Below are positions 1 through 64,000 of a DNA stretch of 64,000 nt, piece by piece. This DNA comes from Flavobacterium sp. HSC-32F16. Its GTDB lineage: Bacteria; Bacteroidota; Bacteroidia; Flavobacteriales; Flavobacteriaceae. The stretch is from assembly GCF_024171645.1 (NCBI RefSeq), contig NZ_JALKAC010000009.1, positions 1-64,000 on the forward strand, in the 5' to 3' direction. The translations under genes were made by a program, and so were the position numbers. The notes under the pieces were generated by a model. The model was not told the origin of the DNA. It ran no database searches and was given only the letters and a program-made list of their open reading frames with translations. Every line of letters begins with the position of its first letter. Position 1 is the stretch's first letter.

Positions 1-95
1 TAGAGGAAAGAAGATAGAGGAAAGAAGATAGAGGAAAGAAGATAGAGGAAAGAAGATAGAGGAAAGAAGATAGAGGAAAGAAGATAGAGGAAAGA
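1..95. repeat. 14-bp tandem repeat, about 6.8 copies
   Basis: The unit tagaggaaagaaga is repeated head to tail without a mismatch from the first base of the window, and the last copy breaks off near 95. A degenerate purine-rich tail (gaataaagataaaagaaaatagagaaaagaataaagataa) follows to about 140. The array may extend left of the window. One strand is almost pure purine. No gene is visible inside it. It lies directly upstream of bshB1. Confidence 0.95.
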
Positions 96-201
96 GGAAA
101 GAATAAAGATAAAAGAAAATAGAGAAAAGAATAAAGATAAGATCAAATTTAATTTTAGAGAATAGTTATTAAAATTGATTTTGACATTGATATTGAAAGT
201 T

Positions 202-918
202 ATGAAGTTAGATATATTAGCCTTTGGCGCGCATCCGGATGATGTAGAATTGGGTTGTGCTGGGACCATTTTAAAAGAAGTTTCCCTTGGGAAAAAAGTA
301 GGTATTGTTGATTTAACCCGCGGCGAATTAGGAACGCGTGGAACGGCCGAAACCAGAGATCAGGAAGCAAAAGACGCTGCAAAGATTTTAGGTGTTTTAG
401 TTCGCGAAAATTTAGGCTTGCGCGATGGTTTTTTTGTGAATGATGAAAAACATCAATTAGAAGTCATAAAAATGATTAGAAAGTATAAACCGGAAATTGT
501 ATTGTGCAATGCAGTTGATGATCGCCATATTGATCACGGAAAAGGAAGTAAATTAGTTTCTGATGCTTGTTTTCTATCTGGTTTGATGAAAATTGAAACT
601 TCGATTGACGGAGAGAAACAAGAGCCATGGAGACCAAAAGTGGTATATCATTATATTCAGTGGAAAAATCTTACTCCAGATTTTGTAGTAGATATTACTG
701 GTTTTGAAGAAAAGAAAATAGAAGCTGTAATGGCTTATAAAACGCAATTTTATGATCCAAATTCAAAAGAACCTGCAACGCCAATTACGAGTAAAAACTT
801 CTTTGAGAGTTTAAATTATCGTGCGCAGGACTTAGGAAGGTTAGTTGGGAAAGATTTTGCCGAAGGTTTTACCGTTGAAAGATGTTTGGCAGTCAATAGC
901 TTACAGGATTTGATGTAA
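202..918 (+). CDS. bshB1: Bacillithiol biosynthesis deacetylase BshB1
   Basis: This is a zinc-dependent PIG-L/LmbE-family N-deacetylase. In bacillithiol synthesis it removes the acetyl group from GlcNAc-malate, and it acts in the cytoplasm. The family signature AHPDD is at residues 10-14, and a second metal-ligand motif, DDRHIDH, is near residues 106-112. The 238-residue length fits BshB1. The ATG at 202 is preferred over an in-frame TTG at 175, because the family motif normally begins about ten residues after the start and the extra nine residues are hydrophobic and unlike the family. The other bacillithiol genes (bshA, bshC) are not in this window. A tRNA gene follows with its own promoter. 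The alternative BshB2-type deacetylase is less likely because of the opening MKLDILAFGAHPDD. Confidence 0.9.
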   Translation: MKLDILAFGAHPDDVELGCAGTILKEVSLGKKVGIVDLTRGELGTRGTAETRDQEAKDAAKILGVLVRENLGLRDGFFVNDEKHQLEVIKMIRKYKPEIVLCNAVDDRHIDHGKGSKLVSDACFLSGLMKIETSIDGEKQEPWRPKVVYHYIQWKNLTPDFVVDITGFEEKKIEAVMAYKTQFYDPNSKEPATPITSKNFFESLNYRAQDLGRLVGKDFAEGFTVERCLAVNSLQDLM

Positions 919-946
919 TTTTTATGAAAATTTTTCGTTTTTTTCT

Positions 947-976
947 TTGTAGAACTGAACCTTTGTTCTATATTTG
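947..976 (+). promoter_or_regulatory. Bacteroidota-type promoter for tRNA-His
   Basis: A -33 box TTG (947-949) and a -7 box TATATTTG (969-976, matching TANNTTTG) are separated by 19 bases. The tRNA begins about 19 bases after the -7 box. This is the expected geometry for the flavobacterial housekeeping sigma factor. Confidence 0.7.
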
Positions 977-994
977 CACTCGCTAAGCAAAAAT

Positions 995-1069
995 GGTGGT
1001 TGTAGCTCAGCTGGTTAGAGTAGCGGTTTGTGGTGCCGCGGGTCGCCGGTTCGAACCCGGTCAGCCACC
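995..1069 (+). tRNA. tRNA-His (anticodon GTG)
   Basis: A full cloverleaf can be folded. The acceptor stem is GTGGTTG/CAGCCAC, the D-stem GCTC/GAGT, the anticodon stem GCGGT/GCCGC with loop ttGTGgt, and the T-arm GCCGG-ttcgaac-CCGGT. The base at 995 is the extra G(-1) facing C73 (1069), the identity pair recognised by histidyl-tRNA synthetase, which confirms the histidine assignment. A complete 3' CCA does not appear to be encoded (the next bases are c, a, g), so it would be added after transcription. A promoter and a terminator flank the gene closely, so it is a single-gene unit. Confidence 0.97.
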
Positions 1070-1076
1070 CAGATTT

Positions 1077-1107
1077 AAAGCCTTGAAGAAATTCAAGGCT
1101 TTTTTTG
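1077..1107 (+). terminator. Rho-independent terminator of tRNA-His
   Basis: An 11-bp perfect stem, aaagccttgaa (1077-1087) with ttcaaggcttt (1092-1102), closes a gaaa loop and runs into a T tract. It ends the tRNA transcript. Confidence 0.9.
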
Positions 1108-1136
1108 TGCGTTTATTTTTTTGCCTCTTTTTTTTA

Positions 1137-1294
1137 AACCATATAAGTTATATAAGGTCAATTTAGATTTAGGCTTGAATGCTGTAATTATTAAGTTTAA
1201 AAAATACTTATTGTATTTTATATATGATCTAATTAATTTTCATTAAAACAATCAAAAAGCAAATCTAAAATGACCTTATATAACTTATATGGTT
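1137..1294. repeat. Long inverted repeat, 34-bp arms around 90 bp
   Basis: The left arm is 1137-1170 and the right arm 1261-1294. They are reverse complements with one mismatch, and each contains the core ataagttatataaggtca. The 90-bp interior is AT-rich and has no usable reading frame. The element sits between the tRNA terminator and the terminator of the convergent metallopeptidase gene. It could be a miniature inverted-repeat element or a long intergenic hairpin. No transposase is nearby, and no clear target-site duplication can be called. Confidence 0.85.
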
Positions 1295-1298
1295 CAAT

Positions 1299-1337
1299 AA
1301 AAAACAAAAAAAAGCATGACGGTTAAATCATGCTTTT
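1299..1337 (-). terminator. Terminator of the zinc metallopeptidase gene
   Basis: Read on the minus strand, the stem aaaagcatga/tcatgctttt (arms 1310-1319 and 1328-1337) is followed by a T-rich run (the A tract at 1299-1317 on the plus strand). It lies 30 bases past the stop codon of the gene at 1367-2215. Confidence 0.8.
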
Positions 1338-1366
1338 AGCGGTTATTATATTTGGTTTATGTATTA

Positions 1367-2215
1367 TCAAATTTCATCGAAAGTGGTGCCTTGCTTAATA
1401 TCTCCTGATTTAAAACCTTTTTTAAACCAGTACATTCTCTGTTCAGAAGTTCCGTGTGTAAAGGAATCGGGAACAATTTGTCCTTGCATTTTACTTTGAA
1501 TAGCATCGTCACCCACTGCATTTGCTGCGCTTAAAGCTTCTTCGATATCGCCTTCATCTAAATTTTCCTGATTGTAATGCGCCCATACACCCGCATAAAA
1601 ATCGGCTTGTAATTCCAGGGCAACTGAAAGTTTATTGGCATCTGCCTGGCTTTTGCCTTCCTGTTCACGATGCATTTTGGCAGAAGTGCCCAAAAGCGTC
1701 TGCACATGATGTCCAATTTCGTGTGCTATTACGTATGCAATTGCAAAATCACCGCCTTTAGCACCAAATTTTGTTTTAAGTTCTTCAAAGAAACCTAAAT
1801 CCATGTATACTTTTTGATCTGCGGGACAATAAAAAGGTCCTGATGCAGATGAAGCACCACCGCAGGAAGTTTGAACAGAGCCTCTAAAAAGAACCAATTT
1901 TGGGTTTTTATATGTCATTCCATGTTCAGTAAATATTTTTCCCCAAATGTCTTCATTATCGGCCAGAATAACTTTTACAAATTGTCCCATTTCCTCATCT
2001 TCTTTACTTAATGGAGTTGCGGCTTCAGTTTGTGTTTGTCCTCCGCCTTGTAATTGCTCCAGAACAGGAGTAATAAGCTGGGCATTTTCACCGCCAAAAA
2101 CATTTACCAGTAAAATAATGATACCAATAATACCTCCTCCAACGGCAACTTTTCCGCCGGAAATCGATCTTCGGTCTTCAACATTATCACTTTGTCTTCT
2201 GCCTTGCCATTTCAT
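1367..2215 (-). CDS. Neutral zinc metallopeptidase, YpfJ family
   Basis: A 282-residue membrane-anchored protein of the putative neutral zinc metallopeptidase family (PF04228, YpfJ-like). A short basic N-terminus starts MKWQGRRQSDNVEDRRS, the family's usual opening. One membrane segment spans about residues 22-40, followed by a linker rich in Gly and Gln. The catalytic zinc motif HEIGHH is at 165-170. Two cysteines near 118 and 130, in the segment SCGGASSASGPFYCP, are typical of the family and may pair. The substrate is unknown. The gene is alone, convergent with the tRNA, and has its own terminator. Confidence 0.88.
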   Translation of the reverse strand: MKWQGRRQSDNVEDRRSISGGKVAVGGGIIGIIILLVNVFGGENAQLITPVLEQLQGGGQTQTEAATPLSKEDEEMGQFVKVILADNEDIWGKIFTEHGMTYKNPKLVLFRGSVQTSCGGASSASGPFYCPADQKVYMDLGFFEELKTKFGAKGGDFAIAYVIAHEIGHHVQTLLGTSAKMHREQEGKSQADANKLSVALELQADFYAGVWAHYNQENLDEGDIEEALSAANAVGDDAIQSKMQGQIVPDSFTHGTSEQRMYWFKKGFKSGDIKQGTTFDEI

Positions 2216-2307
2216 AGTAAATTGTTTTTAAGCTTTTTGCGTTTTTTCTTGTACGAATTTATATAATTTTTGGGAAAAACGTATGATTTAGCAGTAATTA
2301 GTTTCAA

Positions 2308-5300
2308 TTATTTTAACCACTTTTCTAAAGTTTCCTCTACTGTTCCTTTCATAATTGGTTTTGAAATATAATCGTCCATTCCGGCAGAGATGCATTTATT
2401 TCGTTCTTCTTTTTCAGCGCCTGCGGTTACCGCAATGATAGGTATATTTTTACCGCTGATAGTATTTCTAATAGCTTTTGTGGTTTCGTAGCCATTCATA
2501 ATTGGCATTTGAATATCCATAAAAACAAGATTGGGGTTAATACTTTCAAACTGTTTTACCGCTTCATAGCCATTTTCACACTCAAAAATAAAAGCATTTT
2601 GATATAAGTTTTTTACAATTGTTTTTAAAAGCAGCATATTAACCTTATTATCTTCAACAATTAAAAAACGAATATTTTTGTTGTTGGCGCCATTTTTATC
2701 AATTTGAGATTTTAAACTGATGCTTTTAAGTTCGTTATTGTATTTTTCATTTATACTCTGGTTGCTGGTTTTTAAATTTAAGTCAAAGAAAAAGTTACTT
2801 CCCTCACCAATTTTGCTTTCCAGTTGTAATCGGCTTTCCATTAAAGCCAAGAGCTGATTTGAGATCGTTAATCCTAAACCCGTTCCGCCAAACTTTCTCG
2901 TTGTAGAACTATCTGCCTGTGAAAAAGCTTTAAAAATCTTCTTTTGGTTTTTCTCCATGATTCCAATTCCGGTATCAATTACAGAAAAACGTATCGAGCA
3001 AAAATTGTTTTTTGTTTTAGATAAAACTGAAACATTCAGTTTTATGGATCCCTCATTAGTAAATTTTACCGCGTTTGAAAGCAGATTTATCAAAATTTGT
3101 TTAATTCTAACAATATCTGTCCAAATATATTTAGGTACATCCTGATCTACATTGAGTTCTAATTGCAGACTTTTTTGATTAGATTCAAAAACAATCAAAT
3201 CAAAAACCTGGCCCAATACTTTTTTGATGTCATATAAATCAATAAAAAGTTCCAGCTTTCCAGCTTCAATTTTAGAAAAATCCAGAATATCATTTATAAT
3301 TTCCAACAATGAATGAGCCGATTGATTAATTGTTGTCATGTATTTTTCCTGAATCTCTTCAAGTTCGGTTTTCATCAATAAATGGGTAAAACCAATAATA
3401 CCGTTTAGCGGAGTTCTGATTTCATGCGACATATTGGCCAGAAAATCAGATTTTGATTTATTCGCTGCTTCTGCTAATTGTTTGGCTTTAATAGCATCTT
3501 CAGTTTCTTTTTTATTGGTGATATCAAAATAAATACCACCCACAAATTCAATTTCGTCGCCTTTTTTTATTACGTCACCAAATTCTTCAACCCAAATATA
3601 TTCGCCGGTTTTTCGCTTAATTCGGTAAATATTATGCAAAGGCATTCCATTTTGAAGATTATCGATCTGATTGTTAATTACTTCATCGCGATCGTCATGA
3701 TGTATAAGAGATAGAAAGGATAGATTATTTTCTATAAATTCTACTTTAGAATATCCTGTAAGATTTTGAATTTCATCATTTAAAAAGATCTTGGTAGAAA
3801 AAGCATCAAATTTTGATAAATAAACGGTTCCCGGAATATTGTTTGCGATTAATTTGAACTTTTCTTCGCTTTCAATAATTTTAGATTCGTTACGATTTCT
3901 TTCTAAAGCCGATGAAATATTATTGGCTAAAACCTGAAAAATATAGATTTCTTCTTCAGACCATTTTCTTTCAGTGCTGCAGTCATCAAAACCAATAAAT
4001 CCGGTAAAAATATCATTGATATAAAGCGGAAGAACTAAAATAGACTTGATTTCATTGTTGATTAATAATTGTTTAAAAAACGAATCTTCGAGTTTTCGGG
4101 TAAAAGTATTTACGATACGTTTGTTTTTTGCAGCCTCAAAAATTTCTTTTAAATTGTCTTCGGTCATATGGCGCAGCGGTGTTATTTGATGCGCAATTCC
4201 TTGTCTTGACCATTTGTATTTTTGAGTTACGGTATTGGTTGAAAAGTCCCTTTCGTAATAAAACATATGATCTGCTTTTGAAGCTTTTCCAATTAAATCA
4301 TACGTTTCCTGAAACATCTGCTGTGTCGATTTACTAAGCAAAAATTTCTCGGTACAAAGGGAAAGTGCCGATAAAAGCTGACTTTTAAATTCTAATCTAC
4401 GTTCGGTTTCTAAACGCATCTGCATTGAGATTGCGAGCGAAATAACGTCAGAAATAGTTCGGGCATAATTAATGTCTTCGTTGTCCCAGTCCCTCTGTTC
4501 CTCTGTGCTTTCAAAACAAACCACGCCGGCCAATTGTCCGCTTAAGAAAATGGGAACATCCAGCATCGACTTTATGTGATTTTTTGTGAAATAAAGTTTT
4601 TGAAATTCAGACGTTTCTAATTTATTAAAAACATCCGGAGCATTTATTATGGCTTTGTTTTTTAAGGTTTCAAAATAGATTGGATAGGATTCTTTATCTA
4701 AAATATTTTTATCAGTCAGGTTTTGATTATCAATGCTGTAAAGGTTTTTACAGGTAATTAAATCTTTGTAGTATTTCCAAAAACTCACCCTGTTTGATTT
4801 ACTGACAGTCGAAGCTTCTCTGATAATATAATCGATAACTGTATTTAAGTTATCGTAAGTGCTAAAATCTGTGGTTGATAGTTTTTTGGTGGAATTGTTG
4901 TAGGCTTCAATTTTTTCCAGACGCCTTTTTTTCTCGTTTTCAGCATTTTTGATTTCGGTTATATCTCTTGCTATACCTGCAAAACCAATAGTCTGTCCTA
5001 AATCATTTTTACGAATAATAATCTTTTGAGAAATCCATAATTCAAGCCCGTTTTTCTTTAAAATAGGAAGTTCAATTATAGGAAATTTATATCCGTTGTT
5101 TTCAAAATTCTCATAAAAATCAACGGCACTCATGGAATAAGTTTCATGAATAAAATTGGAGTAATGTTTTCCAACAATTTCATTTTCTGAATAGCCTAAA
5201 ACAGAATAGGCAAATTCATTTATAAAAGTAAAATGACCATCGGCATCCACCTCAAAAATAATATCAGTTGCAGTTTGGATTAGGTTTTTATATTGATCCT

Positions 5301-6360
5301 GAACTAGAACCTGTTCTGTAACATCCTGGCCAATGCTGATAATTAAATCATCAGAAAATTTTTTATCTTTCCATTGTATGTATTTATATTCTCCGTTTTT
5401 GGTCTTTAATTTCCGAGTATAAATTTTATTTTCATGATGGTGTATTGGGTGAAGATTGGCAGTGTATTTTTCGCCTTTGGTAAGTTTCCAGAAATTTAAT
5501 CCCATAACTTCTTCAGGATAATATCCCAAGATAGAGTTGATGGTTTCACTGCAAAATAAAACCTCACCTTTTTGGTCTGTTGCAATTGTTAAAGAATTTC
5601 CTTTATGCACAATCTCATTTGCAAATCTAAAATTGTCTCTGTTGTTTAATAAAACTGCATATTTGACCTGATTTATAATGAATATTAAAATGCAGAAATT
5701 AATTAATAAGATGGATGATTTTAGTGGAATTAATTGAAATGTAACCGTTAAAAATAAAAAGCCAAACATGATTGCTACAAAAAGCCAATACACTTTTATT
5801 GGTTTTAAAATATTATAAGAGAAGAAAAATGAGATTAAAAAAACAATTACCGGAACTACGTCTTTAGTAAAAGTGACAATGTTATAGCTCACATAAGCCA
5901 TATAGAGAAAAAAACAAAAAATGAATATTTTCTGAATTCTGTCCCGAAGCCATTTAACTTTATCAGTTATGAGGTAGCTTAGAAGTACCGAAAAACCAAT
6001 TGAAACGTTTATAATCAGTAAACTTTTTGGTCTTATTTTAAAAATTTCATTTATAATTTCGATTACAATTACTGCAATTCCAAAGAATAAAATATAAAGC
6101 TGATATTCTCTTCCCGCCGTATCGGTTTCTTTCTTTTTTTCTATGAAATTTCCAATTTTGGCTTTAATTCTAAAAAATTGATAGACTAACAAAGATAAAA
6201 ATCCCAACAGTGAAAAGCCTAGAAGGATAAGTTTAGGATTGTTATAGAAGATAATATCTGAGTTGAAAACGTACCAGTTTGTCATAATTGATTTCAGGGT
6301 ATTGCCATAACCGGCAATTCCTGAAACCAATAAATTGAAAAAACTATAGTTTTCTCCCAT
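2308..6360 (-). CDS. Membrane hybrid histidine kinase with PAS and GAF domains
   Basis: A 1350-residue hybrid sensor kinase. About seven membrane segments fill residues 15-245. Two PAS-type domains follow (about 255-475; NSILGYYPEEVMG and YSVLGYSENEIVG are typical PAS cores), then two GAF domains (about 490-820) and a third PAS with a PAC-like segment (about 830-950). The transmitter has a HisKA motif SHEIRTPLNGIIG (His near 978) and a HATPase region with DTGIGI and GTGLGL. A C-terminal receiver carries the phospho-Asp in VFMDIQMPIMNG (near 1281). All catalytic motifs look intact. There is no output domain and no adjacent regulator, so phosphotransfer must go to an unlinked partner. The many sensory domains suggest integration of several signals; the ligands are unknown. 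Confidence 0.9.
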   Translation of the reverse strand: MGENYSFFNLLVSGIAGYGNTLKSIMTNWYVFNSDIIFYNNPKLILLGFSLLGFLSLLVYQFFRIKAKIGNFIEKKKETDTAGREYQLYILFFGIAVIVIEIINEIFKIRPKSLLIINVSIGFSVLLSYLITDKVKWLRDRIQKIFIFCFFLYMAYVSYNIVTFTKDVVPVIVFLISFFFSYNILKPIKVYWLFVAIMFGFLFLTVTFQLIPLKSSILLINFCILIFIINQVKYAVLLNNRDNFRFANEIVHKGNSLTIATDQKGEVLFCSETINSILGYYPEEVMGLNFWKLTKGEKYTANLHPIHHHENKIYTRKLKTKNGEYKYIQWKDKKFSDDLIISIGQDVTEQVLVQDQYKNLIQTATDIIFEVDADGHFTFINEFAYSVLGYSENEIVGKHYSNFIHETYSMSAVDFYENFENNGYKFPIIELPILKKNGLELWISQKIIIRKNDLGQTIGFAGIARDITEIKNAENEKKRRLEKIEAYNNSTKKLSTTDFSTYDNLNTVIDYIIREASTVSKSNRVSFWKYYKDLITCKNLYSIDNQNLTDKNILDKESYPIYFETLKNKAIINAPDVFNKLETSEFQKLYFTKNHIKSMLDVPIFLSGQLAGVVCFESTEEQRDWDNEDINYARTISDVISLAISMQMRLETERRLEFKSQLLSALSLCTEKFLLSKSTQQMFQETYDLIGKASKADHMFYYERDFSTNTVTQKYKWSRQGIAHQITPLRHMTEDNLKEIFEAAKNKRIVNTFTRKLEDSFFKQLLINNEIKSILVLPLYINDIFTGFIGFDDCSTERKWSEEEIYIFQVLANNISSALERNRNESKIIESEEKFKLIANNIPGTVYLSKFDAFSTKIFLNDEIQNLTGYSKVEFIENNLSFLSLIHHDDRDEVINNQIDNLQNGMPLHNIYRIKRKTGEYIWVEEFGDVIKKGDEIEFVGGIYFDITNKKETEDAIKAKQLAEAANKSKSDFLANMSHEIRTPLNGIIGFTHLLMKTELEEIQEKYMTTINQSAHSLLEIINDILDFSKIEAGKLELFIDLYDIKKVLGQVFDLIVFESNQKSLQLELNVDQDVPKYIWTDIVRIKQILINLLSNAVKFTNEGSIKLNVSVLSKTKNNFCSIRFSVIDTGIGIMEKNQKKIFKAFSQADSSTTRKFGGTGLGLTISNQLLALMESRLQLESKIGEGSNFFFDLNLKTSNQSINEKYNNELKSISLKSQIDKNGANNKNIRFLIVEDNKVNMLLLKTIVKNLYQNAFIFECENGYEAVKQFESINPNLVFMDIQMPIMNGYETTKAIRNTISGKNIPIIAVTAGAEKEERNKCISAGMDDYISKPIMKGTVEETLEKWLK

Positions 6361-6457
6361 AAATTTTGGGGATGTTTTTGGTTTAGTAAATGGTATTTGT
6401 AAAAAAAAAATCCTGACAAGAGTAGGTTAAGCTCTTATTTATTCTGGAATTTTTAGT

Positions 6458-7252
6458 TTATTCTAAATCCGATCTTCCAATTGAATCTATTGAATCCTTC
6501 TTTTCTTCTTCATTAAAAATAGAGAAATAAGCTGCGTAAGTTATGGATGTATTAAAAACGGCTGTAAAAATTATTCCAATACAGCAGCCTACAAGTCCTA
6601 CTAATGATCCAAGAAAACCTACGATAAACAGTAAGAATATCGTAACTGGATTTTTACTCACTAAAATTAAACTTGATTTTATAGCATCTATAGCATTTAA
6701 GTTTCCAAAAATGATCAGCGGAATTGTGAAAAAAGTGAAAAAATTAACGAATAATGACACGCCTGTTCCTAAATAACCAAAACCTAAACTTTCAGTAAAA
6801 TAAGAGATTCCATTTGTTGCAAGTCCTATAATAAAAGCAACCGAAAACAATTGAAGGAAATAAGGCGAGCTGTAATAGGTGAAGATTGTCGAAACATTAA
6901 AAGTTTCATCTTTATCTGCACAATCGGCCATTTTTAAAAATCCTGCGCCAAGCGGAGCAAATATCGCTGTAACCGCCGCAAAAGAAACCGCAGTGATTAT
7001 CTGCTGTACATAACTTAGGTTTTCAATTTTAAAATTTTCTATAAAACTCTCAGAAAAACTCTGCACGCCATAAAAAGCAACCGCCAGCCCCATAATTACA
7101 GATACAACCACAACCGAAAAGACCAGAATTATAAGTCCGGAGTATAAGGCGATTTTTTTGTAATTCTCAACAGCGTAATTAAATACAGTAGAAAAGTCTA
7201 TCGAATAGCCATCTTTTTTGATGTCTTCAATTTGGTCAAGTGTAGATTTCAT
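6458..7252 (-). CDS. Polytopic membrane protein of unknown function
   Basis: A 264-residue protein with about five or six hydrophobic segments (near 35-65, 85-110, 130-155, 170-190 and 205-240) between short polar ends. The opening MKSTLDQIEDIKKDGYSIDFSTVFNYAVENYKK resembles that of flavobacterial inner-membrane proteins that I recognise only as hypothetical. No catalytic motif is visible. It lies 97 bp downstream of the hybrid kinase start and is probably a separate unit. Confidence 0.7.
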   Translation of the reverse strand: MKSTLDQIEDIKKDGYSIDFSTVFNYAVENYKKIALYSGLIILVFSVVVVSVIMGLAVAFYGVQSFSESFIENFKIENLSYVQQIITAVSFAAVTAIFAPLGAGFLKMADCADKDETFNVSTIFTYYSSPYFLQLFSVAFIIGLATNGISYFTESLGFGYLGTGVSLFVNFFTFFTIPLIIFGNLNAIDAIKSSLILVSKNPVTIFLLFIVGFLGSLVGLVGCCIGIIFTAVFNTSITYAAYFSIFNEEEKKDSIDSIGRSDLE

Positions 7253-7373
7253 TTTAAAGGTAAAGTTGTTTTATATTTTACGTTTTACTATATTAATTGC
7301 TTGACGTAAATATAATATTTTTAATCAATTCCGTATAAAAATCTAGAAAACATTACGAAATTGTTTTCGAATC

Positions 7374-8702
7374 TTAAATCCAGTCTAAAATTCGTTTAAT
7401 TGAAACCAGTTTGTCTTTGTAAGGAGCGTATCTCATTGGTAAATCGAGCCAGTTTCCTTTTTTAACTATTGCTTTATGATGAGAAAAAGTATCAAAGCTC
7501 ATCTGACCGTGATAAGCTCCAATACCGCTGTGCCCAACACCGCCAAAAGGCAGTCTTTTATTAGAAAAATGAACAACTGTGTCGTTTATACAACCACCTC
7601 CAAAAGAGTAATTTGCGATTAATTTTTTAGTAAAAGATTTATTTTCGCTAAAAATATAAAATGCGAGAGGTTTTTCGTACTTACTGATGATGTTATGAAT
7701 TTCTGCTTCGGTTTCGTAAGTTAGAATTGGCAAAATCGGGCCAAAAATTTCTTCCTTCATTACGGGGCTGTCTAAACTTGGTTCTTCGATTAAAGTAGGT
7801 GAAATGTATAGTTTATCATGATTGGTTTCTCCTCCAAAAATTACTTTTTCGCGCTCAATCATCTGATCTAAGCGCACCCAGTTTTTAGTATTAATAATTC
7901 GGGCAAAATCAGGCGATTTGTCCATTTTTTTGCCATAAGCATTGACGATTTCTTCCATCAGAAAAGAAATGAAATTGACTTTCATATTCTTCTGAATCAA
8001 AATGTAATCAGGAGCAATGCAGGTTTGGCCGGCGTTTATGAATTTTCCCCACACAATTCGTTTTGCTGCTAATTTTAAATTGGCAGTTTCATCGACCACA
8101 CAAGGGTTTTTTCCGCCCAATTCTAAGGTAACCGGAGTCAGGTTTTCGGCAGCAGCTTTTGCTATGATTTTTCCAACGGAAACACTTCCGGTAAAAAAAA
8201 TATAATCCCAGCGTTCTGCCAATAATTTGTTTGAAACTTCAACACCGCCTTCAAAAACTTCTACATGACTGATGTGGAATGTTTTTTCGATTAATTTGGC
8301 AATGATAGAAGAGGTGTGAGGTGTAAGTTCTGAAGGTTTTAAAACTACTCGGTTTCCGGCAGCAACAGCAGCAATAAGCGGACACAAAGCGAGCTGAAAG
8401 GGATAATTCCAGGGAGCAATTACTAAAACATTTCCGTATGGTTCTTTATAAATATAATCTGCAGAAGGAAAGTTTAAAAGAGAGGGGACAACGCGTTTTG
8501 GTTTAGCCCAGGAACTAATGTTTTTAATAGTATCTTTTAGTTCCGAAATAACATAATTAGTTTCGGTTAAAACAGCTTCAAATTCAGGTTTTTTGAAGTC
8601 ATCATACAAAGCTTTTACAATCAGATCTTCATTTTTCTGAATGTTATATAATAACTTTTTCAGAGTTTCTTTTCGGTAACCAATATCGTTTTTGAAGTCC
8701 AT
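7374..8702 (-). CDS. Aldehyde dehydrogenase, class 3 type
   Basis: A 442-residue NAD(P)-dependent aldehyde dehydrogenase, which oxidises aldehydes to carboxylic acids. The cofactor motif FFTGSVSVGK is at 169-178. The general base is Glu194 in LELGGKNP and the nucleophile is Cys228 in GQTCIAPDY. The Rossmann-region motif PWNYPF is at 98-103. The length and the absence of an N-terminal extension fit the ALDH3/coniferyl-aldehyde group (YwdH-like), often used on medium-chain or lipid-derived aldehydes. It appears to be a single-gene unit, and the substrate cannot be read from the sequence. Confidence 0.92.
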   Translation of the reverse strand: MDFKNDIGYRKETLKKLLYNIQKNEDLIVKALYDDFKKPEFEAVLTETNYVISELKDTIKNISSWAKPKRVVPSLLNFPSADYIYKEPYGNVLVIAPWNYPFQLALCPLIAAVAAGNRVVLKPSELTPHTSSIIAKLIEKTFHISHVEVFEGGVEVSNKLLAERWDYIFFTGSVSVGKIIAKAAAENLTPVTLELGGKNPCVVDETANLKLAAKRIVWGKFINAGQTCIAPDYILIQKNMKVNFISFLMEEIVNAYGKKMDKSPDFARIINTKNWVRLDQMIEREKVIFGGETNHDKLYISPTLIEEPSLDSPVMKEEIFGPILPILTYETEAEIHNIISKYEKPLAFYIFSENKSFTKKLIANYSFGGGCINDTVVHFSNKRLPFGGVGHSGIGAYHGQMSFDTFSHHKAIVKKGNWLDLPMRYAPYKDKLVSIKRILDWI

Positions 8703-8777
8703 TTTGTGATCAGCTTGTTTTTTAGGATATGCAAGTTAATCGATAAAAATTAAAAAATTAACAATTTAATCATAAAA

Positions 8778-9467
8778 TCATACTGCATTCCAAATCGTTT
8801 CATCCGGAACCGGGGCAATAATTGTAATGTTTTCTTTTGTAACCGGATGAATAAAAAACAGTTTTCTGGCATGAAGATGAATGCCTCCATCAGGATTGCT
8901 TCGGTCAGCTCCATATTTTAAATCTCCTTTTATTGGAGAACCAATTGCTGAGAATTGTGCTCTAATTTGATGATGACGTCCTGTATGAAGATTGATTTCA
9001 AGAGCCGTATAATTTTGAAGTTCTTTGATGATTTTATAATCCAGACTTGCCAGTTTACTCTCAGGAACTTCTTTTAAATGTGCTTTTGAAGTATTGTTTT
9101 TCTCGTTTCTTTTTAAATAATGAACCAATTTTGCAGCAGCTTCAACAGGTTTATTTTTTACAACTGCCCAATACGTTTTTTTAGTTTCACGATTGCTGAA
9201 CAATTCGTTCATTCGTGATAATGCTTTACTCGTTCTCGCAAAAACCACAATTCCGGTTGTAGGGCGGTCTAAACGATGAATTACACCCAGAAAAACATCA
9301 CCAGGTTTATTGTATTTGTCTTTTATGTATTCCTTTACAACATCAGATAAAGGTTTGTCCCCTGTTTTATCGCCTTGCACAATATCACCAACGCGTTTGT
9401 TAACTACAATAATGTGATTGTCTTCATGAAGAATTTGGAGATTGTTTTTATCTGAAATAATTTTCAT
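8778..9467 (-). CDS. RluA-family pseudouridine synthase
   Basis: A 229-residue enzyme of the RluA/RluC/RluD family, which converts uridine to pseudouridine in rRNA or tRNA. The catalytic motif HRLDRPTTG places the essential Asp at residue 67, and LHTGRHHQIRAQF is the second family signature. There is no N-terminal S4 domain, so it is a short form like RluA or TruC rather than RluC/RluD. The target position cannot be assigned. The gene upstream on the same strand is panB, separated by repeat-filled DNA. Confidence 0.92.
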   Translation of the reverse strand: MKIISDKNNLQILHEDNHIIVVNKRVGDIVQGDKTGDKPLSDVVKEYIKDKYNKPGDVFLGVIHRLDRPTTGIVVFARTSKALSRMNELFSNRETKKTYWAVVKNKPVEAAAKLVHYLKRNEKNNTSKAHLKEVPESKLASLDYKIIKELQNYTALEINLHTGRHHQIRAQFSAIGSPIKGDLKYGADRSNPDGGIHLHARKLFFIHPVTKENITIIAPVPDETIWNAV

Positions 9468-9498
9468 TTGAAAATATAAAATTTTAGTGTAATAATTT

Positions 9499-9552
9499 GG
9501 CTAAAGCCCAATATACAGGCTTAAAAAATATACCTCCAGCTAAAGCTGGAGG
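9499..9552. repeat. Paired palindromes (REP-like), CCTCCAGC-taaa-GCTGGAGG
   Basis: Two perfect palindromes lie close together: ggctaaagcc (9499-9508) and cctccagc-taaa-gctggagg (9533-9552). I recall this sequence pair from other Flavobacterium intergenic regions, so it is treated as a dispersed repetitive palindrome. It could also serve as a hairpin after panB. Confidence 0.7.
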
Positions 9553-9578
9553 CAATTATTTTTTGAATTTTAAAAAAA

Positions 9579-9655
9579 GCCTTTGAACCTTTGTTGCTTT
9601 GAATCTTTGTGCCTAAAAAACTTAGCATCTCAGAACCTTAGCGACTTAGTGTCTT
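9579..9655. repeat. Degenerate intergenic repeat (ctttg / ttagaatctcag type)
   Basis: This stretch is built from approximate copies of 'aacctttg' and 'cttagcatctcagaacctta'. Related stretches occur at 54444-54495, 54627-54665, 59370-59397 and 59468-59505. No coding potential is seen. It fills the space between panB and the pseudouridine synthase. Confidence 0.6.
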
Positions 9656-9661
9656 AAAAAA

Positions 9662-10480
9662 CTAATACTGTTCATTAGCATTTGGGAAATCGCTAGACTT
9701 AACATCAGCAGCATATTGACCAATTGCTTGAGTCATTTCTTCGTATAAGTTTAAGTAACGACGCAAGAAACGGGGGCTAAATTCATTATTCATTCCTAAC
9801 ATATCATGAATAACTAAAACCTGTCCGTCAACGCCGCCGCCTGCACCAATTCCGATAACAGGAATTGAAATACTTTTGGCTACTTTTTCAGCTAAATCAG
9901 CAGGAATTTTCTCAAGGACAACTCCAAAACAGCCTATTTTTTCAAGCATTTTGGCATCTTCAATTAATTTTTCAGCTTCTTGTTCTTCTTTTGCACGAAC
10001 GCTGTAAGTTCCAAATTTATAAATAGACTGAGGTGTTAAGCCTAAATGTCCCATAACTGGAATTCCTGCGTTTAATATTTTTTTGATAGATTCTTTAATT
10101 TCTTTTCCGCCTTCTAATTTTACAGCGTGCCCGCCGCTTTCTTTCATGATTCTGATAGCAGAGCGCAGCGCTTCTTTAGGATCTGACTGGTAACTTCCAA
10201 AAGGCAGATCCACCACAACTAAACCTCTTTCTACAGCACGAACTACAGATGAAGCATGATAAATCATTTGGTCTAAAGTTATTGGCAGAGTGGTTTCATG
10301 GCCAGCCATAACATTTGAAGCAGAATCTCCAACTAAAATCACATCGACTCCTGCGGTATCGACAATTTTAGCCATTGTGTAATCATACGCGGTAAGCATA
10401 GAGATTTTTTCTCCGTTGCTTTTCATTTCAATTAATGACTTTGTTGTGATTCTTTTATAATCTTTTTTTGCTACTGACAT
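9662..10480 (-). CDS. panB: 3-methyl-2-oxobutanoate hydroxymethyltransferase
   Basis: First step of pantothenate (coenzyme A) synthesis: transfer of a hydroxymethyl group from methylene-tetrahydrofolate to 2-oxoisovalerate to give ketopantoate. Family motifs are present in order: [26 protein letters not shown] (magnesium-binding Asp), [24 protein letters not shown], and VLEKIPA (catalytic Glu). The start is taken at 10480 ([10 protein letters not shown]), giving 272 residues, which fits the family. A longer in-frame reading from 10582 would add 34 residues that overlap the next gene and match nothing in PanB. The later pantothenate genes are not in this window. Confidence 0.95.
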
Positions 10481-10529
10481 TTTAATTTTTTTTGATAATG
10501 TAAAAGTATGAATAATTGTAAAAGGGGAA

Positions 10530-11732
10530 TCAGCAATAAAAGAATATTTCGACAGAAAATAGCTTCCCATCTTTAAATACAATTCTAAATTGACTGTCTT
10601 CCATTATGATAGAATAATTATGCGGTGATTTCAATGAAGCTTCGATATACGTTCCATATTTTTCAATGAAAGCTTTTTCGGACGTAGAATTGTCTAAAAA
10701 ATCATTTGTGTTTAATATGAATTTATAATTTGGGCTCACATAAACTTTAATAACTTCAGCCTTATTTTTCTTTTCATCTACAGAAATTTCCAAATTGGGA
10801 TAGTAATAAAATAAATCGCTTAAATAAAGACCGCACTCATCACTTATTTTTACTTTTTTATCCGGATCTCCGTAAAATTTCAATAATTGCTTTTGGGTAA
10901 AATTCGGCATCGGTGTATCGGTCTTGATATCGCCCAATAAGAATCCAATTTTTCTGGTAAAAGCAATAATTTGTTCCGATAGTTTATGCTTCGCTAAGCC
11001 TTTGGCCAAAGCCATATTCATTTCGGTTTCACTAATTAATTTTGGATCATTAATCTGTTTAACTACTTCGTAATATCTTTGATATGCCGGTTCTAGTTTA
11101 GCATATTCGCTGTTCCATGCCAGTTCTACAATTCTTTCGCTGACTGTTTTACGATCAGAAACCGCATTTACATCAAGCTTATCAAAATCTTTAAGCAAGG
11201 ATTCAAAGCTGGGTCTTAAACCAATAAATTTTCTTAGTGTATATCTCGCATATTCCTCGTCGAAATTACCATTTATATTTACCCATTCATCTTGATTTAC
11301 AGGAAGATAATCTACAGCAACGGGATCTCCGGTAAAAAGAATTTCTTTAATTTTTGAGTTTTTATCCGGCAATGCTCTGGCTTTTAATCCAGCAACAAGA
11401 ACAAACAAATGATTACCGCCATAATACGCATCACCGCCTTCTAAAATAGGGTTTTCAGTATCTTTAATTTTAACATCTTTTGCATTTAATCTTGTTGTAA
11501 CAAAACTCTCCTGAACATATCCCTCATTAAAATTATCTGCCTGAACTTTATACCACCCGTTTTGGCTTCCAGATAACAATCGGATTTCTGCACCGTATTT
11601 AAAATAGCCTAAAAAAGAAGCTGATGAACTTGCAGAAGTATAAAGACGCGTATCTGAATTAAGAAAATAACGTTCCTGAGAATGCAATAAAACAGAGCAG
11701 CAGAATGCAATTAAAAAGTAGATTTTTTTCAT
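10530..11732 (-). CDS. Secreted SH3-domain protein
   Basis: A 400-residue exported protein. The signal peptide [19 protein letters not shown] (1-19) is followed by a bacterial SH3-like segment (about 20-75, with [20 protein letters not shown] and WYKVQ) and possibly a second one near 100-165. The remaining 230 residues match no family I recognise. The start is placed at 11732, so that the signal peptide begins the protein. An in-frame extension to 11789 would read through the inverted repeat upstream and is rejected. Bacterial SH3 domains often bind cell-wall peptides, but that role is inference here. Confidence 0.75.
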
Positions 11733-11749
11733 GAAGTGTTTGTTTTTGT

Positions 11750-11829
11750 CTGCCGCGAATTTCACGATTACAGTAATTGTTTTTACCAATCAGTATAGAA
11801 ATTAGTGTAAATCCTGAAATTCGCGGCAG
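11750..11829. repeat. Inverted repeat with 15-bp perfect arms (GCCGCGAATTTCA type)
   Basis: The arms ctgccgcgaatttca (11750-11764) and tgaaattcgcggcag (11815-11829) are perfect reverse complements around 50 bp. The interior tail aaattagtg recurs in the related element at 16892-16952. It lies between sdaA and the SH3 gene, just past the sdaA stop, and may act as a transcript-end hairpin. Confidence 0.8.
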
Positions 11830-11837
11830 TTTTATTC

Positions 11838-13265
11838 TTAGCAATCTGCCATGTTTACCGCAACGGCAAGACCTCCTTCTGAAGTTTCTTTGTATTTTGA
11901 ATTCATATCTTTTGCTGTCTGCCACATGGTGTTGATCACTTTATCTAAGGGTACTTTTGCATTTTTAGAATCTGTTTCAAGAGCCAGTTCGGCCGCATTT
12001 ATAGCTTTTATGGCACCCATTGTATTTCTTTCGATACAGGGAATCTGAACCAAACCGCCAATTGGGTCACAAGTTAAACCCAAATGATGTTCCATTGCAA
12101 TTTCGGCCGCCATTAAAACCTGAGCAGGAGAACCGCCCATTAGTTCGCAAAGCGCCGCTGCAGCCATCGATGACGAAACACCAATTTCGGCCTGACAACC
12201 TCCCATTGCAGCAGAGATTGTAGAGCCTTTTTTAAAGATACTGCCTATTTCTCCCGCAACCATCAAAAATTGTTTTATTTCTTTTTCGCCGGCATTATGG
12301 TTTTCAATTACCATGTAATACATTAAAACGGCCGGAATAACGCCTGCACTTCCGTTCGTAGGCGCCGTAACAACACGGCCTAAAGAAGCATTTACTTCAT
12401 TTACAGCAAGAGCAAAACAGCTTACCCATTTTAAAATCTGGCGAAATTTAACTTCGGTTTTTCTAATTTCTTCCAGCCACGATTGCGGATCTGTGTAGTT
12501 TGATAAACCAATTAAATTTTGATGCATATCAAAAGCTCTTCTGCGAACGTGTAAGCCGCCCGGAAGAATTCCTCCGGTATGACAGCCAATGTACATACAT
12601 TCCAGCATTGTATTCCAAATACGCATTAATTCTGAATGAATTTCTTCTTCAGAGCGCATTGATTTTTCATTTTCATACACAATTTCCGAAATAGATTTGT
12701 TTTCAGAAAGCGTATAGTTTAAAAGCTCAACCGCATTTTGAATTGGGAACGGAAAAGCACATTTTATAACTTCTTTTATTTTGGCATTTTCGCGTTCTTC
12801 TTTTACCACAAAACCACCGCCGATAGAATAAAATGTAGATTCATATTCAGAATCATCATTTTTATAAGCCGTAAATTTTAATCCGTTAGCATGGAAAGGA
12901 AGAAAATCTTTATTGAAAACGATATCCTGAAGAAAATAAAAAGGAATTTTATATTCGTTTGAAAGATTAATCTCGTTTGTGTCTTCAATAGTTTTGATGA
13001 TTCCTGCAATATTCTCAACCGGAATATATTCAGGATCCTGTCCGCTTAAACCAAGCATGACAGACAAATCAGTTGCGTGACCTTTTCCGGTTAAGGAAAG
13101 TGAACCATATAAATCGACTTTTACTCGTTTAATCTGGTCTAAAATCGACTCACTTTTTAATTCTTCCAGAAAGCGTTCAGCAGCTCTCCAAGGACCCAAA
13201 GTATGTGAGCTTGAAGGGCCAACGCCAATTTTAAGCATATCAAAAACAGAGATACATTCTTCCAT
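11838..13265 (-). CDS. sdaA: L-serine ammonia-lyase (iron-sulfur type)
   Basis: A 475-residue single-chain L-serine dehydratase that deaminates L-serine to pyruvate and ammonia with a [4Fe-4S] cluster. The N-terminal beta-domain opens with [20 protein letters not shown], and the alpha-domain carries cysteines in [31 protein letters not shown] and IPCIERN, the usual cluster-ligand and active-site neighbourhood. The full length matches the fused bacterial enzyme. It is a single-gene unit. A CAAAGATA sequence 20 bases upstream (13285-13292) resembles a minus-strand -7 box, but no well-spaced -33 box accompanies it. Confidence 0.93.
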
Positions 13266-13447
13266 TGTTCAATTTTTGTTAAGACAAAGATAATTGAATA
13301 ATGCAATGATAGTTTAGTTTCAATTATTAATCTTGCATATTTGTTAAAAAATATATTAAATTTTAATAATTCGGCAACGAAATAAATTTAATTGTTTAAT
13401 ATGCGCTTTTCGTATAAAGTTTGCGTTTTTTAGGTATTTTTGTAAGG

Positions 13448-13575
13448 ATGCAAATGGTTAAATCTGTAATTTCTTTAGGTTCTTTAGACTTGCTGTTTGT
13501 ATCAACTCCAAGGATTTCGTTTTAATGCCGTTACCGTACTTTTACGAAAAATTTAGAATACTACAAGAAGATTAA
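13448..13575 (+). other. Two tiny stacked reading frames in the antiporter leader
   Basis: A 25-codon frame (13448-13525, MQMVKSVISL...STPRISF) ends in TAA. Its last base is the first base of an ATG opening a 16-codon frame (13525-13575, MPLPYFYEKFRILQED). The antiporter ATG follows 9 bases later. The TAATG overlap is typical of translational coupling. A TATTTTTG box (13435-13442) lies just before the first frame, so the transcript could begin almost at its start codon; no good -33 box is visible. The rest of this 318-base gap (13266-13584) shows nothing else. Whether either peptide is made is unknown. Confidence 0.3.
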
Positions 13576-13584
13576 AATTACATT

Positions 13585-15732
13585 ATGATAGAATTTTTCA
13601 AGCATTTTTTACAGGAATTCGAACTGCCTCTTAACAACCCAGTATTGATTTTTTCATTAATACTTTTCATTATTCTGCTGTCGCCTATTTTATTAAAAAA
13701 AATAAATATTCCCGGAATCATTGGTTTAATTATTTCTGGAGTTATAATAGGACCTCACGGATTGAATATATTGGCAAAAAATTCTGCGGTTGATTTATTC
13801 TCGACAATAGGACTTTTGTATATCATGTTTATTGCAGGTCTAGAATTGGATATGAATGAATTTAAAGCCAATAGAAACAAGAGTTTATTATTTGGTTTTT
13901 TTACCTTCATTTTACCGCTTTCAATAGGTTTTCCGGTTTGTTTTTATTTGCTGAAATACGATTTTAACGCCAGTTTTTTAACGGCAAGTATGTTTGCAAC
14001 ACACACATTAGTGGCATACCCAATTGTGAGCAAACTGGGAATTGCAAAAAATCAGGCTGTTGCCATTACAGTTGGAGGAACGATTTTGACCGATACTGCT
14101 GTTTTGATTATTCTGGCCGTAATTATGGGAAGTGCTCAAGGAAGTCTAAATCAGGCATTTTGGATCAAATTGGGGGTTTCATTGGCGATTTTCTCTGCTA
14201 TTATGTTTTTGGTTATTCCAAGAATTGCCAAATGGTTTTTTAAGAAATTAGAAAGTGAAAAACACGCCCATTATATTTTTGTTTTGTCTGTCGTTTTCTT
14301 CGCGGCGTTTTTGGCTGAAGTAGCTGGAGTAGAACCTATTATAGGAGCTTTCGTTGCCGGTTTGGCGTTGAATCCTTTAATTCCGCATTCGTCAGCTTTG
14401 ATGAATCGAATTGAGTTTATTGGAAATGCTCTATTTATTCCGTTTTTCCTGATTTCGGTTGGAATGCTGGTTGATATCAGTGTAATTTTAAGCGGGCCTA
14501 CAGCTTTAATTGTAGCCGGAACTTTGAGTGTTGTAGCTATTTTTGGAAAATGGATTGCCGCATTTTTTACTCAAATCGTTTTTAAATATACCAAAACTGA
14601 AAGACAGCTTATTTTCGGATTGAGCAGTGCGCACGCAGCTGCAACTCTGGCTGTAATTTTAGTAGGTTTTAAAGCTAAAATTCTGGATGAAAATATCTTA
14701 AACGGAACTATTATATTAATTCTGATAACTTGTATTGTGGCTTCTTTTGCAACTGAAAAGGCTGCGAAAAAAATTGCCATCTGCGAAGAAGAAGTTTCGC
14801 ATGAAAATGCTGATAAAGATCAAATTTTAGACGAACATATTTTGATCCCTCTGGCAAAAACTTCGGCCACAGCCAGCTTATTAGATTTTGCACTTTTAAT
14901 TAAAGATAAAAAATCATCAAATCCGGTTACGCTTTTAACAATTGTACCGAATAACGATCAGGCCGAAAAAAACATTTTAAAGTATAGAAAAGCAGTTGAT
15001 AAATTTGTAATTCAGGGTTCAGCTTCTGAAGTAAAAATAAATACAATTGCCAGAATCGATCATAATCCTGCAAGTGGAATTGCTAGAACTTCCAAAGAAA
15101 TTATGTCGGATATTGTGATTGTGGGCTGGCCTAGAAAAACGGGTTTTCTTGATAAAATCTTTGGAGAAAATGTAGATTCGATTATCAACAATATCGATAA
15201 AAGTTTGTTTATCTGCCGATTTCAGAAGAATTTTATAGAAGAAAAAAGACTGGTATTTGTTTGCCCGCCATTTTCAGAAAGAGGAGTTGGTTTTCAGCTT
15301 TTATTGCAAAAAATCAGCAGATTATCTCAGGAATTAAGTATTCCAATTGTAATTTATGCCGAATATAAAACGCATCAGACCATTCAGCAGATTGCCAATA
15401 ATCTTCGACTAAATGCTAAATTAGGATTTAAAAGTGTATTGGAATGGGATGATTTCGAGTCTATTTCAGATGAAATTCGCCCGACTGATTTAATTGTTTT
15501 CAATTTATCCCGAAAAGGTTCGGTTTCTTATCATTCTATTTTTGACAGACTTCCTCATAAATTTGAAAAATTCTTCAACGATAATAATATCATTTTGGTT
15601 TATCCGCAAGACGATCGAAAAGAAAGTGCTATGGATGCCTATGAAGATTTTACTGCTACGCCATTAACCAAAAGTCTGGAGGCAATTGAGCAGATTAGCC
15701 GTGGTTTAGGAAGTATTTTGAAAAAAAGCTAG
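13585..15732 (+). CDS. Cation:proton antiporter with C-terminal USP-like region
   Basis: A 715-residue CPA2-family sodium or potassium/proton antiporter of the inner membrane. About 12 membrane segments cover residues 15-385, with typical core sequences such as IPGIIGLIISGVIIGPHG, LFMAGLELD-like (IMFIAGLELDMNEF) and EPIIGAFVAGLALNP. The C-terminal 320 residues are soluble and look like two universal-stress-protein folds (about 415-560 and 560-700) rather than the TrkA-N domain of KefB/KefC. This architecture is common in Bacteroidota. A leader with two tiny reading frames precedes it, and the DUF2625 gene follows 26 bases later in the same direction. The transported ion cannot be decided. Confidence 0.87.
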   Translation: MIEFFKHFLQEFELPLNNPVLIFSLILFIILLSPILLKKINIPGIIGLIISGVIIGPHGLNILAKNSAVDLFSTIGLLYIMFIAGLELDMNEFKANRNKSLLFGFFTFILPLSIGFPVCFYLLKYDFNASFLTASMFATHTLVAYPIVSKLGIAKNQAVAITVGGTILTDTAVLIILAVIMGSAQGSLNQAFWIKLGVSLAIFSAIMFLVIPRIAKWFFKKLESEKHAHYIFVLSVVFFAAFLAEVAGVEPIIGAFVAGLALNPLIPHSSALMNRIEFIGNALFIPFFLISVGMLVDISVILSGPTALIVAGTLSVVAIFGKWIAAFFTQIVFKYTKTERQLIFGLSSAHAAATLAVILVGFKAKILDENILNGTIILILITCIVASFATEKAAKKIAICEEEVSHENADKDQILDEHILIPLAKTSATASLLDFALLIKDKKSSNPVTLLTIVPNNDQAEKNILKYRKAVDKFVIQGSASEVKINTIARIDHNPASGIARTSKEIMSDIVIVGWPRKTGFLDKIFGENVDSIINNIDKSLFICRFQKNFIEEKRLVFVCPPFSERGVGFQLLLQKISRLSQELSIPIVIYAEYKTHQTIQQIANNLRLNAKLGFKSVLEWDDFESISDEIRPTDLIVFNLSRKGSVSYHSIFDRLPHKFEKFFNDNNIILVYPQDDRKESAMDAYEDFTATPLTKSLEAIEQISRGLGSILKKS

Positions 15733-15758
15733 AATAAATAATTATCTGCATTATATAA

Positions 15759-16502
15759 ATGACACCAAAGTTTTCGTTACTAGTATTGACATTTTTAACT
15801 TTTGCAGCAACTGCACAAAACAAAATGAAAAAAGCCGAAGAACTTATTGATAAAACAGATCCGGGCTGGACTCTGGTTGAAGATTGGATTAAAACCGCAA
15901 AAAATAAAGTTGAGATTTTACCGACTGACGCATCAAAAGCAAAAGAAGCATTATACAAAACTCAGGTTACAACCCGATCGCCAATGGGAGCAATTGTTTT
16001 TAATACCGGCGGTCTTTTGATCGATGATGGATGGATTAGGATTTTGGGTTCAGGAAATTCAAAATTTGACCGCACGCTTCCAGATTGGAACAAAGGAAAA
16101 TCATTTAATGAATTTGGCGAAGCCCCAGCGTTTTTATTAGTTGCCGATGATGCTATTGGTGGTTTTTATTTTTTAAACGGCGGCGGATTAGGAACTGACA
16201 TTGGAAAGATGTATTATTTTTCTCCTGATAATCTCGAATTTGAGCAGCTTGATATTACATATTCTGAATTTTTAGGATTTTGCTTTAATAATGATCTCGA
16301 TAAGTTTTATGAAGGCAACAGATGGAACGGATGGAGAGAAGAAGTCTCAAAATTAAAAGGTGATGAAGTGTTTAACTTCTATCCTTTTCTATGGACAGCC
16401 GAAGGAAGTGATATTAACAAAAGCTCTAGAAAAATAATTCCGGTTCAGGAACAATACAGTTTAAATTTGGATTTACGGAAGCAGCTTGGTTTTGATAAAT
16501 AA
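15759..16502 (+). CDS. Exported DUF2625 family protein
   Basis: A 247-residue protein with a signal peptide (about 1-19, ending ATAQ). The remainder resembles the DUF2625 family, with WTLVEDWIKTAKN, RSPMGAIVFNTGGLLIDDGW and LGSG. DUF2625 proteins are usually cytoplasmic and lack a signal peptide, so export here is a notable variation. No function is established. It lies 26 bases after the antiporter and 19 bases before the VOC gene, so the three are probably co-transcribed. Confidence 0.75.
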   Translation: MTPKFSLLVLTFLTFAATAQNKMKKAEELIDKTDPGWTLVEDWIKTAKNKVEILPTDASKAKEALYKTQVTTRSPMGAIVFNTGGLLIDDGWIRILGSGNSKFDRTLPDWNKGKSFNEFGEAPAFLLVADDAIGGFYFLNGGGLGTDIGKMYYFSPDNLEFEQLDITYSEFLGFCFNNDLDKFYEGNRWNGWREEVSKLKGDEVFNFYPFLWTAEGSDINKSSRKIIPVQEQYSLNLDLRKQLGFDK

Positions 16503-16521
16503 TTTCAAAAGACAATAAAAC

Positions 16522-16884
16522 ATGAATCATAATATCAAATCAATTCGGCCTTTTATTGGCGCCGAAAATTTTGAAGTTTCAAGATCTTTTTATCGAGATT
16601 TAGGGTTTGAAGAAGTAGTTTTAGAATCTAATTTTTCGGTTTTTAAATCAGGAGAAATGGCTTTTTATCTACAAGATTATTATGATAAAAGCTGGATTGA
16701 AAATACGATGATTTTCCTTGAAGTTGATGACGCAGATCGTTATTACAAAGAACTTGCAGTATTGAACTTAACAGAAAAATACGGTGTTAAATTAACACCA
16801 ACAAGATATTTAGATTGGGGAAGCGAATGTTTTCTACACGATCCGTCAGGAGTTTTATGGCATTTTGGGACGTTTAAAAAATAA
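16522..16884 (+). CDS. VOC-fold (glyoxalase / bleomycin-resistance-like) protein
   Basis: A 120-residue single-domain protein of the vicinal oxygen chelate superfamily. The pattern is RPFIGAENFEVSRSFYRDLGFEEV near the start and CFLHDPSGVLWHFG at the end, with the usual beta-alpha-beta-beta-beta layout repeated twice. The metal ligands of true glyoxalase I are not clearly conserved, so a specific enzyme cannot be named. It is the last gene of the plus-strand antiporter group; an inverted repeat follows. Confidence 0.85.
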   Translation: MNHNIKSIRPFIGAENFEVSRSFYRDLGFEEVVLESNFSVFKSGEMAFYLQDYYDKSWIENTMIFLEVDDADRYYKELAVLNLTEKYGVKLTPTRYLDWGSECFLHDPSGVLWHFGTFKK

Positions 16885-16891
16885 GTTTACC

Positions 16892-16952
16892 GCGAATTGC
16901 CTGAATTTCCACGAATGGGAAATAAAAATTAGTGAAAATTCGAGCAATTCGC
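16892..16952. repeat. Inverted repeat related to 11750-11829
   Basis: The arms gcgaattgc (16892-16900) and gcaattcgc (16944-16952) pair, and the interior contains ccacgaat and aaattagtgaaaat. The same blocks occur in the element at 11750-11829. It lies between convergent genes (VOC protein and 2H phosphoesterase) and could end both transcripts. Confidence 0.7.
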
Positions 16953-16962
16953 AGCAAAAAAA

Positions 16963-17643
16963 TCACAACTCAAAATCGTTCAAAAGAATTGTATTTTTCT
17001 CTCTTTGATACCAATCATTAAAAACTAATTCTAATTTTTCAGCATTAAACTCTCCAAAGTTATAATCCCGAAATTGTTCCACAACTTCAATTAATTTTTG
17101 AGGATTTTGAAGTTTTTCCCTAAAACGCATTACGGTTGAATGAGCCGTAGAAATTGAATAACGACTGTCGATACTTTGTTCTAAAGTCGAATTTTTAAAG
17201 TTTTCACGTAGATTATTTCTTAAATTATTCAGAGTTTCATCAGAAGGAAACCCCTGAATCATAATGGCCGAATTTGAAGCTGTTACGCCTCGAAAATCAA
17301 TTTTAACTTTATCTAAATTGAATAAGCTTTTTTGGATGATTTCGATATAATTTTCAATTGCAATTTTATCCAAACTAAAACCTTCATAACACGAAATAAT
17401 CGACATTACAGTGATGTGAATATCAGAATCCGGATAATAATATTGAGAAGGTTCAACAGCTTTTAATTGTTTTAGAAAAAGCAGTATTTTTTCTTTTATT
17501 TTTTCGCTGGGGCGGAGGAGAAGCGTAATTCCAAATCTGGAATCAGATGGGTCATTTATCTTCGGATCTAAACGATAATTTTCGTTTAAAATCGCTTCCG
17601 CAGAAGATGTATAAAGTTGCTTGTAATGTTCCGTTAAATTCAT
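16963..17643 (-). CDS. 2H phosphoesterase superfamily protein (LigT-like)
   Basis: A 226-residue protein with the two HxT/S signatures of the 2H phosphoesterase fold, HITVMS near residue 92 and HSTVMR near residue 169. In this superfamily the two histidines line the active site for cyclic phosphodiester or 2'-5' RNA chemistry. The spacing and length fit the fold. The substrate is unknown. The DUF1801 gene immediately upstream (6-base gap) is probably in the same transcript. Confidence 0.72.
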   Translation of the reverse strand: MNLTEHYKQLYTSSAEAILNENYRLDPKINDPSDSRFGITLLLRPSEKIKEKILLFLKQLKAVEPSQYYYPDSDIHITVMSIISCYEGFSLDKIAIENYIEIIQKSLFNLDKVKIDFRGVTASNSAIMIQGFPSDETLNNLRNNLRENFKNSTLEQSIDSRYSISTAHSTVMRFREKLQNPQKLIEVVEQFRDYNFGEFNAEKLELVFNDWYQREKNTILLNDFEL

Positions 17644-17649
17644 TTAAGC

Positions 17650-18018
17650 TTATTTCTTTTTCGCTTTCTCAAGGTTTTCTTTTACTCTGAATTTTACAAT
17701 TTTGGTAATTAAATCATAAGGCATTTTTTCTTTTAAAGGAAACTGAACAGAACCTTTTCCGGATTTATATTTTGAAAGTTCTGCTGCAAAAGCTTCATGA
17801 CCGGTTGGCAAAGCATACAAACCAATATGATTTTTATAAGCTGCAAAATAAACAACAATTCCGTTTTGCTCAAATGCCGGCATCGAATAACTGATTTTTT
17901 CTTTGGCATCCGGTGCCGCTTTCTGAATCGTCATTCGAACTTTTTCTAAAATTTCCTGAACAGCATTAGGAAATCCGCCAATGTATTCGTCGATATTTTC
18001 GGGTTTTTTCGTTTCCAT
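17650..18018 (-). CDS. DUF1801 family protein
   Basis: A 122-residue protein of the DUF1801 (YdhG/YjbR-like) family. Typical segments are PDAKEKISYSMPAF, VVYFAAYKNHIGLYA and KSGKGSVQFPLKEKMP. B. subtilis relatives have been described as frataxin-like iron chaperones, but I cannot tell whether that applies here. It is one of three DUF1801 genes in this window (others at 23656 and 30168), and these differ substantially in sequence. Confidence 0.82.
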   Translation of the reverse strand: METKKPENIDEYIGGFPNAVQEILEKVRMTIQKAAPDAKEKISYSMPAFEQNGIVVYFAAYKNHIGLYALPTGHEAFAAELSKYKSGKGSVQFPLKEKMPYDLITKIVKFRVKENLEKAKKK

Positions 18019-18026
18019 GAATTTTT

Positions 18027-18085
18027 GTTTTTTTAGTTTCAGGTTTCAGATTTCAGGTTGAAACAGCACTTGAAACTAAAAAAAC
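18027..18085. repeat. Inverted repeat in gtttca-rich DNA
   Basis: The arms gtttttttagtttca (18027-18041) and tgaaactaaaaaaac (18071-18085) are perfect reverse complements. The loop and flanks are further variations of 'tttcaggtttcag' and 'tgaaac'. The element fills the space between the AHSA1 and DUF1801 genes and has no coding potential. Confidence 0.75.
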
Positions 18086-18103
18086 TTGAAACGTGAAATT
18101 TCT

Positions 18104-18571
18104 TTATGCCAGTCCTTTCGGGAATCGATCCAGAACCAAATTCAATTGTAATTGATGTTCCAGATAAGCTTTTGCTCCAGCTAAAACCAATGTAAAACCT
18201 TCTGTTGAATTACGAACCTGATCGATTATTTTATCTGAATCGCCTTTTAAACCAGAATTGGTAATGCTTACAAAAGTTTCATTTTCATTTAATGGCGTAA
18301 AAACCCATTCTACTAAAGTGGTTTCATCAGGATTTCCCCATTCAATAACAATCTTTTTATTTTTCTGTAAAACCAAAGTCGATACGGTAAGCGAAAAACC
18401 ATACATTTCCCAAGTCCATTCTGTTTTTTGATTTTCTTCTAATTTTCCGGAACCTTTTGTAAACCAAAATTTACTCGTAATCTCCGGATCAATAAAAGCC
18501 TCAAAAACTTCCGAAACAGGTTTTCTAATCAGCATTTCGGCCTTTGCATATTTGTTGTTTTCTGTTTTCAT
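18104..18571 (-). CDS. SRPBCC/AHSA1-family protein
   Basis: A 155-residue START-like (AHSA1) domain protein. The opening AEMLIRKPVSEVFEAFIDPEITSKFWF is the classic first strand and helix of the fold, and the C-terminal helix reads FTLVLAGAKAYLEHQLQLNLVLDRFP. The domain forms a hydrophobic cavity, but the ligand is unknown. A second, clearly different member lies at 28385. The gene is followed by the gtttca-type inverted repeat. Confidence 0.85.
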   Translation of the reverse strand: MKTENNKYAKAEMLIRKPVSEVFEAFIDPEITSKFWFTKGSGKLEENQKTEWTWEMYGFSLTVSTLVLQKNKKIVIEWGNPDETTLVEWVFTPLNENETFVSITNSGLKGDSDKIIDQVRNSTEGFTLVLAGAKAYLEHQLQLNLVLDRFPKGLA

Positions 18572-18653
18572 GGTTAATAAGTAAAATGTGAGAGGTAAAA
18601 TGTGAGTTGTTTTTTGGACTTCTAATTTAAGAAAGAAATTTCAAAAATTGAGA

Positions 18654-18688
18654 TAAAAAAAATCCAGACAAGATACCTGTCTGGATTT
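18654..18688 (-). terminator. Terminator of the beta-barrel gene
   Basis: Arms aaatccagaca (18660-18670) and tgtctggattt (18678-18688) form an 11-bp stem. On the minus strand a T run follows. It lies 22 bases past the stop at 18711. Confidence 0.85.
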
Positions 18689-18710
18689 GTATAAGTAATG
18701 AAAGTTTATT

Positions 18711-19898
18711 TTAGAATATGGTATAGCCAAAAATGATTGAAGCAGATGTATATTTTGATGAATAATGGCTGCCTTCATTAAGAATACTCTTAGTTGAGTA
18801 TCTTATTTCTAAGCCATATTTATCTTTAAATTTATAACCAACTCCCATTGCAAAAGGCCTATTAACTGCAACGTCGAAGTTACCAAAGGGAGGATATTTT
18901 ACTTCTGAACTTAATTGAAATTCTACAATGTATTGTAAATTAAAGAAAAGTTTAGAATCATTATTTAAGAACGAATAATACCTTACCCCAATAGGTAATT
19001 CAATGGATTTATAATCAATAGATGTATTCACTTTTCTTACTATTGTCTCTGCAGTATAGTATTGATAAGTAGGTTCTGCAATAAAAGCCCATTTGTTTCT
19101 GTTAAAACCTAAAATAAATTCAGCTTCTACCCCTAATCTTACCTGTGTTTTATTATCAAAGTCAGCATCATACAAAGGCATATCGATACGTTTTACAGAA
19201 GCTTTGCTATTGCTTATTCCTGCTCTAATATTTAAATTGAATAAATCTTTTTTCTGTTTGATTTTTTCTACGGCAGTTTTTGGATCAACAGATTGATTGT
19301 ATTTTGAAAAAAGTGCCGCTAATTTATCTTTACTGTAGCTTAAACTCTTAATATCTCTATATGTAATAGCATTGTCTTGCAAAGCATTAGATAATTGCTG
19401 TTTATAATGGTTGTTATGGCCAACTTCAAATTCGTTAATTTTATAACTTTTATAAACTAATTGATTTAAAGCTGCTTCATCAGTTTTAAAGAAAAACCTT
19501 TTTAAATCATTTTCATCATATTGATATAAAGTTGCTTTTCCTTCAACTAATACTTTTAAAAACAATGTTTCTTCAGTAAATTCAGGATTTTTGACATAAC
19601 TCATCGCGCTCATATTCTCACTCGATCTGTCCATATTTACACTGAATCTTTGATATTTTGCATCGTTTTCAAAACCAAATTCTTTGACTTGCTGAATAGT
19701 TAAAGTCTGAGGCTGATCTGTTTCAGTTAATTTATATTGAAATTCTTTTGGAGTTTTTATCCAATCTTGATTTCTAATTAAGCAGTTAACTTTGGTGTTA
19801 TTGTTGTCAATGTAATACGCTTTTTCGAAGACAATTTGTGAATAAGAATGAAAGCTGAGAAAAGTAAATAAAAGTAAGAAAAGTAGTTTTTTAATCAT
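18711..19898 (-). CDS. Predicted outer-membrane beta-barrel protein
   Basis: A 395-residue exported protein with signal peptide MIKKLLFLLLFTFLSFHSYSQ-type (1-21). Residues 22-210 form an unrecognised N-terminal region, with IRNQDWIKTPKEFQYKL. The last 180 residues have alternating strands such as LNIRAGISNSKASVK, WAFIAEPTYQYYTAE and GLEIRYSTKSIL, and end on phenylalanine (IIFGYTIF), as outer-membrane barrels do. The C-terminal part resembles the small 8-strand OmpW/PorT-like barrels. No ligand can be inferred. It is a single unit with its own terminator. Confidence 0.72.
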   Translation of the reverse strand: MIKKLLFLLLFTFLSFHSYSQIVFEKAYYIDNNNTKVNCLIRNQDWIKTPKEFQYKLTETDQPQTLTIQQVKEFGFENDAKYQRFSVNMDRSSENMSAMSYVKNPEFTEETLFLKVLVEGKATLYQYDENDLKRFFFKTDEAALNQLVYKSYKINEFEVGHNNHYKQQLSNALQDNAITYRDIKSLSYSKDKLAALFSKYNQSVDPKTAVEKIKQKKDLFNLNIRAGISNSKASVKRIDMPLYDADFDNKTQVRLGVEAEFILGFNRNKWAFIAEPTYQYYTAETIVRKVNTSIDYKSIELPIGVRYYSFLNNDSKLFFNLQYIVEFQLSSEVKYPPFGNFDVAVNRPFAMGVGYKFKDKYGLEIRYSTKSILNEGSHYSSKYTSASIIFGYTIF

Positions 19899-19988
19899 TT
19901 TGATGGTTTGAAATTTTTATTTTTGAAATGTTAATCGCGGGCAAATATATACAAGAAATTTCATATAAATAATTTCAAAAAAAAGTTT

Positions 19989-20570
19989 TTAAACCTTCCC
20001 CTTATCAATCCATTTTCCAACCGTTGGCGGCCTATAATTTCTCATTTTATCTAGTAAATCCTCAATATTATCACTTACTAAAAGCATTTCAGCATTTACG
20101 TCTTTCAGTAAACCTTTTTCAACCATGACATTAAGAAGCTGAATAAGGGCATCATAAAATCCGTTGATGTTTAAAATGGCGATAGGTTTTTTATGTAAAC
20201 CCAGTTGTGCCCAAGTAAGCATTTCAAAAAGCTCTTCTAGAGTTCCAAAACCTCCGGGAAGTGCAATTACGCCATCGCATAAGTCACTCATTTTAGTTTT
20301 GCGTTCGTGCATGCTTTCAACCAAAACTAATTCGGTTAAACCCTGATGCGCAATTTCTTTTGATCTTAAAAAATTAGGAAGAACACCAATAACAGTTCCA
20401 TTTTCGCTCAAAGCGCCATCGGCAACAGCGCCCATTAAGCCAACATTTGCTCCGCCATAGACTAAACCTATATTTTGTTTGGCTAAAGTTTTTCCTAATA
20501 GTTCGGCTTGTTCTTTATAGATTTCTTCGGTTCCAAAACTTGATCCGCAGAAAACGGTGATTTTTTTCAT
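19989..20570 (-). CDS. LOG-family protein (nucleoside 5'-monophosphate phosphoribohydrolase-like)
   Basis: A 193-residue TIGR00730-type protein. The family motif PGGFGTLEE is at 105-113, with GGANVGLMG at 39-47. Members split cytokinin-type or other nucleoside 5'-monophosphates into base and ribose 5-phosphate; older annotations wrongly call them lysine decarboxylases. The natural substrate in Flavobacterium is unknown. It lies between the beta-barrel gene and a GNAT gene, apparently on its own transcript. Confidence 0.9.
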   Translation of the reverse strand: MKKITVFCGSSFGTEEIYKEQAELLGKTLAKQNIGLVYGGANVGLMGAVADGALSENGTVIGVLPNFLRSKEIAHQGLTELVLVESMHERKTKMSDLCDGVIALPGGFGTLEELFEMLTWAQLGLHKKPIAILNINGFYDALIQLLNVMVEKGLLKDVNAEMLLVSDNIEDLLDKMRNYRPPTVGKWIDKGKV

Positions 20571-20652
20571 GTTTGTATGTTAAAAAGTAAAAAGGTTGAT
20601 GTTTTGCTGCAAATTTACACTTTACTGTAAACTGACATAAACTGTGACAAAT

Positions 20653-21171
20653 TTATTTCTTCAATTCATATTCAAAATACGGCATGTCAACACCATTCAC
20701 ACTAAACATGACATCATTTATTTTTTCTGCCCCGAGTTTTAAAACGGCTTTCTGCGAACGGAAATTTTCTGCGCCAACATGGAAAAGGATCGAATCAACG
20801 TGCTGAAAAGCATAATCGATCATTAATTTTTTATTTGATTTATTATAAGGTCCTCCCCAAAATTTTCTGGTTATAAAGGTGTAGCCAATTGCAACACTTG
20901 ATTTTTCTGAACTGTAATCGTAAAAGCTCGTTGTTCCCATTATTTCATTGGTTTGTTTATCGAAAATTAAGAACGAACCTTTTGTAATTATGATATCAAA
21001 AAAAGTTTTGAAAGCTTCTTTTTCATGTCGGTTTTTTACAGGATTCTGTTCCCAAATTAAGGGGTCGGAAGCCGCTTCAAATAATGCGTCAAAATGTTTG
21101 TCCTTTAATGGGATTAACTTTGAGATTTCATTTTCTAAAACTTCAGGCTGTAAGTTGAAATTTGATATCAT
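20653..21171 (-). CDS. GNAT-family N-acetyltransferase (RimJ/RimL-like)
   Basis: A 172-residue acetyltransferase resembling the RimJ/RimL group. It has IMGTTSFYDYSSEKSSVAIGY for the central strands, WGGPYNKSNKKLMIDYAFQ for the acetyl-CoA-binding turn, and FRSQKAVLKLGAEK for the following helix. The usual Q/RxxGxG/A loop is replaced by WGGPYNKS, as often seen in this subgroup. The start is placed at 21171 (MISNFNLQP), because the 12-residue extension MWKRLIKKKSKI reads from AT-rich DNA and is unlike the family. The substrate is unknown. Confidence 0.82.
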   Translation of the reverse strand: MISNFNLQPEVLENEISKLIPLKDKHFDALFEAASDPLIWEQNPVKNRHEKEAFKTFFDIIITKGSFLIFDKQTNEIMGTTSFYDYSSEKSSVAIGYTFITRKFWGGPYNKSNKKLMIDYAFQHVDSILFHVGAENFRSQKAVLKLGAEKINDVMFSVNGVDMPYFEYELKK

Positions 21172-21225
21172 GATTTTTGATTTTTTTTTGATTAGTCTTT
21201 TCCACATATTAATGGATTAAAATGA

Positions 21226-21332
21226 TTTTCTTATCTCGACAGAAAAAGGAGAAATTATGCTCGAAAATCGACAAAGAGTAATGCTTTTCATGGCGAATCC
21301 TTCGACTTCGCTCAAGATGAAAAAACGGCGTT
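21226..21332. repeat. Diverged copy of the tcgac/ggagaaat intergenic element
   Basis: The text ctcgacagaaaaaggagaaattatgctcg... aligns loosely with the left half and interior of the 27-bp inverted repeat at 38885-38991 (ggagaaat, then ctcg, then atcga-aaaga). It continues with ccttcgacttcgctcaagatga, a sequence often seen at the far arm of such elements. No gene is present. The rest of this 200-base gap (21172-21372) holds nothing else I can name. Confidence 0.5.
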
Positions 21333-21372
21333 CAGCAGTTTGTTTAGTAAAGTCAGTGGGCAGCAAAATCAA

Positions 21373-22497
21373 TTAAATATTTTTAATCTGAACACAAGAA
21401 ACGTTTTCCATTTTAATTTCTTTTCCTATTTTTTTGAGCAATCCTGTTTTAGGATTTCTTCTAAAAACAATAATATTTCCAGTAAGCACATTTGAGGCAG
21501 CTAAAAATTTGCCAGTTTCATCGATGGCAAAAATCCTTGGATGTTTTCCTAAAGTCGATTGATAACCAATGTTTTTTAAAAGCCCCTTTTCATCAATAGA
21601 GAAAATAGCAATATTATTTTCTTTTCCTCGATTTGCAGCGTACAGAAATTTTCCGTCAGGAGAAATATGAATATCAGAACTTTCAAATCCTTCTTTTATC
21701 TTATCAGAATGTGTCGCAATACGTTGAATTTTATTTAAAACGCCATTATCATAGTTATAAACACTTATCTGCCCAGCCATCTCTTCAATGCAATAACCAA
21801 ATTTTTGATTCGGATGAAAAGTAAAATGTCTTGGTCCGGCTTCTAAATCAGTTTTGGTAAACGGATTTTCGGTTTCGGTTAAAGGCTGTTTTTTATTTTC
21901 GTTAAAAGCATAACAGCGAATTTTATCAGCACCTAAATCGGGTAAAAATAAATAATCGAATTGCGGAGAAAATACGGCCGAATGAACATGAGATTTGGTT
22001 TGTCTTTCTTTATGAGTGCTTCCGTCTGTATAATGGAAATTCTGTGCAATCGAATCGATTTTTCCGTTTTCAAGAATCGGGTAAACCGAAACACTTCCTT
22101 CGGTATAATTTGCATTCGCCAGCCATTTTCCGCTTTTATGAACTGAAACATATACCGGATTTTCGCCTCCGCTTCTTTGACTGTTTAAAAAAGTCAGGCT
22201 TTTATTTTCGGGATTAAATTCAAAACTACTTACACTTCCCGCGTTTGGTGTTTTAGTATCTGTACAGGCATAAATGTATTTTCCGTTTGGAGAAACGGTT
22301 AAATAGGATGGATTTATAATATTTTTTACCGAAGTTATTTTGTTCAGTCTTCCGTTTAAAGTATCTAATTGATAAACCTGAATTGCTTCTGCCGATTTAT
22401 CACGATTGTATGATCCTAAAAAGACATAGGTGTTTTGCGAAAAAATATTGAATGTCAGGAAAAGAGTTAGTATTAAGAAGCTTATTTTTTGTTTCAT
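21373..22497 (-). CDS. Exported lactonase-family beta-propeller protein
   Basis: A 374-residue protein of the 6-phosphogluconolactonase (YbhE/Pgl2-like) seven-bladed propeller family. A signal peptide (MKQKISFLILTLFLTFNIFS, 1-20) precedes repeated blade motifs such as SPNGKYIYACT, HKSGKWLANANY, SPDGKFLYAANRG and DETGKFLAASN. The family motif AGPRHFTFHPN is present. Export argues against a pentose-phosphate role and for an extracytoplasmic lactone or unknown ligand. The ATG at 22497 starts the signal peptide; a TTG 18 bases upstream is rejected. Confidence 0.88.
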   Translation of the reverse strand: MKQKISFLILTLFLTFNIFSQNTYVFLGSYNRDKSAEAIQVYQLDTLNGRLNKITSVKNIINPSYLTVSPNGKYIYACTDTKTPNAGSVSSFEFNPENKSLTFLNSQRSGGENPVYVSVHKSGKWLANANYTEGSVSVYPILENGKIDSIAQNFHYTDGSTHKERQTKSHVHSAVFSPQFDYLFLPDLGADKIRCYAFNENKKQPLTETENPFTKTDLEAGPRHFTFHPNQKFGYCIEEMAGQISVYNYDNGVLNKIQRIATHSDKIKEGFESSDIHISPDGKFLYAANRGKENNIAIFSIDEKGLLKNIGYQSTLGKHPRIFAIDETGKFLAASNVLTGNIIVFRRNPKTGLLKKIGKEIKMENVSCVQIKNI

Positions 22498-22549
22498 GTG
22501 GTTTTTTTGTTTCAAGTTTACAGTCTCAATTCAATCTAAAATCTAAATT

Positions 22550-23653
22550 TTATCTCACGCCTTTCCACCATTGTTTAAACTCTTGTTTTTCGTTTTTTAA
22601 TTCCACTAATTCGCCAATCATTGGCGTAATTAACGGAATTGGATTTTCTGAAACGGCGTTTAATTCGGTTACTTTAATGAGCGGTTCATCCCAGGAATGC
22701 AGCGATAAAGCAAATTTAGAAGAATGTACAGGGAAAACCCTTTTTGCTTTTAAATCTTTTATGGCTTTTATCACGTCATTTGGCATATTATGAATGTATT
22801 TCCATTTTTCGTTGTATTGACCGTTATCGATTAAAGCGACATCAAACGGACCAAATTTTGCTCCAATTTCGGCGAAATGTTTGTCGTAACCGCTGTCTCC
22901 GCCCAAATACATTTTAAAATCTTTGGTTTCTAAAACAAAAGAAGTCCAAAGTGTGTTACAGCGTTTAAAACTTCTGCCGGAGAAATGTCTTGACGGTGTT
23001 GTATAAAGCGTTAGGTTTTGATCTAATTCTATTTTTTCATTCCAGTCTTTTTCGATGATGTTTTCTATTGGAAAACCCCAAAATTCAAAATGCGAACCAA
23101 CTCCAAGTGCCGTGATTACTTTTTTTGTTTTAGGTTTTAATTTGATAATGGTATCATAATCCAAATGATCGTAATGGTCATGAGTTATCAGTAAATAATC
23201 AATTTCAGGAAAATCGTCAACAGTATAAATGTCACTTCCTTTAAACGATTTTGTTGTGCCAGCAATGGGAGAGGCATTACCGCTGAAAACCGGATCGATT
23301 AAAAACCGTTTTCCTTCAAGCTGAATAAAATAAGACGAATGTCCAAACCAAACCAAAACATCCTGATCGATAGAAAGTTGATGCAGATTGGTTTTGATTG
23401 ACGGAATTAAATCGGTTGGAATTTTTCTCTCTACTTTTTTAAAGAAGAATTCAAATAAAACGCCAATAAAACTTTCACCTTCGGCCAGATCCGGCGTAAA
23501 AGTCTGGTTTTCGAATTTTCCGTTTTTATATTGAGGTGATTTTTGAATTAAAGCTAATCTTTCGCCGGAAGGCTTTTTTCCAAATTTTGGATGTTGTAAA
23601 AAGGTATAACCGATAAGTGCGATTATCAATAGCAGGATTAAGAATGTGATCAT
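22550..23653 (-). CDS. Membrane-anchored MBL-fold metal-dependent hydrolase
   Basis: A 367-residue metallo-beta-lactamase-fold protein of the UlaG/NAPE-PLD-like group. An N-terminal membrane anchor (residues 2-20) is followed by WFGHSSYFIQLEGKRFLIDPVF, the metal motif ITHDHYDHLDYDT, then GGDSGYDKHF and PVHSSKFALSLHSW. The binding residues look complete, so it should be active on a phosphodiester or lactone-like bond; the substrate is unknown. It begins 2 bases after the stop of the DUF1801 gene and is probably translationally coupled to it. Confidence 0.87.
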   Translation of the reverse strand: MITFLILLLIIALIGYTFLQHPKFGKKPSGERLALIQKSPQYKNGKFENQTFTPDLAEGESFIGVLFEFFFKKVERKIPTDLIPSIKTNLHQLSIDQDVLVWFGHSSYFIQLEGKRFLIDPVFSGNASPIAGTTKSFKGSDIYTVDDFPEIDYLLITHDHYDHLDYDTIIKLKPKTKKVITALGVGSHFEFWGFPIENIIEKDWNEKIELDQNLTLYTTPSRHFSGRSFKRCNTLWTSFVLETKDFKMYLGGDSGYDKHFAEIGAKFGPFDVALIDNGQYNEKWKYIHNMPNDVIKAIKDLKAKRVFPVHSSKFALSLHSWDEPLIKVTELNAVSENPIPLITPMIGELVELKNEKQEFKQWWKGVR

Positions 23654-23655
23654 TT

Positions 23656-24078
23656 TTATTTTGAGGGATATAATTTCTGAATAGATTCTACTGAAAGCGA
23701 AATCATCTTTTTTAAGATTTCGAGATCAATGTCTGTTAGTTTTTTGATATAAATGCATCCTTTGCCGGCTTTATGTTTCCCGAATTTCAAAAGCAGTTCT
23801 TCTTTGTTTTCAAAAACCGGATTTAAATAAAGCGAGATAGCATCTTTTCTTGGCGAGAAACCTGTTAACGGCGCATCGCCTTCATGTCCGCTGGCGTATT
23901 TGTAATGATAGCTTCCAAAACCAATAATGTTGGGTCCCCACAATTTTGGTTCAAAACCTGTAACTTCCTGCATTATTTTTAGAAGTTCAAAAGCATCATT
24001 TCGTTTATTTTCGTCATCAATAACTTTTATAAAATCAATGACGCTGCTTTCTGTTTCTGTAGTTTTATTCTTTGCCAT
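23656..24078 (-). CDS. DUF1801 family protein
   Basis: A 140-residue protein resembling DUF1801 (WGPNIIGFGSYHYKYASGHEGD and KHKAGKGCIYIKKL). The C-terminal part matches better than the first 40 residues, which are charged. It lies between the altered serine hydrolase (7-base gap upstream) and the MBL-fold hydrolase (2-base gap downstream), which makes a tight three-gene unit. Its role is unknown. Confidence 0.82.
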   Translation of the reverse strand: MAKNKTTETESSVIDFIKVIDDENKRNDAFELLKIMQEVTGFEPKLWGPNIIGFGSYHYKYASGHEGDAPLTGFSPRKDAISLYLNPVFENKEELLLKFGKHKAGKGCIYIKKLTDIDLEILKKMISLSVESIQKLYPSK

Positions 24079-24085
24079 GATACTT

Positions 24086-25135
24086 TTATTTTTTATGAAG
24101 CAAATCGCTTTTCAATAAAATGTTTTTAATCTTAAATTCAGAAGAATAGAACAAATTTGAATCTTCATTCATTTGATTTTCCAAAACAATCAGACTAATA
24201 TCACTTTCAGGAAAATACAAATTTATTGAAGAAAACCCATCACCTAAACCAGTGTGTCCAATATATTTTACAGTTTCTTTTTCAATAATTCTAAATCCAT
24301 AACCGTAACCTTCTTTTTCTTTTCCAAAAAAATTATGTTGTGCAGTTATGTTATACTTGAAAAGTAATTGATAGCTTTTGGGTTTTAAAAGTTTTCCTTT
24401 ATGAAGGTTATTATTCCAAATATTTAAATCGGCGACAGTTGAAATAACTCCATTAGATGCAATGCTTTCAGGTGTAATCATTGTTTCGGTTACACCTTCA
24501 AAGACATTCTTAGAATTTATATAACCAGAAACTAAATTTAGATTTTTATCAGCAGTATAACAAAATGTGTTTTTCATTTTAAGTTCTTTGAAAAAAGCAT
24601 TTGCTGTTTCTGAATAACTTTTTTTAGTAGTTACAGCAATTATTTTCCCAAGTATACTATATCCTAAATTTCCATATTTAAATTCAGTTCCGGGTTTAAA
24701 AAGCAATGGTTTTTCTATATCAATTATTCCATGAGTATGATTTAATAATTCATGCACAGTTACTGAGTCTGCCCAGGATTGTATAAGTTCGGGTAAATAC
24801 TTTTTTATAGGTGCGTGTAAATCAATTTTTCCTTTTTCAACTTCTTTCAAAATTAAAACAGCTGTAATTTGTCTGGTATTAGACATAATTTCGAATTGAC
24901 TATCTGGCTGCAAAGGTTTTTTACTTTCAAAATTGGCAAAGCCATGTGCTTTATTGTATAAAGTTTTCCCGTTTTTAGAAATTAGAACTACGCCATTAAA
25001 CACAGGAGAAGTACTATTTTGAATAATACTGTCAATCTTAAAAGAATAATCATCTTTTTTTTGTGCCGATGAATTGCAGCTTGAAAGAATAAGTAATAGA
25101 AATAAAAAAGAGGAAAATTTAAAAATTGAGGTCAT
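24086..25135 (-). CDS. Beta-lactamase-family lipoprotein with SxxR instead of SxxK
   Basis: A 349-residue class C beta-lactamase/serine-hydrolase-fold lipoprotein; the lipobox ends LILSSC with Cys20. Fold motifs are recognisable: the YxN-type YGN in FKYGNLGYSILG, HTG in YIGHTGLGDG, and the nucleophile region EIMSNTRQITAVLIL. There the catalytic SxxK motif reads Ser85-Asn-Thr-Arg88, because codon AGA replaces the lysine. In this superfamily the lysine activates the serine, so hydrolase activity may be lost or altered. It opens a tight unit with the DUF1801 and MBL-fold genes. Confidence 0.85.
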   Translation of the reverse strand: MTSIFKFSSFLFLLLILSSCNSSAQKKDDYSFKIDSIIQNSTSPVFNGVVLISKNGKTLYNKAHGFANFESKKPLQPDSQFEIMSNTRQITAVLILKEVEKGKIDLHAPIKKYLPELIQSWADSVTVHELLNHTHGIIDIEKPLLFKPGTEFKYGNLGYSILGKIIAVTTKKSYSETANAFFKELKMKNTFCYTADKNLNLVSGYINSKNVFEGVTETMITPESIASNGVISTVADLNIWNNNLHKGKLLKPKSYQLLFKYNITAQHNFFGKEKEGYGYGFRIIEKETVKYIGHTGLGDGFSSINLYFPESDISLIVLENQMNEDSNLFYSSEFKIKNILLKSDLLHKK

Positions 25136-25142
25136 TGTTTGG

Positions 25143-25185
25143 ATTATGGTTGGTAGTTTATGGTTGGTAGTTTATGGTTGGTGGT
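25143..25185. repeat. Short tandem repeat, tttatggttggtag x3
   Basis: Three near-perfect 14-base copies (ttatggttggtag...) lie immediately upstream of the beta-lactamase-like gene start. There are no spacers. Short repeats of this kind recur between genes in this window. A role in spacing or promoter context is possible but not shown. Confidence 0.8.
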
Positions 25186-25233
25186 TAACTGTTAGTTTTA
25201 GTGTTTGAATCTGAATTATAATTAATAATTATT

Positions 25234-25602
25234 TCAAAATATTCCATTTTCGTTTACAGTTTCAGTTGGAATCTGCTGACCTAAATCCCAGAGTTCAATG
25301 ATTTTGTCGGCTTTGAATTTTAAAATATGAACAACTGCAAAACCTGCGTCTGCTGGAGTTTGTTTTAAATGCGAATGCACTGCGACGATATTATCTTCTT
25401 CTAAAATATGATGAACATTAAAAATCTTATTCGGATTTTTTCTTGCAGATTCTTCCATTGCCAGCATTAAAGTATCGGCATCGCCTTTAAAATAAGCATT
25501 ATGATGTTTAAAATCTTTGCTCACATGAAGTCGGAATGCTTCGTGAGGATGTCCGTTAGCTGCAAGTTTCAGGAAGTTTTGAGCAATTTCTTTCTTAGTC
25601 AT
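25234..25602 (-). CDS. NTF2-like (SnoaL-type) protein
   Basis: A 122-residue protein of the NTF2/SnoaL-like cone-shaped fold. The opening helix reads TKKEIAQNFLKLAANGHPHEAFRLHVS. Strands with DNIVAVHSHLKQ and GFAVVHILKFKADKIIELWDLGQQIP complete the fold. The family includes aldol-condensing cyclases and many proteins of unknown function, and no catalytic residues can be assigned with confidence. It is a stand-alone gene about 100 bases upstream of the beta-lactamase-like gene. Confidence 0.82.
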   Translation of the reverse strand: MTKKEIAQNFLKLAANGHPHEAFRLHVSKDFKHHNAYFKGDADTLMLAMEESARKNPNKIFNVHHILEEDNIVAVHSHLKQTPADAGFAVVHILKFKADKIIELWDLGQQIPTETVNENGIF

Positions 25603-25674
25603 AATTTTAAATGTAATAGCAAACTAAGTTATGAAATTTGGAAGTACGTTTTTAAATAAATAAACGCTTATTTT

Positions 25675-25890
25675 TTATAAATCTTCGGATTTTATTTCCG
25701 AAATATCAATGCCTAATTTTGTGAATTCTTTTTGCCCTAAATCAGTAATATAAAAGTGTTTATCACTTGGTTTTTTTTTGGCAATCCATCCTTTTTCAGC
25801 AAAGCTCACAGCTAGTAACTGGCCTAGTTTTCCGCCAATATGTTCGTAACACATTTTTGCCGGTTTTTGTTTGGAGAGTTTCTCGTTCAT
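25675..25890 (-). CDS. Small ArsR-type C-terminal domain protein without HTH
   Basis: A 71-residue protein (MNEKLSKQKPAKMCYEHIGG...). The segment CYEHIGGKLGQLLAVSFAEKGWI and the following FYITDLGQKEFTKLGID resemble the C-terminal part of YdfF-like ArsR regulators (CYDHLAGKLG... and LT..G..FL..LGID). The DNA-binding winged-helix part is absent. The start at 25890 is chosen because an in-frame extension to 26019 would run through the coding DNA of the upstream membrane protein. It begins 11 bases after that gene's stop and is probably co-transcribed with it. It could be a gene remnant or a real small protein. Confidence 0.6.
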   Translation of the reverse strand: MNEKLSKQKPAKMCYEHIGGKLGQLLAVSFAEKGWIAKKKPSDKHFYITDLGQKEFTKLGIDISEIKSEDL

Positions 25891-25901
25891 TTTTGCTTTT
25901 T

Positions 25902-26330
25902 TTAGTATTGTAATCGGGTCTCTTTTTTGCAAACTGTTCTTAAAGCGAGATAAGACATTGGAATGTAAGCAAAAGCTAAATCTATAAATGTAAACCACCT
26001 TGGTGACGGAAGCGAGCAAACGCTTACAATTCCGCTAAGAAGAAAAAAAGCACCAATTACCAAAGCCAGTTTCTTTTTTTGATTAAAAGCAAGTATGGCT
26101 GTTGTAACTGCCCCGGCAAACGTTCCCACGGCATGAGCCAGAAAAGGAAAAAGAAAATGTTCAGCCTCAAATAAATGCATTGTTTTTTGAAGACCTTCCA
26201 TTGTACTATTGTCAACTCCATTTGGAGGCGGAATAATTGAACTGCTCATTAAAATTATACTCATATTTACTATACTTCCAATAATAATTCCGACAATAAC
26301 AGCCAAAGTATTCCTCAAAATGGGGTTCAT
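25902..26330 (-). CDS. Small four-helix membrane protein
   Basis: A 142-residue inner-membrane protein with four predicted membrane segments (about 8-30, 58-80, 88-106 and 113-130). Similar proteins occur in Bacteroidota and are annotated only as hypothetical; the opening MNPILRNTLAVIVGIIIGSIVNM is typical. No motif gives a function. It heads a two-gene unit with the small ArsR-like protein. Confidence 0.7.
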   Translation of the reverse strand: MNPILRNTLAVIVGIIIGSIVNMSIILMSSSIIPPPNGVDNSTMEGLQKTMHLFEAEHFLFPFLAHAVGTFAGAVTTAILAFNQKKKLALVIGAFFLLSGIVSVCSLPSPRWFTFIDLAFAYIPMSYLALRTVCKKETRLQY

Positions 26331-26394
26331 AATTTCGATTTTTTAGACTTACGAATTTATGAAAATTATGAATTAGATATAGTGAAATATTGTT

Positions 26395-27309
26395 TTAATT
26401 GAAAGATTGTCTGAATTCCAGAGGAGAAATATTGGTTTTGGTCTTGAATAATTTGCTGAAAGACTGCTGATGCTCAAAACCTAACTCAAAAGCAATTTCG
26501 CTTACAGACAAATTGGTAGTCGAAAGTTTTTCTTTGGCTTTTTCGATCAATTTATTGTGAATGTGCTGTTGTGTGCTCTGTCCCGTAAGATGTTTCAATA
26601 AACCGCTTAAATAATTGGGAGAAACATTTAATTTTTCGGCGATAGAATATACTGTAGGAAGTCCTTTTTTAGTTAAAGAATGACTGCTGAAATAGTCTTC
26701 GAGCAGATTTTCTAAACGTGCCAGAATTTCATGATTGCTTATTTTTCGGGTTATAAACTGACGGTTGTAAAAACGTTCAGAATAGGTGAGCAATAATTCA
26801 ATTTGTGCAATTATAACGTCCTGACTGAATTTGTCAATATTAGATTGATATTCCTGCTGAATATTTTTTATAATATCGATAATCATTTTTTCTTCTTTAT
26901 CAGAAAGGTGCAGTGCTTCGTAAACAGAATATCCAAAATATTCGTATTGCTTGATTTTCTGCGCAAGCGGTGTATTCCATAAAAAATCGGGATGAATTAA
27001 TAATGAATATCCCGTGTGCTGCAGTTCTGAATTTCCTTCGATAGAAAATACCTGACCCGGCGCAATAAATAACAAAACGCCTTCTTTAAAGTCGTATTCC
27101 TGCTGGCCGTAACGCATTACGGCATTGGCATTTCTTTTTAATGCGATGGAATAGAAATCCAAAATCAGACTTTTTGGTTCTTGTGCATTGAGATATTTAA
27201 GATCCTCAAAATTATAAACGCTGACAAGCGGATGCTCAGGTTTTGGCAAATCCCGAAACTCATGAAATTCGCTGATGCTTTTTATTCTATGCGGTTGTTG
27301 ATTTGCCAT
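26395..27309 (-). CDS. AraC-family transcriptional regulator
   Basis: A 304-residue regulator. The N-terminal cupin-like ligand domain (about 30-160, with GVLLFIAPGQVFSIEG) is followed by a C-terminal AraC double helix-turn-helix (about 205-303), with IAEKLNVSPNYLSGLLKHLTG and ISEIAFELGFEHQQSFSKLFKTKT. Both helix-turn-helices look intact. It starts 12 bases after the stop of the NmrA-like gene, so the pair is probably one transcript, and the regulator may control that enzyme. Confidence 0.9.
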   Translation of the reverse strand: MANQQPHRIKSISEFHEFRDLPKPEHPLVSVYNFEDLKYLNAQEPKSLILDFYSIALKRNANAVMRYGQQEYDFKEGVLLFIAPGQVFSIEGNSELQHTGYSLLIHPDFLWNTPLAQKIKQYEYFGYSVYEALHLSDKEEKMIIDIIKNIQQEYQSNIDKFSQDVIIAQIELLLTYSERFYNRQFITRKISNHEILARLENLLEDYFSSHSLTKKGLPTVYSIAEKLNVSPNYLSGLLKHLTGQSTQQHIHNKLIEKAKEKLSTTNLSVSEIAFELGFEHQQSFSKLFKTKTNISPLEFRQSFN

Positions 27310-27321
27310 AACCTAAGATAC

Positions 27322-28218
27322 TTATTTTTGATTGTAAATTAAAGCAAATTCTTTTGCATAATCTGCCAGTTTTGTTTTTCCAAATACGTTAGGTTTATTA
27401 TTAGAAAAGTCTGCGCCTAATACTCCGTTGTGAAGTGCCGCATACATTTCGACCAAACCTTCTGCAATTTTAGGCTGCATACCAACAGAAACTAAGCCAT
27501 TTAATACTTCTTCATTGCCTATTAATTTCCATTCCAAATCGGGTTTTCCAATTGCTGTTCCTAAAATATGTGCTGTTTCATTACCTGTTAATTCTTCACT
27601 TACCACATAACGGATTTTTTTTCCGTCAAGCGGAGAAGTAAGTTCTTCGGCAATGGCTTGTGCAATATCGTTTGGTGAAACCCATGGAATTAGAGAATCT
27701 GCGCCATAATTTGCTGCTATAAATCCTTGGTTTTTTATCGCCGGAATATAAGCCAGTAAATTATAATAGAACGAAGTTGGACGCATAAACGTAATGGAAA
27801 CGTTTGTAAGTTGATTTAAAACAGCTTCAATTTCATTATAACGCTGAATAATTCCTGAATTTTGCTCTAAATGTGCTCCAATACTGCTTAGAAAAACAAC
27901 GCGTTTTACGCCAGATTGTTTGATGGCTTGGGCATAAGTATTGCCAATTTTGCGGGTAAAAGCATCTAAATCTAAGTTTGGATCAAAATAATTGGCGCGC
28001 GGAATCATGCAATACACGGCATCTGAACCTGAAAAAGTTTCAGTTAAAAATGCGCTGTCTTCAACTGAGCCAATAGCGGTTTCTGCACCAAGTTTTTCGA
28101 TTTCTTCTTTTCTTTCAGCACTGCTTGTAATTATGGTTACTGAATGACCTTTTTGAATTAATTCTTTAGCCAATGGCTTGCTGATGTTCCCTAAAGAACC
28201 TGTAATTGTAATTTTCAT
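27322..28218 (-). CDS. NmrA-like NAD(P)-binding protein
   Basis: A 298-residue atypical short-chain dehydrogenase/NmrA-fold protein. A Rossmann motif near the N-terminus reads ITGSLGNISKPLAKELIQKGH. AETAIGSVEDSAFL and RVVFLSSIGAH follow, as in QorB/NmrA-type proteins. The Tyr-x-x-x-Lys catalytic motif of classical short-chain dehydrogenases is not evident, so a sensor role or quinone reductase activity is possible. The start at 28218 (MKITITGS) is preferred over a 12-residue upstream extension that is not family-like. It is upstream of, and likely co-transcribed with, the AraC regulator. Confidence 0.85.
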   Translation of the reverse strand: MKITITGSLGNISKPLAKELIQKGHSVTIITSSAERKEEIEKLGAETAIGSVEDSAFLTETFSGSDAVYCMIPRANYFDPNLDLDAFTRKIGNTYAQAIKQSGVKRVVFLSSIGAHLEQNSGIIQRYNEIEAVLNQLTNVSITFMRPTSFYYNLLAYIPAIKNQGFIAANYGADSLIPWVSPNDIAQAIAEELTSPLDGKKIRYVVSEELTGNETAHILGTAIGKPDLEWKLIGNEEVLNGLVSVGMQPKIAEGLVEMYAALHNGVLGADFSNNKPNVFGKTKLADYAKEFALIYNQK

Positions 28219-28384
28219 GTGTTCTGATTTTTTGATGATACAAAGTTGCGTCACATCAAAAGAACAGCTGTAGCCAAATCTACTATTGTTGTAGTCTAAA
28301 AAAGAGGCTTAGAAATTAAGATTCTGATGTACTGAGTTTTTTAAGTGAAAATCTGTTTAATCCGTAGAATCAGCGGGCATAAAT

Positions 28385-28873
28385 TTATTGCTTTTCAGAT
28401 AATTTCTTTTCGTTTTCTGTCTGAGGTTTTCCGGTTGCGTTGGGTTCTCCTTTTCCGGTTTCAATTAGTTTTTTTAAACTGTTTTGAATGTAGTTTGTCC
28501 AGGCATCACGGCATATTTCGAAACATTCGTATTCTGGAACTAAACCAAAATGAGTAAAACGAAGTTCTGTTTTACCCTCTTTTTCTTTGATTTCAAAAGT
28601 TGGTTTTGTTCCTGTCCATTCTGTTTTATCTTCGGTAAATTTGAAATAATTTTTTTCGACCAGCCAAACTATCTTTTGGTTCGGAATTACTTCTATTAAT
28701 GTTATTTTACATTGATGAATATCTTCATAATGATAATCAAATACATCATTTAATTTCGCCGTATTCCCTTCTATTTCTTCAGACCACCAGCCTCGTACAT
28801 TTGTAACAGCATTAAAAACTTCCTGCGGAGACTGATTGACTTGTATTACTGTGGTAAAATCTATTGCGCTCAT
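28385..28873 (-). CDS. SRPBCC/AHSA1-family protein
   Basis: A 162-residue START-like domain protein. The opening FTTVIQVNQSPQEVFNAVTNVRGWWSE is the fold's first strand and helix. The C-terminal helix YECFEICRDAWTNYIQNSLKKLIETGKG is followed by a 20-residue polar, Lys/Glu-rich tail, which is an extra feature. The ligand is unknown. It is an independent gene, unlike the other AHSA1 protein at 18104 in detailed sequence. Confidence 0.85.
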   Translation of the reverse strand: MSAIDFTTVIQVNQSPQEVFNAVTNVRGWWSEEIEGNTAKLNDVFDYHYEDIHQCKITLIEVIPNQKIVWLVEKNYFKFTEDKTEWTGTKPTFEIKEKEGKTELRFTHFGLVPEYECFEICRDAWTNYIQNSLKKLIETGKGEPNATGKPQTENEKKLSEKQ

Positions 28874-29024
28874 TTTATGATTTTTAAAAGTTGAATATCA
28901 AATTTATTCTTTAAAAATCAATTGGTTAGGTTTTTATGAGACAATTTTACGGGTGATTTCGGACAAGTTTTGAGGAGTTTTTAGATTTTAGATTTTTTGA
29001 CTTTGCGAAATCTGCGGTAAATGG

Positions 29025-29438
29025 CTAAGCTATTTTAACACACATCCAGCCAGCTTTAAGAATTGGTTTTTCGTCAATATAAGCAGTTCCTTGCTGTTTT
29101 ATAATTTTCTCGCCCAAACGGATATTTTCTATTACAAGTTTTATTTCGTCTCCAAATTTGGCTTTGCCATAAAACTCGGCATTTTCAATGCTTACTAAAC
29201 CAAATATTCCATCTGTAATTCCCAAAAGTTTTACACCTGCGCCGCCACATTGTGCCATTGCTTCGATAAGAATAGCTCCGGGTATGAAATCTAATATTCT
29301 AAAAGTAGTTTTTAACCAGTTGTCTTTTTCGTTAAATGTTTTAATACCAATTATTTCTGCTTTCGTATAAGATAGTACTTCATCAACAAAAAGAAATGGT
29401 GCTCTGTGCGGAATTAGACTTTCTATATTTTTTGACAT
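29025..29438 (-). CDS. FabZ-like hotdog protein lacking the catalytic His
   Basis: A 137-residue hotdog-fold protein close to FabZ (3-hydroxyacyl-ACP dehydratase). The start IPHRAPFLFVDEVL and helix IPGAILIEAMAQ are family-typical, and the catalytic Glu59 is kept. The catalytic His of the GHFPG motif, fourteen residues before that Glu, is replaced: the segment reads KTTFRILDFIPG, with Thr45 at that place. Activity as a normal dehydratase is therefore doubtful. Fatty-acid or polyketide neighbours are absent. It could be a thioesterase-like or non-catalytic hotdog protein. Confidence 0.75.
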   Translation of the reverse strand: MSKNIESLIPHRAPFLFVDEVLSYTKAEIIGIKTFNEKDNWLKTTFRILDFIPGAILIEAMAQCGGAGVKLLGITDGIFGLVSIENAEFYGKAKFGDEIKLVIENIRLGEKIIKQQGTAYIDEKPILKAGWMCVKIA

Positions 29439-29515
29439 GCTTGTAGTTTTGTTCTACGCAATATAAGGAAAATGCGGAGATTATTCTAATTTGAAATTTT
29501 ATCGTTTTTTGGGTT

Positions 29516-30112
29516 TTAGGCCAAATAAATTTTAATTTTTTCAACGGCTTTTTCAATCTGTAAAAGATGATCTGCCATTACTTTTTCTAATTCTAATGTT
29601 CCGCCCAGAATAAGCATTTCTTTGTTTTCGAAACGTTTTCCTAAACGATCTTCAATCATAATTTTTTCCATGCTTTGTGACATTCCAATTTCAGATAAAA
29701 AAGAGTTTGGATGTCCGGCAGTACAAATTACAAGTCCAAACGGAATGGTTTTCATTTTTGGGAAATTGTCTGTTTGTCCATACGCATATCCAACAGAATA
29801 TACGCGATCGAACCAGCCTTTTAGTTTTGCAGGACAATCGCTCCACCAAACGGGATATAGAAAAATAATGCAATCGGATTTTTTAATTTTTTGATGTTCT
29901 GCTAAAACGTCTTTTGGAATAGGCAGATTAAGTTTAGCAAAACCTTCTCTTTCATATTCTTCTTCACTCATATCACTTTGAAAGCTGGAAGCATATAAAT
30001 CCGAAATTTCAAGATCCCAGTTTTGTTTCTTTATGGCTTGTTTTAATTGTTCCAAAACCTGAAAGGTGTAAGATTTTTTACTGGGATGGCTGTAAACGAT
30101 TAGGATATTCAT
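29516..30112 (-). CDS. NAD(P)H:quinone oxidoreductase, flavodoxin-like
   Basis: A 198-residue flavoprotein of the NQO/KefF/MdaB type. A flavin phosphate-binding opening reads ILIVYSHPSKKSYTFQVLEQ. The YPVWWSDCPAKLKGWFDRVYSVGYAYG segment is the signature of quinone reductases in this fold. It probably performs two-electron reduction of quinones. Although KefF partners potassium efflux channels, no such channel gene is adjacent here. Confidence 0.9.
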   Translation of the reverse strand: MNILIVYSHPSKKSYTFQVLEQLKQAIKKQNWDLEISDLYASSFQSDMSEEEYEREGFAKLNLPIPKDVLAEHQKIKKSDCIIFLYPVWWSDCPAKLKGWFDRVYSVGYAYGQTDNFPKMKTIPFGLVICTAGHPNSFLSEIGMSQSMEKIMIEDRLGKRFENKEMLILGGTLELEKVMADHLLQIEKAVEKIKIYLA

Positions 30113-30167
30113 TTTTAATAGTTTATTTTTAAATGTAAAGACACACTTCAGTGTATTTAAATTAATA

Positions 30168-30557
30168 TTATTTCAGTCGTATTAAAACACCTTTGCGTTT
30201 TACTATGTTTTTATAATCCCATTGAATATTTCGGGCTTTTTCAAGCCATCTTTTTAAATCTTCTATATTGATTTGGTCAGCGGTTGGGTAACGGGCTTCG
30301 GCAGCTTTAAAACTTCCTTCGTTTTGAAGATTAGGTTCGTCAAAAGATTGTCCGCTCCAAAAAAGTAATCTTACAGAATCTTTTAGTTTACTGTAACCTG
30401 CAACGGGATTTCCGTCAAGAAACCAAACCGGATGCCGATGCCAGATTTTGCTTTCGGCTTCTGTTAAAAACGCATCAATTTCTGAACTCAAAATAATACC
30501 TATTTTTTTGTCTTCGGGATTTTGAGAATCGTTGTATTTCTGGATTTCCTGATTCAT
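30168..30557 (-). CDS. DUF1801-like protein
   Basis: A 129-residue protein resembling the DUF1801 family (IWHRHPVWFLDGNPVAGYSKLKDSVRLLFWSGQSFDEP). Near the C-terminus are RWLEKARNIQWDYKNIVKRKG and a basic end. It lies 20 bases after the GNAT gene stop on the same strand and may be co-transcribed with it. The function is not established. Confidence 0.75.
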   Translation of the reverse strand: MNQEIQKYNDSQNPEDKKIGIILSSEIDAFLTEAESKIWHRHPVWFLDGNPVAGYSKLKDSVRLLFWSGQSFDEPNLQNEGSFKAAEARYPTADQINIEDLKRWLEKARNIQWDYKNIVKRKGVLIRLK

Positions 30558-30577
30558 GGTTTTTGATTTTTTACTTG

Positions 30578-31012
30578 TTAATCAATATTTTTTGAAAGCT
30601 CAAACGAAATATAAGTTCCGTTGCCGGATTGTCCTTTTTCTTTTGCTGTAAATCCTGTTTTTTTATAAAACTGAATTGCTTTGGTATTGTTTTCAAGACA
30701 TTTTAAAGTCAATGGAAGTTTAAATGTATTAATTACTGCTTTTAATAATGCCGTTCCAATTTTTTGGCCTTGGTATTTTTGATCGATATATAAGTGATGT
30801 ATAAAATTGGTGGGAGTCCATATTGAAATAAATCCAACCGGAATATCATCTGATAATGCCACGAGAATTTGTTCACCCTGCGTGTATTTTTCAAAATCAT
30901 CTAATTGAAAATCGGATGTATCCAGCCAGGAAAATGTTCTTTGCCTTTCGTTTAAAAACAGCTGTTTTAGTAATGGGTAATCTTTATTTCTAATTTCGAC
31001 TATTTTCATCAA
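30578..31012 (-). CDS. GNAT-family N-acetyltransferase
   Basis: A 144-residue acetyltransferase. The acetyl-CoA-binding motif is QKYQGQKIGTALL (Q-x-x-G-x-G/A type), after FIHHLYIDQ, and CLENNTKAIQFYKKTGFTAKE gives the final helix and strand. The substrate is unknown. It is 20 bases upstream of the DUF1801 gene in the same direction. Confidence 0.88.
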   Translation of the reverse strand: MMKIVEIRNKDYPLLKQLFLNERQRTFSWLDTSDFQLDDFEKYTQGEQILVALSDDIPVGFISIWTPTNFIHHLYIDQKYQGQKIGTALLKAVINTFKLPLTLKCLENNTKAIQFYKKTGFTAKEKGQSGNGTYISFELSKNID

Positions 31013-31101
31013 ATGACTGCGTTTATATTTTCATTTAAAAGTAGCCTTTTTATTTAAAATGATCTGTTACAAATAAGGTCCTGTAAAAACGGGTTTGCAT
31101 T

Positions 31102-31198
31102 AAGATGGAAATGGCATCTGCCGATTTAGAAAAACAAGACTTTTAGTTGTAATTTTTGTTAATTGGAAATAGAGTGCACAGCCTGACAGAAGTGAACA
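31102..31198 (+). repeat. Diverged second copy of the 39.2-kb folded element
   Basis: Blocks aagatggaaatggcatct (31102-31119) and cacagcctgacagaagtgaacac near the end align with aaggatgggagcggcatcct and gacagcctgacccggagggacac of the element at 39176-39266. The middle hairpin is much weaker here. The 190-base gap between the GNAT and YdeI genes otherwise shows nothing coding. Confidence 0.4.
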
Positions 31199-31204
31199 CT
31201 CATA

Positions 31205-31579
31205 TTATTCTGTAACCCATTTTCCTTTTTCCTTTGCAATGTCGATTAATTTTTGTCCGTGTTCTGTCATCAAACCTTCTTTAATCATACGTTCAGCTCG
31301 CTCTATGTTGGGTTTGCTCCATTTACTGGTTTTCGGGTTTCGGTGCGAAAAGGTGAGATAATAACTTTCGGCATCGCGTTTTTTGCATAAGCTGTCGATC
31401 CAGCCAAAACAAAGTGCTTCTTCAGTAGCTTCAATTAAATTGACACTTTCAGTTTTACTTTTCTTGTGAAATAAAATCAGCCAAACTGATTTCTCGCTGA
31501 CGCTGTTTTCTGTTAACCATTTGCGCCAATCAGCTCTGGTTTGGGCATAAAGGGCTGATTTTCCGTCTTTCGTTTCCAT
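31205..31579 (-). CDS. YdeI/OmdA-type protein, C-terminally shortened
   Basis: A 124-residue protein matching the N-terminal half of the YdeI/OmpD-associated family: WRKWLTENSVSEKSVWLILFHKKS, EALCFGWIDSLCKKRD and FSHRNPKTSKWSKPNIERAERMI. Full-length members are near 190 residues and carry a C-terminal OmdA domain; this one stops after KWVTE, right where that domain should start. No continuation is readable in the next 100 bases in any frame. It may be a truncated gene or a naturally short variant. The diverged folded element lies just beyond its stop. Confidence 0.78.
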   Translation of the reverse strand: METKDGKSALYAQTRADWRKWLTENSVSEKSVWLILFHKKSKTESVNLIEATEEALCFGWIDSLCKKRDAESYYLTFSHRNPKTSKWSKPNIERAERMIKEGLMTEHGQKLIDIAKEKGKWVTE

Positions 31580-31690
31580 ATATCTTATTTTTAATAGTAA
31601 AAGTAAAATGGGATGATGACAACGGTTTGTCAGGAGTAAAAATAAATTAAAATATTGATTATTTGGTGTTTATGGTTTTTATTTGTGTAG

Positions 31691-32593
31691 TTAATTATTG
31701 AAATTTTGATTAAAAGTTGAAGTAATGTTTTCTACAAACTCTTTAGTATATTGTCCGGTTTCGTCTAAACCGGGGTCTAGAATTGTGATTTCGAGTCCGG
31801 TTAGTTTTTTACTTTGAAACAAATAGGAGGTAAGTTCGTTAAATTCGTCGTAAGTCAGGCCGTCTGGAGTTCGGCTGTCTACGCAGGGCATTATAGAATC
31901 GTTTAAAACATCGACATCGATATGAATCCAAAAGCCGTCGAGTTTTTTGCTCTTGATTTCTAAAAGAAAGGATTGAACGGCATTTTTTATGCCTTGTTTT
32001 CGTAATTCATTAAGGCTTAAATAAGTTGCTGTGGATTTCCTGATTTCGTTTTCGTAAGTGTCATCATATTCACGATTGCCCACGCACCAAAGGTTTTCTT
32101 CTTTTATATAAGGAGATAAATTTAGAATATTGGTTAGTTTTGTATGTCCGTTTCCTGTAATAATTGATGCAGCCATTCCGCCGGCACCACCGGTTTCTGA
32201 TAGCGAAATATCCATAAAATCAGTATGGCCGTCGAGGTAAAATAAACCGTAATTTCCTTTTTGTTTTAATGCCATTGCGGTTCCTAAAAGTATACTGCAA
32301 TCACCGCCAAGTACAAACGGAAATTTACCTGAGCTGAGTAAATTGTTTATTAAATACGCTTGCTCTCTCGCATAAGTAACCAGAGAATCTGCGTTTAAAA
32401 TATTGGTTTCGGGATCTTTTATGCTGGAATATTTTGGCGGATCGAGTCTTATTATATTTTTAGCTCTAACGGTTTTATGCAAATTGTGTTTCCATAACCA
32501 ATCCGGCAGACAATTTACGCTTGGTTCTTTGCCTGGATATGGTTCTTTTAAACCTAAATTAGAAGTAAATTCGACAATGGTTATTTCTTTCAT
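31691..32593 (-). CDS. Arginase/agmatinase-family protein
   Basis: A 300-residue ureohydrolase-fold protein. Manganese-ligand motifs are DGHTDF (Asp121, His123, Asp125) and the C-terminal HIDVDVLND. The usual first motif GGDHS reads GGDCS (Cys99), so one metal ligand of arginase is replaced; other arginase-family proteins with this variant exist and their activity is mostly untested. Substrates in the superfamily include arginine, agmatine and formiminoglutamate. The gene stands alone next to the SUFU cluster. Confidence 0.8.
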   Translation of the reverse strand: MKEITIVEFTSNLGLKEPYPGKEPSVNCLPDWLWKHNLHKTVRAKNIIRLDPPKYSSIKDPETNILNADSLVTYAREQAYLINNLLSSGKFPFVLGGDCSILLGTAMALKQKGNYGLFYLDGHTDFMDISLSETGGAGGMAASIITGNGHTKLTNILNLSPYIKEENLWCVGNREYDDTYENEIRKSTATYLSLNELRKQGIKNAVQSFLLEIKSKKLDGFWIHIDVDVLNDSIMPCVDSRTPDGLTYDEFNELTSYLFQSKKLTGLEITILDPGLDETGQYTKEFVENITSTFNQNFNN

Positions 32594-32661
32594 AATGCCG
32601 TTTTTGTATCTAAAGTTATTAAAATATATGTCTGCGAAAGGTTTTTTAACAATCCAAAATG

Positions 32662-32697
32662 AAAAAAATCCGATCTGTTTATCGTAAATCGGATTTT
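32662..32697 (-). terminator. Terminator, aaaatccgat type
   Basis: Arms aaaatccgat (32665-32674) and atcggatttt (32688-32697) pair perfectly around a 13-base loop. A T run follows on the minus strand. It ends the transcript of the gene at 32712-33122 and is one of five closely similar terminators in this region. Confidence 0.85.
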
Positions 32698-32711
32698 GTA
32701 TTTAATATAAG

Positions 32712-33122
32712 TTATTGATTTTGAAAGATAATAATATCGCTAAACTTTTCAATTTGGTCTATTATAAAAAGGCTGTCGTTGAAATAATCCATGTCAAAAT
32801 CCTGATCTCCCCAAATTTCAAATCTTTTTTGTGAAACTTTTAGTTTTTCTTTATCATAAGTGTTTTCGTTCCAGTCTTCTTCAAGATAATCAGCAATTTC
32901 TGCAGCTTCTTCATTTACATGTTTTTCATCGGATAAATAAATATAGAATTTGTACTGGTCATCAAAAGTTATCGTAATTGCATTATCCTTCAGTACAATT
33001 TGTGGTTTGTCTGCATTATCAGATTCTTGATAAAAAGTTTCTAGATATTCTCTTAAAACGGTAATATCTGCATTTGATACGGGCGATATATAAGCAGAAT
33101 AGGAATAAAAAGTATTTGCCAT
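32712..33122 (-). CDS. Acidic protein of unknown function paired with SUFU gene
   Basis: A 136-residue acidic protein with no recognised domain. The opening MANTFYSYSAYISPVSN and the internal KFYIYLSDEKHVNEEAAEIADYLEEDWNEN suggest an alpha/beta fold of the type seen in small bacterial immunity proteins, but this is only an impression. Its start codon directly abuts the stop of the SUFU gene (33123), so the two are almost certainly co-translated. A terminator follows its stop within 15 bases. Confidence 0.6.
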   Translation of the reverse strand: MANTFYSYSAYISPVSNADITVLREYLETFYQESDNADKPQIVLKDNAITITFDDQYKFYIYLSDEKHVNEEAAEIADYLEEDWNENTYDKEKLKVSQKRFEIWGDQDFDMDYFNDSLFIIDQIEKFSDIIIFQNQ

Positions 33123-33767
33123 TTATTTTCTGTTTAAATCAGTTATCAATAAAGGATTGTCTTTCTTTAATTTATTTACTAATTCTTCAACCGTTGTTGG
33201 GTTTTCTTTGATGTGTTCGTATTCTGTCGAAGTAATTCCAACAATCTGCAGGAATGAAACTTCTCCGTGCGGTGTTTGTATTTTTTCGATTTCGGGATCG
33301 TTTATAAAAAGCAGCGCTGTAATATCAGTATCGGTGTCAAGTCTTATTGGACCATTGGCAGGCATATAATGAAACTCTTCAAACCAGTTTCCGCTGTCAA
33401 ACACATATTTGGCAATGTTTTGTAAAAGTGCCACTGCCCAGCTTGGGTTTCCGTTGTCGGCTTCAAAAGGTTTTAATCTAAAAGTAAGTTCAAATCCCCA
33501 TTTACTGAATTCGCCATCGACTTTTTCTTCGTTATAATACAATTCAGAAAAACCGTAGGTTACAAAATGAAAGTGGTCTTCTTGTTTTTTGCTCTCGTAA
33601 ATACTTACGCCGTCCAGCGGACTTTCTCCGCCTAGCATATAACTTATGGCAGGAGCAAAATGTTTGGGTTCTTGTTCCGGATAAAGCTGGTCAAATACTT
33701 TATCTATTTCCAGCCATCCAACGGCATCATCTTCTGAAAACGCTTTTTTATATTCTTCTAAATTCAT
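33123..33767 (-). CDS. Suppressor-of-fused (SUFU) domain protein
   Basis: A 214-residue SUFU-domain protein. Diagnostic segments are HFVTYGFSELYYNEE, SKWGFELTFRLKP, WAVALLQNIAKYVFDSGNWF and IQTPHGEVSFLQIVGIT. In bacteria this domain is common among immunity proteins of polymorphic toxin systems and in isolated genes of unknown role. No toxin gene is adjacent. It forms a tight pair with the unknown 136-residue gene and sits beside other immunity-type domains (DUF2314, ankyrin). Confidence 0.83.
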   Translation of the reverse strand: MNLEEYKKAFSEDDAVGWLEIDKVFDQLYPEQEPKHFAPAISYMLGGESPLDGVSIYESKKQEDHFHFVTYGFSELYYNEEKVDGEFSKWGFELTFRLKPFEADNGNPSWAVALLQNIAKYVFDSGNWFEEFHYMPANGPIRLDTDTDITALLFINDPEIEKIQTPHGEVSFLQIVGITSTEYEHIKENPTTVEELVNKLKKDNPLLITDLNRK

Positions 33768-33860
33768 ACTAACAATTTTCTGGTTTAAATAATAGACAAG
33801 ATATTATTTTTAGTGCAGAAAATTAAATTTATTTGTTATCCGGAAGCAAAAAAAGCATAA

Positions 33861-33889
33861 AAAAATCCGGCTTGTTTGAAGAGCCGGAT
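33861..33889 (-). terminator. Terminator, aatccggct type
   Basis: The stem atccggct (33865-33872) with agccggat (33882-33889) has an A tract to its left, that is, a T run on the minus strand. It lies just past the stop of the TPM-domain gene. It has a different stem sequence but the same layout as the other cluster terminators. Confidence 0.75.
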
Positions 33890-33898
33890 ACTATATTT

Positions 33899-34384
33899 TT
33901 ATTCTAGTTTTTTTATGAGCTGATTTGCGCCTTCCTGAAGTGCCTTGTAATAATCGCCTTTTTTTAATTCGGGAAGTACATAATTGGAGACAATATCTTT
34001 CATTTCCTGATCTGACATTTTAGATCGTATTTTTTCAACACCCTGAATCTGAATTTGTCTTAGTTGTTTGCTTAAAATGATTAAGATAGAAGTGTCTATT
34101 TTTAAATTAGCAACAAGATATTTATCTAAATCTGAAGAATATTGAGTTAAATCTGTATACGGCGCTATTGAAGGAGTAATTACAATAGTGATTTTTGTAT
34201 TGGTTTTGGTCTCGCTTTTTTTTAATAAATCGTTTAAAGTTTTGAGCTGGCTTGAGGTTAAAATCTTTTCGAAGTCATTTACATAATCGTACGATTTTGC
34301 AAAATTGTTCTGATTACTTGTTTGCGCAAAAAAATACTGAGAACAAAAAAGAGAAAGGGTTAAAAAAAGTAATAATTTTTTCAT
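33899..34384 (-). CDS. Secreted TPM-domain protein
   Basis: A 161-residue exported protein with signal peptide MKKLLLFLTLSLFCSQYFFAQ (about 1-20, rounded). A TPM (TLP18.3/Psb32/MOLO-1) domain fills the rest: YVNDFEKILTSSQLKTLNDLLKK, TKITIVITPS and VLPELKKGDYYKALQEGANQLI. Most bacterial TPM proteins have a C-terminal membrane segment; this one lacks it, so it is probably periplasmic. TPM domains sometimes accompany SPFH proteins in membrane-stress loci. Here the SPFH operon is 1 kb upstream with a DUF2314-ankyrin gene between. Confidence 0.83.
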   Translation of the reverse strand: MKKLLLFLTLSLFCSQYFFAQTSNQNNFAKSYDYVNDFEKILTSSQLKTLNDLLKKSETKTNTKITIVITPSIAPYTDLTQYSSDLDKYLVANLKIDTSILIILSKQLRQIQIQGVEKIRSKMSDQEMKDIVSNYVLPELKKGDYYKALQEGANQLIKKLE

Positions 34385-34480
34385 GGCAGATATGTTTTGG
34401 GTGCCGCAAAATTAATGCTTTATTATTAAAAATCAGTCTTTAAATTGTGACGATAAATTAATATTTATTTTTAGGGAAAT

Positions 34481-34516
34481 AAAAAAAATCCGATTTGCTT
34501 AAACGAATCGGATTTT
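34481..34516 (-). terminator. Terminator, aaaatccgatt type
   Basis: Perfect 11-bp stem: aaaatccgatt (34485-34495) with aatcggatttt (34506-34516), then a T run on the minus strand. It ends the DUF2314-ankyrin transcript. Confidence 0.87.
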
Positions 34517-34525
34517 GATTGAAAT

Positions 34526-35275
34526 CTATTGCAATAACGGAATTAAATGCTCCCAGTTTAATTGTTTAGCAAAATCAAGCGCGGTCTTGCCATTGCTGGT
34601 TTTCGCGTTGCGATCTGCTCCTGATTCCAGTAAAACTTCGACAGATGTACTGTTTCCGGCAATGGTTTCACGATGTAAAAAAGTATAACCAGACTCGTCT
34701 TGTGAAGTAAGTTCTTCCGGATTGTTTTTTACAAAATCCATAAGGCTTTCTTTCATGTTTTTGCTCATAGGATGTTCTACAAGGTTTTCTGGTTTTTCTT
34801 TTTGATCAGAAACTACCAGAATATCGTTGTAATCTCCAAAGTCTAATCCCCAGGCTTCGTCATGTTCGTTTCTTTCCTCTTCGTTCATCTCTGATCGCAT
34901 GGCGTGGATTGTGAAAGCCCCGTACGTTTTTCCCTGACTGGCAAATAACCAGTCGCTGATTTGATTTACGGGTATTTCTACTTCGTCGCCGTTATTTACG
35001 TTTGTTAATTCGTTAGGTTGGTTTACAAGGATTCCGTAGATACTGTCGCCGTCAAAATTGATATCGTTAATCCACATATGTTCAACTACAGTTTCGCCGT
35101 CTATGTCCTGAGTAAATGCTAGTTTAACGCAGGCAACATCAAGTCCCGGAATTATTCTTCGGTATTCCCAGGATAATTCTCTCCAGAAATATTTAAAAGT
35201 TTCTTGTGCTTTTTTGTAGGCTTCGATCATTTTTGGATTTTCTCCATCGGCAAAGAATATTGGTGTGTTTTCCAT
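34526..35275 (-). CDS. DUF2314 domain-ankyrin repeat protein
   Basis: A 249-residue fusion. Residues about 10-150 form a DUF2314 domain (VVEHMWINDINFDGDSIYGILVNQP and QISDWLFASQGKTYGAFTIH). Residues about 190-249 hold two ankyrin repeats (DESGYTFLHRETIAGNSTSVEVLLE and DRNAKTSNGKTALDFAKQ). Both domains occur in immunity proteins of bacterial toxin systems. No toxin is next to it. It has its own terminator and lies between the SPFH operon and the TPM gene. Confidence 0.83.
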   Translation of the reverse strand: MENTPIFFADGENPKMIEAYKKAQETFKYFWRELSWEYRRIIPGLDVACVKLAFTQDIDGETVVEHMWINDINFDGDSIYGILVNQPNELTNVNNGDEVEIPVNQISDWLFASQGKTYGAFTIHAMRSEMNEEERNEHDEAWGLDFGDYNDILVVSDQKEKPENLVEHPMSKNMKESLMDFVKNNPEELTSQDESGYTFLHRETIAGNSTSVEVLLESGADRNAKTSNGKTALDFAKQLNWEHLIPLLQ

Positions 35276-35332
35276 TTTGTATTATTTATTGTAAAGTAAA
35301 ATTTTAAGATGTCTAAGAAATTTTAAACGAAT

Positions 35333-35366
35333 AAAAAACCGATTTGTTTTTGCAAATCGGTTTTTT
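35333..35366 (-). terminator. Terminator after SPFH operon, 14-bp stem
   Basis: A perfect 14-bp stem, aaaaaaccgatttg (35333-35346) with caaatcggtttttt (35353-35366), ends the four-gene SPFH operon 22 bases past the last stop. This is the strongest of the terminators here. Confidence 0.9.
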
Positions 35367-35387
35367 TATCATCAAAAGAAATTCAAT

Positions 35388-36347
35388 TTAGAAATTTACA
35401 TCGTCTGCAATATTTCCGCCTTGTTCTGCTGCAAATTTGGCAGCATATTCTTTTTGTTTTTGTTGTTGATAATCATGAAATTCTGTAATATCTGCTGAAT
35501 TCCAGTTTTGGTTTTGCTCTGTCATCCATTGCATTGCTACAGATTGGAAGTCGGCAAGATTAATTCCAAAAGTATCTAAAATCCATTGTGCCCCGTCAAT
35601 TCCGTATTCGTAAGCCGCTTGTCTTGCGCCAGCTAGTTCTTCGTAGAAATAACGATCTGTTTTTATTCTTTCCAGATTTGCTGCGCCTTCTTCAGAAATT
35701 TCAGCTTTCAGGTTTTCTAATTGTGGAACAGTTACATTTTCAGCATAATATTGTCCGAATAAAGTGGTAACGGTAAACGAAGTATCTTCTCCCATACGCT
35801 GCGGCCAGATTGTGTTTAACTCTTCCCAAACTGCAGGTTCGAATCCCATTGCTTTACAAACTTCAAGATAATCGATTCCGGCGCTGATTTTAAGACACAT
35901 TGCCGTATACGTTCTTAAATCTACACCGTGAACAGGTTCAAGAAACGGATTGTTATCGTCTACTTTTACAAATCCAGAAGTCTGAACACCGCTGTATTTT
36001 AAAGAATTAGCGTGCTCAAAACGAATCATTTGATCTGAATCGCAGTTATTCCATTCTGTGTAAACCGTTCTTCTGTAATTAAAATATATGTTTTTAATAT
36101 CTTTTTCTTCCAGATTTTCTCCACTTGCACGTTCATCTGCAATCCATGCTTCGGCTCTTTCGGCAACTTCGGCATCAAAATCTTCTACTGTATAATGTGT
36201 TCCGTGTAGTGTTTCAGGATCGTATTCTACTTCCTGATATTCCTCTTCGTAATCATTTTCATAATTATCATTTGAAGTCTGTGCTTCAAAATTTTGGTTT
36301 TCCTGCTTGTTGTCTCCAGTTAGAGATCCAAAAAGTTTTTTAAACAT
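35388..36347 (-). CDS. Acidic protein of unknown function, SPFH operon gene 4
   Basis: A 319-residue acidic, helix-rich cytoplasmic protein. After a short tail resembling a small-protein start (MFKKLFGS) and a Glu/Asp/Tyr-rich linker (about 15-45), the conserved-looking part begins LHGTHYTVEDFDAEVAERAEAWI and continues with YRRTVYTEWNNCDS and LRTYTAMCLKISAGIDYLEVCKAMGFE. I associate it only loosely with the DUF6620 name used for Bacteroidota proteins and cannot confirm that. It is the last gene of the operon, 24 bases after the coiled-coil zinc-ribbon gene. Confidence 0.75.
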   Translation of the reverse strand: MFKKLFGSLTGDNKQENQNFEAQTSNDNYENDYEEEYQEVEYDPETLHGTHYTVEDFDAEVAERAEAWIADERASGENLEEKDIKNIYFNYRRTVYTEWNNCDSDQMIRFEHANSLKYSGVQTSGFVKVDDNNPFLEPVHGVDLRTYTAMCLKISAGIDYLEVCKAMGFEPAVWEELNTIWPQRMGEDTSFTVTTLFGQYYAENVTVPQLENLKAEISEEGAANLERIKTDRYFYEELAGARQAAYEYGIDGAQWILDTFGINLADFQSVAMQWMTEQNQNWNSADITEFHDYQQQKQKEYAAKFAAEQGGNIADDVNF

Positions 36348-36371
36348 TTTTCAAATTTTAGGGTTAATAAA

Positions 36372-37325
36372 TTATAAGGATTGTAATTGATTTTGATACA
36401 TTTTTTCGTTGTGCTCTTTTAAATCGGGTGTAATTTTGTTCCATTCGTCATACATCGCTCTAAGGTAAATTTGACGAAGTTTTGGAGCATTTTTAATAAC
36501 GAATTGTCTCTGCTCTTCGAGATTATCCATTTTTGCCTGAATTTCGCCTAAAACTTTTTTATCAGATTCGTGAATTTTACTCAGGCTTAGTTCATGACGC
36601 TGATGGTACAATTCACGTTCTTTATTGTTTTCATTTTCAAATTCTTCATACAAATGCACTGTTCTTTGTTCTGCCAATTCTCTGGCAATATTCTGTAGAT
36701 TTTTTCCTTGTGTGCTTGGCGCAAAGGTATTTTGTGTTTTGCAGTACGGACATGAAATATAAGTTTCGATTAAAAATATTTTTTCGATTTTAATATTACC
36801 TCCGCATTGTGTACAGCTGAATTTGTCTTTTATAGTTTCAAATTCATCAAGAATTTTTTTGTACTCAATTTCAAGATCCCGTTCCTGAGTTTTGTCAATT
36901 TGTTTTCTCCAATAATCGTATTTATCATCAAAATCGTTGTAACGATCCGAACACGCGCTTCTAAAATCAGATAATAAATCGTGGTTTTTATCTAAAACAG
37001 AAATTCTGGAGTTGAGATCGTAATAAATGCTGTCTATTTTTTCTTCATAAGTATCTCTGGCCTTTTCTCTAATGTTGTTTAACTGACCGTTTACGCCCGA
37101 ATACACTCTGTGAAAAGTTCTTTTGTAGATATCTTCATCTTCTTGCAAAAGCTGTTTCAATTCTGGAATGGCCGCTTCTGCCAGTTCTTCCATTTTTGCT
37201 TCGAGTTTTTCTAAAAAGGCAAACCATCTTTGCTGTGATTCCTGAAGCTCTGCATACCATTCCGGAAATGTTTGGCTGTTTCCTTCGTTTTCTTTGTCTT
37301 TTGATTTATTGAATAATCCGAACAC
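36372..37325 (-). CDS. Coiled-coil zinc-ribbon protein, SPFH operon gene 3
   Basis: A 317-residue protein. Long helical, coiled-coil-like segments (about 20-165 and 215-300) flank one zinc ribbon formed by CTQC (Cys171, Cys174) and CPYC (Cys192, Cys195). Glu/Lys-rich helices such as KLEAKMEELAEAAIPELKQ suggest oligomerisation. No enzyme motif is visible. It lies 13 bases downstream of the 80-residue zinc-ribbon gene, in the same operon. It is not a known family to me, and its partnership with the SPFH protein is inferred from gene order. Confidence 0.78.
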   Translation of the reverse strand: MFGLFNKSKDKENEGNSQTFPEWYAELQESQQRWFAFLEKLEAKMEELAEAAIPELKQLLQEDEDIYKRTFHRVYSGVNGQLNNIREKARDTYEEKIDSIYYDLNSRISVLDKNHDLLSDFRSACSDRYNDFDDKYDYWRKQIDKTQERDLEIEYKKILDEFETIKDKFSCTQCGGNIKIEKIFLIETYISCPYCKTQNTFAPSTQGKNLQNIARELAEQRTVHLYEEFENENNKERELYHQRHELSLSKIHESDKKVLGEIQAKMDNLEEQRQFVIKNAPKLRQIYLRAMYDEWNKITPDLKEHNEKMYQNQLQSL

Positions 37326-37338
37326 GTTATCTAATTGT

Positions 37339-37581
37339 TTAAATTGAATTATCGTCTTTTTTAATATAAACTCCGTCTGTAAGTTTTACGCTTAAAAACT
37401 CAAATCTGCAATACGCGCAATGGGTTAAGCCGTCTTGTTTTGCTCTTCCGGCACCACAGTTAGGGCAGTCTTTAGCGTTCATTTTAGCTTCGGTAATTTC
37501 GATTTCGCCTCCATAGTTGGTTTGTTTTTGTGCATTTTCTTTGAGTCTGCTCAAAAACGAATTGACTTTTTTCTCTTCCAT
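37339..37581 (-). CDS. Small zinc-ribbon protein, SPFH operon gene 2
   Basis: An 80-residue protein with one clear zinc ribbon: CPNC (Cys39, Cys42) and CAYC (Cys55, Cys58). Its start overlaps the SPFH stop by one base (TAATG), so translation is coupled. Small zinc-ribbon proteins commonly accompany SPFH proteins annotated as virion-core-like. No other feature is seen. Confidence 0.82.
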   Translation of the reverse strand: MEEKKVNSFLSRLKENAQKQTNYGGEIEITEAKMNAKDCPNCGAGRAKQDGLTHCAYCRFEFLSVKLTDGVYIKKDDNSI

Positions 37582-38534
37582 TACAATTGATTTAATAGTT
37601 CGGTTTTCTTGTTTTTGAATTCGTCTTCGTCAATTAAACCGGCATCAAATAAAGATTTTAGTTTTTGAAGTTTAGAGGTTAAATCGTCTGCGGTTTCTAG
37701 TTTTGGAGTTTCTTTATTTTGCTGTAATTGGTTTAAAAGAATTCCCATGCTTAAGGCATTTTGCGTTGCATCATGGAGCGCAGTTCCTTTGTCGCCAATG
37801 GCGGCCGCAGTATTAAACTTGGTAAATTTATCCATATCGGTTACCATATTCATATTGGTAATTTTATCATAATGTGCCGTAACTTCTTCCGGTAAGGTTA
37901 CGCTTGTAATGACGAATTGGGTTAATTCAATTCCGAATTGCTCAAAATAGGGTTTAAGATAAGGTTCAATTTTTTTTCCTAATTGTGTAATGTTTCCTGC
38001 AACGTCTGTAACGGTTATATTTTCGTTTGCGAGAACTTCTCCAAATTTTGGTGCAACAAAATCTCTCAGCTGATTTTGTAATTCAAAAATCGTAAGCTGT
38101 TTATAAGTTCCGGCATATTGGCGGAAGAATTTTGCGACATCGACAATTTTGATATCAAAACTTCCGAAAGCGCGAATTCTGATTTGTCCAAATTGTGGAT
38201 CGTTCATCAAAATAGGAGCGGGAGTTCCCCATTTATTATTGATGAATTGGTGTGTATTGAAAAAATAAACATCGACTTTAAACGGACTTTCGAAACCGTA
38301 TTTCCAACCTTTCAGCCTGCTTAAAACAGGAATATTTTCTGTAGATAAGGTGTGAAGTCCGGGAGAAAAAACATCTGCAAGCTGACCTTCATTTAAAAGC
38401 ATAACGTGCTGGCTTTCACGAACGGTTAATTTTGCTCCGTTTTTGATTTCTTTATCTTCATCATAAAATTTCCACATCAGTAAATTAGGATCACTTGTTG
38501 CGGCTTCGATTATTTCGATAAAAGGTAGTTTCAT
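37581..38534 (-). CDS. SPFH domain-SHOCT protein (virion-core-like)
   Basis: A 317-residue SPFH/band-7-type protein of the YdjI or 'virion core' group. It begins LPFIEIIEAATSDPNLLMWKF, then KLTVRESQHVMLLNEGQLADVFSPG and FNTHQFINNKWGTP, as in this family. It ends in a SHOCT module (KLQKLKSLFDAGLIDEDEFKNKKTELLNQL-type, about 285-317). There is no signal peptide or membrane segment, so it would associate peripherally with membranes. B. subtilis YdjI is linked with PspA envelope-stress responses, and I infer a similar role. An imperfect hairpin lies 3 bases before its start codon. Confidence 0.88.
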   Translation of the reverse strand: MKLPFIEIIEAATSDPNLLMWKFYDEDKEIKNGAKLTVRESQHVMLLNEGQLADVFSPGLHTLSTENIPVLSRLKGWKYGFESPFKVDVYFFNTHQFINNKWGTPAPILMNDPQFGQIRIRAFGSFDIKIVDVAKFFRQYAGTYKQLTIFELQNQLRDFVAPKFGEVLANENITVTDVAGNITQLGKKIEPYLKPYFEQFGIELTQFVITSVTLPEEVTAHYDKITNMNMVTDMDKFTKFNTAAAIGDKGTALHDATQNALSMGILLNQLQQNKETPKLETADDLTSKLQKLKSLFDAGLIDEDEFKNKKTELLNQL

Positions 38535-38536
38535 GA

Positions 38537-38567
38537 ATTCTTATTTGTAAGAAATAAAAATAAGAAT
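38537..38567 (-). promoter_or_regulatory. Inverted repeat just upstream of the SPFH start
   Basis: Arms attcttattt (38537-38546) and aaataagaat (38558-38567) are a perfect 10-bp inverted repeat, 3 bases before the SPFH start codon. It could be an operator or a leader hairpin that influences translation. No good promoter boxes are visible around it. Confidence 0.45.
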
Positions 38568-38679
38568 TATAAGACGATGGTCATACTTTTTTATATCAAG
38601 TTTTTAACAACTTTTTGTTTGTTAAGTTTTAAGACTTGTATTGTGGTTTTGAATTGGTGTTTGGAAAAAAGATGATTTA

Positions 38680-38859
38680 TTATTTTTGGGTGGTAATGAT
38701 AAGTCTGTTTTTCTTTTGCTCGACAATTACAACGCCGCCTTTTTTAAATCCAAGATTTTCAAGCCATTTGCCTTCTGGTTTAATTGATGGAATGGTAATG
38801 TTTTTGTACATTCTTTTTTGATATTTAGGATGAATTTTAAGTTTTCCAGAATCTTTCAT
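38680..38859 (-). CDS. SymE-like small toxin-family protein
   Basis: A 59-residue protein (MKDSGKLKIHPKYQKRMYKN...) with the SymE-type core IPSIKPEGKWLENLGFKKGG followed by VVIVEQKKNRLIITTQ, matching the AbrB-like SymE toxin family (type I toxin-antitoxin; in E. coli, SymE mRNA is restrained by the antisense RNA SymR). It is too short for a usual length cutoff and is almost entirely overlapped by a meaningless plus-strand frame. The reading, start and stop are clear. It stands alone in a repeat-rich gap. An antisense RNA cannot be shown from the sequence. Confidence 0.8.
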   Translation of the reverse strand: MKDSGKLKIHPKYQKRMYKNITIPSIKPEGKWLENLGFKKGGVVIVEQKKNRLIITTQK

Positions 38860-38884
38860 TGTTGTTATTTTTTAAGACAAAGTA

Positions 38885-38991
38885 TTGTCATTTCGACCGA
38901 AGGGAGAAATCGCACTCGTTTATCGATAAAGATTAGCGACTTGCTTTGTGGAGTTTCTTGTGAAGATTTCTCCCTTCGGTCGAAATGACAA
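38885..38991. repeat. Perfect 27-bp inverted repeat (tcgaccgaagggagaaatc)
   Basis: Left arm 38885-38911 and right arm 38965-38991 are exact reverse complements, with a 53-base interior that itself contains tatcgataaagattagcga. The long perfect stem suggests a folded RNA or an insertion-prone element. A copy of the right arm recurs at 39335-39360, and a diverged relative lies at 21226-21332. It is upstream of the SymE-like gene. Confidence 0.9.
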
Positions 38992-39100
38992 AAACTATCT
39001 TGTTTTGTAATAACCAATGTCTAACGAATAGTTGAGAATGTTGTCAACTTAAAAGTTTACAAGTAAGAATTTTATTAATAATTTTTAATATGCAGGAATA

Positions 39101-39130
39101 ATAAAACGACTTGTTTTCACAAAGTTGGTT
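39101..39130. repeat. Decayed copy of the tgttttcacaaa terminator unit
   Basis: The block cgacttgttttcacaaagttgg shares cttgttttcacaaa with 39266-39293 and, more loosely, with the functional terminator at 39364-39400. Its stem is largely lost. The surrounding sequence (38992-39175) otherwise holds no gene. Confidence 0.5.
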
Positions 39131-39175
39131 GATGTATCATAATTGCGTATAATTTATCTTTTGAAAAACTACTGT

Positions 39176-39266
39176 GCGTGAAGGATGGGAGCGGCATCCT
39201 TTTATGGCGGGGTTCGCCATAAAAGATACAGCGGACAGCCTGACCCGGAGGGACACGCCATAAAAA
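39176..39266 (+). ncRNA. Folded intergenic element with two competing hairpins
   Basis: The 5' block aaggat-ggagcggc-atccttt closes a short stem. Then ttttatggcg (39200-39209) can pair with cgccataaaa at 39215-39224 or, equally well, with an identical cgccataaaa at 39256-39265. The 3' part contains gcggacagcctgacccggagggacac. Similar elements are widespread in my recollection of Flavobacterium intergenic DNA, and the flavo-1 RNA motif is one possible name. I cannot verify that assignment. The strand is set by the plus-strand order of the conserved blocks. A diverged copy is at 31102-31198. Confidence 0.5.
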
Positions 39267-39293
39267 ATGACTTGTTTTCACAAATCTGATTTT
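39262..39293. repeat. Partial terminator-like copy
   Basis: The sequence aaaaaatgacttgttttcacaaatctgatttt keeps the loop and right arm of the terminator at 39364-39400 (tgttttcacaaatcggattttt) but has a mutated left arm. It looks like a decayed duplicate, directly after the folded element. Confidence 0.55.
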
Positions 39294-39360
39294 AAGACAA
39301 AGATTGGGGATTTGCTTTGTGGATATATGAGTGCGATTTCTCCCTTCGGTCGAAATGACA
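39290..39360. repeat. Partial copy of the 27-bp inverted-repeat element
   Basis: ttttaagacaaag at the start matches the sequence before the element at 38885. tttgctttgtgga and gatttctcccttcggtcgaaatgaca (39335-39360) match its interior and right arm. The left arm is missing, as if one half was deleted. Confidence 0.75.
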
Positions 39361-39363
39361 GAA

Positions 39364-39400
39364 TAAAAAAATCCGATCTGTTTTCACAAATCGGATTTTT
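39364..39400 (-). terminator. Terminator of lpdA, aaaaatccgat type
   Basis: A perfect 11-bp stem, aaaaatccgat (39367-39377) with atcggattttt (39390-39400), with a T run on the minus strand, 38 bases past the lpdA stop. Its stem is the same as that of the terminator at 32662-32697. Confidence 0.88.
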
Positions 39401-39437
39401 AAATTGAAGATTATATATAACCGTAAACGGTATATTT

Positions 39438-40826
39438 TTACAAGTGAATTACTTCGCCGTAAGCATCAGCAACCGCTTCCATAACAGCCTCGCTCATTGT
39501 TGGGTGAGGGTGGATAGATTTAAGGATTTCATGACCTGTAGTTTCTAGTTTACGAGCTACAACTGCCTCAGCAATCATATCTGTAACACCAGCACCAATC
39601 ATATGGCATCCTAACCATTCTCCGTATTTAGCATCGAAGATTACTTTTACGAATCCGTCAGCAGCACCGGCAGCTTTTGCTTTTCCAGAAGCTGAGAATG
39701 GGAATTTACCAATTTTTAATTCGTAACCTTTTTCTTTTGCTTGTTTTTCAGTTAAACCTACAGAAGCGATTTCTGGAGTTGCATAAGTACAACCCGGAAC
39801 GTTTCCGTAATCGATTGGATCTACGTGTAAACCGGCAATTTTCTCTACACAGTTAATTCCTTCAGCAGAAGCTACGTGAGCTAAAGCTTGTCCCGGAGTA
39901 ACGTCTCCAATTGCGTAGTATCCCGGAATGTTAGTTGCGTTGTAAGCGTTTACTAAGATTTTATCTCTGTCAACAGCGATTCCAACTTCTTCTAAACCAA
40001 TGTTTTCGATGTTTGTTTTAATTCCAACTGCCGAAAGTACAATGTCAGCTTCAAGAATTTCTTCTCCTTTTGCTGTTTTTACAGTGGCTTTAACTCCGTT
40101 TCCTGTAGTGTCGATTTTTTCTACAGAAGAGTTTGTCATGATTTTTACTCCTGCTTTTTTCATAGAACGTTCCATTTGCTTAGAAATGTCTTCGTCTTCA
40201 ACAGGAACAATGTTTGGCATAAATTCTACAATAGTAACTTCTGTTCCCATTGAGTTGTAGAAGTGAGCGAACTCAACTCCAATTGCTCCAGAACCTACAA
40301 TGATCATAGATTTTGGCTGTGTTGGTAATGTCATTGCCTGACGGTATCCAATTACTTTTACACCATCTTGAGGTAAGTTTGGTAACTCGCGAGAACGAGC
40401 TCCAGTTGCGATGAGAATGTGGTCAGCGCTGTATTCAGTAACTTTATTGTCTTTATCAGTAACGTCAAGTTTTTTTCCTGGTTTTAGTTTTCCAAAACCT
40501 TCGATAACGTCAATTTTGTTTTTTTTCATTAAGAATTGAACTCCTTTGCTCATTCCGTCAGCAACACTACGGCTGCGTTGAACTACTGCAGGGAAATCTT
40601 TATCGAATTCAGAAACTTTTAATCCGTAGTCAGAAGCGTGTTTTAAATAATCAAAAACCTGAGCAGATTTTAGTAATGCTTTTGTTGGGATACATCCCCA
40701 GTTTAAACATACACCACCAAGATTTTCTTTTTCAACTACAGCTACTTTAAAGCCCAATTGTGAAGCTCTAATTGCTGTTACATATCCGCCAGGACCACTT
40801 CCTAAAACAATAACGTCGTATTTCAT
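39438..40826 (-). CDS. lpdA: Dihydrolipoyl dehydrogenase
   Basis: A 462-residue E3 subunit of the 2-oxoacid dehydrogenase complexes; it reoxidises dihydrolipoamide with NAD. FAD-binding GSGPGGYV is at 9-16, and the redox-active disulfide GGVCLNWGCIPT has Cys40 and Cys45. The NAD-binding GSGAIGVEFAH is in the middle, and the catalytic HPHPTMSE is near the end. All key residues are intact and the length is typical. E1 and E2 genes are not adjacent. It is a single-gene unit with its own terminator. Confidence 0.97.
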   Translation of the reverse strand: MKYDVIVLGSGPGGYVTAIRASQLGFKVAVVEKENLGGVCLNWGCIPTKALLKSAQVFDYLKHASDYGLKVSEFDKDFPAVVQRSRSVADGMSKGVQFLMKKNKIDVIEGFGKLKPGKKLDVTDKDNKVTEYSADHILIATGARSRELPNLPQDGVKVIGYRQAMTLPTQPKSMIIVGSGAIGVEFAHFYNSMGTEVTIVEFMPNIVPVEDEDISKQMERSMKKAGVKIMTNSSVEKIDTTGNGVKATVKTAKGEEILEADIVLSAVGIKTNIENIGLEEVGIAVDRDKILVNAYNATNIPGYYAIGDVTPGQALAHVASAEGINCVEKIAGLHVDPIDYGNVPGCTYATPEIASVGLTEKQAKEKGYELKIGKFPFSASGKAKAAGAADGFVKVIFDAKYGEWLGCHMIGAGVTDMIAEAVVARKLETTGHEILKSIHPHPTMSEAVMEAVADAYGEVIHL

Positions 40827-40943
40827 TTTTTTGGTTTTTAATATTAACTATCGAAAATGAAGTTTATATTTTCCGAAACTCATTTTTCGATTATTCTTTG
40901 TTATTTGTGCTTGCGAATTTAAGGATTTATTTTAAAAAATTGT

Positions 40944-41092
40944 AAGTTGTAAAAAGGTAAAATGTGAAAATGTGAAAAAGTGAGTTGTAAATTGGAAGAG
41001 ATTTAAAAAATAAAAGGTAAAATGTGAAATTTTGATTTAAATAATCTAACATTTCACATTTTACCTTTTACCTTTCACATTTTACAAGAAAA
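40944..41092. repeat. Repeats of aaggtaaaatgtgaaa, in both orientations
   Basis: Several near-copies of aaaggtaaaatgtgaaa face two reversed copies of ttcacattttaccttt at 41051-41085. The result is a long imperfect hairpin that runs up to the stop of the next gene. Fragments of the same motif occur near 18590-18612. No reading frame is present in the whole 266-base gap. Confidence 0.8.
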
Positions 41093-41677
41093 TTAAACCT
41101 TAACGTGTCCCCAGTTTTCACCGCTGGCAATTCTGCGGATCTGCATTTCGCTTACTCCAAATTGTTTGGCGATCATTTTTAGACGCGTTTTTTGTTCTGG
41201 TCTTGCTAATATTTTTTTAATTAACATGACTTTTGTTGTGGTCAGTTTTCTTCCGTCGGCTTTTAAGTTGTGTTCGATCAGGTTTTTCTTAGCCTGAATT
41301 ACACGCGGACTCTTGCGGCTGTGTGCCATCATTTCTTGTTTGGTTGCCCAGCGTAAATTGCTTATATCATCGTTGCTTCGGTTGTAATCCAGATGCAGGA
41401 CATATGTTTGTTCCTCAGAATCTTTGGGAATAAAATATTGGGCAACTAATTTGTAGAGAAATAAATATTTGTTAATGATTTTATCGTCTTTTTTGACTTT
41501 AAATCTAAAGGTTGGGTACCCATCGCTTAAACCGCCTTTTAAGATGCGGCCGTTTTCAATTTCGTCAGTAAAGCTTATAAGTCTTCCTCTGTTTGAAATG
41601 GCATATTTAAGTTGTAATGAGGCGTTTATTTCTATTTCTTTGAATACTTCGTTAGGGTAAAATCTATTATGTGGCAT
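41093..41677 (-). CDS. NUMOD4/HNH-like protein with C-terminal helix-turn-helix
   Basis: A 194-residue protein. A NUMOD4-like N-terminus (FKEIEINASLQLKYAISNRGRLISF) precedes a degenerate HNH_3-like core (YVLHLDYNRSNDDISNLRWATKQEMMAHS). The C-terminus looks like a helix-turn-helix (MIAKQFGVSEMQIRRIASGENW). Such combinations usually belong to homing endonucleases, but here there is no intron or mobile partner. The HNH core has some usual residues changed, so nuclease activity is uncertain; it may act as a regulator. Confidence 0.72.
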   Translation of the reverse strand: MPHNRFYPNEVFKEIEINASLQLKYAISNRGRLISFTDEIENGRILKGGLSDGYPTFRFKVKKDDKIINKYLFLYKLVAQYFIPKDSEEQTYVLHLDYNRSNDDISNLRWATKQEMMAHSRKSPRVIQAKKNLIEHNLKADGRKLTTTKVMLIKKILARPEQKTRLKMIAKQFGVSEMQIRRIASGENWGHVKV

Positions 41678-41902
41678 TTTTCTTTTTCATTTAAATTTTG
41701 TCTCTCAAAGATAAAGAATTCCAAAATGAAGAATGCTATAATGCTGGTAATGAACCGTCAATTTTATGATTCTTATAACGCTATTTTAACGTTTTAAAAT
41801 GCTTTTGACAGTTTTTAGGCAGATTTTAATTCACAAATTGTGAATAGTTCAGTTTTTTAATTTTCGGCGAAAGCCAAAAATTAAGAAAAATTGGATCTAA
41901 AA

Positions 41903-42667
41903 TTATTGATTTAGCCAGCTTTTGAAATTGTTTATTTCTTTTTTACTGATCATAATCGGATCATTTTCGACTGCAGGAACGGTTAGGATTAATTCGATTT
42001 TTTGGTTCGAATGTTTTATTACTTCTTTTATAATATTTCGGTTTACGATATATTTTCTATTGACTTTGAAAAAAGTAAACGGATCGAGGCTGTTTATAAT
42101 GTCTGTAAGGGTATTGTTGTACAAATAACTGTTTCCGGATTTTACGTAGATAAATAGATGTTTTCCAGACGCGGCAAAATAGGTGATTTCGGACTCGTTT
42201 ACCGAAATTAGCTTATAGCCGTGGTTTACGAGAAAATGACGCTGTATTTTGCTTGTTTCGGGATTTTCTAATGCAACTAGTGACTGCAGTGTATTATCGG
42301 CATTAAAACTGTCTTTTATTTTTTTGAATTTGAATAAGGCTTCTAACAATTCTTGTTCTTCAAATGGTTTTAAAAGATAATCTATTGTAAAGTGTTTAAA
42401 GACCGAAATGGCATAAGAATCATAAGCGGTAACAAAGATAACAGGGCAGGAGATAGTGGCTTTCTCAAAAATTTCAAGACTTTTTCCGTCGCCAAGGTGA
42501 ATGTCCATAAAAGCGAGATCGACATTGTTTTGTTTAAAAAAGTCAACGGCTTCTTTTACAGATTTTAAAACTGTAATTTCTGCAATCTGTAAAATTTCCT
42601 GCTGTTCTAAAATTGATTTTAGATAACTGGAAGCAAGATATTCGTCTTCGACAATGGCAATTCTCAT
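41903..42667 (-). CDS. LytTR-family response regulator
   Basis: A 254-residue response regulator. The receiver has acidic residues EDE at 7-9, phospho-Asp55 in LAFMDIHLGD, a conserved Thr/Ser region FVTAYDSYA and Lys in YLLKPF. The C-terminal LytTR DNA-binding domain (about 145-250) includes FLVNHGYKLISVNESEITYF and FFKVNRKYIVNRN. Its likely partner is the LytS-type kinase at 50243-51814, because LytTR regulators usually pair with that kinase class and none is closer. It has its own promoter at 42729-42758. Confidence 0.9.
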   Translation of the reverse strand: MRIAIVEDEYLASSYLKSILEQQEILQIAEITVLKSVKEAVDFFKQNNVDLAFMDIHLGDGKSLEIFEKATISCPVIFVTAYDSYAISVFKHFTIDYLLKPFEEQELLEALFKFKKIKDSFNADNTLQSLVALENPETSKIQRHFLVNHGYKLISVNESEITYFAASGKHLFIYVKSGNSYLYNNTLTDIINSLDPFTFFKVNRKYIVNRNIIKEVIKHSNQKIELILTVPAVENDPIMISKKEINNFKSWLNQ

Positions 42668-42728
42668 TTTCCTTTTATGGTAAAGTTAAAACGTTTCATT
42701 TTTAAGAGAGAAACTCTTAAAGATTTTG

Positions 42729-42758
42729 CAAATATAATTGTCTCTGCTTTTTTTGCAA
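42729..42758 (-). promoter_or_regulatory. Promoter of the LytTR regulator
   Basis: On the minus strand, a TATATTTG -7 box (CAAATATA at 42729-42736) and a TTG -33 box (CAA at 42756-42758) are separated by 19 bases, as in the flavobacterial consensus. The start codon is about 60 bases downstream. Confidence 0.7.
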
Positions 42759-42820
42759 TAGGTTTTTAATTTTGTTTTAATTTTTGTTGTGATTAAAATA
42801 TACTTTTTGTGTAAAAAGCA

Positions 42821-42852
42821 AAAAAGGCCCAGTTTTGCAACTGGACCTTTTT
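42821..42852 (-). terminator. Terminator of the SusC/SusD operon
   Basis: Arms aaaaaggcccagtt (42821-42834) and aactggaccttttt (42839-42852) pair with one G-T-type mismatch. A T run follows on the minus strand. It lies about 20 bases past the SusD stop and separates the operon from the LytTR gene. Confidence 0.82.
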
Positions 42853-42871
42853 CAAAAAAACAATAGGTAAC

Positions 42872-44191
42872 TTATAGATTGGGATTGTTTAATCTCGCGC
42901 CTGCTGGGTAAGCAATTGTATATCGCGGATCATTTTGTATCAAAGTTCCTTCTTCTTCATTGAAAGAGTGAACGATTTCTTTTTGAGTTGTTCTTCTTAA
43001 GTCGAACCAACGCTGCCCTTCAACTGCAAACTCACGTTGTCTTTCTGCTAAAATGAATGTTGTTAAATCAGCAGCAGTCATTGCTGTTACATCGCTTTCT
43101 AGTTGTGTAAATCCAGCTGGTGTATATCTGTTTTTGATGAAAGTTAAAACAGTTGTTTTAGCATCAGCAAGATTATCTAATTTTAATAATGTCTCAGCTT
43201 TTATTAAATACAATTCAGAAGTTCTGAAGCTGCATTTTTGCTCATCATCAACACCTTTTTGAATTCTAACACGGCTTCCGCTTCCTGTAAAGTAAAGAGG
43301 GTAACGTAAATCTGTAGTTTTGTTGTAAGCTCCAAGTAAAACTGCTGATGCAAATGAAGTTCCTTTAAGACCAGTTGAATACATATCTTCAAGAGCTAAA
43401 ATAGATTCTTTTGAGTCGTATTTGTTTGCTAAAACAGGAGTTGCTTTTAAATCAACTAAATTACTGTTAATTGCCAATGCTTTGTTAGCAGCATCAAGAG
43501 ATTTCTGCCATTTTTGCTGGTATAAGTAAATACGGCTTTCTAAACTGTATAATGAAACTTTAGAAAAACGGTAGTTGATTCCTTTTGTTTGAGTTTCTAA
43601 ATTAATTAACTGACCCGCTTTTTCTACGTCAGAAATAGCCTGATTGTAAATTACTTCAACACTTTGTGGAAGGTACGCCTGCTCTAAATCAATCTGCAAC
43701 GCTAAAGGAACTCCTTTATCTGAAGCAGCAGTTGAAGCGTTATATGGTTTTCCAAAAAGGTTAATTAAATCGAAATAAGCCATTGCTCTTAATGCATATG
43801 CTTCTCCAACTAATTGGTCTTTCTGTGCTGAGGCTGATAATTTTCCGTTAGCATCATTGATTATAACATTTGTATAAAAAATTACATTGTATAAAGCCTG
43901 ATACTGAAAAGGAGTTGTAAAGCTGTCTGGATTAGCGTCTTTCCAAAAATAAACATCTTTAAAAAGATTAAGCTCACTGCTGTCTTCATTCAATGTCAAT
44001 TCGTCAGTACGAACTGCAGTTAAAGATTTGTGTCTTGGATAAACAGAGTATCCTTTAGTTAATACTGCGCGATATTGATCAAGTGTTTCCGGAATAACTC
44101 GCCCAATAGGCTGAACGTCCAGATAATCATCACAGCTTGTTACAGCAATTGCAGCAACAAAAAGTAGAATATATTTTGAGATTTTTTTCAT
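42872..44191 (-). CDS. SusD/RagB-family outer-membrane lipoprotein
   Basis: A 439-residue surface lipoprotein, the substrate-binding partner of the SusC channel. The signal peptide ends AIAVTSCDDYLDVQP, with the lipidated Cys near residue 20. A tetratricopeptide-like SusD core follows, with GEAYALRAMAYFDLINLFGKPY, YRFSKVSLYSLESRIYLYQ and AERQREFAVEGQRWFDLRRT near the C-terminus. The start follows the SusC stop by 11 bases. The substrate of the pair is unknown; the adjacent protease suggests peptides rather than glycans (inference). Confidence 0.93.
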   Translation of the reverse strand: MKKISKYILLFVAAIAVTSCDDYLDVQPIGRVIPETLDQYRAVLTKGYSVYPRHKSLTAVRTDELTLNEDSSELNLFKDVYFWKDANPDSFTTPFQYQALYNVIFYTNVIINDANGKLSASAQKDQLVGEAYALRAMAYFDLINLFGKPYNASTAASDKGVPLALQIDLEQAYLPQSVEVIYNQAISDVEKAGQLINLETQTKGINYRFSKVSLYSLESRIYLYQQKWQKSLDAANKALAINSNLVDLKATPVLANKYDSKESILALEDMYSTGLKGTSFASAVLLGAYNKTTDLRYPLYFTGSGSRVRIQKGVDDEQKCSFRTSELYLIKAETLLKLDNLADAKTTVLTFIKNRYTPAGFTQLESDVTAMTAADLTTFILAERQREFAVEGQRWFDLRRTTQKEIVHSFNEEEGTLIQNDPRYTIAYPAGARLNNPNL

Positions 44192-44202
44192 CTTTAATTT
44201 TA

Positions 44203-47200
44203 TTAGAAAGTTACATTACATCCTAAGGTAAATGACTTAGGAACTGGTTGTGCATAAATATTTCCAAAAGTTTCCGGGTCAAAGTAACCTTTGTAATCAG
44301 AGCTTACTACGAATAAGTTTCTTGCTTCAACATTTAATCTAATGCTTGAGATGTTAATATGATCTGTAAAAGCTTTAGGGAATGTATAACCTAAACGCAC
44401 ACTGCTTAATCTCATATAACTCATCTCACTAGCCCATGTATCTAAATAGTTCATTGTAGTTATTGGATTTCTTCCAGAAAAATATTGGTATGCCATCCAA
44501 GAATCTCCTGTACCAGAAGTCTGGCTTGTAATTCCAGGTAAATTAGAAGATGTGTTCGTTGGAGACCAAGCATCTAAGATATCTTTGCTGTAATTTTGTC
44601 CTCTATCTACTTGTGTACCGTTGTAGGGAGGAGTTCTTGTTACTGTTTGTTTTATGTTAAAAGAAGCTGCAATTGTAAGGTCAAAATTACTCACTTTAAA
44701 TGTATTGGTAATACCTCCTGTAAACTTAGGGTCTCTGTCTCCTAAATAAACAAATAAGTCTCTAAATTCAGCTGCTGATAATTTTGTATCAGAGAATTCT
44801 CCCGGGAAAAAATCTGCCCATACATCATATAATCCAAAGAAAGTCTGTGCGTTTACAGTTTCTCCTTTTTTATTTACAAATAACGGGTAGCCATTTTCAT
44901 CGATACCGTTTGTTTTAAATCCAAATACTGCATTTACAGCATGACCTTCCTGATTTGGTAAGTAACTGTTATCTCTTACTTGCAAACGATCTACATTACT
45001 CTTATTGTGAGAGAAGTTAATGCTTGTATTCCACTTAAAGTTTGGGCGGTCAATATTTTTTGTAGACAAAGTTATTTCATAACCTTTATTACTTACCTGT
45101 GCCCAGTTCATATTAGTATATTCAAAACCATTTTCTAATGGCAATGATCTTAAGCCAATTAAGTCAGTACTTTTTCTTCCGTATAAATCAGTAACAATGC
45201 TGATACGGTTATTAAACAATCCAATGTCAGCTCCAATGTTAGTATTGCTGGTTTTTTCCCAACGTAATTTATCATTTGGAGGACTTTCTACAGTAATTAC
45301 CGGTTCTGCCTGACCTGGAAGAATAATAGCTGTGTTGTTACTTCCTACTACGTAAGGAGAAGTATTTTTGTCGATGTTACCTTGTAAACCGTAAGAAGCA
45401 CGAAGTCTTAAATTAGATAATGTTAAGTTATCTTTTAAGAAATTCTCTTCAGATACTGCCCATGAAGCAGATGTTGACCAAAGTGGTAAATATTTGTATT
45501 TTGGATCTACACCAAATAAATCTGAGCCATCGTATCTAACACTTCCAAAAACACTATACTTTTTGTTGTATGTATAAGAAGCTGTTGCAAAGAATGAAGC
45601 AAAAGCACTTTCATTTTTTGATTTAGAGTATGCTTTCCAATCTGCTTCTTTTGCAAAACCAGCGTTAGGGAAAATAATTTGCTGATTCGTTAAATTATTC
45701 TCATCAAAACCAAAACCTTTAGTTGAAACTAAGGTTGTATAATTTCTTCTTAATTCGTTACCAACCATTGCTTCAATTTCGTGTTTTTCTCCTAAAGTTT
45801 TAGAATAATTCACCATTGTTTTCAAGTTGTACTGAAAGAAATCTGTGTTTGCGTTTTGTATAACTCCACCAACTGGAAGAAAATAATTTTGCGCTCCACC
45901 GCTAAAATAGCTTGATTTTTCTCTTAAGTTTCTAGTGAAATAAGTGTCTTTACCAGCAAATTTTTCGCTTGATGTATTGTCTAATTGTAAACCTAATTGT
46001 GATGTTACTTTTAAATCTTTAGTAACTTTATATTCAGCATCTAATAAAGCTTTTACAGCTCTTGTTTTTAATTCATGAGAAGTGTTTTCTCTTTCTTCCA
46101 AGAAATTAAAAGGTACTTTACGATCTGAATATCCAACGATATCAGCATCATATTTATAACTTCCATCTTCGTTGTATGGAGTTAAATATGGATTTACGTT
46201 TCTAGAATAAGTAGAAGGACTCGTAAATGCATAAGAATCTACTAGGTAAGATGAAGTTTTGTTTTCAGAACCAAAAAGAGAAACACCTACTTTAAATTTA
46301 TCTGTAATTTCGTAGTTATTTTTCAATGTTACGTTGTAACGTTTGAAACCAGTTCCAATAGTTGTCCCTTTTTCATCATAGTATCCTAAAGAGAAATAGT
46401 AATCTGATTTTTCACCACCACCAGATAAACTTAAACCGTGCTGTGTATTAATAGCAGTTTGGTATAATAAGTTACCCCAGTTTGTGTTGTTGTTTCTTAA
46501 AGAATTTATCGATTGTTGTGTTTCAGGGCTTAAAGAAGAGAATCCGCCGTTTCTGAATGCATTCAATTGATTTGTTCCGTTTAAGATACGCATAATATCT
46601 CCGCCATCAGCTCTGTATGTTAAATCTTCACGTCCAGCAAGACCAAGTTCGAAATCAACTTTTTCGTTTGAATTCATTAAGTTTAATTTAGAAAACTCAG
46701 GTCTTTGTGTAATAAAGGTATTTGTGTTAAAGTTAACAACCATTTTACCAGCTTTACCTTTTTTAGTTGTAACCACAATTACACCATTTGCTGCACGAGC
46801 ACCGTAAATAGCTGTTGCAGCAGCATCTTTTAAGATTGTAATATCTTTAATATCATCTGGGTTTAAACCAGCGATAGAATAGTTGTTTAATACATCGATG
46901 TTATCCTTATCGAAGTTTTTAGGAACATCATTGCTTTCTAATGGTAAACCATCCAATACCCATAAAGGATCTTGTGCACCGTTTAGAGAAGCTGTACCCC
47001 TGATTCTAATTTTAGCAGGTGCTCCAGGTGCTCCAGATGGAGTACTTACAGCAACACCGGCAATTTGTCCAACTAATAATTGGTCAATGCTCGAAACCCC
47101 TGTCTGCTGGATTGCAGCCATGTCGATTTTGGTAACCGCTGCAGTAAGTTTTCTTTTCTCGATTTTTTGGTAACCAGTTACTACAACCTCCTGAAGTTTT

Positions 47201-47541
47201 GCTGTTTCAGATTTTAAGTTAATTGTATAATTTTTTTGACCGTCTAATTCAAGAGTATACGATTTGTATCCCATGAAAACAACTCTCAATGAAGTAACAT
47301 TTTTTGCGATCTTCAAAGTAAATTTACCATCGAAATCTGTAGTAGTTCCAATAGCTTCACTTTGAATAATACCTGCCATAGCAGTTTTGTTTGAGATGGA
47401 ATTATTCTCAACAAAGATAGACGCACCAGGAATTGGCGACAAGTCTGCTTCATCTTGAATGATCCCCGTAATAGTTCGGGTTTCCTGCGAGTATCCTGCG
47501 ATGGCCAGGAACAGCAGTAAGGCATGTAGAATTTTTTTCAT
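44203..47541 (-). CDS. SusC/RagA-family TonB-dependent receptor
   Basis: A 1112-residue outer-membrane receptor. A signal peptide (about 1-18) is followed by a carboxypeptidase-D-like domain (about 20-110) with an extra 20-residue segment between VENN and GTTTDFDGKFTL. A TonB-box-like EVVVTGYQ and the plug domain come next, with ISGVAV-type sequences (QIAGVAVSTPSGAPGAPAKIRIRG) and ATAIYGARAANGVIVVTTKKG. The 22-strand barrel ends FTLGCNVTF. It partners SusD (11 bases downstream) and lies 18 bases after the metalloprotease. Confidence 0.95.
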   Translation of the reverse strand: MKKILHALLLFLAIAGYSQETRTITGIIQDEADLSPIPGASIFVENNSISNKTAMAGIIQSEAIGTTTDFDGKFTLKIAKNVTSLRVVFMGYKSYTLELDGQKNYTINLKSETAKLQEVVVTGYQKIEKRKLTAAVTKIDMAAIQQTGVSSIDQLLVGQIAGVAVSTPSGAPGAPAKIRIRGTASLNGAQDPLWVLDGLPLESNDVPKNFDKDNIDVLNNYSIAGLNPDDIKDITILKDAAATAIYGARAANGVIVVTTKKGKAGKMVVNFNTNTFITQRPEFSKLNLMNSNEKVDFELGLAGREDLTYRADGGDIMRILNGTNQLNAFRNGGFSSLSPETQQSINSLRNNNTNWGNLLYQTAINTQHGLSLSGGGEKSDYYFSLGYYDEKGTTIGTGFKRYNVTLKNNYEITDKFKVGVSLFGSENKTSSYLVDSYAFTSPSTYSRNVNPYLTPYNEDGSYKYDADIVGYSDRKVPFNFLEERENTSHELKTRAVKALLDAEYKVTKDLKVTSQLGLQLDNTSSEKFAGKDTYFTRNLREKSSYFSGGAQNYFLPVGGVIQNANTDFFQYNLKTMVNYSKTLGEKHEIEAMVGNELRRNYTTLVSTKGFGFDENNLTNQQIIFPNAGFAKEADWKAYSKSKNESAFASFFATASYTYNKKYSVFGSVRYDGSDLFGVDPKYKYLPLWSTSASWAVSEENFLKDNLTLSNLRLRASYGLQGNIDKNTSPYVVGSNNTAIILPGQAEPVITVESPPNDKLRWEKTSNTNIGADIGLFNNRISIVTDLYGRKSTDLIGLRSLPLENGFEYTNMNWAQVSNKGYEITLSTKNIDRPNFKWNTSINFSHNKSNVDRLQVRDNSYLPNQEGHAVNAVFGFKTNGIDENGYPLFVNKKGETVNAQTFFGLYDVWADFFPGEFSDTKLSAAEFRDLFVYLGDRDPKFTGGITNTFKVSNFDLTIAASFNIKQTVTRTPPYNGTQVDRGQNYSKDILDAWSPTNTSSNLPGITSQTSGTGDSWMAYQYFSGRNPITTMNYLDTWASEMSYMRLSSVRLGYTFPKAFTDHINISSIRLNVEARNLFVVSSDYKGYFDPETFGNIYAQPVPKSFTLGCNVTF

Positions 47542-47559
47542 GTTTTGGGTTTGTAATTA

Positions 47560-50157
47560 TTAAAAGGTTGTATTATTCAGGGCTTTTTCGATTCGTTGTG
47601 TTAAATCGCGGTAATGGTTTTGGGTCGATTGATCTCCGGTGCTCTTTTTTAGTTTTAACAACTGAAGCACTTTTGATAATTCTCCTTTTTTATCAGACGT
47701 TACTTCTGTAACTCTTTTTAAAAAATAGTTATTAATGTTTCTTGCCGTATGTGCATCATCTATAGAACATAAATGAGGCATTTGTAATGTTTCTTGTATT
47801 TCGATTGTTTTTTTAGCATCCGTTTTTTCAAATAATTTATTTGTCGAAACAATTAAAACATCTACATAATTCTTTTGTGTCATACGCTCCAGAATAGTAA
47901 GTGATTTGTTTTGGATAGTTCCTGCAAATACACTTTGGTGTATTTTTTTAAACAATTCATTTACGGTAAAAACCTTCTCATTGGTTTTATTTCGCTGGTA
48001 TAATTCATTTTCTGTCATTCGGAGCAAACGGTCATCGTATAATAAACTATACATAAGATCGTATTGTAATTCTCTTGCCAGCGTGTATGGCGTGTACTCA
48101 TAAGGTCCAATAGGAGAATCTTTCAGCGGATTTGTTTTGTCTAAAATGTCATTGAAAAACAACCACTGCGGAATCGTAATTACATTTTTAACTAAATAAT
48201 CAGCTGCTTTTTTCTGCATTGCTGCAGGAACAGGAACATAGCTTTGTTTGTTATCACCGTGAACCGTTGTATTTAAATAAACACCGCCAACATTAGCCAC
48301 TACATGACCATTGTACATGTGCCATTGTCCGATAGTTCCAATATACAGTTTGCCAGTTTCATGGTAAGACTGATCTTTATCGTATGTCCAGTTTAAGATA
48401 TTATCTACAACACGTTTTAAGTTTTTTAAACCGTATTCGCTAGCTTTTACAGCATCATTTCCTAAATCTTCAGACTGTGAACGAGGATCAATTGCAGGGC
48501 CAAATTGCTGCTCGCCGTAAAAATAAATCGGGTCGTTTTGATGTTTTGCAATAGCTTCGTTTAGTCTTGCCGTTTCATTTTCGTTTGGACCATACCATCT
48601 GTAACCCCATTCGATTGCGTATTTGTCGTACTCACCAATTTTTGGAGTAATAACCGTTACGTTATCTTCCGGTTGTGCTACATAATTGTAACGTGCATAA
48701 TCCATGATAGAAGGAGCAGTACCGCCCATTTTTGCTGTGAATTCTTTAGATCTTAAAGATTCTACATCATAAGCATAAGAAGAACCCATGTTATGTTTTA
48801 GACCAAAAGTATGGCCTACCTCATGAGACGATACAAAACGAATTGCTTCTCCCATGTGTTCATCGCTGAATTTATTTCCGCGTGCTTTTGGATCAATCGG
48901 TCCAGTCTGAATACGCATCCAGCTTTGAAGCGAAGTCATTACATTATGCCACCAGATAATGTCGGCCTCGATAATTTCACCGCTTCTTGGATCAACCACA
49001 GAGGGTCCCATTGCGTTTGATTTTGGAGATGCGGCATACGTAATAACAGAATAACGCACATCATCAATATCAAAATCTAAATCTTGTTCAGTAGGTTCTT
49101 TTGCAATAACGGCATTTTTAAATCCGGCTTTTTCAAAAGCTGCCTGCCAATCGTGTACCCCATCAATTATATTCTTTCTCCATTGTTTTGGAGTAGAAGG
49201 ATCGATGTAATAAACGATTGGTTTTTTCGGCTCTACTAATTCACCTTTCAAATAACGTTCTTCATCTTCTTTCTTTGGTTCTAAACGCCAGCGGGTAATC
49301 AATTCTTTTTCAAGCATTGCCTGCTGTGCATCGGCAAAATACCAATGCTTTTCAGTAAAAAATCCAATTCTTTTGTCAGAAAAACGAGGTTTCATTGGGG
49401 TTTTATCCAATAAAATAATATTAGTTGTCACACCAAGCGTAATCGGTACTGCAGCACCTCCGTCGCTAAGTGAAGTTGTCATCTGTGATTTTACAACAAT
49501 GTTTTTAGGGAAAGATTTTAATCCCTCAATATAGGATAAATCAGATTTTACAGAACCGTTTAAGCCAATGTTGCCCATTACATCATTAAAGCTTTTTTGT
49601 TTTCCGTCAAAAATCTTGTTTACTTTAATTACAACCGAAGTCGAATCGTTGTTCTTAGTTTCAATATCAAAAACTTCGATAATCGATTCAGAGAAATTGT
49701 CAATAACAGAAGCTGTGATAGCATCTTCTTTAGGAGAAGAAACCTTAGGCTGATATGTCTTTACCCAGACTTTCTTTGCAATTGTATCTTTATAAAAGGA
49801 AATAACTTTATTCTCATAATTCATTCCTTTATTTAATCCAGCTTCGTTAATATCATAAGGAACCTGAGATAATTTGTTTACAATTAGAAATTCTCTTTTA
49901 AACAAACTATCCTGAATTTCAAAATATACATCGGTTTTAACCTGAATGATATTGAATAGTCCTTTTTTAACAGTTCCCTTTTTTATAAGGTCACTATATT
50001 TTTTGCCTTTTTTGGCGTCAGTAGAATCTTTTTTTACAATTTCACTTTCTGTTTCTTTTTTCTTTTTCTTTTGAGAAAGAACTGTAACAGGAATGAATAA
50101 TAATAAAATTAGTAAGCAGAATAATTTTACATTATGCAGGAATGCCTTTTCCTTCAT
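47560..50157 (-). CDS. Zinc metalloprotease (metzincin-type, DUF5117/DUF5118-like)
   Basis: An 865-residue exported protease. A signal peptide (about 1-28) is followed by a basic Lys-rich linker. The long N-terminal region resembles DUF5118/DUF5117 in the TonB-linked protease group. The catalytic motif HEVGHTFGLKHN is near residue 446. The C-terminal part reads like a DUF4953-type region (GPYEYTPYTLARELQYDLMYSLLYDD). It is just upstream of SusC with an 18-base gap, which suggests joint expression of a surface or periplasmic protease with the uptake pair. Confidence 0.9.
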   Translation of the reverse strand: MKEKAFLHNVKLFCLLILLLFIPVTVLSQKKKKKETESEIVKKDSTDAKKGKKYSDLIKKGTVKKGLFNIIQVKTDVYFEIQDSLFKREFLIVNKLSQVPYDINEAGLNKGMNYENKVISFYKDTIAKKVWVKTYQPKVSSPKEDAITASVIDNFSESIIEVFDIETKNNDSTSVVIKVNKIFDGKQKSFNDVMGNIGLNGSVKSDLSYIEGLKSFPKNIVVKSQMTTSLSDGGAAVPITLGVTTNIILLDKTPMKPRFSDKRIGFFTEKHWYFADAQQAMLEKELITRWRLEPKKEDEERYLKGELVEPKKPIVYYIDPSTPKQWRKNIIDGVHDWQAAFEKAGFKNAVIAKEPTEQDLDFDIDDVRYSVITYAASPKSNAMGPSVVDPRSGEIIEADIIWWHNVMTSLQSWMRIQTGPIDPKARGNKFSDEHMGEAIRFVSSHEVGHTFGLKHNMGSSYAYDVESLRSKEFTAKMGGTAPSIMDYARYNYVAQPEDNVTVITPKIGEYDKYAIEWGYRWYGPNENETARLNEAIAKHQNDPIYFYGEQQFGPAIDPRSQSEDLGNDAVKASEYGLKNLKRVVDNILNWTYDKDQSYHETGKLYIGTIGQWHMYNGHVVANVGGVYLNTTVHGDNKQSYVPVPAAMQKKAADYLVKNVITIPQWLFFNDILDKTNPLKDSPIGPYEYTPYTLARELQYDLMYSLLYDDRLLRMTENELYQRNKTNEKVFTVNELFKKIHQSVFAGTIQNKSLTILERMTQKNYVDVLIVSTNKLFEKTDAKKTIEIQETLQMPHLCSIDDAHTARNINNYFLKRVTEVTSDKKGELSKVLQLLKLKKSTGDQSTQNHYRDLTQRIEKALNNTTF

Positions 50158-50242
50158 TTTGATGTTAAGTTAAAGTTAATTTTCGTCGAAACTATTCGAT
50201 TTTAGTTCAGAAAAAAAACAAAACGGAGTGAATGGCTTTTTT

Positions 50243-51814
50243 TTAGGAGTGAATAGATATTAATGGCAGAATACATACGAATTTGCCGTCTTTTTCTGAG
50301 GTTGTTAAATTGGTTCTGGAGTAGAAATTATAGATGCTCGTAAGATATTTTAACCCAAAATTTGTGCTGGGTTCACTGTGTGTCTTTTTTTGAAGATTAT
50401 TAGTAATTATTACCTGATCTTTTTGAACCAGAATTTGAGTTGTCAGCGGATTTTCGTGCGTTGCCCTATTGTGCTTAATAGCATTTTCGACCACAACCTG
50501 AAATGCCAGATACGGAAGATATTTATCAAGAGCTCCTTCATCTTCTATTTTTATAGAAAAGAATAATTCTTCCTTAAAACGAGTCTGCTGTAAAAAGATA
50601 TATTTTTCAATAAATAATAATTCGTCTTTAAGTGATACAATATTTTTTTCCGGCGGATCAATTAAATAACGATAAATACGCGAAAGATTCAAAGTGAATT
50701 TCTGCGCTGTTTTTACATCGGTTCCCACTAACATATAAAGTGAGTTGAGCGAATTAAACAGAAAGTGCGGATTAATCTGTTCCTTTAAATGCTGGAGCTG
50801 AATAAGTGCTTTCTCTTTGATGATTTTTTCATTCTCTACAAGAAGCCTGTTTTTTTCTTTAATGGCAATTCCTTTCTCTTTATAAGCACGTCTGTTGGCA
50901 TACGAAAATAAATAGAAAATCAGCAAAAGCATTACCGTTGTTATCGAATAAATCCAGGTTGAATATTTTTCAATTAACGCTGTATTTTCGTTAATAATAT
51001 TTTTGGGGAAATTAACACATACAAACCAACATGAATTTTTAAGATCTAGTTTTTTTGTAAATCTGATTACATCCAGTTTTAGATATTCAGACATAGTGAC
51101 TCTTTTTACATAATCCTGCTTTTTAGGAAATATCGTGTCAATCGCACGGGTAGAAGAAATCTCATAAATATTTTTTCCTATAAAATTCGATTCGGGGTGA
51201 TAAATACATCTTCCTGATTTATCAAAAATAAAAGCATAATTATTAGTCGATTTGATATCTACAGTAGAAAAATAATCAACAAGTTTTTTTAAGTTGATGT
51301 CGTAACCATAACGTACTACTGTGTTTTTTGAAATGAGTTTAAAATAAATTCTCCAAACCCATTCCTTTCCCTGCGGAATAATAACACTGATATGATCCTG
51401 ATCTTTATTTTTTTTGATAAAATCTTCGGCATTTTTTTTTACGGCATCAGAAACAGAATCGGTTCCAAACTGAATTTTATTATCATTTATCTGAAACCAA
51501 TTATCGGCTATCAATAAATTGGTATTTTGAACCGAAGACAAAACACGAAGGTTCGAAGCTAAATTATCGAGGTTGCTTATTTTTAAAACATGCTTTATTC
51601 TGTTTTCCTGTTCCAGAAATTTCGAGAATTCCTGCAAAAAAAATTCCTGCTTTTTAATAAAGTTACGCTGTGCTGATTCTTCATTCGCTTTTTCGGTAAG
51701 ATCAGTAATCAAATTACTCAATATATATACAGAAGAAACAGTAATGAGAATAGTGACACCTATATAAATTAAAAAGGCGCGTCGGGATGTTATTTTTTTT
51801 AATCTAAATTTCAA
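50243..51814 (-). CDS. LytS-type sensor histidine kinase
   Basis: A 523-residue membrane kinase. TM1 lies at about 12-35 and TM2 at about 285-310, bracketing a 250-residue extracytoplasmic sensor that looks like a Cache-type domain (AFIFDKSGRCIYHPESNFIGKNIY). Then comes the His_kinase motif LKEQINPHFLFNSLNSLYML (His near 350) and the ATPase region VVENAIKHNRA. A TTG start is used at 51814; no ATG is in frame close by. It begins 15 bases after the ABC exporter stop. The LytTR regulator across the SusC/D genes is its likely partner. Confidence 0.88.
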   Translation of the reverse strand: MKFRLKKITSRRAFLIYIGVTILITVSSVYILSNLITDLTEKANEESAQRNFIKKQEFFLQEFSKFLEQENRIKHVLKISNLDNLASNLRVLSSVQNTNLLIADNWFQINDNKIQFGTDSVSDAVKKNAEDFIKKNKDQDHISVIIPQGKEWVWRIYFKLISKNTVVRYGYDINLKKLVDYFSTVDIKSTNNYAFIFDKSGRCIYHPESNFIGKNIYEISSTRAIDTIFPKKQDYVKRVTMSEYLKLDVIRFTKKLDLKNSCWFVCVNFPKNIINENTALIEKYSTWIYSITTVMLLLIFYLFSYANRRAYKEKGIAIKEKNRLLVENEKIIKEKALIQLQHLKEQINPHFLFNSLNSLYMLVGTDVKTAQKFTLNLSRIYRYLIDPPEKNIVSLKDELLFIEKYIFLQQTRFKEELFFSIKIEDEGALDKYLPYLAFQVVVENAIKHNRATHENPLTTQILVQKDQVIITNNLQKKTHSEPSTNFGLKYLTSIYNFYSRTNLTTSEKDGKFVCILPLISIHS

Positions 51815-51829
51815 AGAAGTATCAGTAAT

Positions 51830-53584
51830 TTAATTCGCAACCGAGAATTGAGAATCGTATAAGTTTTTATAATACCCATCAGTTTTCATTAATAATTCCT
51901 GATGCGTTCCTTGTTCCACAATCAAACCTTTATCCATTACCACAATTTTATCAGCATTTACGATGGTTGCCAAACGATGCGCAATAATAATAGAAGTTCT
52001 TCCTTTTGTAATCGTTTCTGTCGCACGCTGAATCAATTCTTCGGAATAGCTGTCGATTGACGAAGTTGCTTCATCCAAAATCAAAATACTTGGATTACTG
52101 ACATACGAACGTAAAAAAGCAATCAGCTGTCTTTGTCCAGACGACAGCATCACGCCGCGTTCCTTAACATCAAAATCATAATTATCCGGAAGACTCATGA
52201 TAAAATCGTGAACACCAATTTTCTTTGCGGCATCCAAAACTTTTTCGCGGGTAATTTCTGGATTATGAAGTGTAATATTATTGTAAATCGTATCGGCAAA
52301 TAAAAAGACATCCTGTAAAACCACAGCAATTTGTTTTCGAAGTGAAGCCAAAGTATAATTCTCAATATTTTCTCCATCAATACAAATCGTTCCGCTGCTA
52401 ATTTCATAAAAACGATTCAGCAAATTAATAATAGTCGATTTTCCAGCTCCTGTTGAACCAACAATGGCAACGGTTTGTCCTGCATTTACAGATAAATCAA
52501 TACCTTTTATAACTTCTTCTTCGGGAATATAACTAAAACGAACTTGTTTAAAATCGATAGTTCCGTTAAAAACCGGAGCTTCAATTGTACCTGTATCCTG
52601 AATGTGATCCTGAGTATCGATAATGTCAAAAACACGATTTGCAGCAATCATTCCCAGCTGCATTTCGTTGAATTTATCTGCAATCTGCCTTAACGGATTA
52701 AAAAGCATTCCGATAAACATTGTATAAGAAAACAAATCTCCAAAGGTGGTAAAGTTATCACCATTTAAAATTTTAAACCCTCCAATAACCACAACCAGGC
52801 CTAAAGTAATCGACGAAATAATATCGGCAATAGGGAAGAAGATCGAGTTGTACAAAATGGTTTTAATCCAGGCAACTCTGTGTTTGTCATTTATAACCCT
52901 GAAATTTTCGGCTTCAATTTTTTCACGATTAAAAAGCTGTACGATTTTCATTCCCGTTACGCGTTCCTGAACAAACGAGTTCATATTAGCAATCTGCGTA
53001 CGAACTTCCTCAAAAGCGATTTGCATTTTACGCTGAAAAATTCGGGTAATATAAACCAGAAGAGGCATCGCAACAACTACAATCCAGGTCAGCTGCCAAT
53101 TCATATAAAACATGAAAATCAAAACCACAAGCATTTTCATCAAATCACTTATAATCATAAACAATCCCTGACTGAAAATACGAGCAATCGATTCAATATC
53201 CGAAACTGATCTGGTAACCAATTGCCCTACCGGAACCAAATCGAAATACTTCATCCTAAAGCTTAAAATGTGTTTAAAAAGCTTGGTTCTAATATCTTTT
53301 ACAATATCCTGCCCGAGCCAGTTGGCCCAAAAGACAAAGTAAAACTGAGAAAAAACTTCCATTACCAAAACAGCACCCATTAAAATAATATACAACAGTA
53401 AACCCGTTTTATCGTGCGTTTTAATATAGCCGTCGACCGTTTGTTTTAATAAGTAAGGTCTCAGTGCGGCAAAAATGGAGAGTGAAACCGCAAAAATAAT
53501 AACGCCGTAATAACGCCATTTATAGGGTTTCGTATATTTTAAAATTCGTTTAAATAAACCGGTATCAAATGCTTTTGCTTTCAT
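51830..53584 (-). CDS. ABC exporter, MsbA-like (fused permease-ATPase)
   Basis: A 584-residue half-transporter. Six membrane helices (about 20-320) contain MKYFDLVPVGQLVTRSVSDIESI. The nucleotide-binding domain has Walker A GSTGAGKS, Q-loop QDVF, signature LSSGQRQL, Walker B SILILDEATSSID and H-loop IAHRLATI. All are intact, so it should function as a homodimer. Relatives flip lipid A precursors or export drugs and lipids; the substrate cannot be decided. The downstream kinase starts 15 bases after its stop. Confidence 0.92.
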   Translation of the reverse strand: MKAKAFDTGLFKRILKYTKPYKWRYYGVIIFAVSLSIFAALRPYLLKQTVDGYIKTHDKTGLLLYIILMGAVLVMEVFSQFYFVFWANWLGQDIVKDIRTKLFKHILSFRMKYFDLVPVGQLVTRSVSDIESIARIFSQGLFMIISDLMKMLVVLIFMFYMNWQLTWIVVVAMPLLVYITRIFQRKMQIAFEEVRTQIANMNSFVQERVTGMKIVQLFNREKIEAENFRVINDKHRVAWIKTILYNSIFFPIADIISSITLGLVVVIGGFKILNGDNFTTFGDLFSYTMFIGMLFNPLRQIADKFNEMQLGMIAANRVFDIIDTQDHIQDTGTIEAPVFNGTIDFKQVRFSYIPEEEVIKGIDLSVNAGQTVAIVGSTGAGKSTIINLLNRFYEISSGTICIDGENIENYTLASLRKQIAVVLQDVFLFADTIYNNITLHNPEITREKVLDAAKKIGVHDFIMSLPDNYDFDVKERGVMLSSGQRQLIAFLRSYVSNPSILILDEATSSIDSYSEELIQRATETITKGRTSIIIAHRLATIVNADKIVVMDKGLIVEQGTHQELLMKTDGYYKNLYDSQFSVAN

Positions 53585-53609
53585 TTATTTTTTAAGCTTT
53601 AAGCTTTAT

Positions 53610-53646
53610 GCAATAAGCTTTAGGCGCAAAGTATAAAGCTTATTGC
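53610..53646 (-). terminator. Hairpin between truA and the ABC exporter
   Basis: Arms gcaataagcttta (53610-53622) and taaagcttattgc (53634-53646) are a perfect 13-bp inverted repeat, amid other aagctt variants. It lies 20 bases past the truA stop. There is no strong T run, so it may be only a weak terminator or a repeat. Confidence 0.5.
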
Positions 53647-53666
53647 CTACAGCCTACAGCTTAAAG

Positions 53667-54401
53667 CTATAGGTAATCGTAATAAATTTTGGTTAAATAC
53701 AAACCATGCGCCGGAACCGAAAATCCAGCTTTTTTTCTGTTTTTACTGGCAATAATATTTTCAAAATCAGCCAGAGTGATTTTGTGTAATCCTATATTAA
53801 TTAAAGTTCCTACAATTGCCCGAACCATGTTTCGTAAAAAACGATTCGCCGAAATTGTAAAAACGAGTTTGTTGTTTTCATGTTTCCAATATGCCTCAAA
53901 AATCGTGCAGTCAAAAGTATTAACATCTGTATTTACTTTTGAGAAACACTGAAAATCGATATGGTTTAACAAGATCTTTGCAGCTTCGTTCATTAAATCA
54001 ATATCTAATTTTTGATTTACATACCAGCTTAATCCCTCTAAAAACGGATTTTTTATCGTATTAATATGATATTCGTATGTTCTTTTTGTCGCATCAAATC
54101 TACAATGCGCATCATCATGAACCGAAATTAAATTGTAAACCGCAATGTCTTTAGGTAAATACGAATTCAGTTTATGAACCAAAACAGGAATATCAATTGA
54201 TTTTTCTAAATCAAAATGACCATACATTTCCTCGGCATGAACACCAGTATCTGTTCTTCCGGCGCCCATAACATTTATGGTCGAATTTAATAAAACCGAA
54301 AGCGCTTTATTTAAAGTTTCCTGAACTGATGAAGCATTAGGTTGAAACTGCCAGCCATGATAGTGAGTTCCGTTATAAGCAAAATGAATAAAATATCTCA
54401 T
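53667..54401 (-). CDS. truA: tRNA pseudouridine(38-40) synthase
   Basis: A 244-residue enzyme that makes pseudouridine at positions 38, 39 and 40 in the tRNA anticodon arm. The catalytic Asp51 is in GAGRTDTGVHAE. The opening YFIHFAYNGTHYHGWQFQPNASSVQ and ANRFLRNMVRAIVGTL are family signatures. The start is put at 54401 (MRYFIHFAY), because a longer reading adds nine residues not present in the family. Confidence 0.95.
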   Translation of the reverse strand: MRYFIHFAYNGTHYHGWQFQPNASSVQETLNKALSVLLNSTINVMGAGRTDTGVHAEEMYGHFDLEKSIDIPVLVHKLNSYLPKDIAVYNLISVHDDAHCRFDATKRTYEYHINTIKNPFLEGLSWYVNQKLDIDLMNEAAKILLNHIDFQCFSKVNTDVNTFDCTIFEAYWKHENNKLVFTISANRFLRNMVRAIVGTLINIGLHKITLADFENIIASKNRKKAGFSVPAHGLYLTKIYYDYL

Positions 54402-54443
54402 GTGAGGGACAGAGGTTTTGAAGTGCAAAGGTACGAAAAAAAG

Positions 54444-54665
54444 TGGCTAAGGTTCTAAGATACTAAGAGGCTGAGTTTTTTTTAAGGTTCTGAAGTGAAA
54501 AGTTTTTTTAGGATGATTATCATACGATGTAATTTATAGACGCGCACAGCAGTGCATCTAATATCCAAATAGTAAATAAATATAAAAGAGAATTGAGACG
54601 CGTTATAATGTTTTTCTACAAGAAAAACCTTTGTACCTTTGCATCTGTCAACCTTTGCACCTCAA
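54444..54665. repeat. Degenerate intergenic repeats between truA and phosphodiesterase genes
   Basis: Copies of 'ctaaggttctaaga/actaagaggctga' (54444-54495) and of 'aacctttgtacctttgcatctg' (54627-54665) resemble those at 9579-9655 and 59370-59505. TACCTTTG (54634-54641) also fits the -7 consensus for the plus-strand gene, but no good -33 box is found. The 270-base gap has no other feature. Confidence 0.55.
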
Positions 54666-54672
54666 TAGAAAA

Positions 54673-55167
54673 TTGAAAAAAATCCTCCTGCTTTCCGATA
54701 CGCACTCTCATATTGATGATACTATTTTAAAATATGTCGCTCAGGCCGATGAAGTTTGGCATGCAGGTGATATTGGCGATTTAAATGTAACTGATACAAT
54801 AAAAAAGCTAAAACCGCTGCGATGTGTTTATGGAAATATTGATGATGCAAAAGCGAGATTGGAATTTCCATTACATAATAGGTTCATGTGCGAAAATGTT
54901 TCGGTATGGATTACACATATTGGCGGTTATCCAGGAAAATACAATCCTGCGATTAGGGAAGAAATGGCTTCGAATCCACCTAAATTATTCATCTGCGGAC
55001 ATTCGCATATTTTAAAAGTGATGTTTGATAAAAAGAATAATCTATTACATATGAATCCAGGTGCGGCAGGGAAAAGTGGTTTTCACCAAATGCGGACTAT
55101 GCTTCGTTTTGTAATAGAAGAGGATAAAATAAAAGATCTGGAGATTATAGAAATTGGTAAAAAATAA
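54673..55167 (+). CDS. YfcE-type metallophosphoesterase
   Basis: A 164-residue phosphodiesterase of the YfcE/MJ0936 family. Motifs for two metals are in order: SDTHSH (Asp9, His11), AGDIGD (Asp33), GNIDDA and CGHSHI. The preferred TTG start at 54673 places the SDTHSH motif at its usual distance; a longer reading would translate an intergenic repeat. It is convergent with the kinase gene, with only 2 bases between stops. Substrates in the family include cyclic nucleotides and other diesters; the natural one is unknown. Confidence 0.88.
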   Translation: MKKILLLSDTHSHIDDTILKYVAQADEVWHAGDIGDLNVTDTIKKLKPLRCVYGNIDDAKARLEFPLHNRFMCENVSVWITHIGGYPGKYNPAIREEMASNPPKLFICGHSHILKVMFDKKNNLLHMNPGAAGKSGFHQMRTMLRFVIEEDKIKDLEIIEIGKK

Positions 55168-55169
55168 AA

Positions 55170-56090
55170 TTACAAAATTGGAACTTTTATTTTAATAGAA
55201 GTTCCTGTATTTTCATTCGCTCTGGAAATAATAGAAAAATTACCTTTTAATTTTTTAATTCTCACTCTGATTCGGTTTAAACCAAAACCTTCAATTTCGT
55301 TAAGTTTTTCTGCATCAAAGCCCTTTCCGTTATCGTGAATTATAATGATTAAATGATTGTTATTTTCGTGCAGTGAAATTTGAGCTTTTTGTGCTTCACT
55401 GTGTTTTATAATATTGCTTAGCAGCTCTGAGACAATAAAATAAAGTTTCGTTTCAAATTTTTCAGAATATCGGGTATCTGTTGAAACTGAACTTGAAAAT
55501 TTAAACTGAATACTCGAATTAGAATTTCTTTCGCACAAATCTTCCAAAGCATAAATTAAACCGAAACGAACCAAAAGAGTAGGAACGAGGTCATGTGATA
55601 TATCGCGTAAAAGGTCGTGGGCTTCGGCCAGAATAGTTTTTGCTTTTTGAATTTCTTCAGATTGGATGTTGTTTTTTGTTGTAAAAACATTTAGATGCAG
55701 TCCGGCCGAAGATAATAGCGAATTTATATTATCATGCAAAAAGGAAGCAATCTTTTTTTGTTCTGTTTCCTGACTGTCAATTCCTGCATTTATTACATTT
55801 AAAAGTATTTTCTGCTTAGTGTCTTTACGTTTAATTTTCTGTTTTAATCGGTTATTTTGATATGCATAATAAATAAGGAAAAATAATAAAACAACTAAAA
55901 TTAAAGACAAACTAATCAGTTTTTTATTTAGTAATTGTTCTTGCTTAATGTTCTTAGAAACAGCTGTTTTTTTTGAGGTTTCAATAGAGGATGCTTCTCT
56001 TTTTTCAGAAGGAGCAGGCTTTTGGCCAAAAACCATATTTTCTGTCGATATAAAGAAAAAAGCTACTATTAGAATTCTAATAAAAAACAT
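55170..56090 (-). CDS. NarX/DegS-type sensor histidine kinase
   Basis: A 306-residue kinase. A signal-anchor (about 3-20) and one membrane segment near 57-77 surround a short, basic external region. The HisKA_3 dimerisation motif EQKKIASFLHDNINSLLSS has phospho-His119. The ATPase domain has DNGKGFD and EGFGLNRIRVRIKKLKG. With so little outside the membrane, it probably senses through the membrane or a partner. The cognate regulator is immediately upstream (39-base gap). Confidence 0.9.
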   Translation of the reverse strand: MFFIRILIVAFFFISTENMVFGQKPAPSEKREASSIETSKKTAVSKNIKQEQLLNKKLISLSLILVVLLFFLIYYAYQNNRLKQKIKRKDTKQKILLNVINAGIDSQETEQKKIASFLHDNINSLLSSAGLHLNVFTTKNNIQSEEIQKAKTILAEAHDLLRDISHDLVPTLLVRFGLIYALEDLCERNSNSSIQFKFSSSVSTDTRYSEKFETKLYFIVSELLSNIIKHSEAQKAQISLHENNNHLIIIIHDNGKGFDAEKLNEIEGFGLNRIRVRIKKLKGNFSIISRANENTGTSIKIKVPIL

Positions 56091-56129
56091 ATGTTTTGTT
56101 TGATTTTAAGTATTTCGTAAATTGAATTA

Positions 56130-56786
56130 CTAATTGATTAAATGATTTTTTAAAGCATATTTTACAAGCCCGATTGTGTTTTTTATATTGAGTTTTTTCA
56201 TAATGTTTTTTCGGTGCGTTTCAACAGTATTTATGCTGATAAAAAGTTTTTCACTTATCTCTTTTCCGCTGTATTCCAGACAGATCAGTGTTGTAATTTC
56301 AATTTCCCTTGGACTTAAAATGGGGTTTTCGATATAAACATTCTGATTTAGTTTTGGATTGTTTTGAGAAAACATACTAAAAATTTTTTCTCTTACTGCA
56401 TCCGAAAAGTATTCCTGTCCTTCATTAACAGCTTCAATAGCTTCGATTATATTTTCGCCGGCACACTTTTTAGTCAAATATCCTTTAGCGCCTAATTTCA
56501 TTACTTCTTTAATGATCTTAAGATCATCATAACTCGATAAAATAATCACTTTACAAGGAAGCCCTTTTTGATTAAATTCTTTTAAAACTTCAATGCCGTC
56601 TTTTACAGGCATGCTGATGTCCAGAACTAAAATATCGGCCTGATTTTGAATTACATCATCGTATATAGTTGTACCATTCAATGAACTGCCCACAATCTCA
56701 AAGTTTGAAACCGTCTGCAGTAAATTGCTCAGTCCGTCAATAAGCACCTGATGATCATCGGCAAGATGTATTTTTATTTTATTCAT
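56130..56786 (-). CDS. NarL/FixJ-type response regulator
   Basis: A 218-residue regulator. The receiver has Asp10/Asp11, phospho-Asp56 in DILVLDISMPVKDG, and Lys in AKGYLTKK. The C-terminal LuxR-type helix-turn-helix has LSPREIEITTLICLEYSGKE and ISINTVETHRKNIMKKL. The start at 56786 (MNKIKIHLADDH) avoids an eight-residue extension. It is the first gene of the two-component operon. Confidence 0.93.
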   Translation of the reverse strand: MNKIKIHLADDHQVLIDGLSNLLQTVSNFEIVGSSLNGTTIYDDVIQNQADILVLDISMPVKDGIEVLKEFNQKGLPCKVIILSSYDDLKIIKEVMKLGAKGYLTKKCAGENIIEAIEAVNEGQEYFSDAVREKIFSMFSQNNPKLNQNVYIENPILSPREIEITTLICLEYSGKEISEKLFISINTVETHRKNIMKKLNIKNTIGLVKYALKNHLIN

Positions 56787-56807
56787 AAATGGTTTTTGTG
56801 CAAAACG

Positions 56808-56834
56808 CAAATTTATGAATAAAATATCTTACAA
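56808..56834 (-). promoter_or_regulatory. Candidate promoter of the NarL/NarX pair
   Basis: A minus-strand -7 box, TAAATTTG (CAAATTTA, 56808-56815), and a TTG (CAA, 56832-56834) are separated by 16 bases, one shorter than usual. The start codon follows 22 bases after the -7 box. Confidence 0.5.
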
Positions 56835-56890
56835 AAATAATATTTGGTAATGATTTCAGATATTATGTTACAAGAGGAAAAATAAGCCAC

Positions 56891-56917
56891 AAAAAAACCC
56901 GAATAAAAATTCGGGTT
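56891..56917 (-). terminator. Terminator of the DUF4293 gene
   Basis: Stem aacccgaa (56896-56903) with ttcgggtt (56910-56917). The A run to its left gives the T tract on the minus strand. It lies 31 bases past the stop. Confidence 0.8.
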
Positions 56918-56947
56918 CTCTTCGCACAAAAAATTAAGTTTATAGGT

Positions 56948-57364
56948 TTATCTCAAACGGTCTACAGATTTTACAAGATCTTCATCCTTTTTGATGGCCT
57001 TATTAGCTAAAACTAATAATACGATAGCAACAATAGGAAGAAACATCCCAATACCTTTCTCAGAAACGGCGTTAACAGTTTCTCCAGATAAATTTAGAGA
57101 ACGATATACAAATAATCCTAATAAAATTAAATTTAATATTATATTCAGTCTGCCCATTACAAACTGATTTTGTCTTTTTTTGTATGAAATAATGCTAATG
57201 ATAGTAAGCATTGTGCTTAAACCTAAAATTATAGTGTAAACCTGATCTTGCATAAAGTAAAATGGCTTACCTGTATTTAGGGTCCAAAGCGGCGTAAAAA
57301 ACATTAAAACCCCTGTTACTACAAAGGTTAGAATTAGATATACGGTTTGAATTCGTTGTAACAT
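56948..57364 (-). CDS. DUF4293 family membrane protein
   Basis: A 138-residue protein with four membrane segments (about 7-25, 43-62, 74-92 and 105-125). The opening MLQRIQTVYLILTFVVTGVLMFF matches DUF4293, a Bacteroidota family. It often lies next to rho, as here, where the two genes are divergent. No function is known. It has its own terminator. Confidence 0.87.
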   Translation of the reverse strand: MLQRIQTVYLILTFVVTGVLMFFTPLWTLNTGKPFYFMQDQVYTIILGLSTMLTIISIISYKKRQNQFVMGRLNIILNLILLGLFVYRSLNLSGETVNAVSEKGIGMFLPIVAIVLLVLANKAIKKDEDLVKSVDRLR

Positions 57365-57412
57365 AACTTGAAATTGTTTTACAAAAATATATTTTCTTTT
57401 TTTAAAATACTA

Positions 57413-57442
57413 TTGTATGATTAAATTTTATTCGTATTATTG
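57413..57442 (+). promoter_or_regulatory. Candidate promoter of rho
   Basis: A TTG (57413-57415) and a near-consensus -7 box TATTATTG (57435-57442, one mismatch from TANNTTTG) are separated by 19 bases. About 105 bases of leader precede the rho ATG. No other feature was recognised in that leader. Confidence 0.45.
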
Positions 57443-57548
57443 CATCAAAATACCGTAAGCACTTCATACTGCGGTCAATTGAAATAAAATATCTACCTAT
57501 TCTTTTTACAGTATTTTCCTTTAAAATAATTAAACTCATAGAACATTC

Positions 57549-59366
57549 ATGTTTGATATTTCTGCATTAAAAGAAATGAAGCTTTCTGAGCTTCAAGAAA
57601 TAGCTAAGTTAGCTAAAACAATAAAGATTAATGGCGTTAAAAAAGATACTCTGATTACTCAGATTTTAGCGCATCAAGAGGCGGATTCAGCACCGCCCGC
57701 AGAAGCTGTTGCAGAAAAGGAAGCAAACAATGATAAACCTAAAAGAGCCCGAATTGCTCCTGCAAAAAAAACAGTCAGTAAAAGCGCTCCCGTTCTAGAA
57801 TTTGATGCTGTAGAGGAAACTGCTAAAGAAGTTGAAGCTCCTGAGGCTGTTGAAGAAAAACAGTCAGTGCAAGCTGAAGAAACATCTGAAAATAAGACAG
57901 CACAGGCAAAAGGTCCAAAAGTTGTAAAATTTAGTAAGTCGGCTTATGAAAAAAAGGTCGCACAGCAAAAAGAAAAAGAGGCTACAAAAGAAGTAATTTC
58001 TCCAGAAGAAGTTACAGAAAATGCTCCAGCTGAACCAACTGCTGAAAAAACTGAAAATACTGCCCCGGTTAAAAAGATTAATCCTAATCAAAATAAAAAC
58101 CAAAATCCCAACCAAAATCAAAATCCGAATCAAAATCAAAACCCAAATCAAAATGGGAACGGAAATGGTAATAATGGGAATCAAAACCAGAATCAAAATC
58201 AAAATCATAAAAATAAAAAGAACAATAATTTCAGGGATTCAGATTTTGAATTTGACGGAATTATCGAAAGTGAAGGTGTTCTTGAAATGATGCCTGATGG
58301 TTACGGATTTTTACGTTCTTCTGATTATAATTATTTAGCATCACCAGACGATATTTATTTATCGACTTCACAAATAAGATTATTTGGTTTAAAAACCGGA
58401 GACACTGTAAAAGGCGTTGTTCGTCCTCCAAAAGAAGGCGAGAAATTTTTCCCTCTTGTTCGTGTATTAAAAATTAACGGACACGATCCGCAGGTTGTTC
58501 GCGACAGAGTTTCTTTTGAACACCTGACACCTGTTTTTCCTTCTGAAAAATTTAAATTAGCCGAAAAAGGCAGTTCTGTATCAACTCGAATTATTGATTT
58601 GTTTTCTCCTATTGGAAAAGGTCAGCGTGGAATGATCGTTGCGCAGCCAAAAACGGGTAAAACAATGCTTTTAAAAGATATTGCAAATGCAATTGCGGCA
58701 AATCATCCAGAAGTGTATTTAATCGTTCTTTTAATTGATGAGCGTCCGGAGGAGGTTACAGATATGCAGAGAAGTGTTCGCGGTGAAGTTATTGCGTCAA
58801 CTTTTGACAGAGAACCGCAAGAACACGTAAAAATCGCTAATATCGTTTTAGAGAAATCAAAACGTTTAGTAGAATGCGGACATGATGTTGTAATTTTATT
58901 AGATTCTATTACACGTTTAGCAAGAGCTTACAATACGGTACAGCCGGCATCAGGAAAAGTTTTAAGTGGTGGTGTTGATGCTAATGCATTACAAAAACCA
59001 AAACGTTTCTTTGGAGCGGCCAGAAATGTAGAAAATGGTGGTTCATTAAGTATCATCGCAACTGCATTAACAGAAACAGGTTCTAAAATGGACGAGGTAA
59101 TCTTTGAAGAATTTAAAGGAACCGGTAACATGGAGCTTCAATTAGATCGTAAAATTGCCAACAAACGTATTTTCCCTGCAATCGATCTTACTTCTTCAAG
59201 TACGCGTCGTGATGATTTATTACTTGACGAGAAAACGTTACAAAGAATGTGGATCATGCGTAAATATCTATCAGATATGAATCCTGTAGAATCTATGGAT
59301 TTTGTAAACGAGCGTTTCAAGAAAACAAAAAATAACGAAGAGTTTTTGATCTCGATGAATGACTAA
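57549..59366 (+). CDS. rho: Transcription termination factor Rho with disordered insert
   Basis: A 605-residue RNA-dependent ATPase that ends transcripts. The N-terminal Rho_N helix (about 1-40, [19 protein letters not shown]) is followed by a long disordered stretch (about 45-235). This is first Glu/Ala/Lys-rich and then a run of Asn/Gln/Pro/Gly (about 178-226, [20 protein letters not shown]). Then come the RNA-binding domain ([20 protein letters not shown]) and the ATPase core with [31 protein letters not shown] and [15 protein letters not shown]. All core motifs are intact. Such inserts are known in Bacteroidota Rho and can drive phase separation in Bacteroides. Confidence 0.96.
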
Positions 59367-59369
59367 AAG

Positions 59370-59505
59370 AAGTTGCTAAGGTTCTGAGATTCTAAGTTTT
59401 TCTATCACTTTAGTTCACAATATAAAAAAGGGATGAGTTTATAAAACTCATCCCTTTTTGTTTTTTATCTTAGAATCTCAGAAACTCAGCTCCTTAGAAT
59501 CTTAG
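59370..59505. repeat. Degenerate repeat pair flanking the rho terminator
   Basis: ctgagattctaag (59384-59396) and its exact reverse complement cttagaatctcag (59469-59481) flank the bidirectional terminator. Further copies of 'cttag' follow to 59505. These belong to the same degenerate family as 9579-9655 and 54444-54495. Confidence 0.65.
59424..59459. terminator. Bidirectional terminator between rho and the M28 peptidase
   Basis: A perfect 16-bp stem, aaaaagggatgagttt (59425-59440) with aaactcatcccttttt (59444-59459), has an A run on one side and a T run on the other. It can end both the rho transcript (plus) and the peptidase transcript (minus). Confidence 0.93.
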
Positions 59506-59509
59506 CCCC

Positions 59510-60529
59510 TTATTTCTTATCAACTACCGGTCTGTTTTCTCTATTTGCTAAATCCCAGGCAAGTACAAAAGCAAGTTTTGTTCTTTTGGTTAAAGCGTCG
59601 TATTCGATTTTTTCAGGTTCGTCGCCTTTTCCGTGATAATCTTCGTGAACTCCATTAAAGAAGAAAATAGCCGGAATACCATGTTTTGCGAAGTTATAGT
59701 GATCAGAACGCTCATAAAAATGATTAGGATCTTTAGGGTCATTAAATTTAAAATCTAAGTCCATTTTGATGTATTTTTCGTTTTGAGCAACAACCGCATT
59801 ATGCAGGTCAGATGATAATCTGTCAGCACCAATTACATATACATAATTGTTTGTGTTAGCGTGTTCCACATCACGACGGCCAATCATGTCAATATTGATA
59901 TCAGCAATAGTGTTTGCGATTGGAAAAAGAGGATTTTCTGAGTAAAAACGAGATCCATGCAAACCATGTTCTTCCCCTGTTACGTGCAAAAACAAAATAG
60001 AACGTTTTGGCCCGTGTCCTTGTTTTTTAGCTTTAGCAAAAGCTTTAGCCATTTCAATAACCGCTACAGTTCCAGAACCATCATCGTCAGCTCCGTTATA
60101 CACTTCGCCATCTTTAATTCCTACGTGATCGTAATGTGCTGAAATAACTAAAACTTCATCCGGTTTTTCAGAACCTTCGATGTAAGCCCAGATATTTTCT
60201 GAATCTGGTAAATTTTGATTGCGTCTGGCATTTAGGTAAGATGCCGGAATGTGCTGATAAAAATCTGAAGCCCCTTTTGGGAAAGATATACCGCTTTTTT
60301 TGTATTGGTCAATCATATAAAGACCTGCTTTTTTCTGTCCCGCAGATCCCGTTTCACGGCCTTCCATTTCATCTGAAGCTACAACATAAAGCATTGTTTT
60401 AAGGTCTTTTTCAGAAATAAGCTTGACGTATTTAGAGGGATCTGAATTGTCTTTGGAAGCAGCCGGCTGCGCATTTTTACATGAAAACGCTGTGGTGGCG
60501 ATTAAAAATAAAATGAGGATTTTTTTCAT
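59510..60529 (-). CDS. M28-family aminopeptidase-type lipoprotein
   Basis: A 339-residue exported zinc peptidase of family M28. The lipobox is IATTAFSC, with Cys17. Metal ligands lie in SAHYDHVG, NGADDDGSGT and VTGEEHGLHGS; further ones are in DMIG and near HYNFAKHGIP. The catalytic Glu and five ligands look complete. M28 enzymes release N-terminal amino acids from peptides. It is 6 bases upstream of, and probably co-transcribed with, nothing else; the DUF3667 gene precedes it in the same direction with a 6-base gap. Confidence 0.92.
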   Translation of the reverse strand: MKKILILFLIATTAFSCKNAQPAASKDNSDPSKYVKLISEKDLKTMLYVVASDEMEGRETGSAGQKKAGLYMIDQYKKSGISFPKGASDFYQHIPASYLNARRNQNLPDSENIWAYIEGSEKPDEVLVISAHYDHVGIKDGEVYNGADDDGSGTVAVIEMAKAFAKAKKQGHGPKRSILFLHVTGEEHGLHGSRFYSENPLFPIANTIADINIDMIGRRDVEHANTNNYVYVIGADRLSSDLHNAVVAQNEKYIKMDLDFKFNDPKDPNHFYERSDHYNFAKHGIPAIFFFNGVHEDYHGKGDEPEKIEYDALTKRTKLAFVLAWDLANRENRPVVDKK

Positions 60530-60535
60530 TTCGTA

Positions 60536-61507
60536 TTAGTGTAAATTGATGAATGTGTATAAAATGTAAATTGTAAGTAAAAATAGAATAAAAAAGAAAT
60601 TTATAAAGAATAATGCAACGCTTTTAACAAACGATACAATTCTGCTTTCTCCATAAAAGCGATGATGTGCCGGATAAAAATAATACGACATCCATATTGT
60701 ACCAGCGAAATTGATTATTGTCGAAATATAACTCAGCGGACTGTCTTCTCCAAACAAACCTATAATCCTGTCTATTATAAACATTATGAGGAAAATGAGA
60801 AGAAGAAAGGAAAAATAATGAAGCGTAAAGATCCCGTGATCAAAATAATACCATTTTTTCTTATTGTGAAAAAGCCACAAGAAAAAAGCAAAAAACGGCA
60901 TAATAATAAATAGAATTTTAGGAAGATTGTGAAAAAAAGCTTCTGCGAATTTTACATAAATCTCTTTTTTTGTGTATTTCTCAGTGACGTGACTTGCTTT
61001 TTCAGCAAACCAGTAGCTGGTGGTATTAAGTTTCTCTTCTTCTTTTCCATATTTCTGAATAGAATCAATTTTCTTCATGTTCAAAATATGAAAGTATTTT
61101 TTGTCTTTCTTTTTGATATTCAGGTCTTTAGTAGCTTTGTCAATTTCCTTATTTAATTCATTTTCACTTTTATTAATGTCACTATCTATTTTACTGGGAA
61201 ACATAGCAATCAATAAAAAGGTAATAAAACTGATAAAAATATAAAGACGAACCGGAGCAAGATACGACAAACGTTTTCCGGAAAGATATTCTTTAGTAAG
61301 TGTAGAAGGCTTAAAAAGCAGATTTTTTATGGTTTTCCAGAAAGCATTTTCATAATGCGTTAAATCTTCAAAAAAATGAACAAATAAATGATGAAAAGTT
61401 TTCCGGCTGTCGCTGTTTTCCTGTCCGCAATTGGGACAGAATTTTTGCTCTACAACGTGCTTACAGTTTAAACAAGTTTTGTCTTCTCTAATTTTGTTGT
61501 GTGACAT
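60536..61507 (-). CDS. DUF3667 membrane protein with zinc ribbon
   Basis: A 323-residue protein. An N-terminal zinc ribbon (CLNCKHVVEQKFCPNCGQ) is followed by the DUF3667-typical KTFHHLFVHFFEDLTHYENAFWKTIKNLL and LSGKRLSYLAPVRLYIFISF, then four or five membrane segments. A charged linker (about 115-150, KSENELNKEIDKATKDLN) extends outside. No function is known for the family. Its stop is 6 bases before the M28 peptidase start. Confidence 0.88.
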   Translation of the reverse strand: MSHNKIREDKTCLNCKHVVEQKFCPNCGQENSDSRKTFHHLFVHFFEDLTHYENAFWKTIKNLLFKPSTLTKEYLSGKRLSYLAPVRLYIFISFITFLLIAMFPSKIDSDINKSENELNKEIDKATKDLNIKKKDKKYFHILNMKKIDSIQKYGKEEEKLNTTSYWFAEKASHVTEKYTKKEIYVKFAEAFFHNLPKILFIIMPFFAFFLWLFHNKKKWYYFDHGIFTLHYFSFLLLIFLIMFIIDRIIGLFGEDSPLSYISTIINFAGTIWMSYYFYPAHHRFYGESRIVSFVKSVALFFINFFFILFLLTIYILYTFINLH

Positions 61508-61541
61508 TGGTTTTTTGGTTGGTTTTGGTAGTTTTATCAGT

Positions 61542-62315
61542 TTATTTTTTAAGGACTTCGTTTAAAAAAAGTTGTAAATGTCCAAAAGATCTTTTGGCGG
61601 CAATCGGGTTATAAGCAGCGCCTTTAGAATTGTCGTTTCCAGCTTCAGGATTGGTAAATGAATGCACAGAGTTTGCATAATAAATCATCTGCCAGTCGGC
61701 TTTAGAATCACGCATTTCCTGCTGAAAAGAAGTAATTTCATCCTTTGACACAAATGGATCATCAGCTCCGTGACAAATTAAAACTTTGGCAGAAATTGGT
61801 TCAGTTTTTCTCGCCGCATCTTTACCTAAACCACCGTGAAACGAAGCAATTCCTTTTACATTCAAATTTCCTCGAACAGCTTCTAAAACTCCAGTTCCTC
61901 CAAAACAATACCCAATAGCCACAATATTATCTGCATTTGCTCCGGATTTAACTAATTCCTGTAAAGCGGCATTGATTCGTTTTTGATAAGCTTCGTGATT
62001 TGCTTTGTAAAAACCAGCTTGTTTACCAGCTTCACCAGTATTTTTTGGATAATTTCCTTCACCATAGATATCAGCGATAAAAACATGATAGCCTAATTTA
62101 GATAAATCTTCGGCAATACCTTTTGATGCATTGTCAATTCCAAGCCATGCCGGTAAAAGCAAAATTCCCGGATTGTTATTGCTTTTTTTAGCCGATTTAA
62201 TAAATAAACCATTCAAATTCTGGCTTCCTTCAGAATATTTTACGGGTTTTAGTTGTGCGTTCATAGTAGTTGAAAACAATATTACAGCAAAAATAAGTGC
62301 GATCGAATTTTTCAT
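61542..62315 (-). CDS. Exported dienelactone-hydrolase-family protein
   Basis: A 257-residue alpha/beta hydrolase. A signal peptide (about 1-20, ending TTMNAQ) precedes the dienelactone hydrolase fold. The nucleophile is Cys137 in GYCFGG, the acid is Asp in CHGADDPFV, and the base is His in NSVHSFTNP. The triad is complete. Export indicates a periplasmic ester or lactone substrate, not the classical chlorocatechol pathway. It is a single gene. Confidence 0.9.
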   Translation of the reverse strand: MKNSIALIFAVILFSTTMNAQLKPVKYSEGSQNLNGLFIKSAKKSNNNPGILLLPAWLGIDNASKGIAEDLSKLGYHVFIADIYGEGNYPKNTGEAGKQAGFYKANHEAYQKRINAALQELVKSGANADNIVAIGYCFGGTGVLEAVRGNLNVKGIASFHGGLGKDAARKTEPISAKVLICHGADDPFVSKDEITSFQQEMRDSKADWQMIYYANSVHSFTNPEAGNDNSKGAAYNPIAAKRSFGHLQLFLNEVLKK

Positions 62316-62354
62316 TTTTTTACAATTTTTAACAAATATCTGAAATAAAATGTT

Positions 62355-62390
62355 ACAAAAAAACCTCGCAAGTTATTTCTTGCGAGGTTT
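62355..62390 (-). terminator. Terminator of the Lrp-type gene
   Basis: A perfect 12-bp stem, aaacctcgcaag (62361-62372) with cttgcgaggttt (62379-62390), has a T run on the minus strand formed by the A tract at 62357-62363. It is 32 bases past the stop at 62423. Confidence 0.88.
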
Positions 62391-62422
62391 ATATTCTTAA
62401 AATTGAATGAAATTCAGATTTC

Positions 62423-62875
62423 TTACAAAGAGACATTTCTCTTAAAAGCGCATCCTAATTCGATCATCGAATCGGTTTTGGCTATTCCCGGAATATTATC
62501 GACTTTTTCATATAATATTTTACGCATATGTTCATGGTTTCTTGCTGTAATTTTTAAGTAAAGAGTAAATGAACCCGTTACAAAATAACATTCTGTAATT
62601 TCCGGGATTTCTTTTAAGGCTTCAATAACTCTTTCAGAATCTGAATCTTTATTTAATGTAATTCCGGTAAAAGAAGCCCAGTCGTACCCAATTTGTTTTT
62701 CATTTAAAATGGGTTTGATTCCCGTAATTATGCCTTGTTCAAACAAACGGTTTATACGCTGATGCACCATTGTATTTGAAATTTTTAAATTAGATGCAAT
62801 TGTCGAATAAGCAATTCGGCCGTCTTTTTCTAACTCTTTGATGATTTTTACGTCAAATTCATCTAACATATCCAT
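62423..62875 (-). CDS. Lrp/AsnC-family transcriptional regulator
   Basis: A 150-residue regulator with an N-terminal helix-turn-helix (about 8-55, KDGRIAYSTIASNLKISNTMVHQRINRL) and a C-terminal AsnC ligand domain (about 70-145, ITECYFVTGSFTLYLKI). The start is set at 62875 (MDMLDEFD), because the longer reading adds 19 residues rich in Ser and Phe that do not belong to the family. It is divergent from rocD, and the shared interval has duplicated operator-like boxes. Such a layout suggests local control of ornithine or arginine breakdown. Confidence 0.92.
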   Translation of the reverse strand: MDMLDEFDVKIIKELEKDGRIAYSTIASNLKISNTMVHQRINRLFEQGIITGIKPILNEKQIGYDWASFTGITLNKDSDSERVIEALKEIPEITECYFVTGSFTLYLKITARNHEHMRKILYEKVDNIPGIAKTDSMIELGCAFKRNVSL

Positions 62876-62944
62876 GCCGTTAATTTTAATTTTTGTAAAG
62901 ATAAAAAAACTCTCATTTGAATTTGAAGCCAAATTTTTTAAAAT

Positions 62945-63030
62945 GACTTTAATTTGGTTTAAAATAAGTTATATTTATTTTTTAAAACTTAAATAAGGTT
63001 AAAAATACTTTAATTTTGGTTTAAAATAAA
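62945..63030. promoter_or_regulatory. Two operator-like boxes between lrp-type gene and rocD
   Basis: The motif gactttaatttggtttaaaataagtta (62945-62971) recurs 61 bases later as tactttaattttggtttaaaataaat (63006-63031). The spacing is about six helical turns. Lrp-type proteins bind spaced repeats and wrap DNA, so these may be binding sites for the divergent regulator. Confidence 0.5.
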
Positions 63031-63047
63031 TAATTTTTATATTTTTG
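63016..63047 (+). promoter_or_regulatory. Promoter of rocD
   Basis: A TTG -33 box (63016-63018) and a TATTTTTG -7 box (63040-63047) are separated by 21 bases, fitting the flavobacterial consensus. The rocD ATG follows 22 bases later. The -33 box lies inside the second operator-like repeat, which would allow control by a bound regulator. Confidence 0.7.
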
Positions 63048-63069
63048 TTTCAGAAAAAATAAAATTATC

Positions 63070-64000
63070 ATGGCAAATACTCAAGAAATACTTTCGTCAA
63101 AATCTGAAGTTTTGATCGAAAAAGAGAATAAATACGGAGCACATAATTATCATCCGCTTCCTGTAGTGTTAGAAAAAGGAGAAGGTGTTTATGTATGGGA
63201 CGTTGACGGGAAAAAATACTACGATTTCTTATCTGCTTATTCTGCGGTAAATCAAGGACATTGCCATCCAAAAATTGTGAAAGCGATGATAGATCAGGCG
63301 CAGACCTTAACGCTTACTTCTCGTGCTTTTTACAATGATAAATTAGGAAACTACGAAGAATACATTACAAAATATTTCGGTTTTGATAAAGTACTGCCAA
63401 TGAATACTGGTGCAGAAGCTGTTGAAACGGCATTAAAAGTCTGTAGAAAATGGGCTTATGAAGTAAAAGGCATTCCTGAAAACCAGGCACAGGTAATTGT
63501 ATGCGAGAATAATTTTCACGGAAGAACGACTACAATCATTTCATTTTCTAACGATGAAACAGCCCGTAAAAATTTTGGTCCTTTTACAGACGGATTTATA
63601 AAAATAGAATACGATAATCTTGACGCTCTTGAAAAGGCTTTAGAATCATCAAAAAATATTGCAGGATTTTTAGTTGAACCTATTCAGGGTGAAGCAGGAG
63701 TATATGTACCGTCTGAAGGATATTTGGCGAAAGCAAAAGCGTTGTGTGAAAAACATAATGTTTTATTTATTGCAGATGAAGTGCAGACGGGAATTGCACG
63801 TACAGGAAAATTATTAGCCGTTCACCACGAAAACGTACAGCCTGATATTTTGATTTTAGGAAAAGCAATCTCTGGCGGAGTTTATCCGGTTTCGGCAGTT
63901 TTATGTAATAATGAAATCATGAATGTAATCAAGCCGGGACAGCATGGATCTACTTTTGGAGGAAATCCCGTTGCGGCAGCCGTTGCTATTGCAGCTCTGG
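63070..64000 (+). CDS. rocD: Ornithine aminotransferase (partial, runs off the end)
   Basis: This gene is cut by the window end after 310 codons of about 415. It is a PLP-dependent ornithine--oxo-acid transaminase that converts ornithine to glutamate semialdehyde. Family motifs include [84 protein letters not shown] and the PLP-lysine region [16 protein letters not shown]. The ATG at 63070 begins [13 protein letters not shown]. It is divergent from the Lrp-type regulator, its probable controller. Confidence 0.95.

Follow-up and report, generated by a model that had tools for sequence, protein, structure and literature searches.

A three-way-junction variant of Flavo-1 in Flavobacterium sp. 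HSC-32F16, plausibly a palindromic DNA repeat dispersed in Bacteroidota

Table 1 of the original Flavo-1 publication rates the motif as a probable RNA ("y") and enters "n" for cis-regulation (PMC2864571, Weinberg et al. 2010). In Flavobacterium psychrophilum, Flavo-1 matches are described as lying indistinctly sense or antisense of transcripts, and many of them in none (PMC9723704), and Flavo-1 is counted among the most abundant bacterial sRNA families in a passage that gives no function (PMC9029176). Genes of the Bacteroidetes TnpA-REP subclass 2.6 are described as flanked by atypical structures that lack a GTAG foot and have copies elsewhere (PMC6006769). The passages on Flavo-1 or RF01705 found in this literature contain no description of a three-way-junction form.

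The window analyzed here is a 64 kb stretch of the genome of Flavobacterium sp. HSC-32F16, which is called the own genome below. An Rfam search matched positions 39170–39249 to RF01705 (Flavo-1) with 59.8 bits, above the gathering cutoff of 42 bits; the only other over-threshold Rfam match in the window is one tRNA. The match confirms the guess of the original prediction, which had named Flavo-1 as a candidate and proposed such a search, and together with the covarying structure described below it supports the claim of a folded element; the conserved blocks that had been seen on either side of the hairpins proved to be part of the fold, namely its outer stem. Membership in the family is further indicated by the consensus arm structure with compensatory changes and by the occurrence in Bacteroidota. 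The element is intergenic and lies 3′ of a dihydrolipoyl-dehydrogenase-like gene (lpd, 39438–40826, minus strand; named from its translation), on the strand opposite to lpd. The unit has sharp boundaries, BLAST matches of other copies stopping at about 39175–39267 of the window. Our favored reading, at a probability of roughly 0.55, places this stretch in a family of palindromic DNA repeats dispersed in Bacteroidota, Rfam's Flavo-1, as a variant that we call class B. The features concerned are:

39174–39262, plus strand: whole class B Flavo-1 element, a three-way junction (covariance model R1, full length, 94.4 bits, E 6.3e-19)
39176–39180, plus strand: outer stem P0, 5′ strand GCGTG, pairing with 39254–39258
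39182–39192, plus strand: base of the main arm P1, 5′ side (AGG, T, G, loop GGA, GC)
39196–39227, plus strand: apical hairpin of the main arm (ATCCTTTTATGGCG / CGCCATAAAAGAT), its stem sequence varying among copies and exchanged at orthologous sites
39231–39241, plus strand: base of the main arm P1, 3′ side (GC, loop GGA, C, A, CCT), within the RF01705 match and covarying in alignment A3
39244–39252, plus strand: side hairpin P2 (CCC GGA GGG), 93.5% of cells paired
39254–39258, plus strand: outer stem P0, 3′ strand CACGC, overlapping the start of the second cgccataaaa block
31095–31203, plus strand: putative decayed class B element (R1 16.4 bits, E 0.17)

The outer stem and the side hairpin, a small hairpin between arm and outer stem, are absent from RF01705 and set class B apart. 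Class A copies, the form modeled by RF01705, end in TAGCCC...GGGA at the arm base, whereas class B copies, including the one in the window, end in GCGTGAGGGAT...AGCCCGACCCGGAGGGACACGCC, with a conserved C(C/A) directly after the P0 3′ strand CACGC. The outer strands GCGTG/CACGC change together, to GCATG/CATGC or GCGTT/AACGC in other copies of the own genome. Alignment A3 holds 38 of 101 class B copies (72 from a pattern scan and 29 others), picked for short loops and with two rows that showed a one-base shift taken out (L025, L172). In it, 97.1% of the 972 cells of the full class B structure are paired, and the covariation score is 0.268, compared to 0.095 in shuffles and 0.020–0.082 when the structure is slid. 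P0 is paired in 100% of its cells, with both-sided changes in four of its five pairs, and the arm base reads AGG/CCT in 9 and GGG/CCC in 29 of the 38 copies. In the 72 class B copies of the pattern scan, 216 of 216 arm-base pairs are Watson–Crick; their outer stems contain 349 Watson–Crick, six G-U, four A-C and one other pair in 21 pair combinations, counts for which the partner strand was chosen with G-U and A-C treated alike, and in which six partners are doubtful (L351, L367, L376, L394, L405 and the distant partner of L384), five of the ten copies with a non-Watson–Crick outer pair being among those concerned. P2 varies in sequence and length, from 5 nt to long hairpins. It is a long, nearly perfect hairpin in L338, L342, L345, L357, L375 and L408, and its A and T runs in L338 and L345 resemble a bidirectional terminator. 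At the window copy itself, the T run that follows the hairpin of an intrinsic terminator was not seen; by eye, CATAAAAAATG follows the element on the given strand.

R1, the covariance model of class B, was built from the 38 sequences of A3, so that its 94.4 bits on the window copy are those of one of its own members. When 17 class B loci were scanned with RF01705, 17 matches of 42.6–62.7 bits were obtained in 16 of them, covering the arm only; the remaining locus is an interrupted copy from Cytophagales (L414), and the sole match to any other Rfam family in these loci was one tRNA. The model also gives a position to the diverged copy that had been noted at 31102–31198, which is real and degenerate. 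Flavobacterium tagetis (L367) has an intact class B element at the orthologous site; the gene beside it is the same and shares 79.5% identity over 453 nt. On this ground, decay of a class B element is the best reading of the copy at 31.1 kb.

Other repeats occur close to the element. A different palindromic repeat (GTCATTTCGACCGAAGGGAG...) lies at 38880–38995 and 39296–39360 of the window and has many copies in the own and related genomes, and three partial copies of the hairpin that follows lpd (gacttgttttcacaaa...), at 39104–39130, 39264–39290 and 39369–39400, flank the Flavo-1 element and this neighboring repeat. Short palindromes (TCCCGATAGCTATCGGGA or CCCGAAATTTCGGG) were seen within the Flavo-1 elements of L171, L258 and L125.

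Flavo-1 is dispersed through the own genome, with 45 RF01705 matches, 38 of them over the cutoff, at 43 places among 150 scored out of 1631 first-look candidates; the excess of matches over places comes from two near-perfect palindromes, each matched on either strand. These palindromes (L033, L038) are of the kind that quasi-palindrome correction would leave. Class A copies of the own genome reach 81.2 bits with RF01705. R1 scored a further six places at 57–71 bits that are absent from the RF01705 matches:

C9:171866, C6:235761, C6:246535, C9:83747, C10:184878 and C2:796786: candidate elements by R1 score

Copy number varies widely, from 0 to at least 64 RF01705 matches per genome of the genus, 64 being the number of candidates scored in each, and 58 of the 61 genus genomes are positive. 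The family spreads across the phylum: R1, which also scores class A copies, though lower, has matches in 17 of 118 phylum genomes with the own genome counted, and class B copies, 17 found in relatives and others from the pattern scan, belong to Flavobacterium, Winogradskyella, Mesonia, Aquimarina, Pedobacter, Chryseobacterium, Kaistella and Chitinophagaceae. The pattern scan of named genomes gave at least 116 stretches, of which 80 were used; the 3′ core was recognizable in 72, and some of the other eight (for example L371, L381 and L385) are still class B-like. The copies are nearly all intergenic and in mixed orientation. The gene context of the 43 own copies, from crude ORFs, is ++ in 17, −− in 10, +− in seven, −+ in seven and.+ in two cases, and a short ORF overlaps two of them (L009, L034). 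Stop codons of crude ORFs lie within 20 nt of the 3′ end in 22 of the 72 class B copies and of the 5′ end in six, a bias to which we gave no weight, the own genome having 2 vs. 2 of 43.

Orthologous sites show both presence–absence variation and replacement of the interior between conserved flanks. By eye, the element at the site of L024 is present in seven of 18 genus relatives. At the lpd site, R1 finds it in five of 46 loci from relatives, a sixth match (L077) lying more than 1 kb from the site, and one relative (L257) retains only the 3′ end of its element. Another genome (G091) lacks, by eye, about 225 bp including the element at the lpd site, which is compatible with insertion or deletion. 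Neither at this site in close relatives nor in the comparison of the sister species G006 and G075 was a cleanly empty site found; among five G006 copies traced in G075, one is mostly deleted, one is shared but altered and three are ambiguous, none revealing a precise insertion.

The interior differs in two of eight orthologous pairs of these sister species (L219/L243, L221/L242). In L219/L243, both inner-arm strands have been replaced and the loop as well; L221, L242 and L004 have three different loops at one site, and the hairpin of L242 is the exact reverse complement, thus an inverted form, of that of L004. Among sites matched to the own genome, where greater age likewise permits more change, interiors differ at four of the five with both flanks aligned (L004, L010, L028 and L013; L008 is the same) and at all four with one flank aligned (L033, L025, L026, L041), orthology being less sure for L237/L010, L252/L013, L250/L033 and L253/L025 with their modest flank identity, and L026 and L041 being judged from one comparison. 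L238/L028 combine flanks identical at 112 of 119 and 109 of 118 positions with a different interior. Since both arms can thus be replaced together at one site, compensatory change alone is no proof of an RNA here. The original prediction had held that the lack of a transcript and of such changes among copies would argue for a plain DNA repeat; the changes are abundant. Within the arm, L234 and L246 differ in nothing but one double change from A-T to G-C, which either selection for pairing or templated correction would leave. Summed over the eight pairs, differences number 48 in 630 positions of the element and 43 in 1583 of the flanking 100 nt per side, and without the two replaced pairs they number 14 in 474 and 23 in 1188, with no sign of extra conservation of the element in either case. 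This orthologue comparison took in 20 of 40 G006 and 20 of 25 G075 matches; it left out the pairs L220 and L227, both matched to the contig-end locus L245 with 77–81% identity, and non-colinear or contig-end matches to the own loci L034, L042, L011 and L015.

We infer from these patterns that copies spread and are homogenized at the DNA level. Mobility by any particular mechanism is a further inference from their dispersal and exchange. In such a mechanism, one strand of the element would fold into a hairpin, and new copies might arise via a trans-acting factor or by replication-linked template switching, while gene-conversion-like events would swap palindromic interiors between existing copies. 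Once inserted, copies would drift, making single pair-breaking changes near neutral, and covariation would mirror the choice of sequence lineages for copying or exchange. If a copy affected a neighboring mRNA, for example as a hairpin in the 3′ UTR, this would be a side effect peculiar to that copy. The core, unusually conserved across the phylum, counts against a drifting repeat.

The main alternative is that class B Flavo-1 is a functional RNA, either an sRNA or a protein-binding UTR element with GNA/GNA internal loops, in which RNA folding is under selection. We consider this rather unlikely, although it would account for the strong covariation and for a core conserved across the phylum including its unpaired bases (the search pattern dictated the 5′ strand and left the 3′ strand free), and it agrees with the "y" of the original publication (PMC2864571). 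Selection on an RNA should leave G-U pairs in excess over A-C, as in tRNAs, where 18 distinct sequences (from 30 of 52 matches) contain 16 G-U and one A-C. In the conserved stems of Flavo-1, G-U hardly exceeds A-C: the core pairs of 104 copies, out of 113 before score and duplicate filters, contain 13 G-U and 11 A-C (Fisher p 0.006 for the tRNAs against this core), and a DNA palindrome control has 27 G-U and 24 A-C. The 72 class B copies have G-U/A-C counts of 6/4 in the outer stem, 0/2 in one arm pair and 3/0 in the inner two-pair helix, so that the larger samples yield little G-U excess in core pairs. The apical stems, with 18 G-U vs. three A-C, lean toward a folded single strand or RNA, an excess that is partly a loop-closing G-T shared by descent. 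Six G-U cells and no unpaired cell in the outer stem and inner two-pair helix of A3 also point in the RNA direction.

The given strand reaches the consensus fold better than its complement, which would suit an RNA as well. With DNA parameters, the window strand folds into the comparative structure plus one extra inner pair (z −3.71), whereas RNA parameters yield another fold (z −1.94). Over 38 copies, 795 of 972 consensus pairs were recovered with DNA and 639 with RNA parameters, compared to 518 and 506 on the reverse strand; DNA parameters performed better in 24 copies and worse in eight, and the acceptor and T stems of 17 tRNAs gave no difference (169 vs. 167 of 204 pairs). As the folding comparison depends on energy tables, we use it as supporting evidence only. 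Against a functional RNA stand, in addition to the weak G-U signal, the absence of higher conservation in elements than in flanks between sister species, the mixed orientation to genes, the interiors swapped at orthologous sites and the lack of a consistent strand in the transcript data described for F. psychrophilum (PMC9723704).

Within the DNA-repeat reading, we tentatively propose that Flavo-1 might be primarily a Bacteroidota-wide DNA element rather than an RNA family, a single-strand three-way junction whose palindromic interior is exchanged as a cassette between dispersed copies in either orientation. If so, exchange alone would yield RNA-like covariation and mislead the standard argument for structured RNAs; Flavo-1 would need reclassifying if its covariation stems from DNA exchange, and covariation in other families of multi-copy hairpins would have to be examined for the same effect. 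The model built for class B defines the ends of the unit, indicates places in the own genome that are absent from an RF01705 search, and gives single sites at which interior replacement can be followed between strains.

Folding of single-stranded DNA, which fits best, and dispersal would also be explained if a Y1 (RAYT-like) transposase mobilized the element in single-stranded form, making it a non-autonomous REP-type unit of the kind found in REPtrons; the atypical structures described at TnpA-REP subclass 2.6 genes would then be candidates (PMC6006769). This seems distinctly improbable for our element. None of the seven Y1 transposase (Y1_Tnp) loci of the own genome, with 1.5 kb on each side, contains an R1 or Flavo-1 match, for which reason we rejected a Y1 transposase as partner in this genome; a phmmer search with five Y1_Tnp proteins against 480 loci returned only the seven known ones, and three of five plasmid homologues of one Y1 protein (L481–L483) have no R1 match nearby. 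At the three Y1_Tnp loci that were inspected for repeats, the inverted repeats differ in sequence from Flavo-1, and the A3 consensus lacks a GTAG-type tetranucleotide at the hairpin foot. Of the 159 Pfam families in 123 neighboring ORFs, the 25 most frequent include no transposase family. The target-site duplication expected of a MITE was not found in the 62 copies, out of the 72 of class B, that were used for this purpose (mean 2.16 vs. 2.11 in shuffles).

Two further candidates were rejected. Carriage by prophages or plasmids finds no match, neither in phage and plasmid collections by BLAST with 201 nt nor in viral contigs by exact pattern. An ORF6N reading frame lies directly upstream in two copies of one orthologous site; only two of 20 scanned ORF6N loci carry Flavo-1, and many copies reside in genomes without an ORF6N match (G003, G010, G013, G029, G036).

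The Y1_Tnp genes of the own genome merit a note of their own. At L107, L108 and L109 they are found near or between long inverted repeats, distinct in sequence at each locus, as expected of REPtrons. L108 also has a c4-2 RNA match (RF02944, 874–953, 64.6 bits, cutoff 41) near its Y1_Tnp gene and one copy of the GTCATTTCGACCGAAGGGAG-type repeat (580–686) about 800 nt from the Y1 transposase match.

Least probable by far is a two-state RNA switch, as originally predicted from two mutually exclusive hairpins in which ttttatggcg (39200–39209) would pair with either of two cgccataaaa blocks (39215–39224 and 39256–39265), for although these positions are exact and the triple recurs in the close orthologues L189 and L209, the alternative helix with the second block is at chance level in 38 homologues (50.8% paired vs. 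50.9% in shuffles, no covariation excess). The second block consists of the end of the P0 3′ strand, which belongs to a covarying outer stem, and an A+T-rich tail, and the ATAAAA behind CGCC is not conserved and differs between copies. Dinucleotide shuffling of the 91-nt element produced a 10-mer with two copies of its reverse complement once in 20,000 trials, and five of 6391 segments of 91 nt, taken at 10-base steps through the 64 kb, contain one; the triple thus exceeds the expectation from base composition. Its source is mundane: the apical hairpin TTTTATGGCG/CGCCATAAAA and a separately conserved 3′ end, CACGCC(A/C). The repeat coincidence is real in the window copy and its closest relatives, with no support from the wider comparison.

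Flavo-1 as a dispersed DNA repeat shares features with several known systems. Like MITEs, it is small, non-autonomous and dispersed with near-symmetric ends; unlike them, it shows no target-site duplication in 62 copies, and no parent transposon was found. Like the REP elements and REPINs moved by RAYTs, it is short, palindromic, intergenic, hairpin-forming, present in many copies and variable between species, but class B is a three-way junction of about 90 nt without a GTAG foot and has no Y1 transposase beside it in the own genome. The attC sites of integrons resemble Flavo-1 in that the folded strand is conserved and its terminal hairpin free to vary, and differ from it in the order and orientation of the conserved core boxes; we know of no integrase for Flavo-1, unlike attC. 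With RF01705, class B has in common the main arm with paired 3 × 3 internal loops and the occurrence in Bacteroidota, and it departs from the 76-position model in carrying an outer stem and a side hairpin and in having GGG/CCC at the arm base where the model has CCC/GGG.
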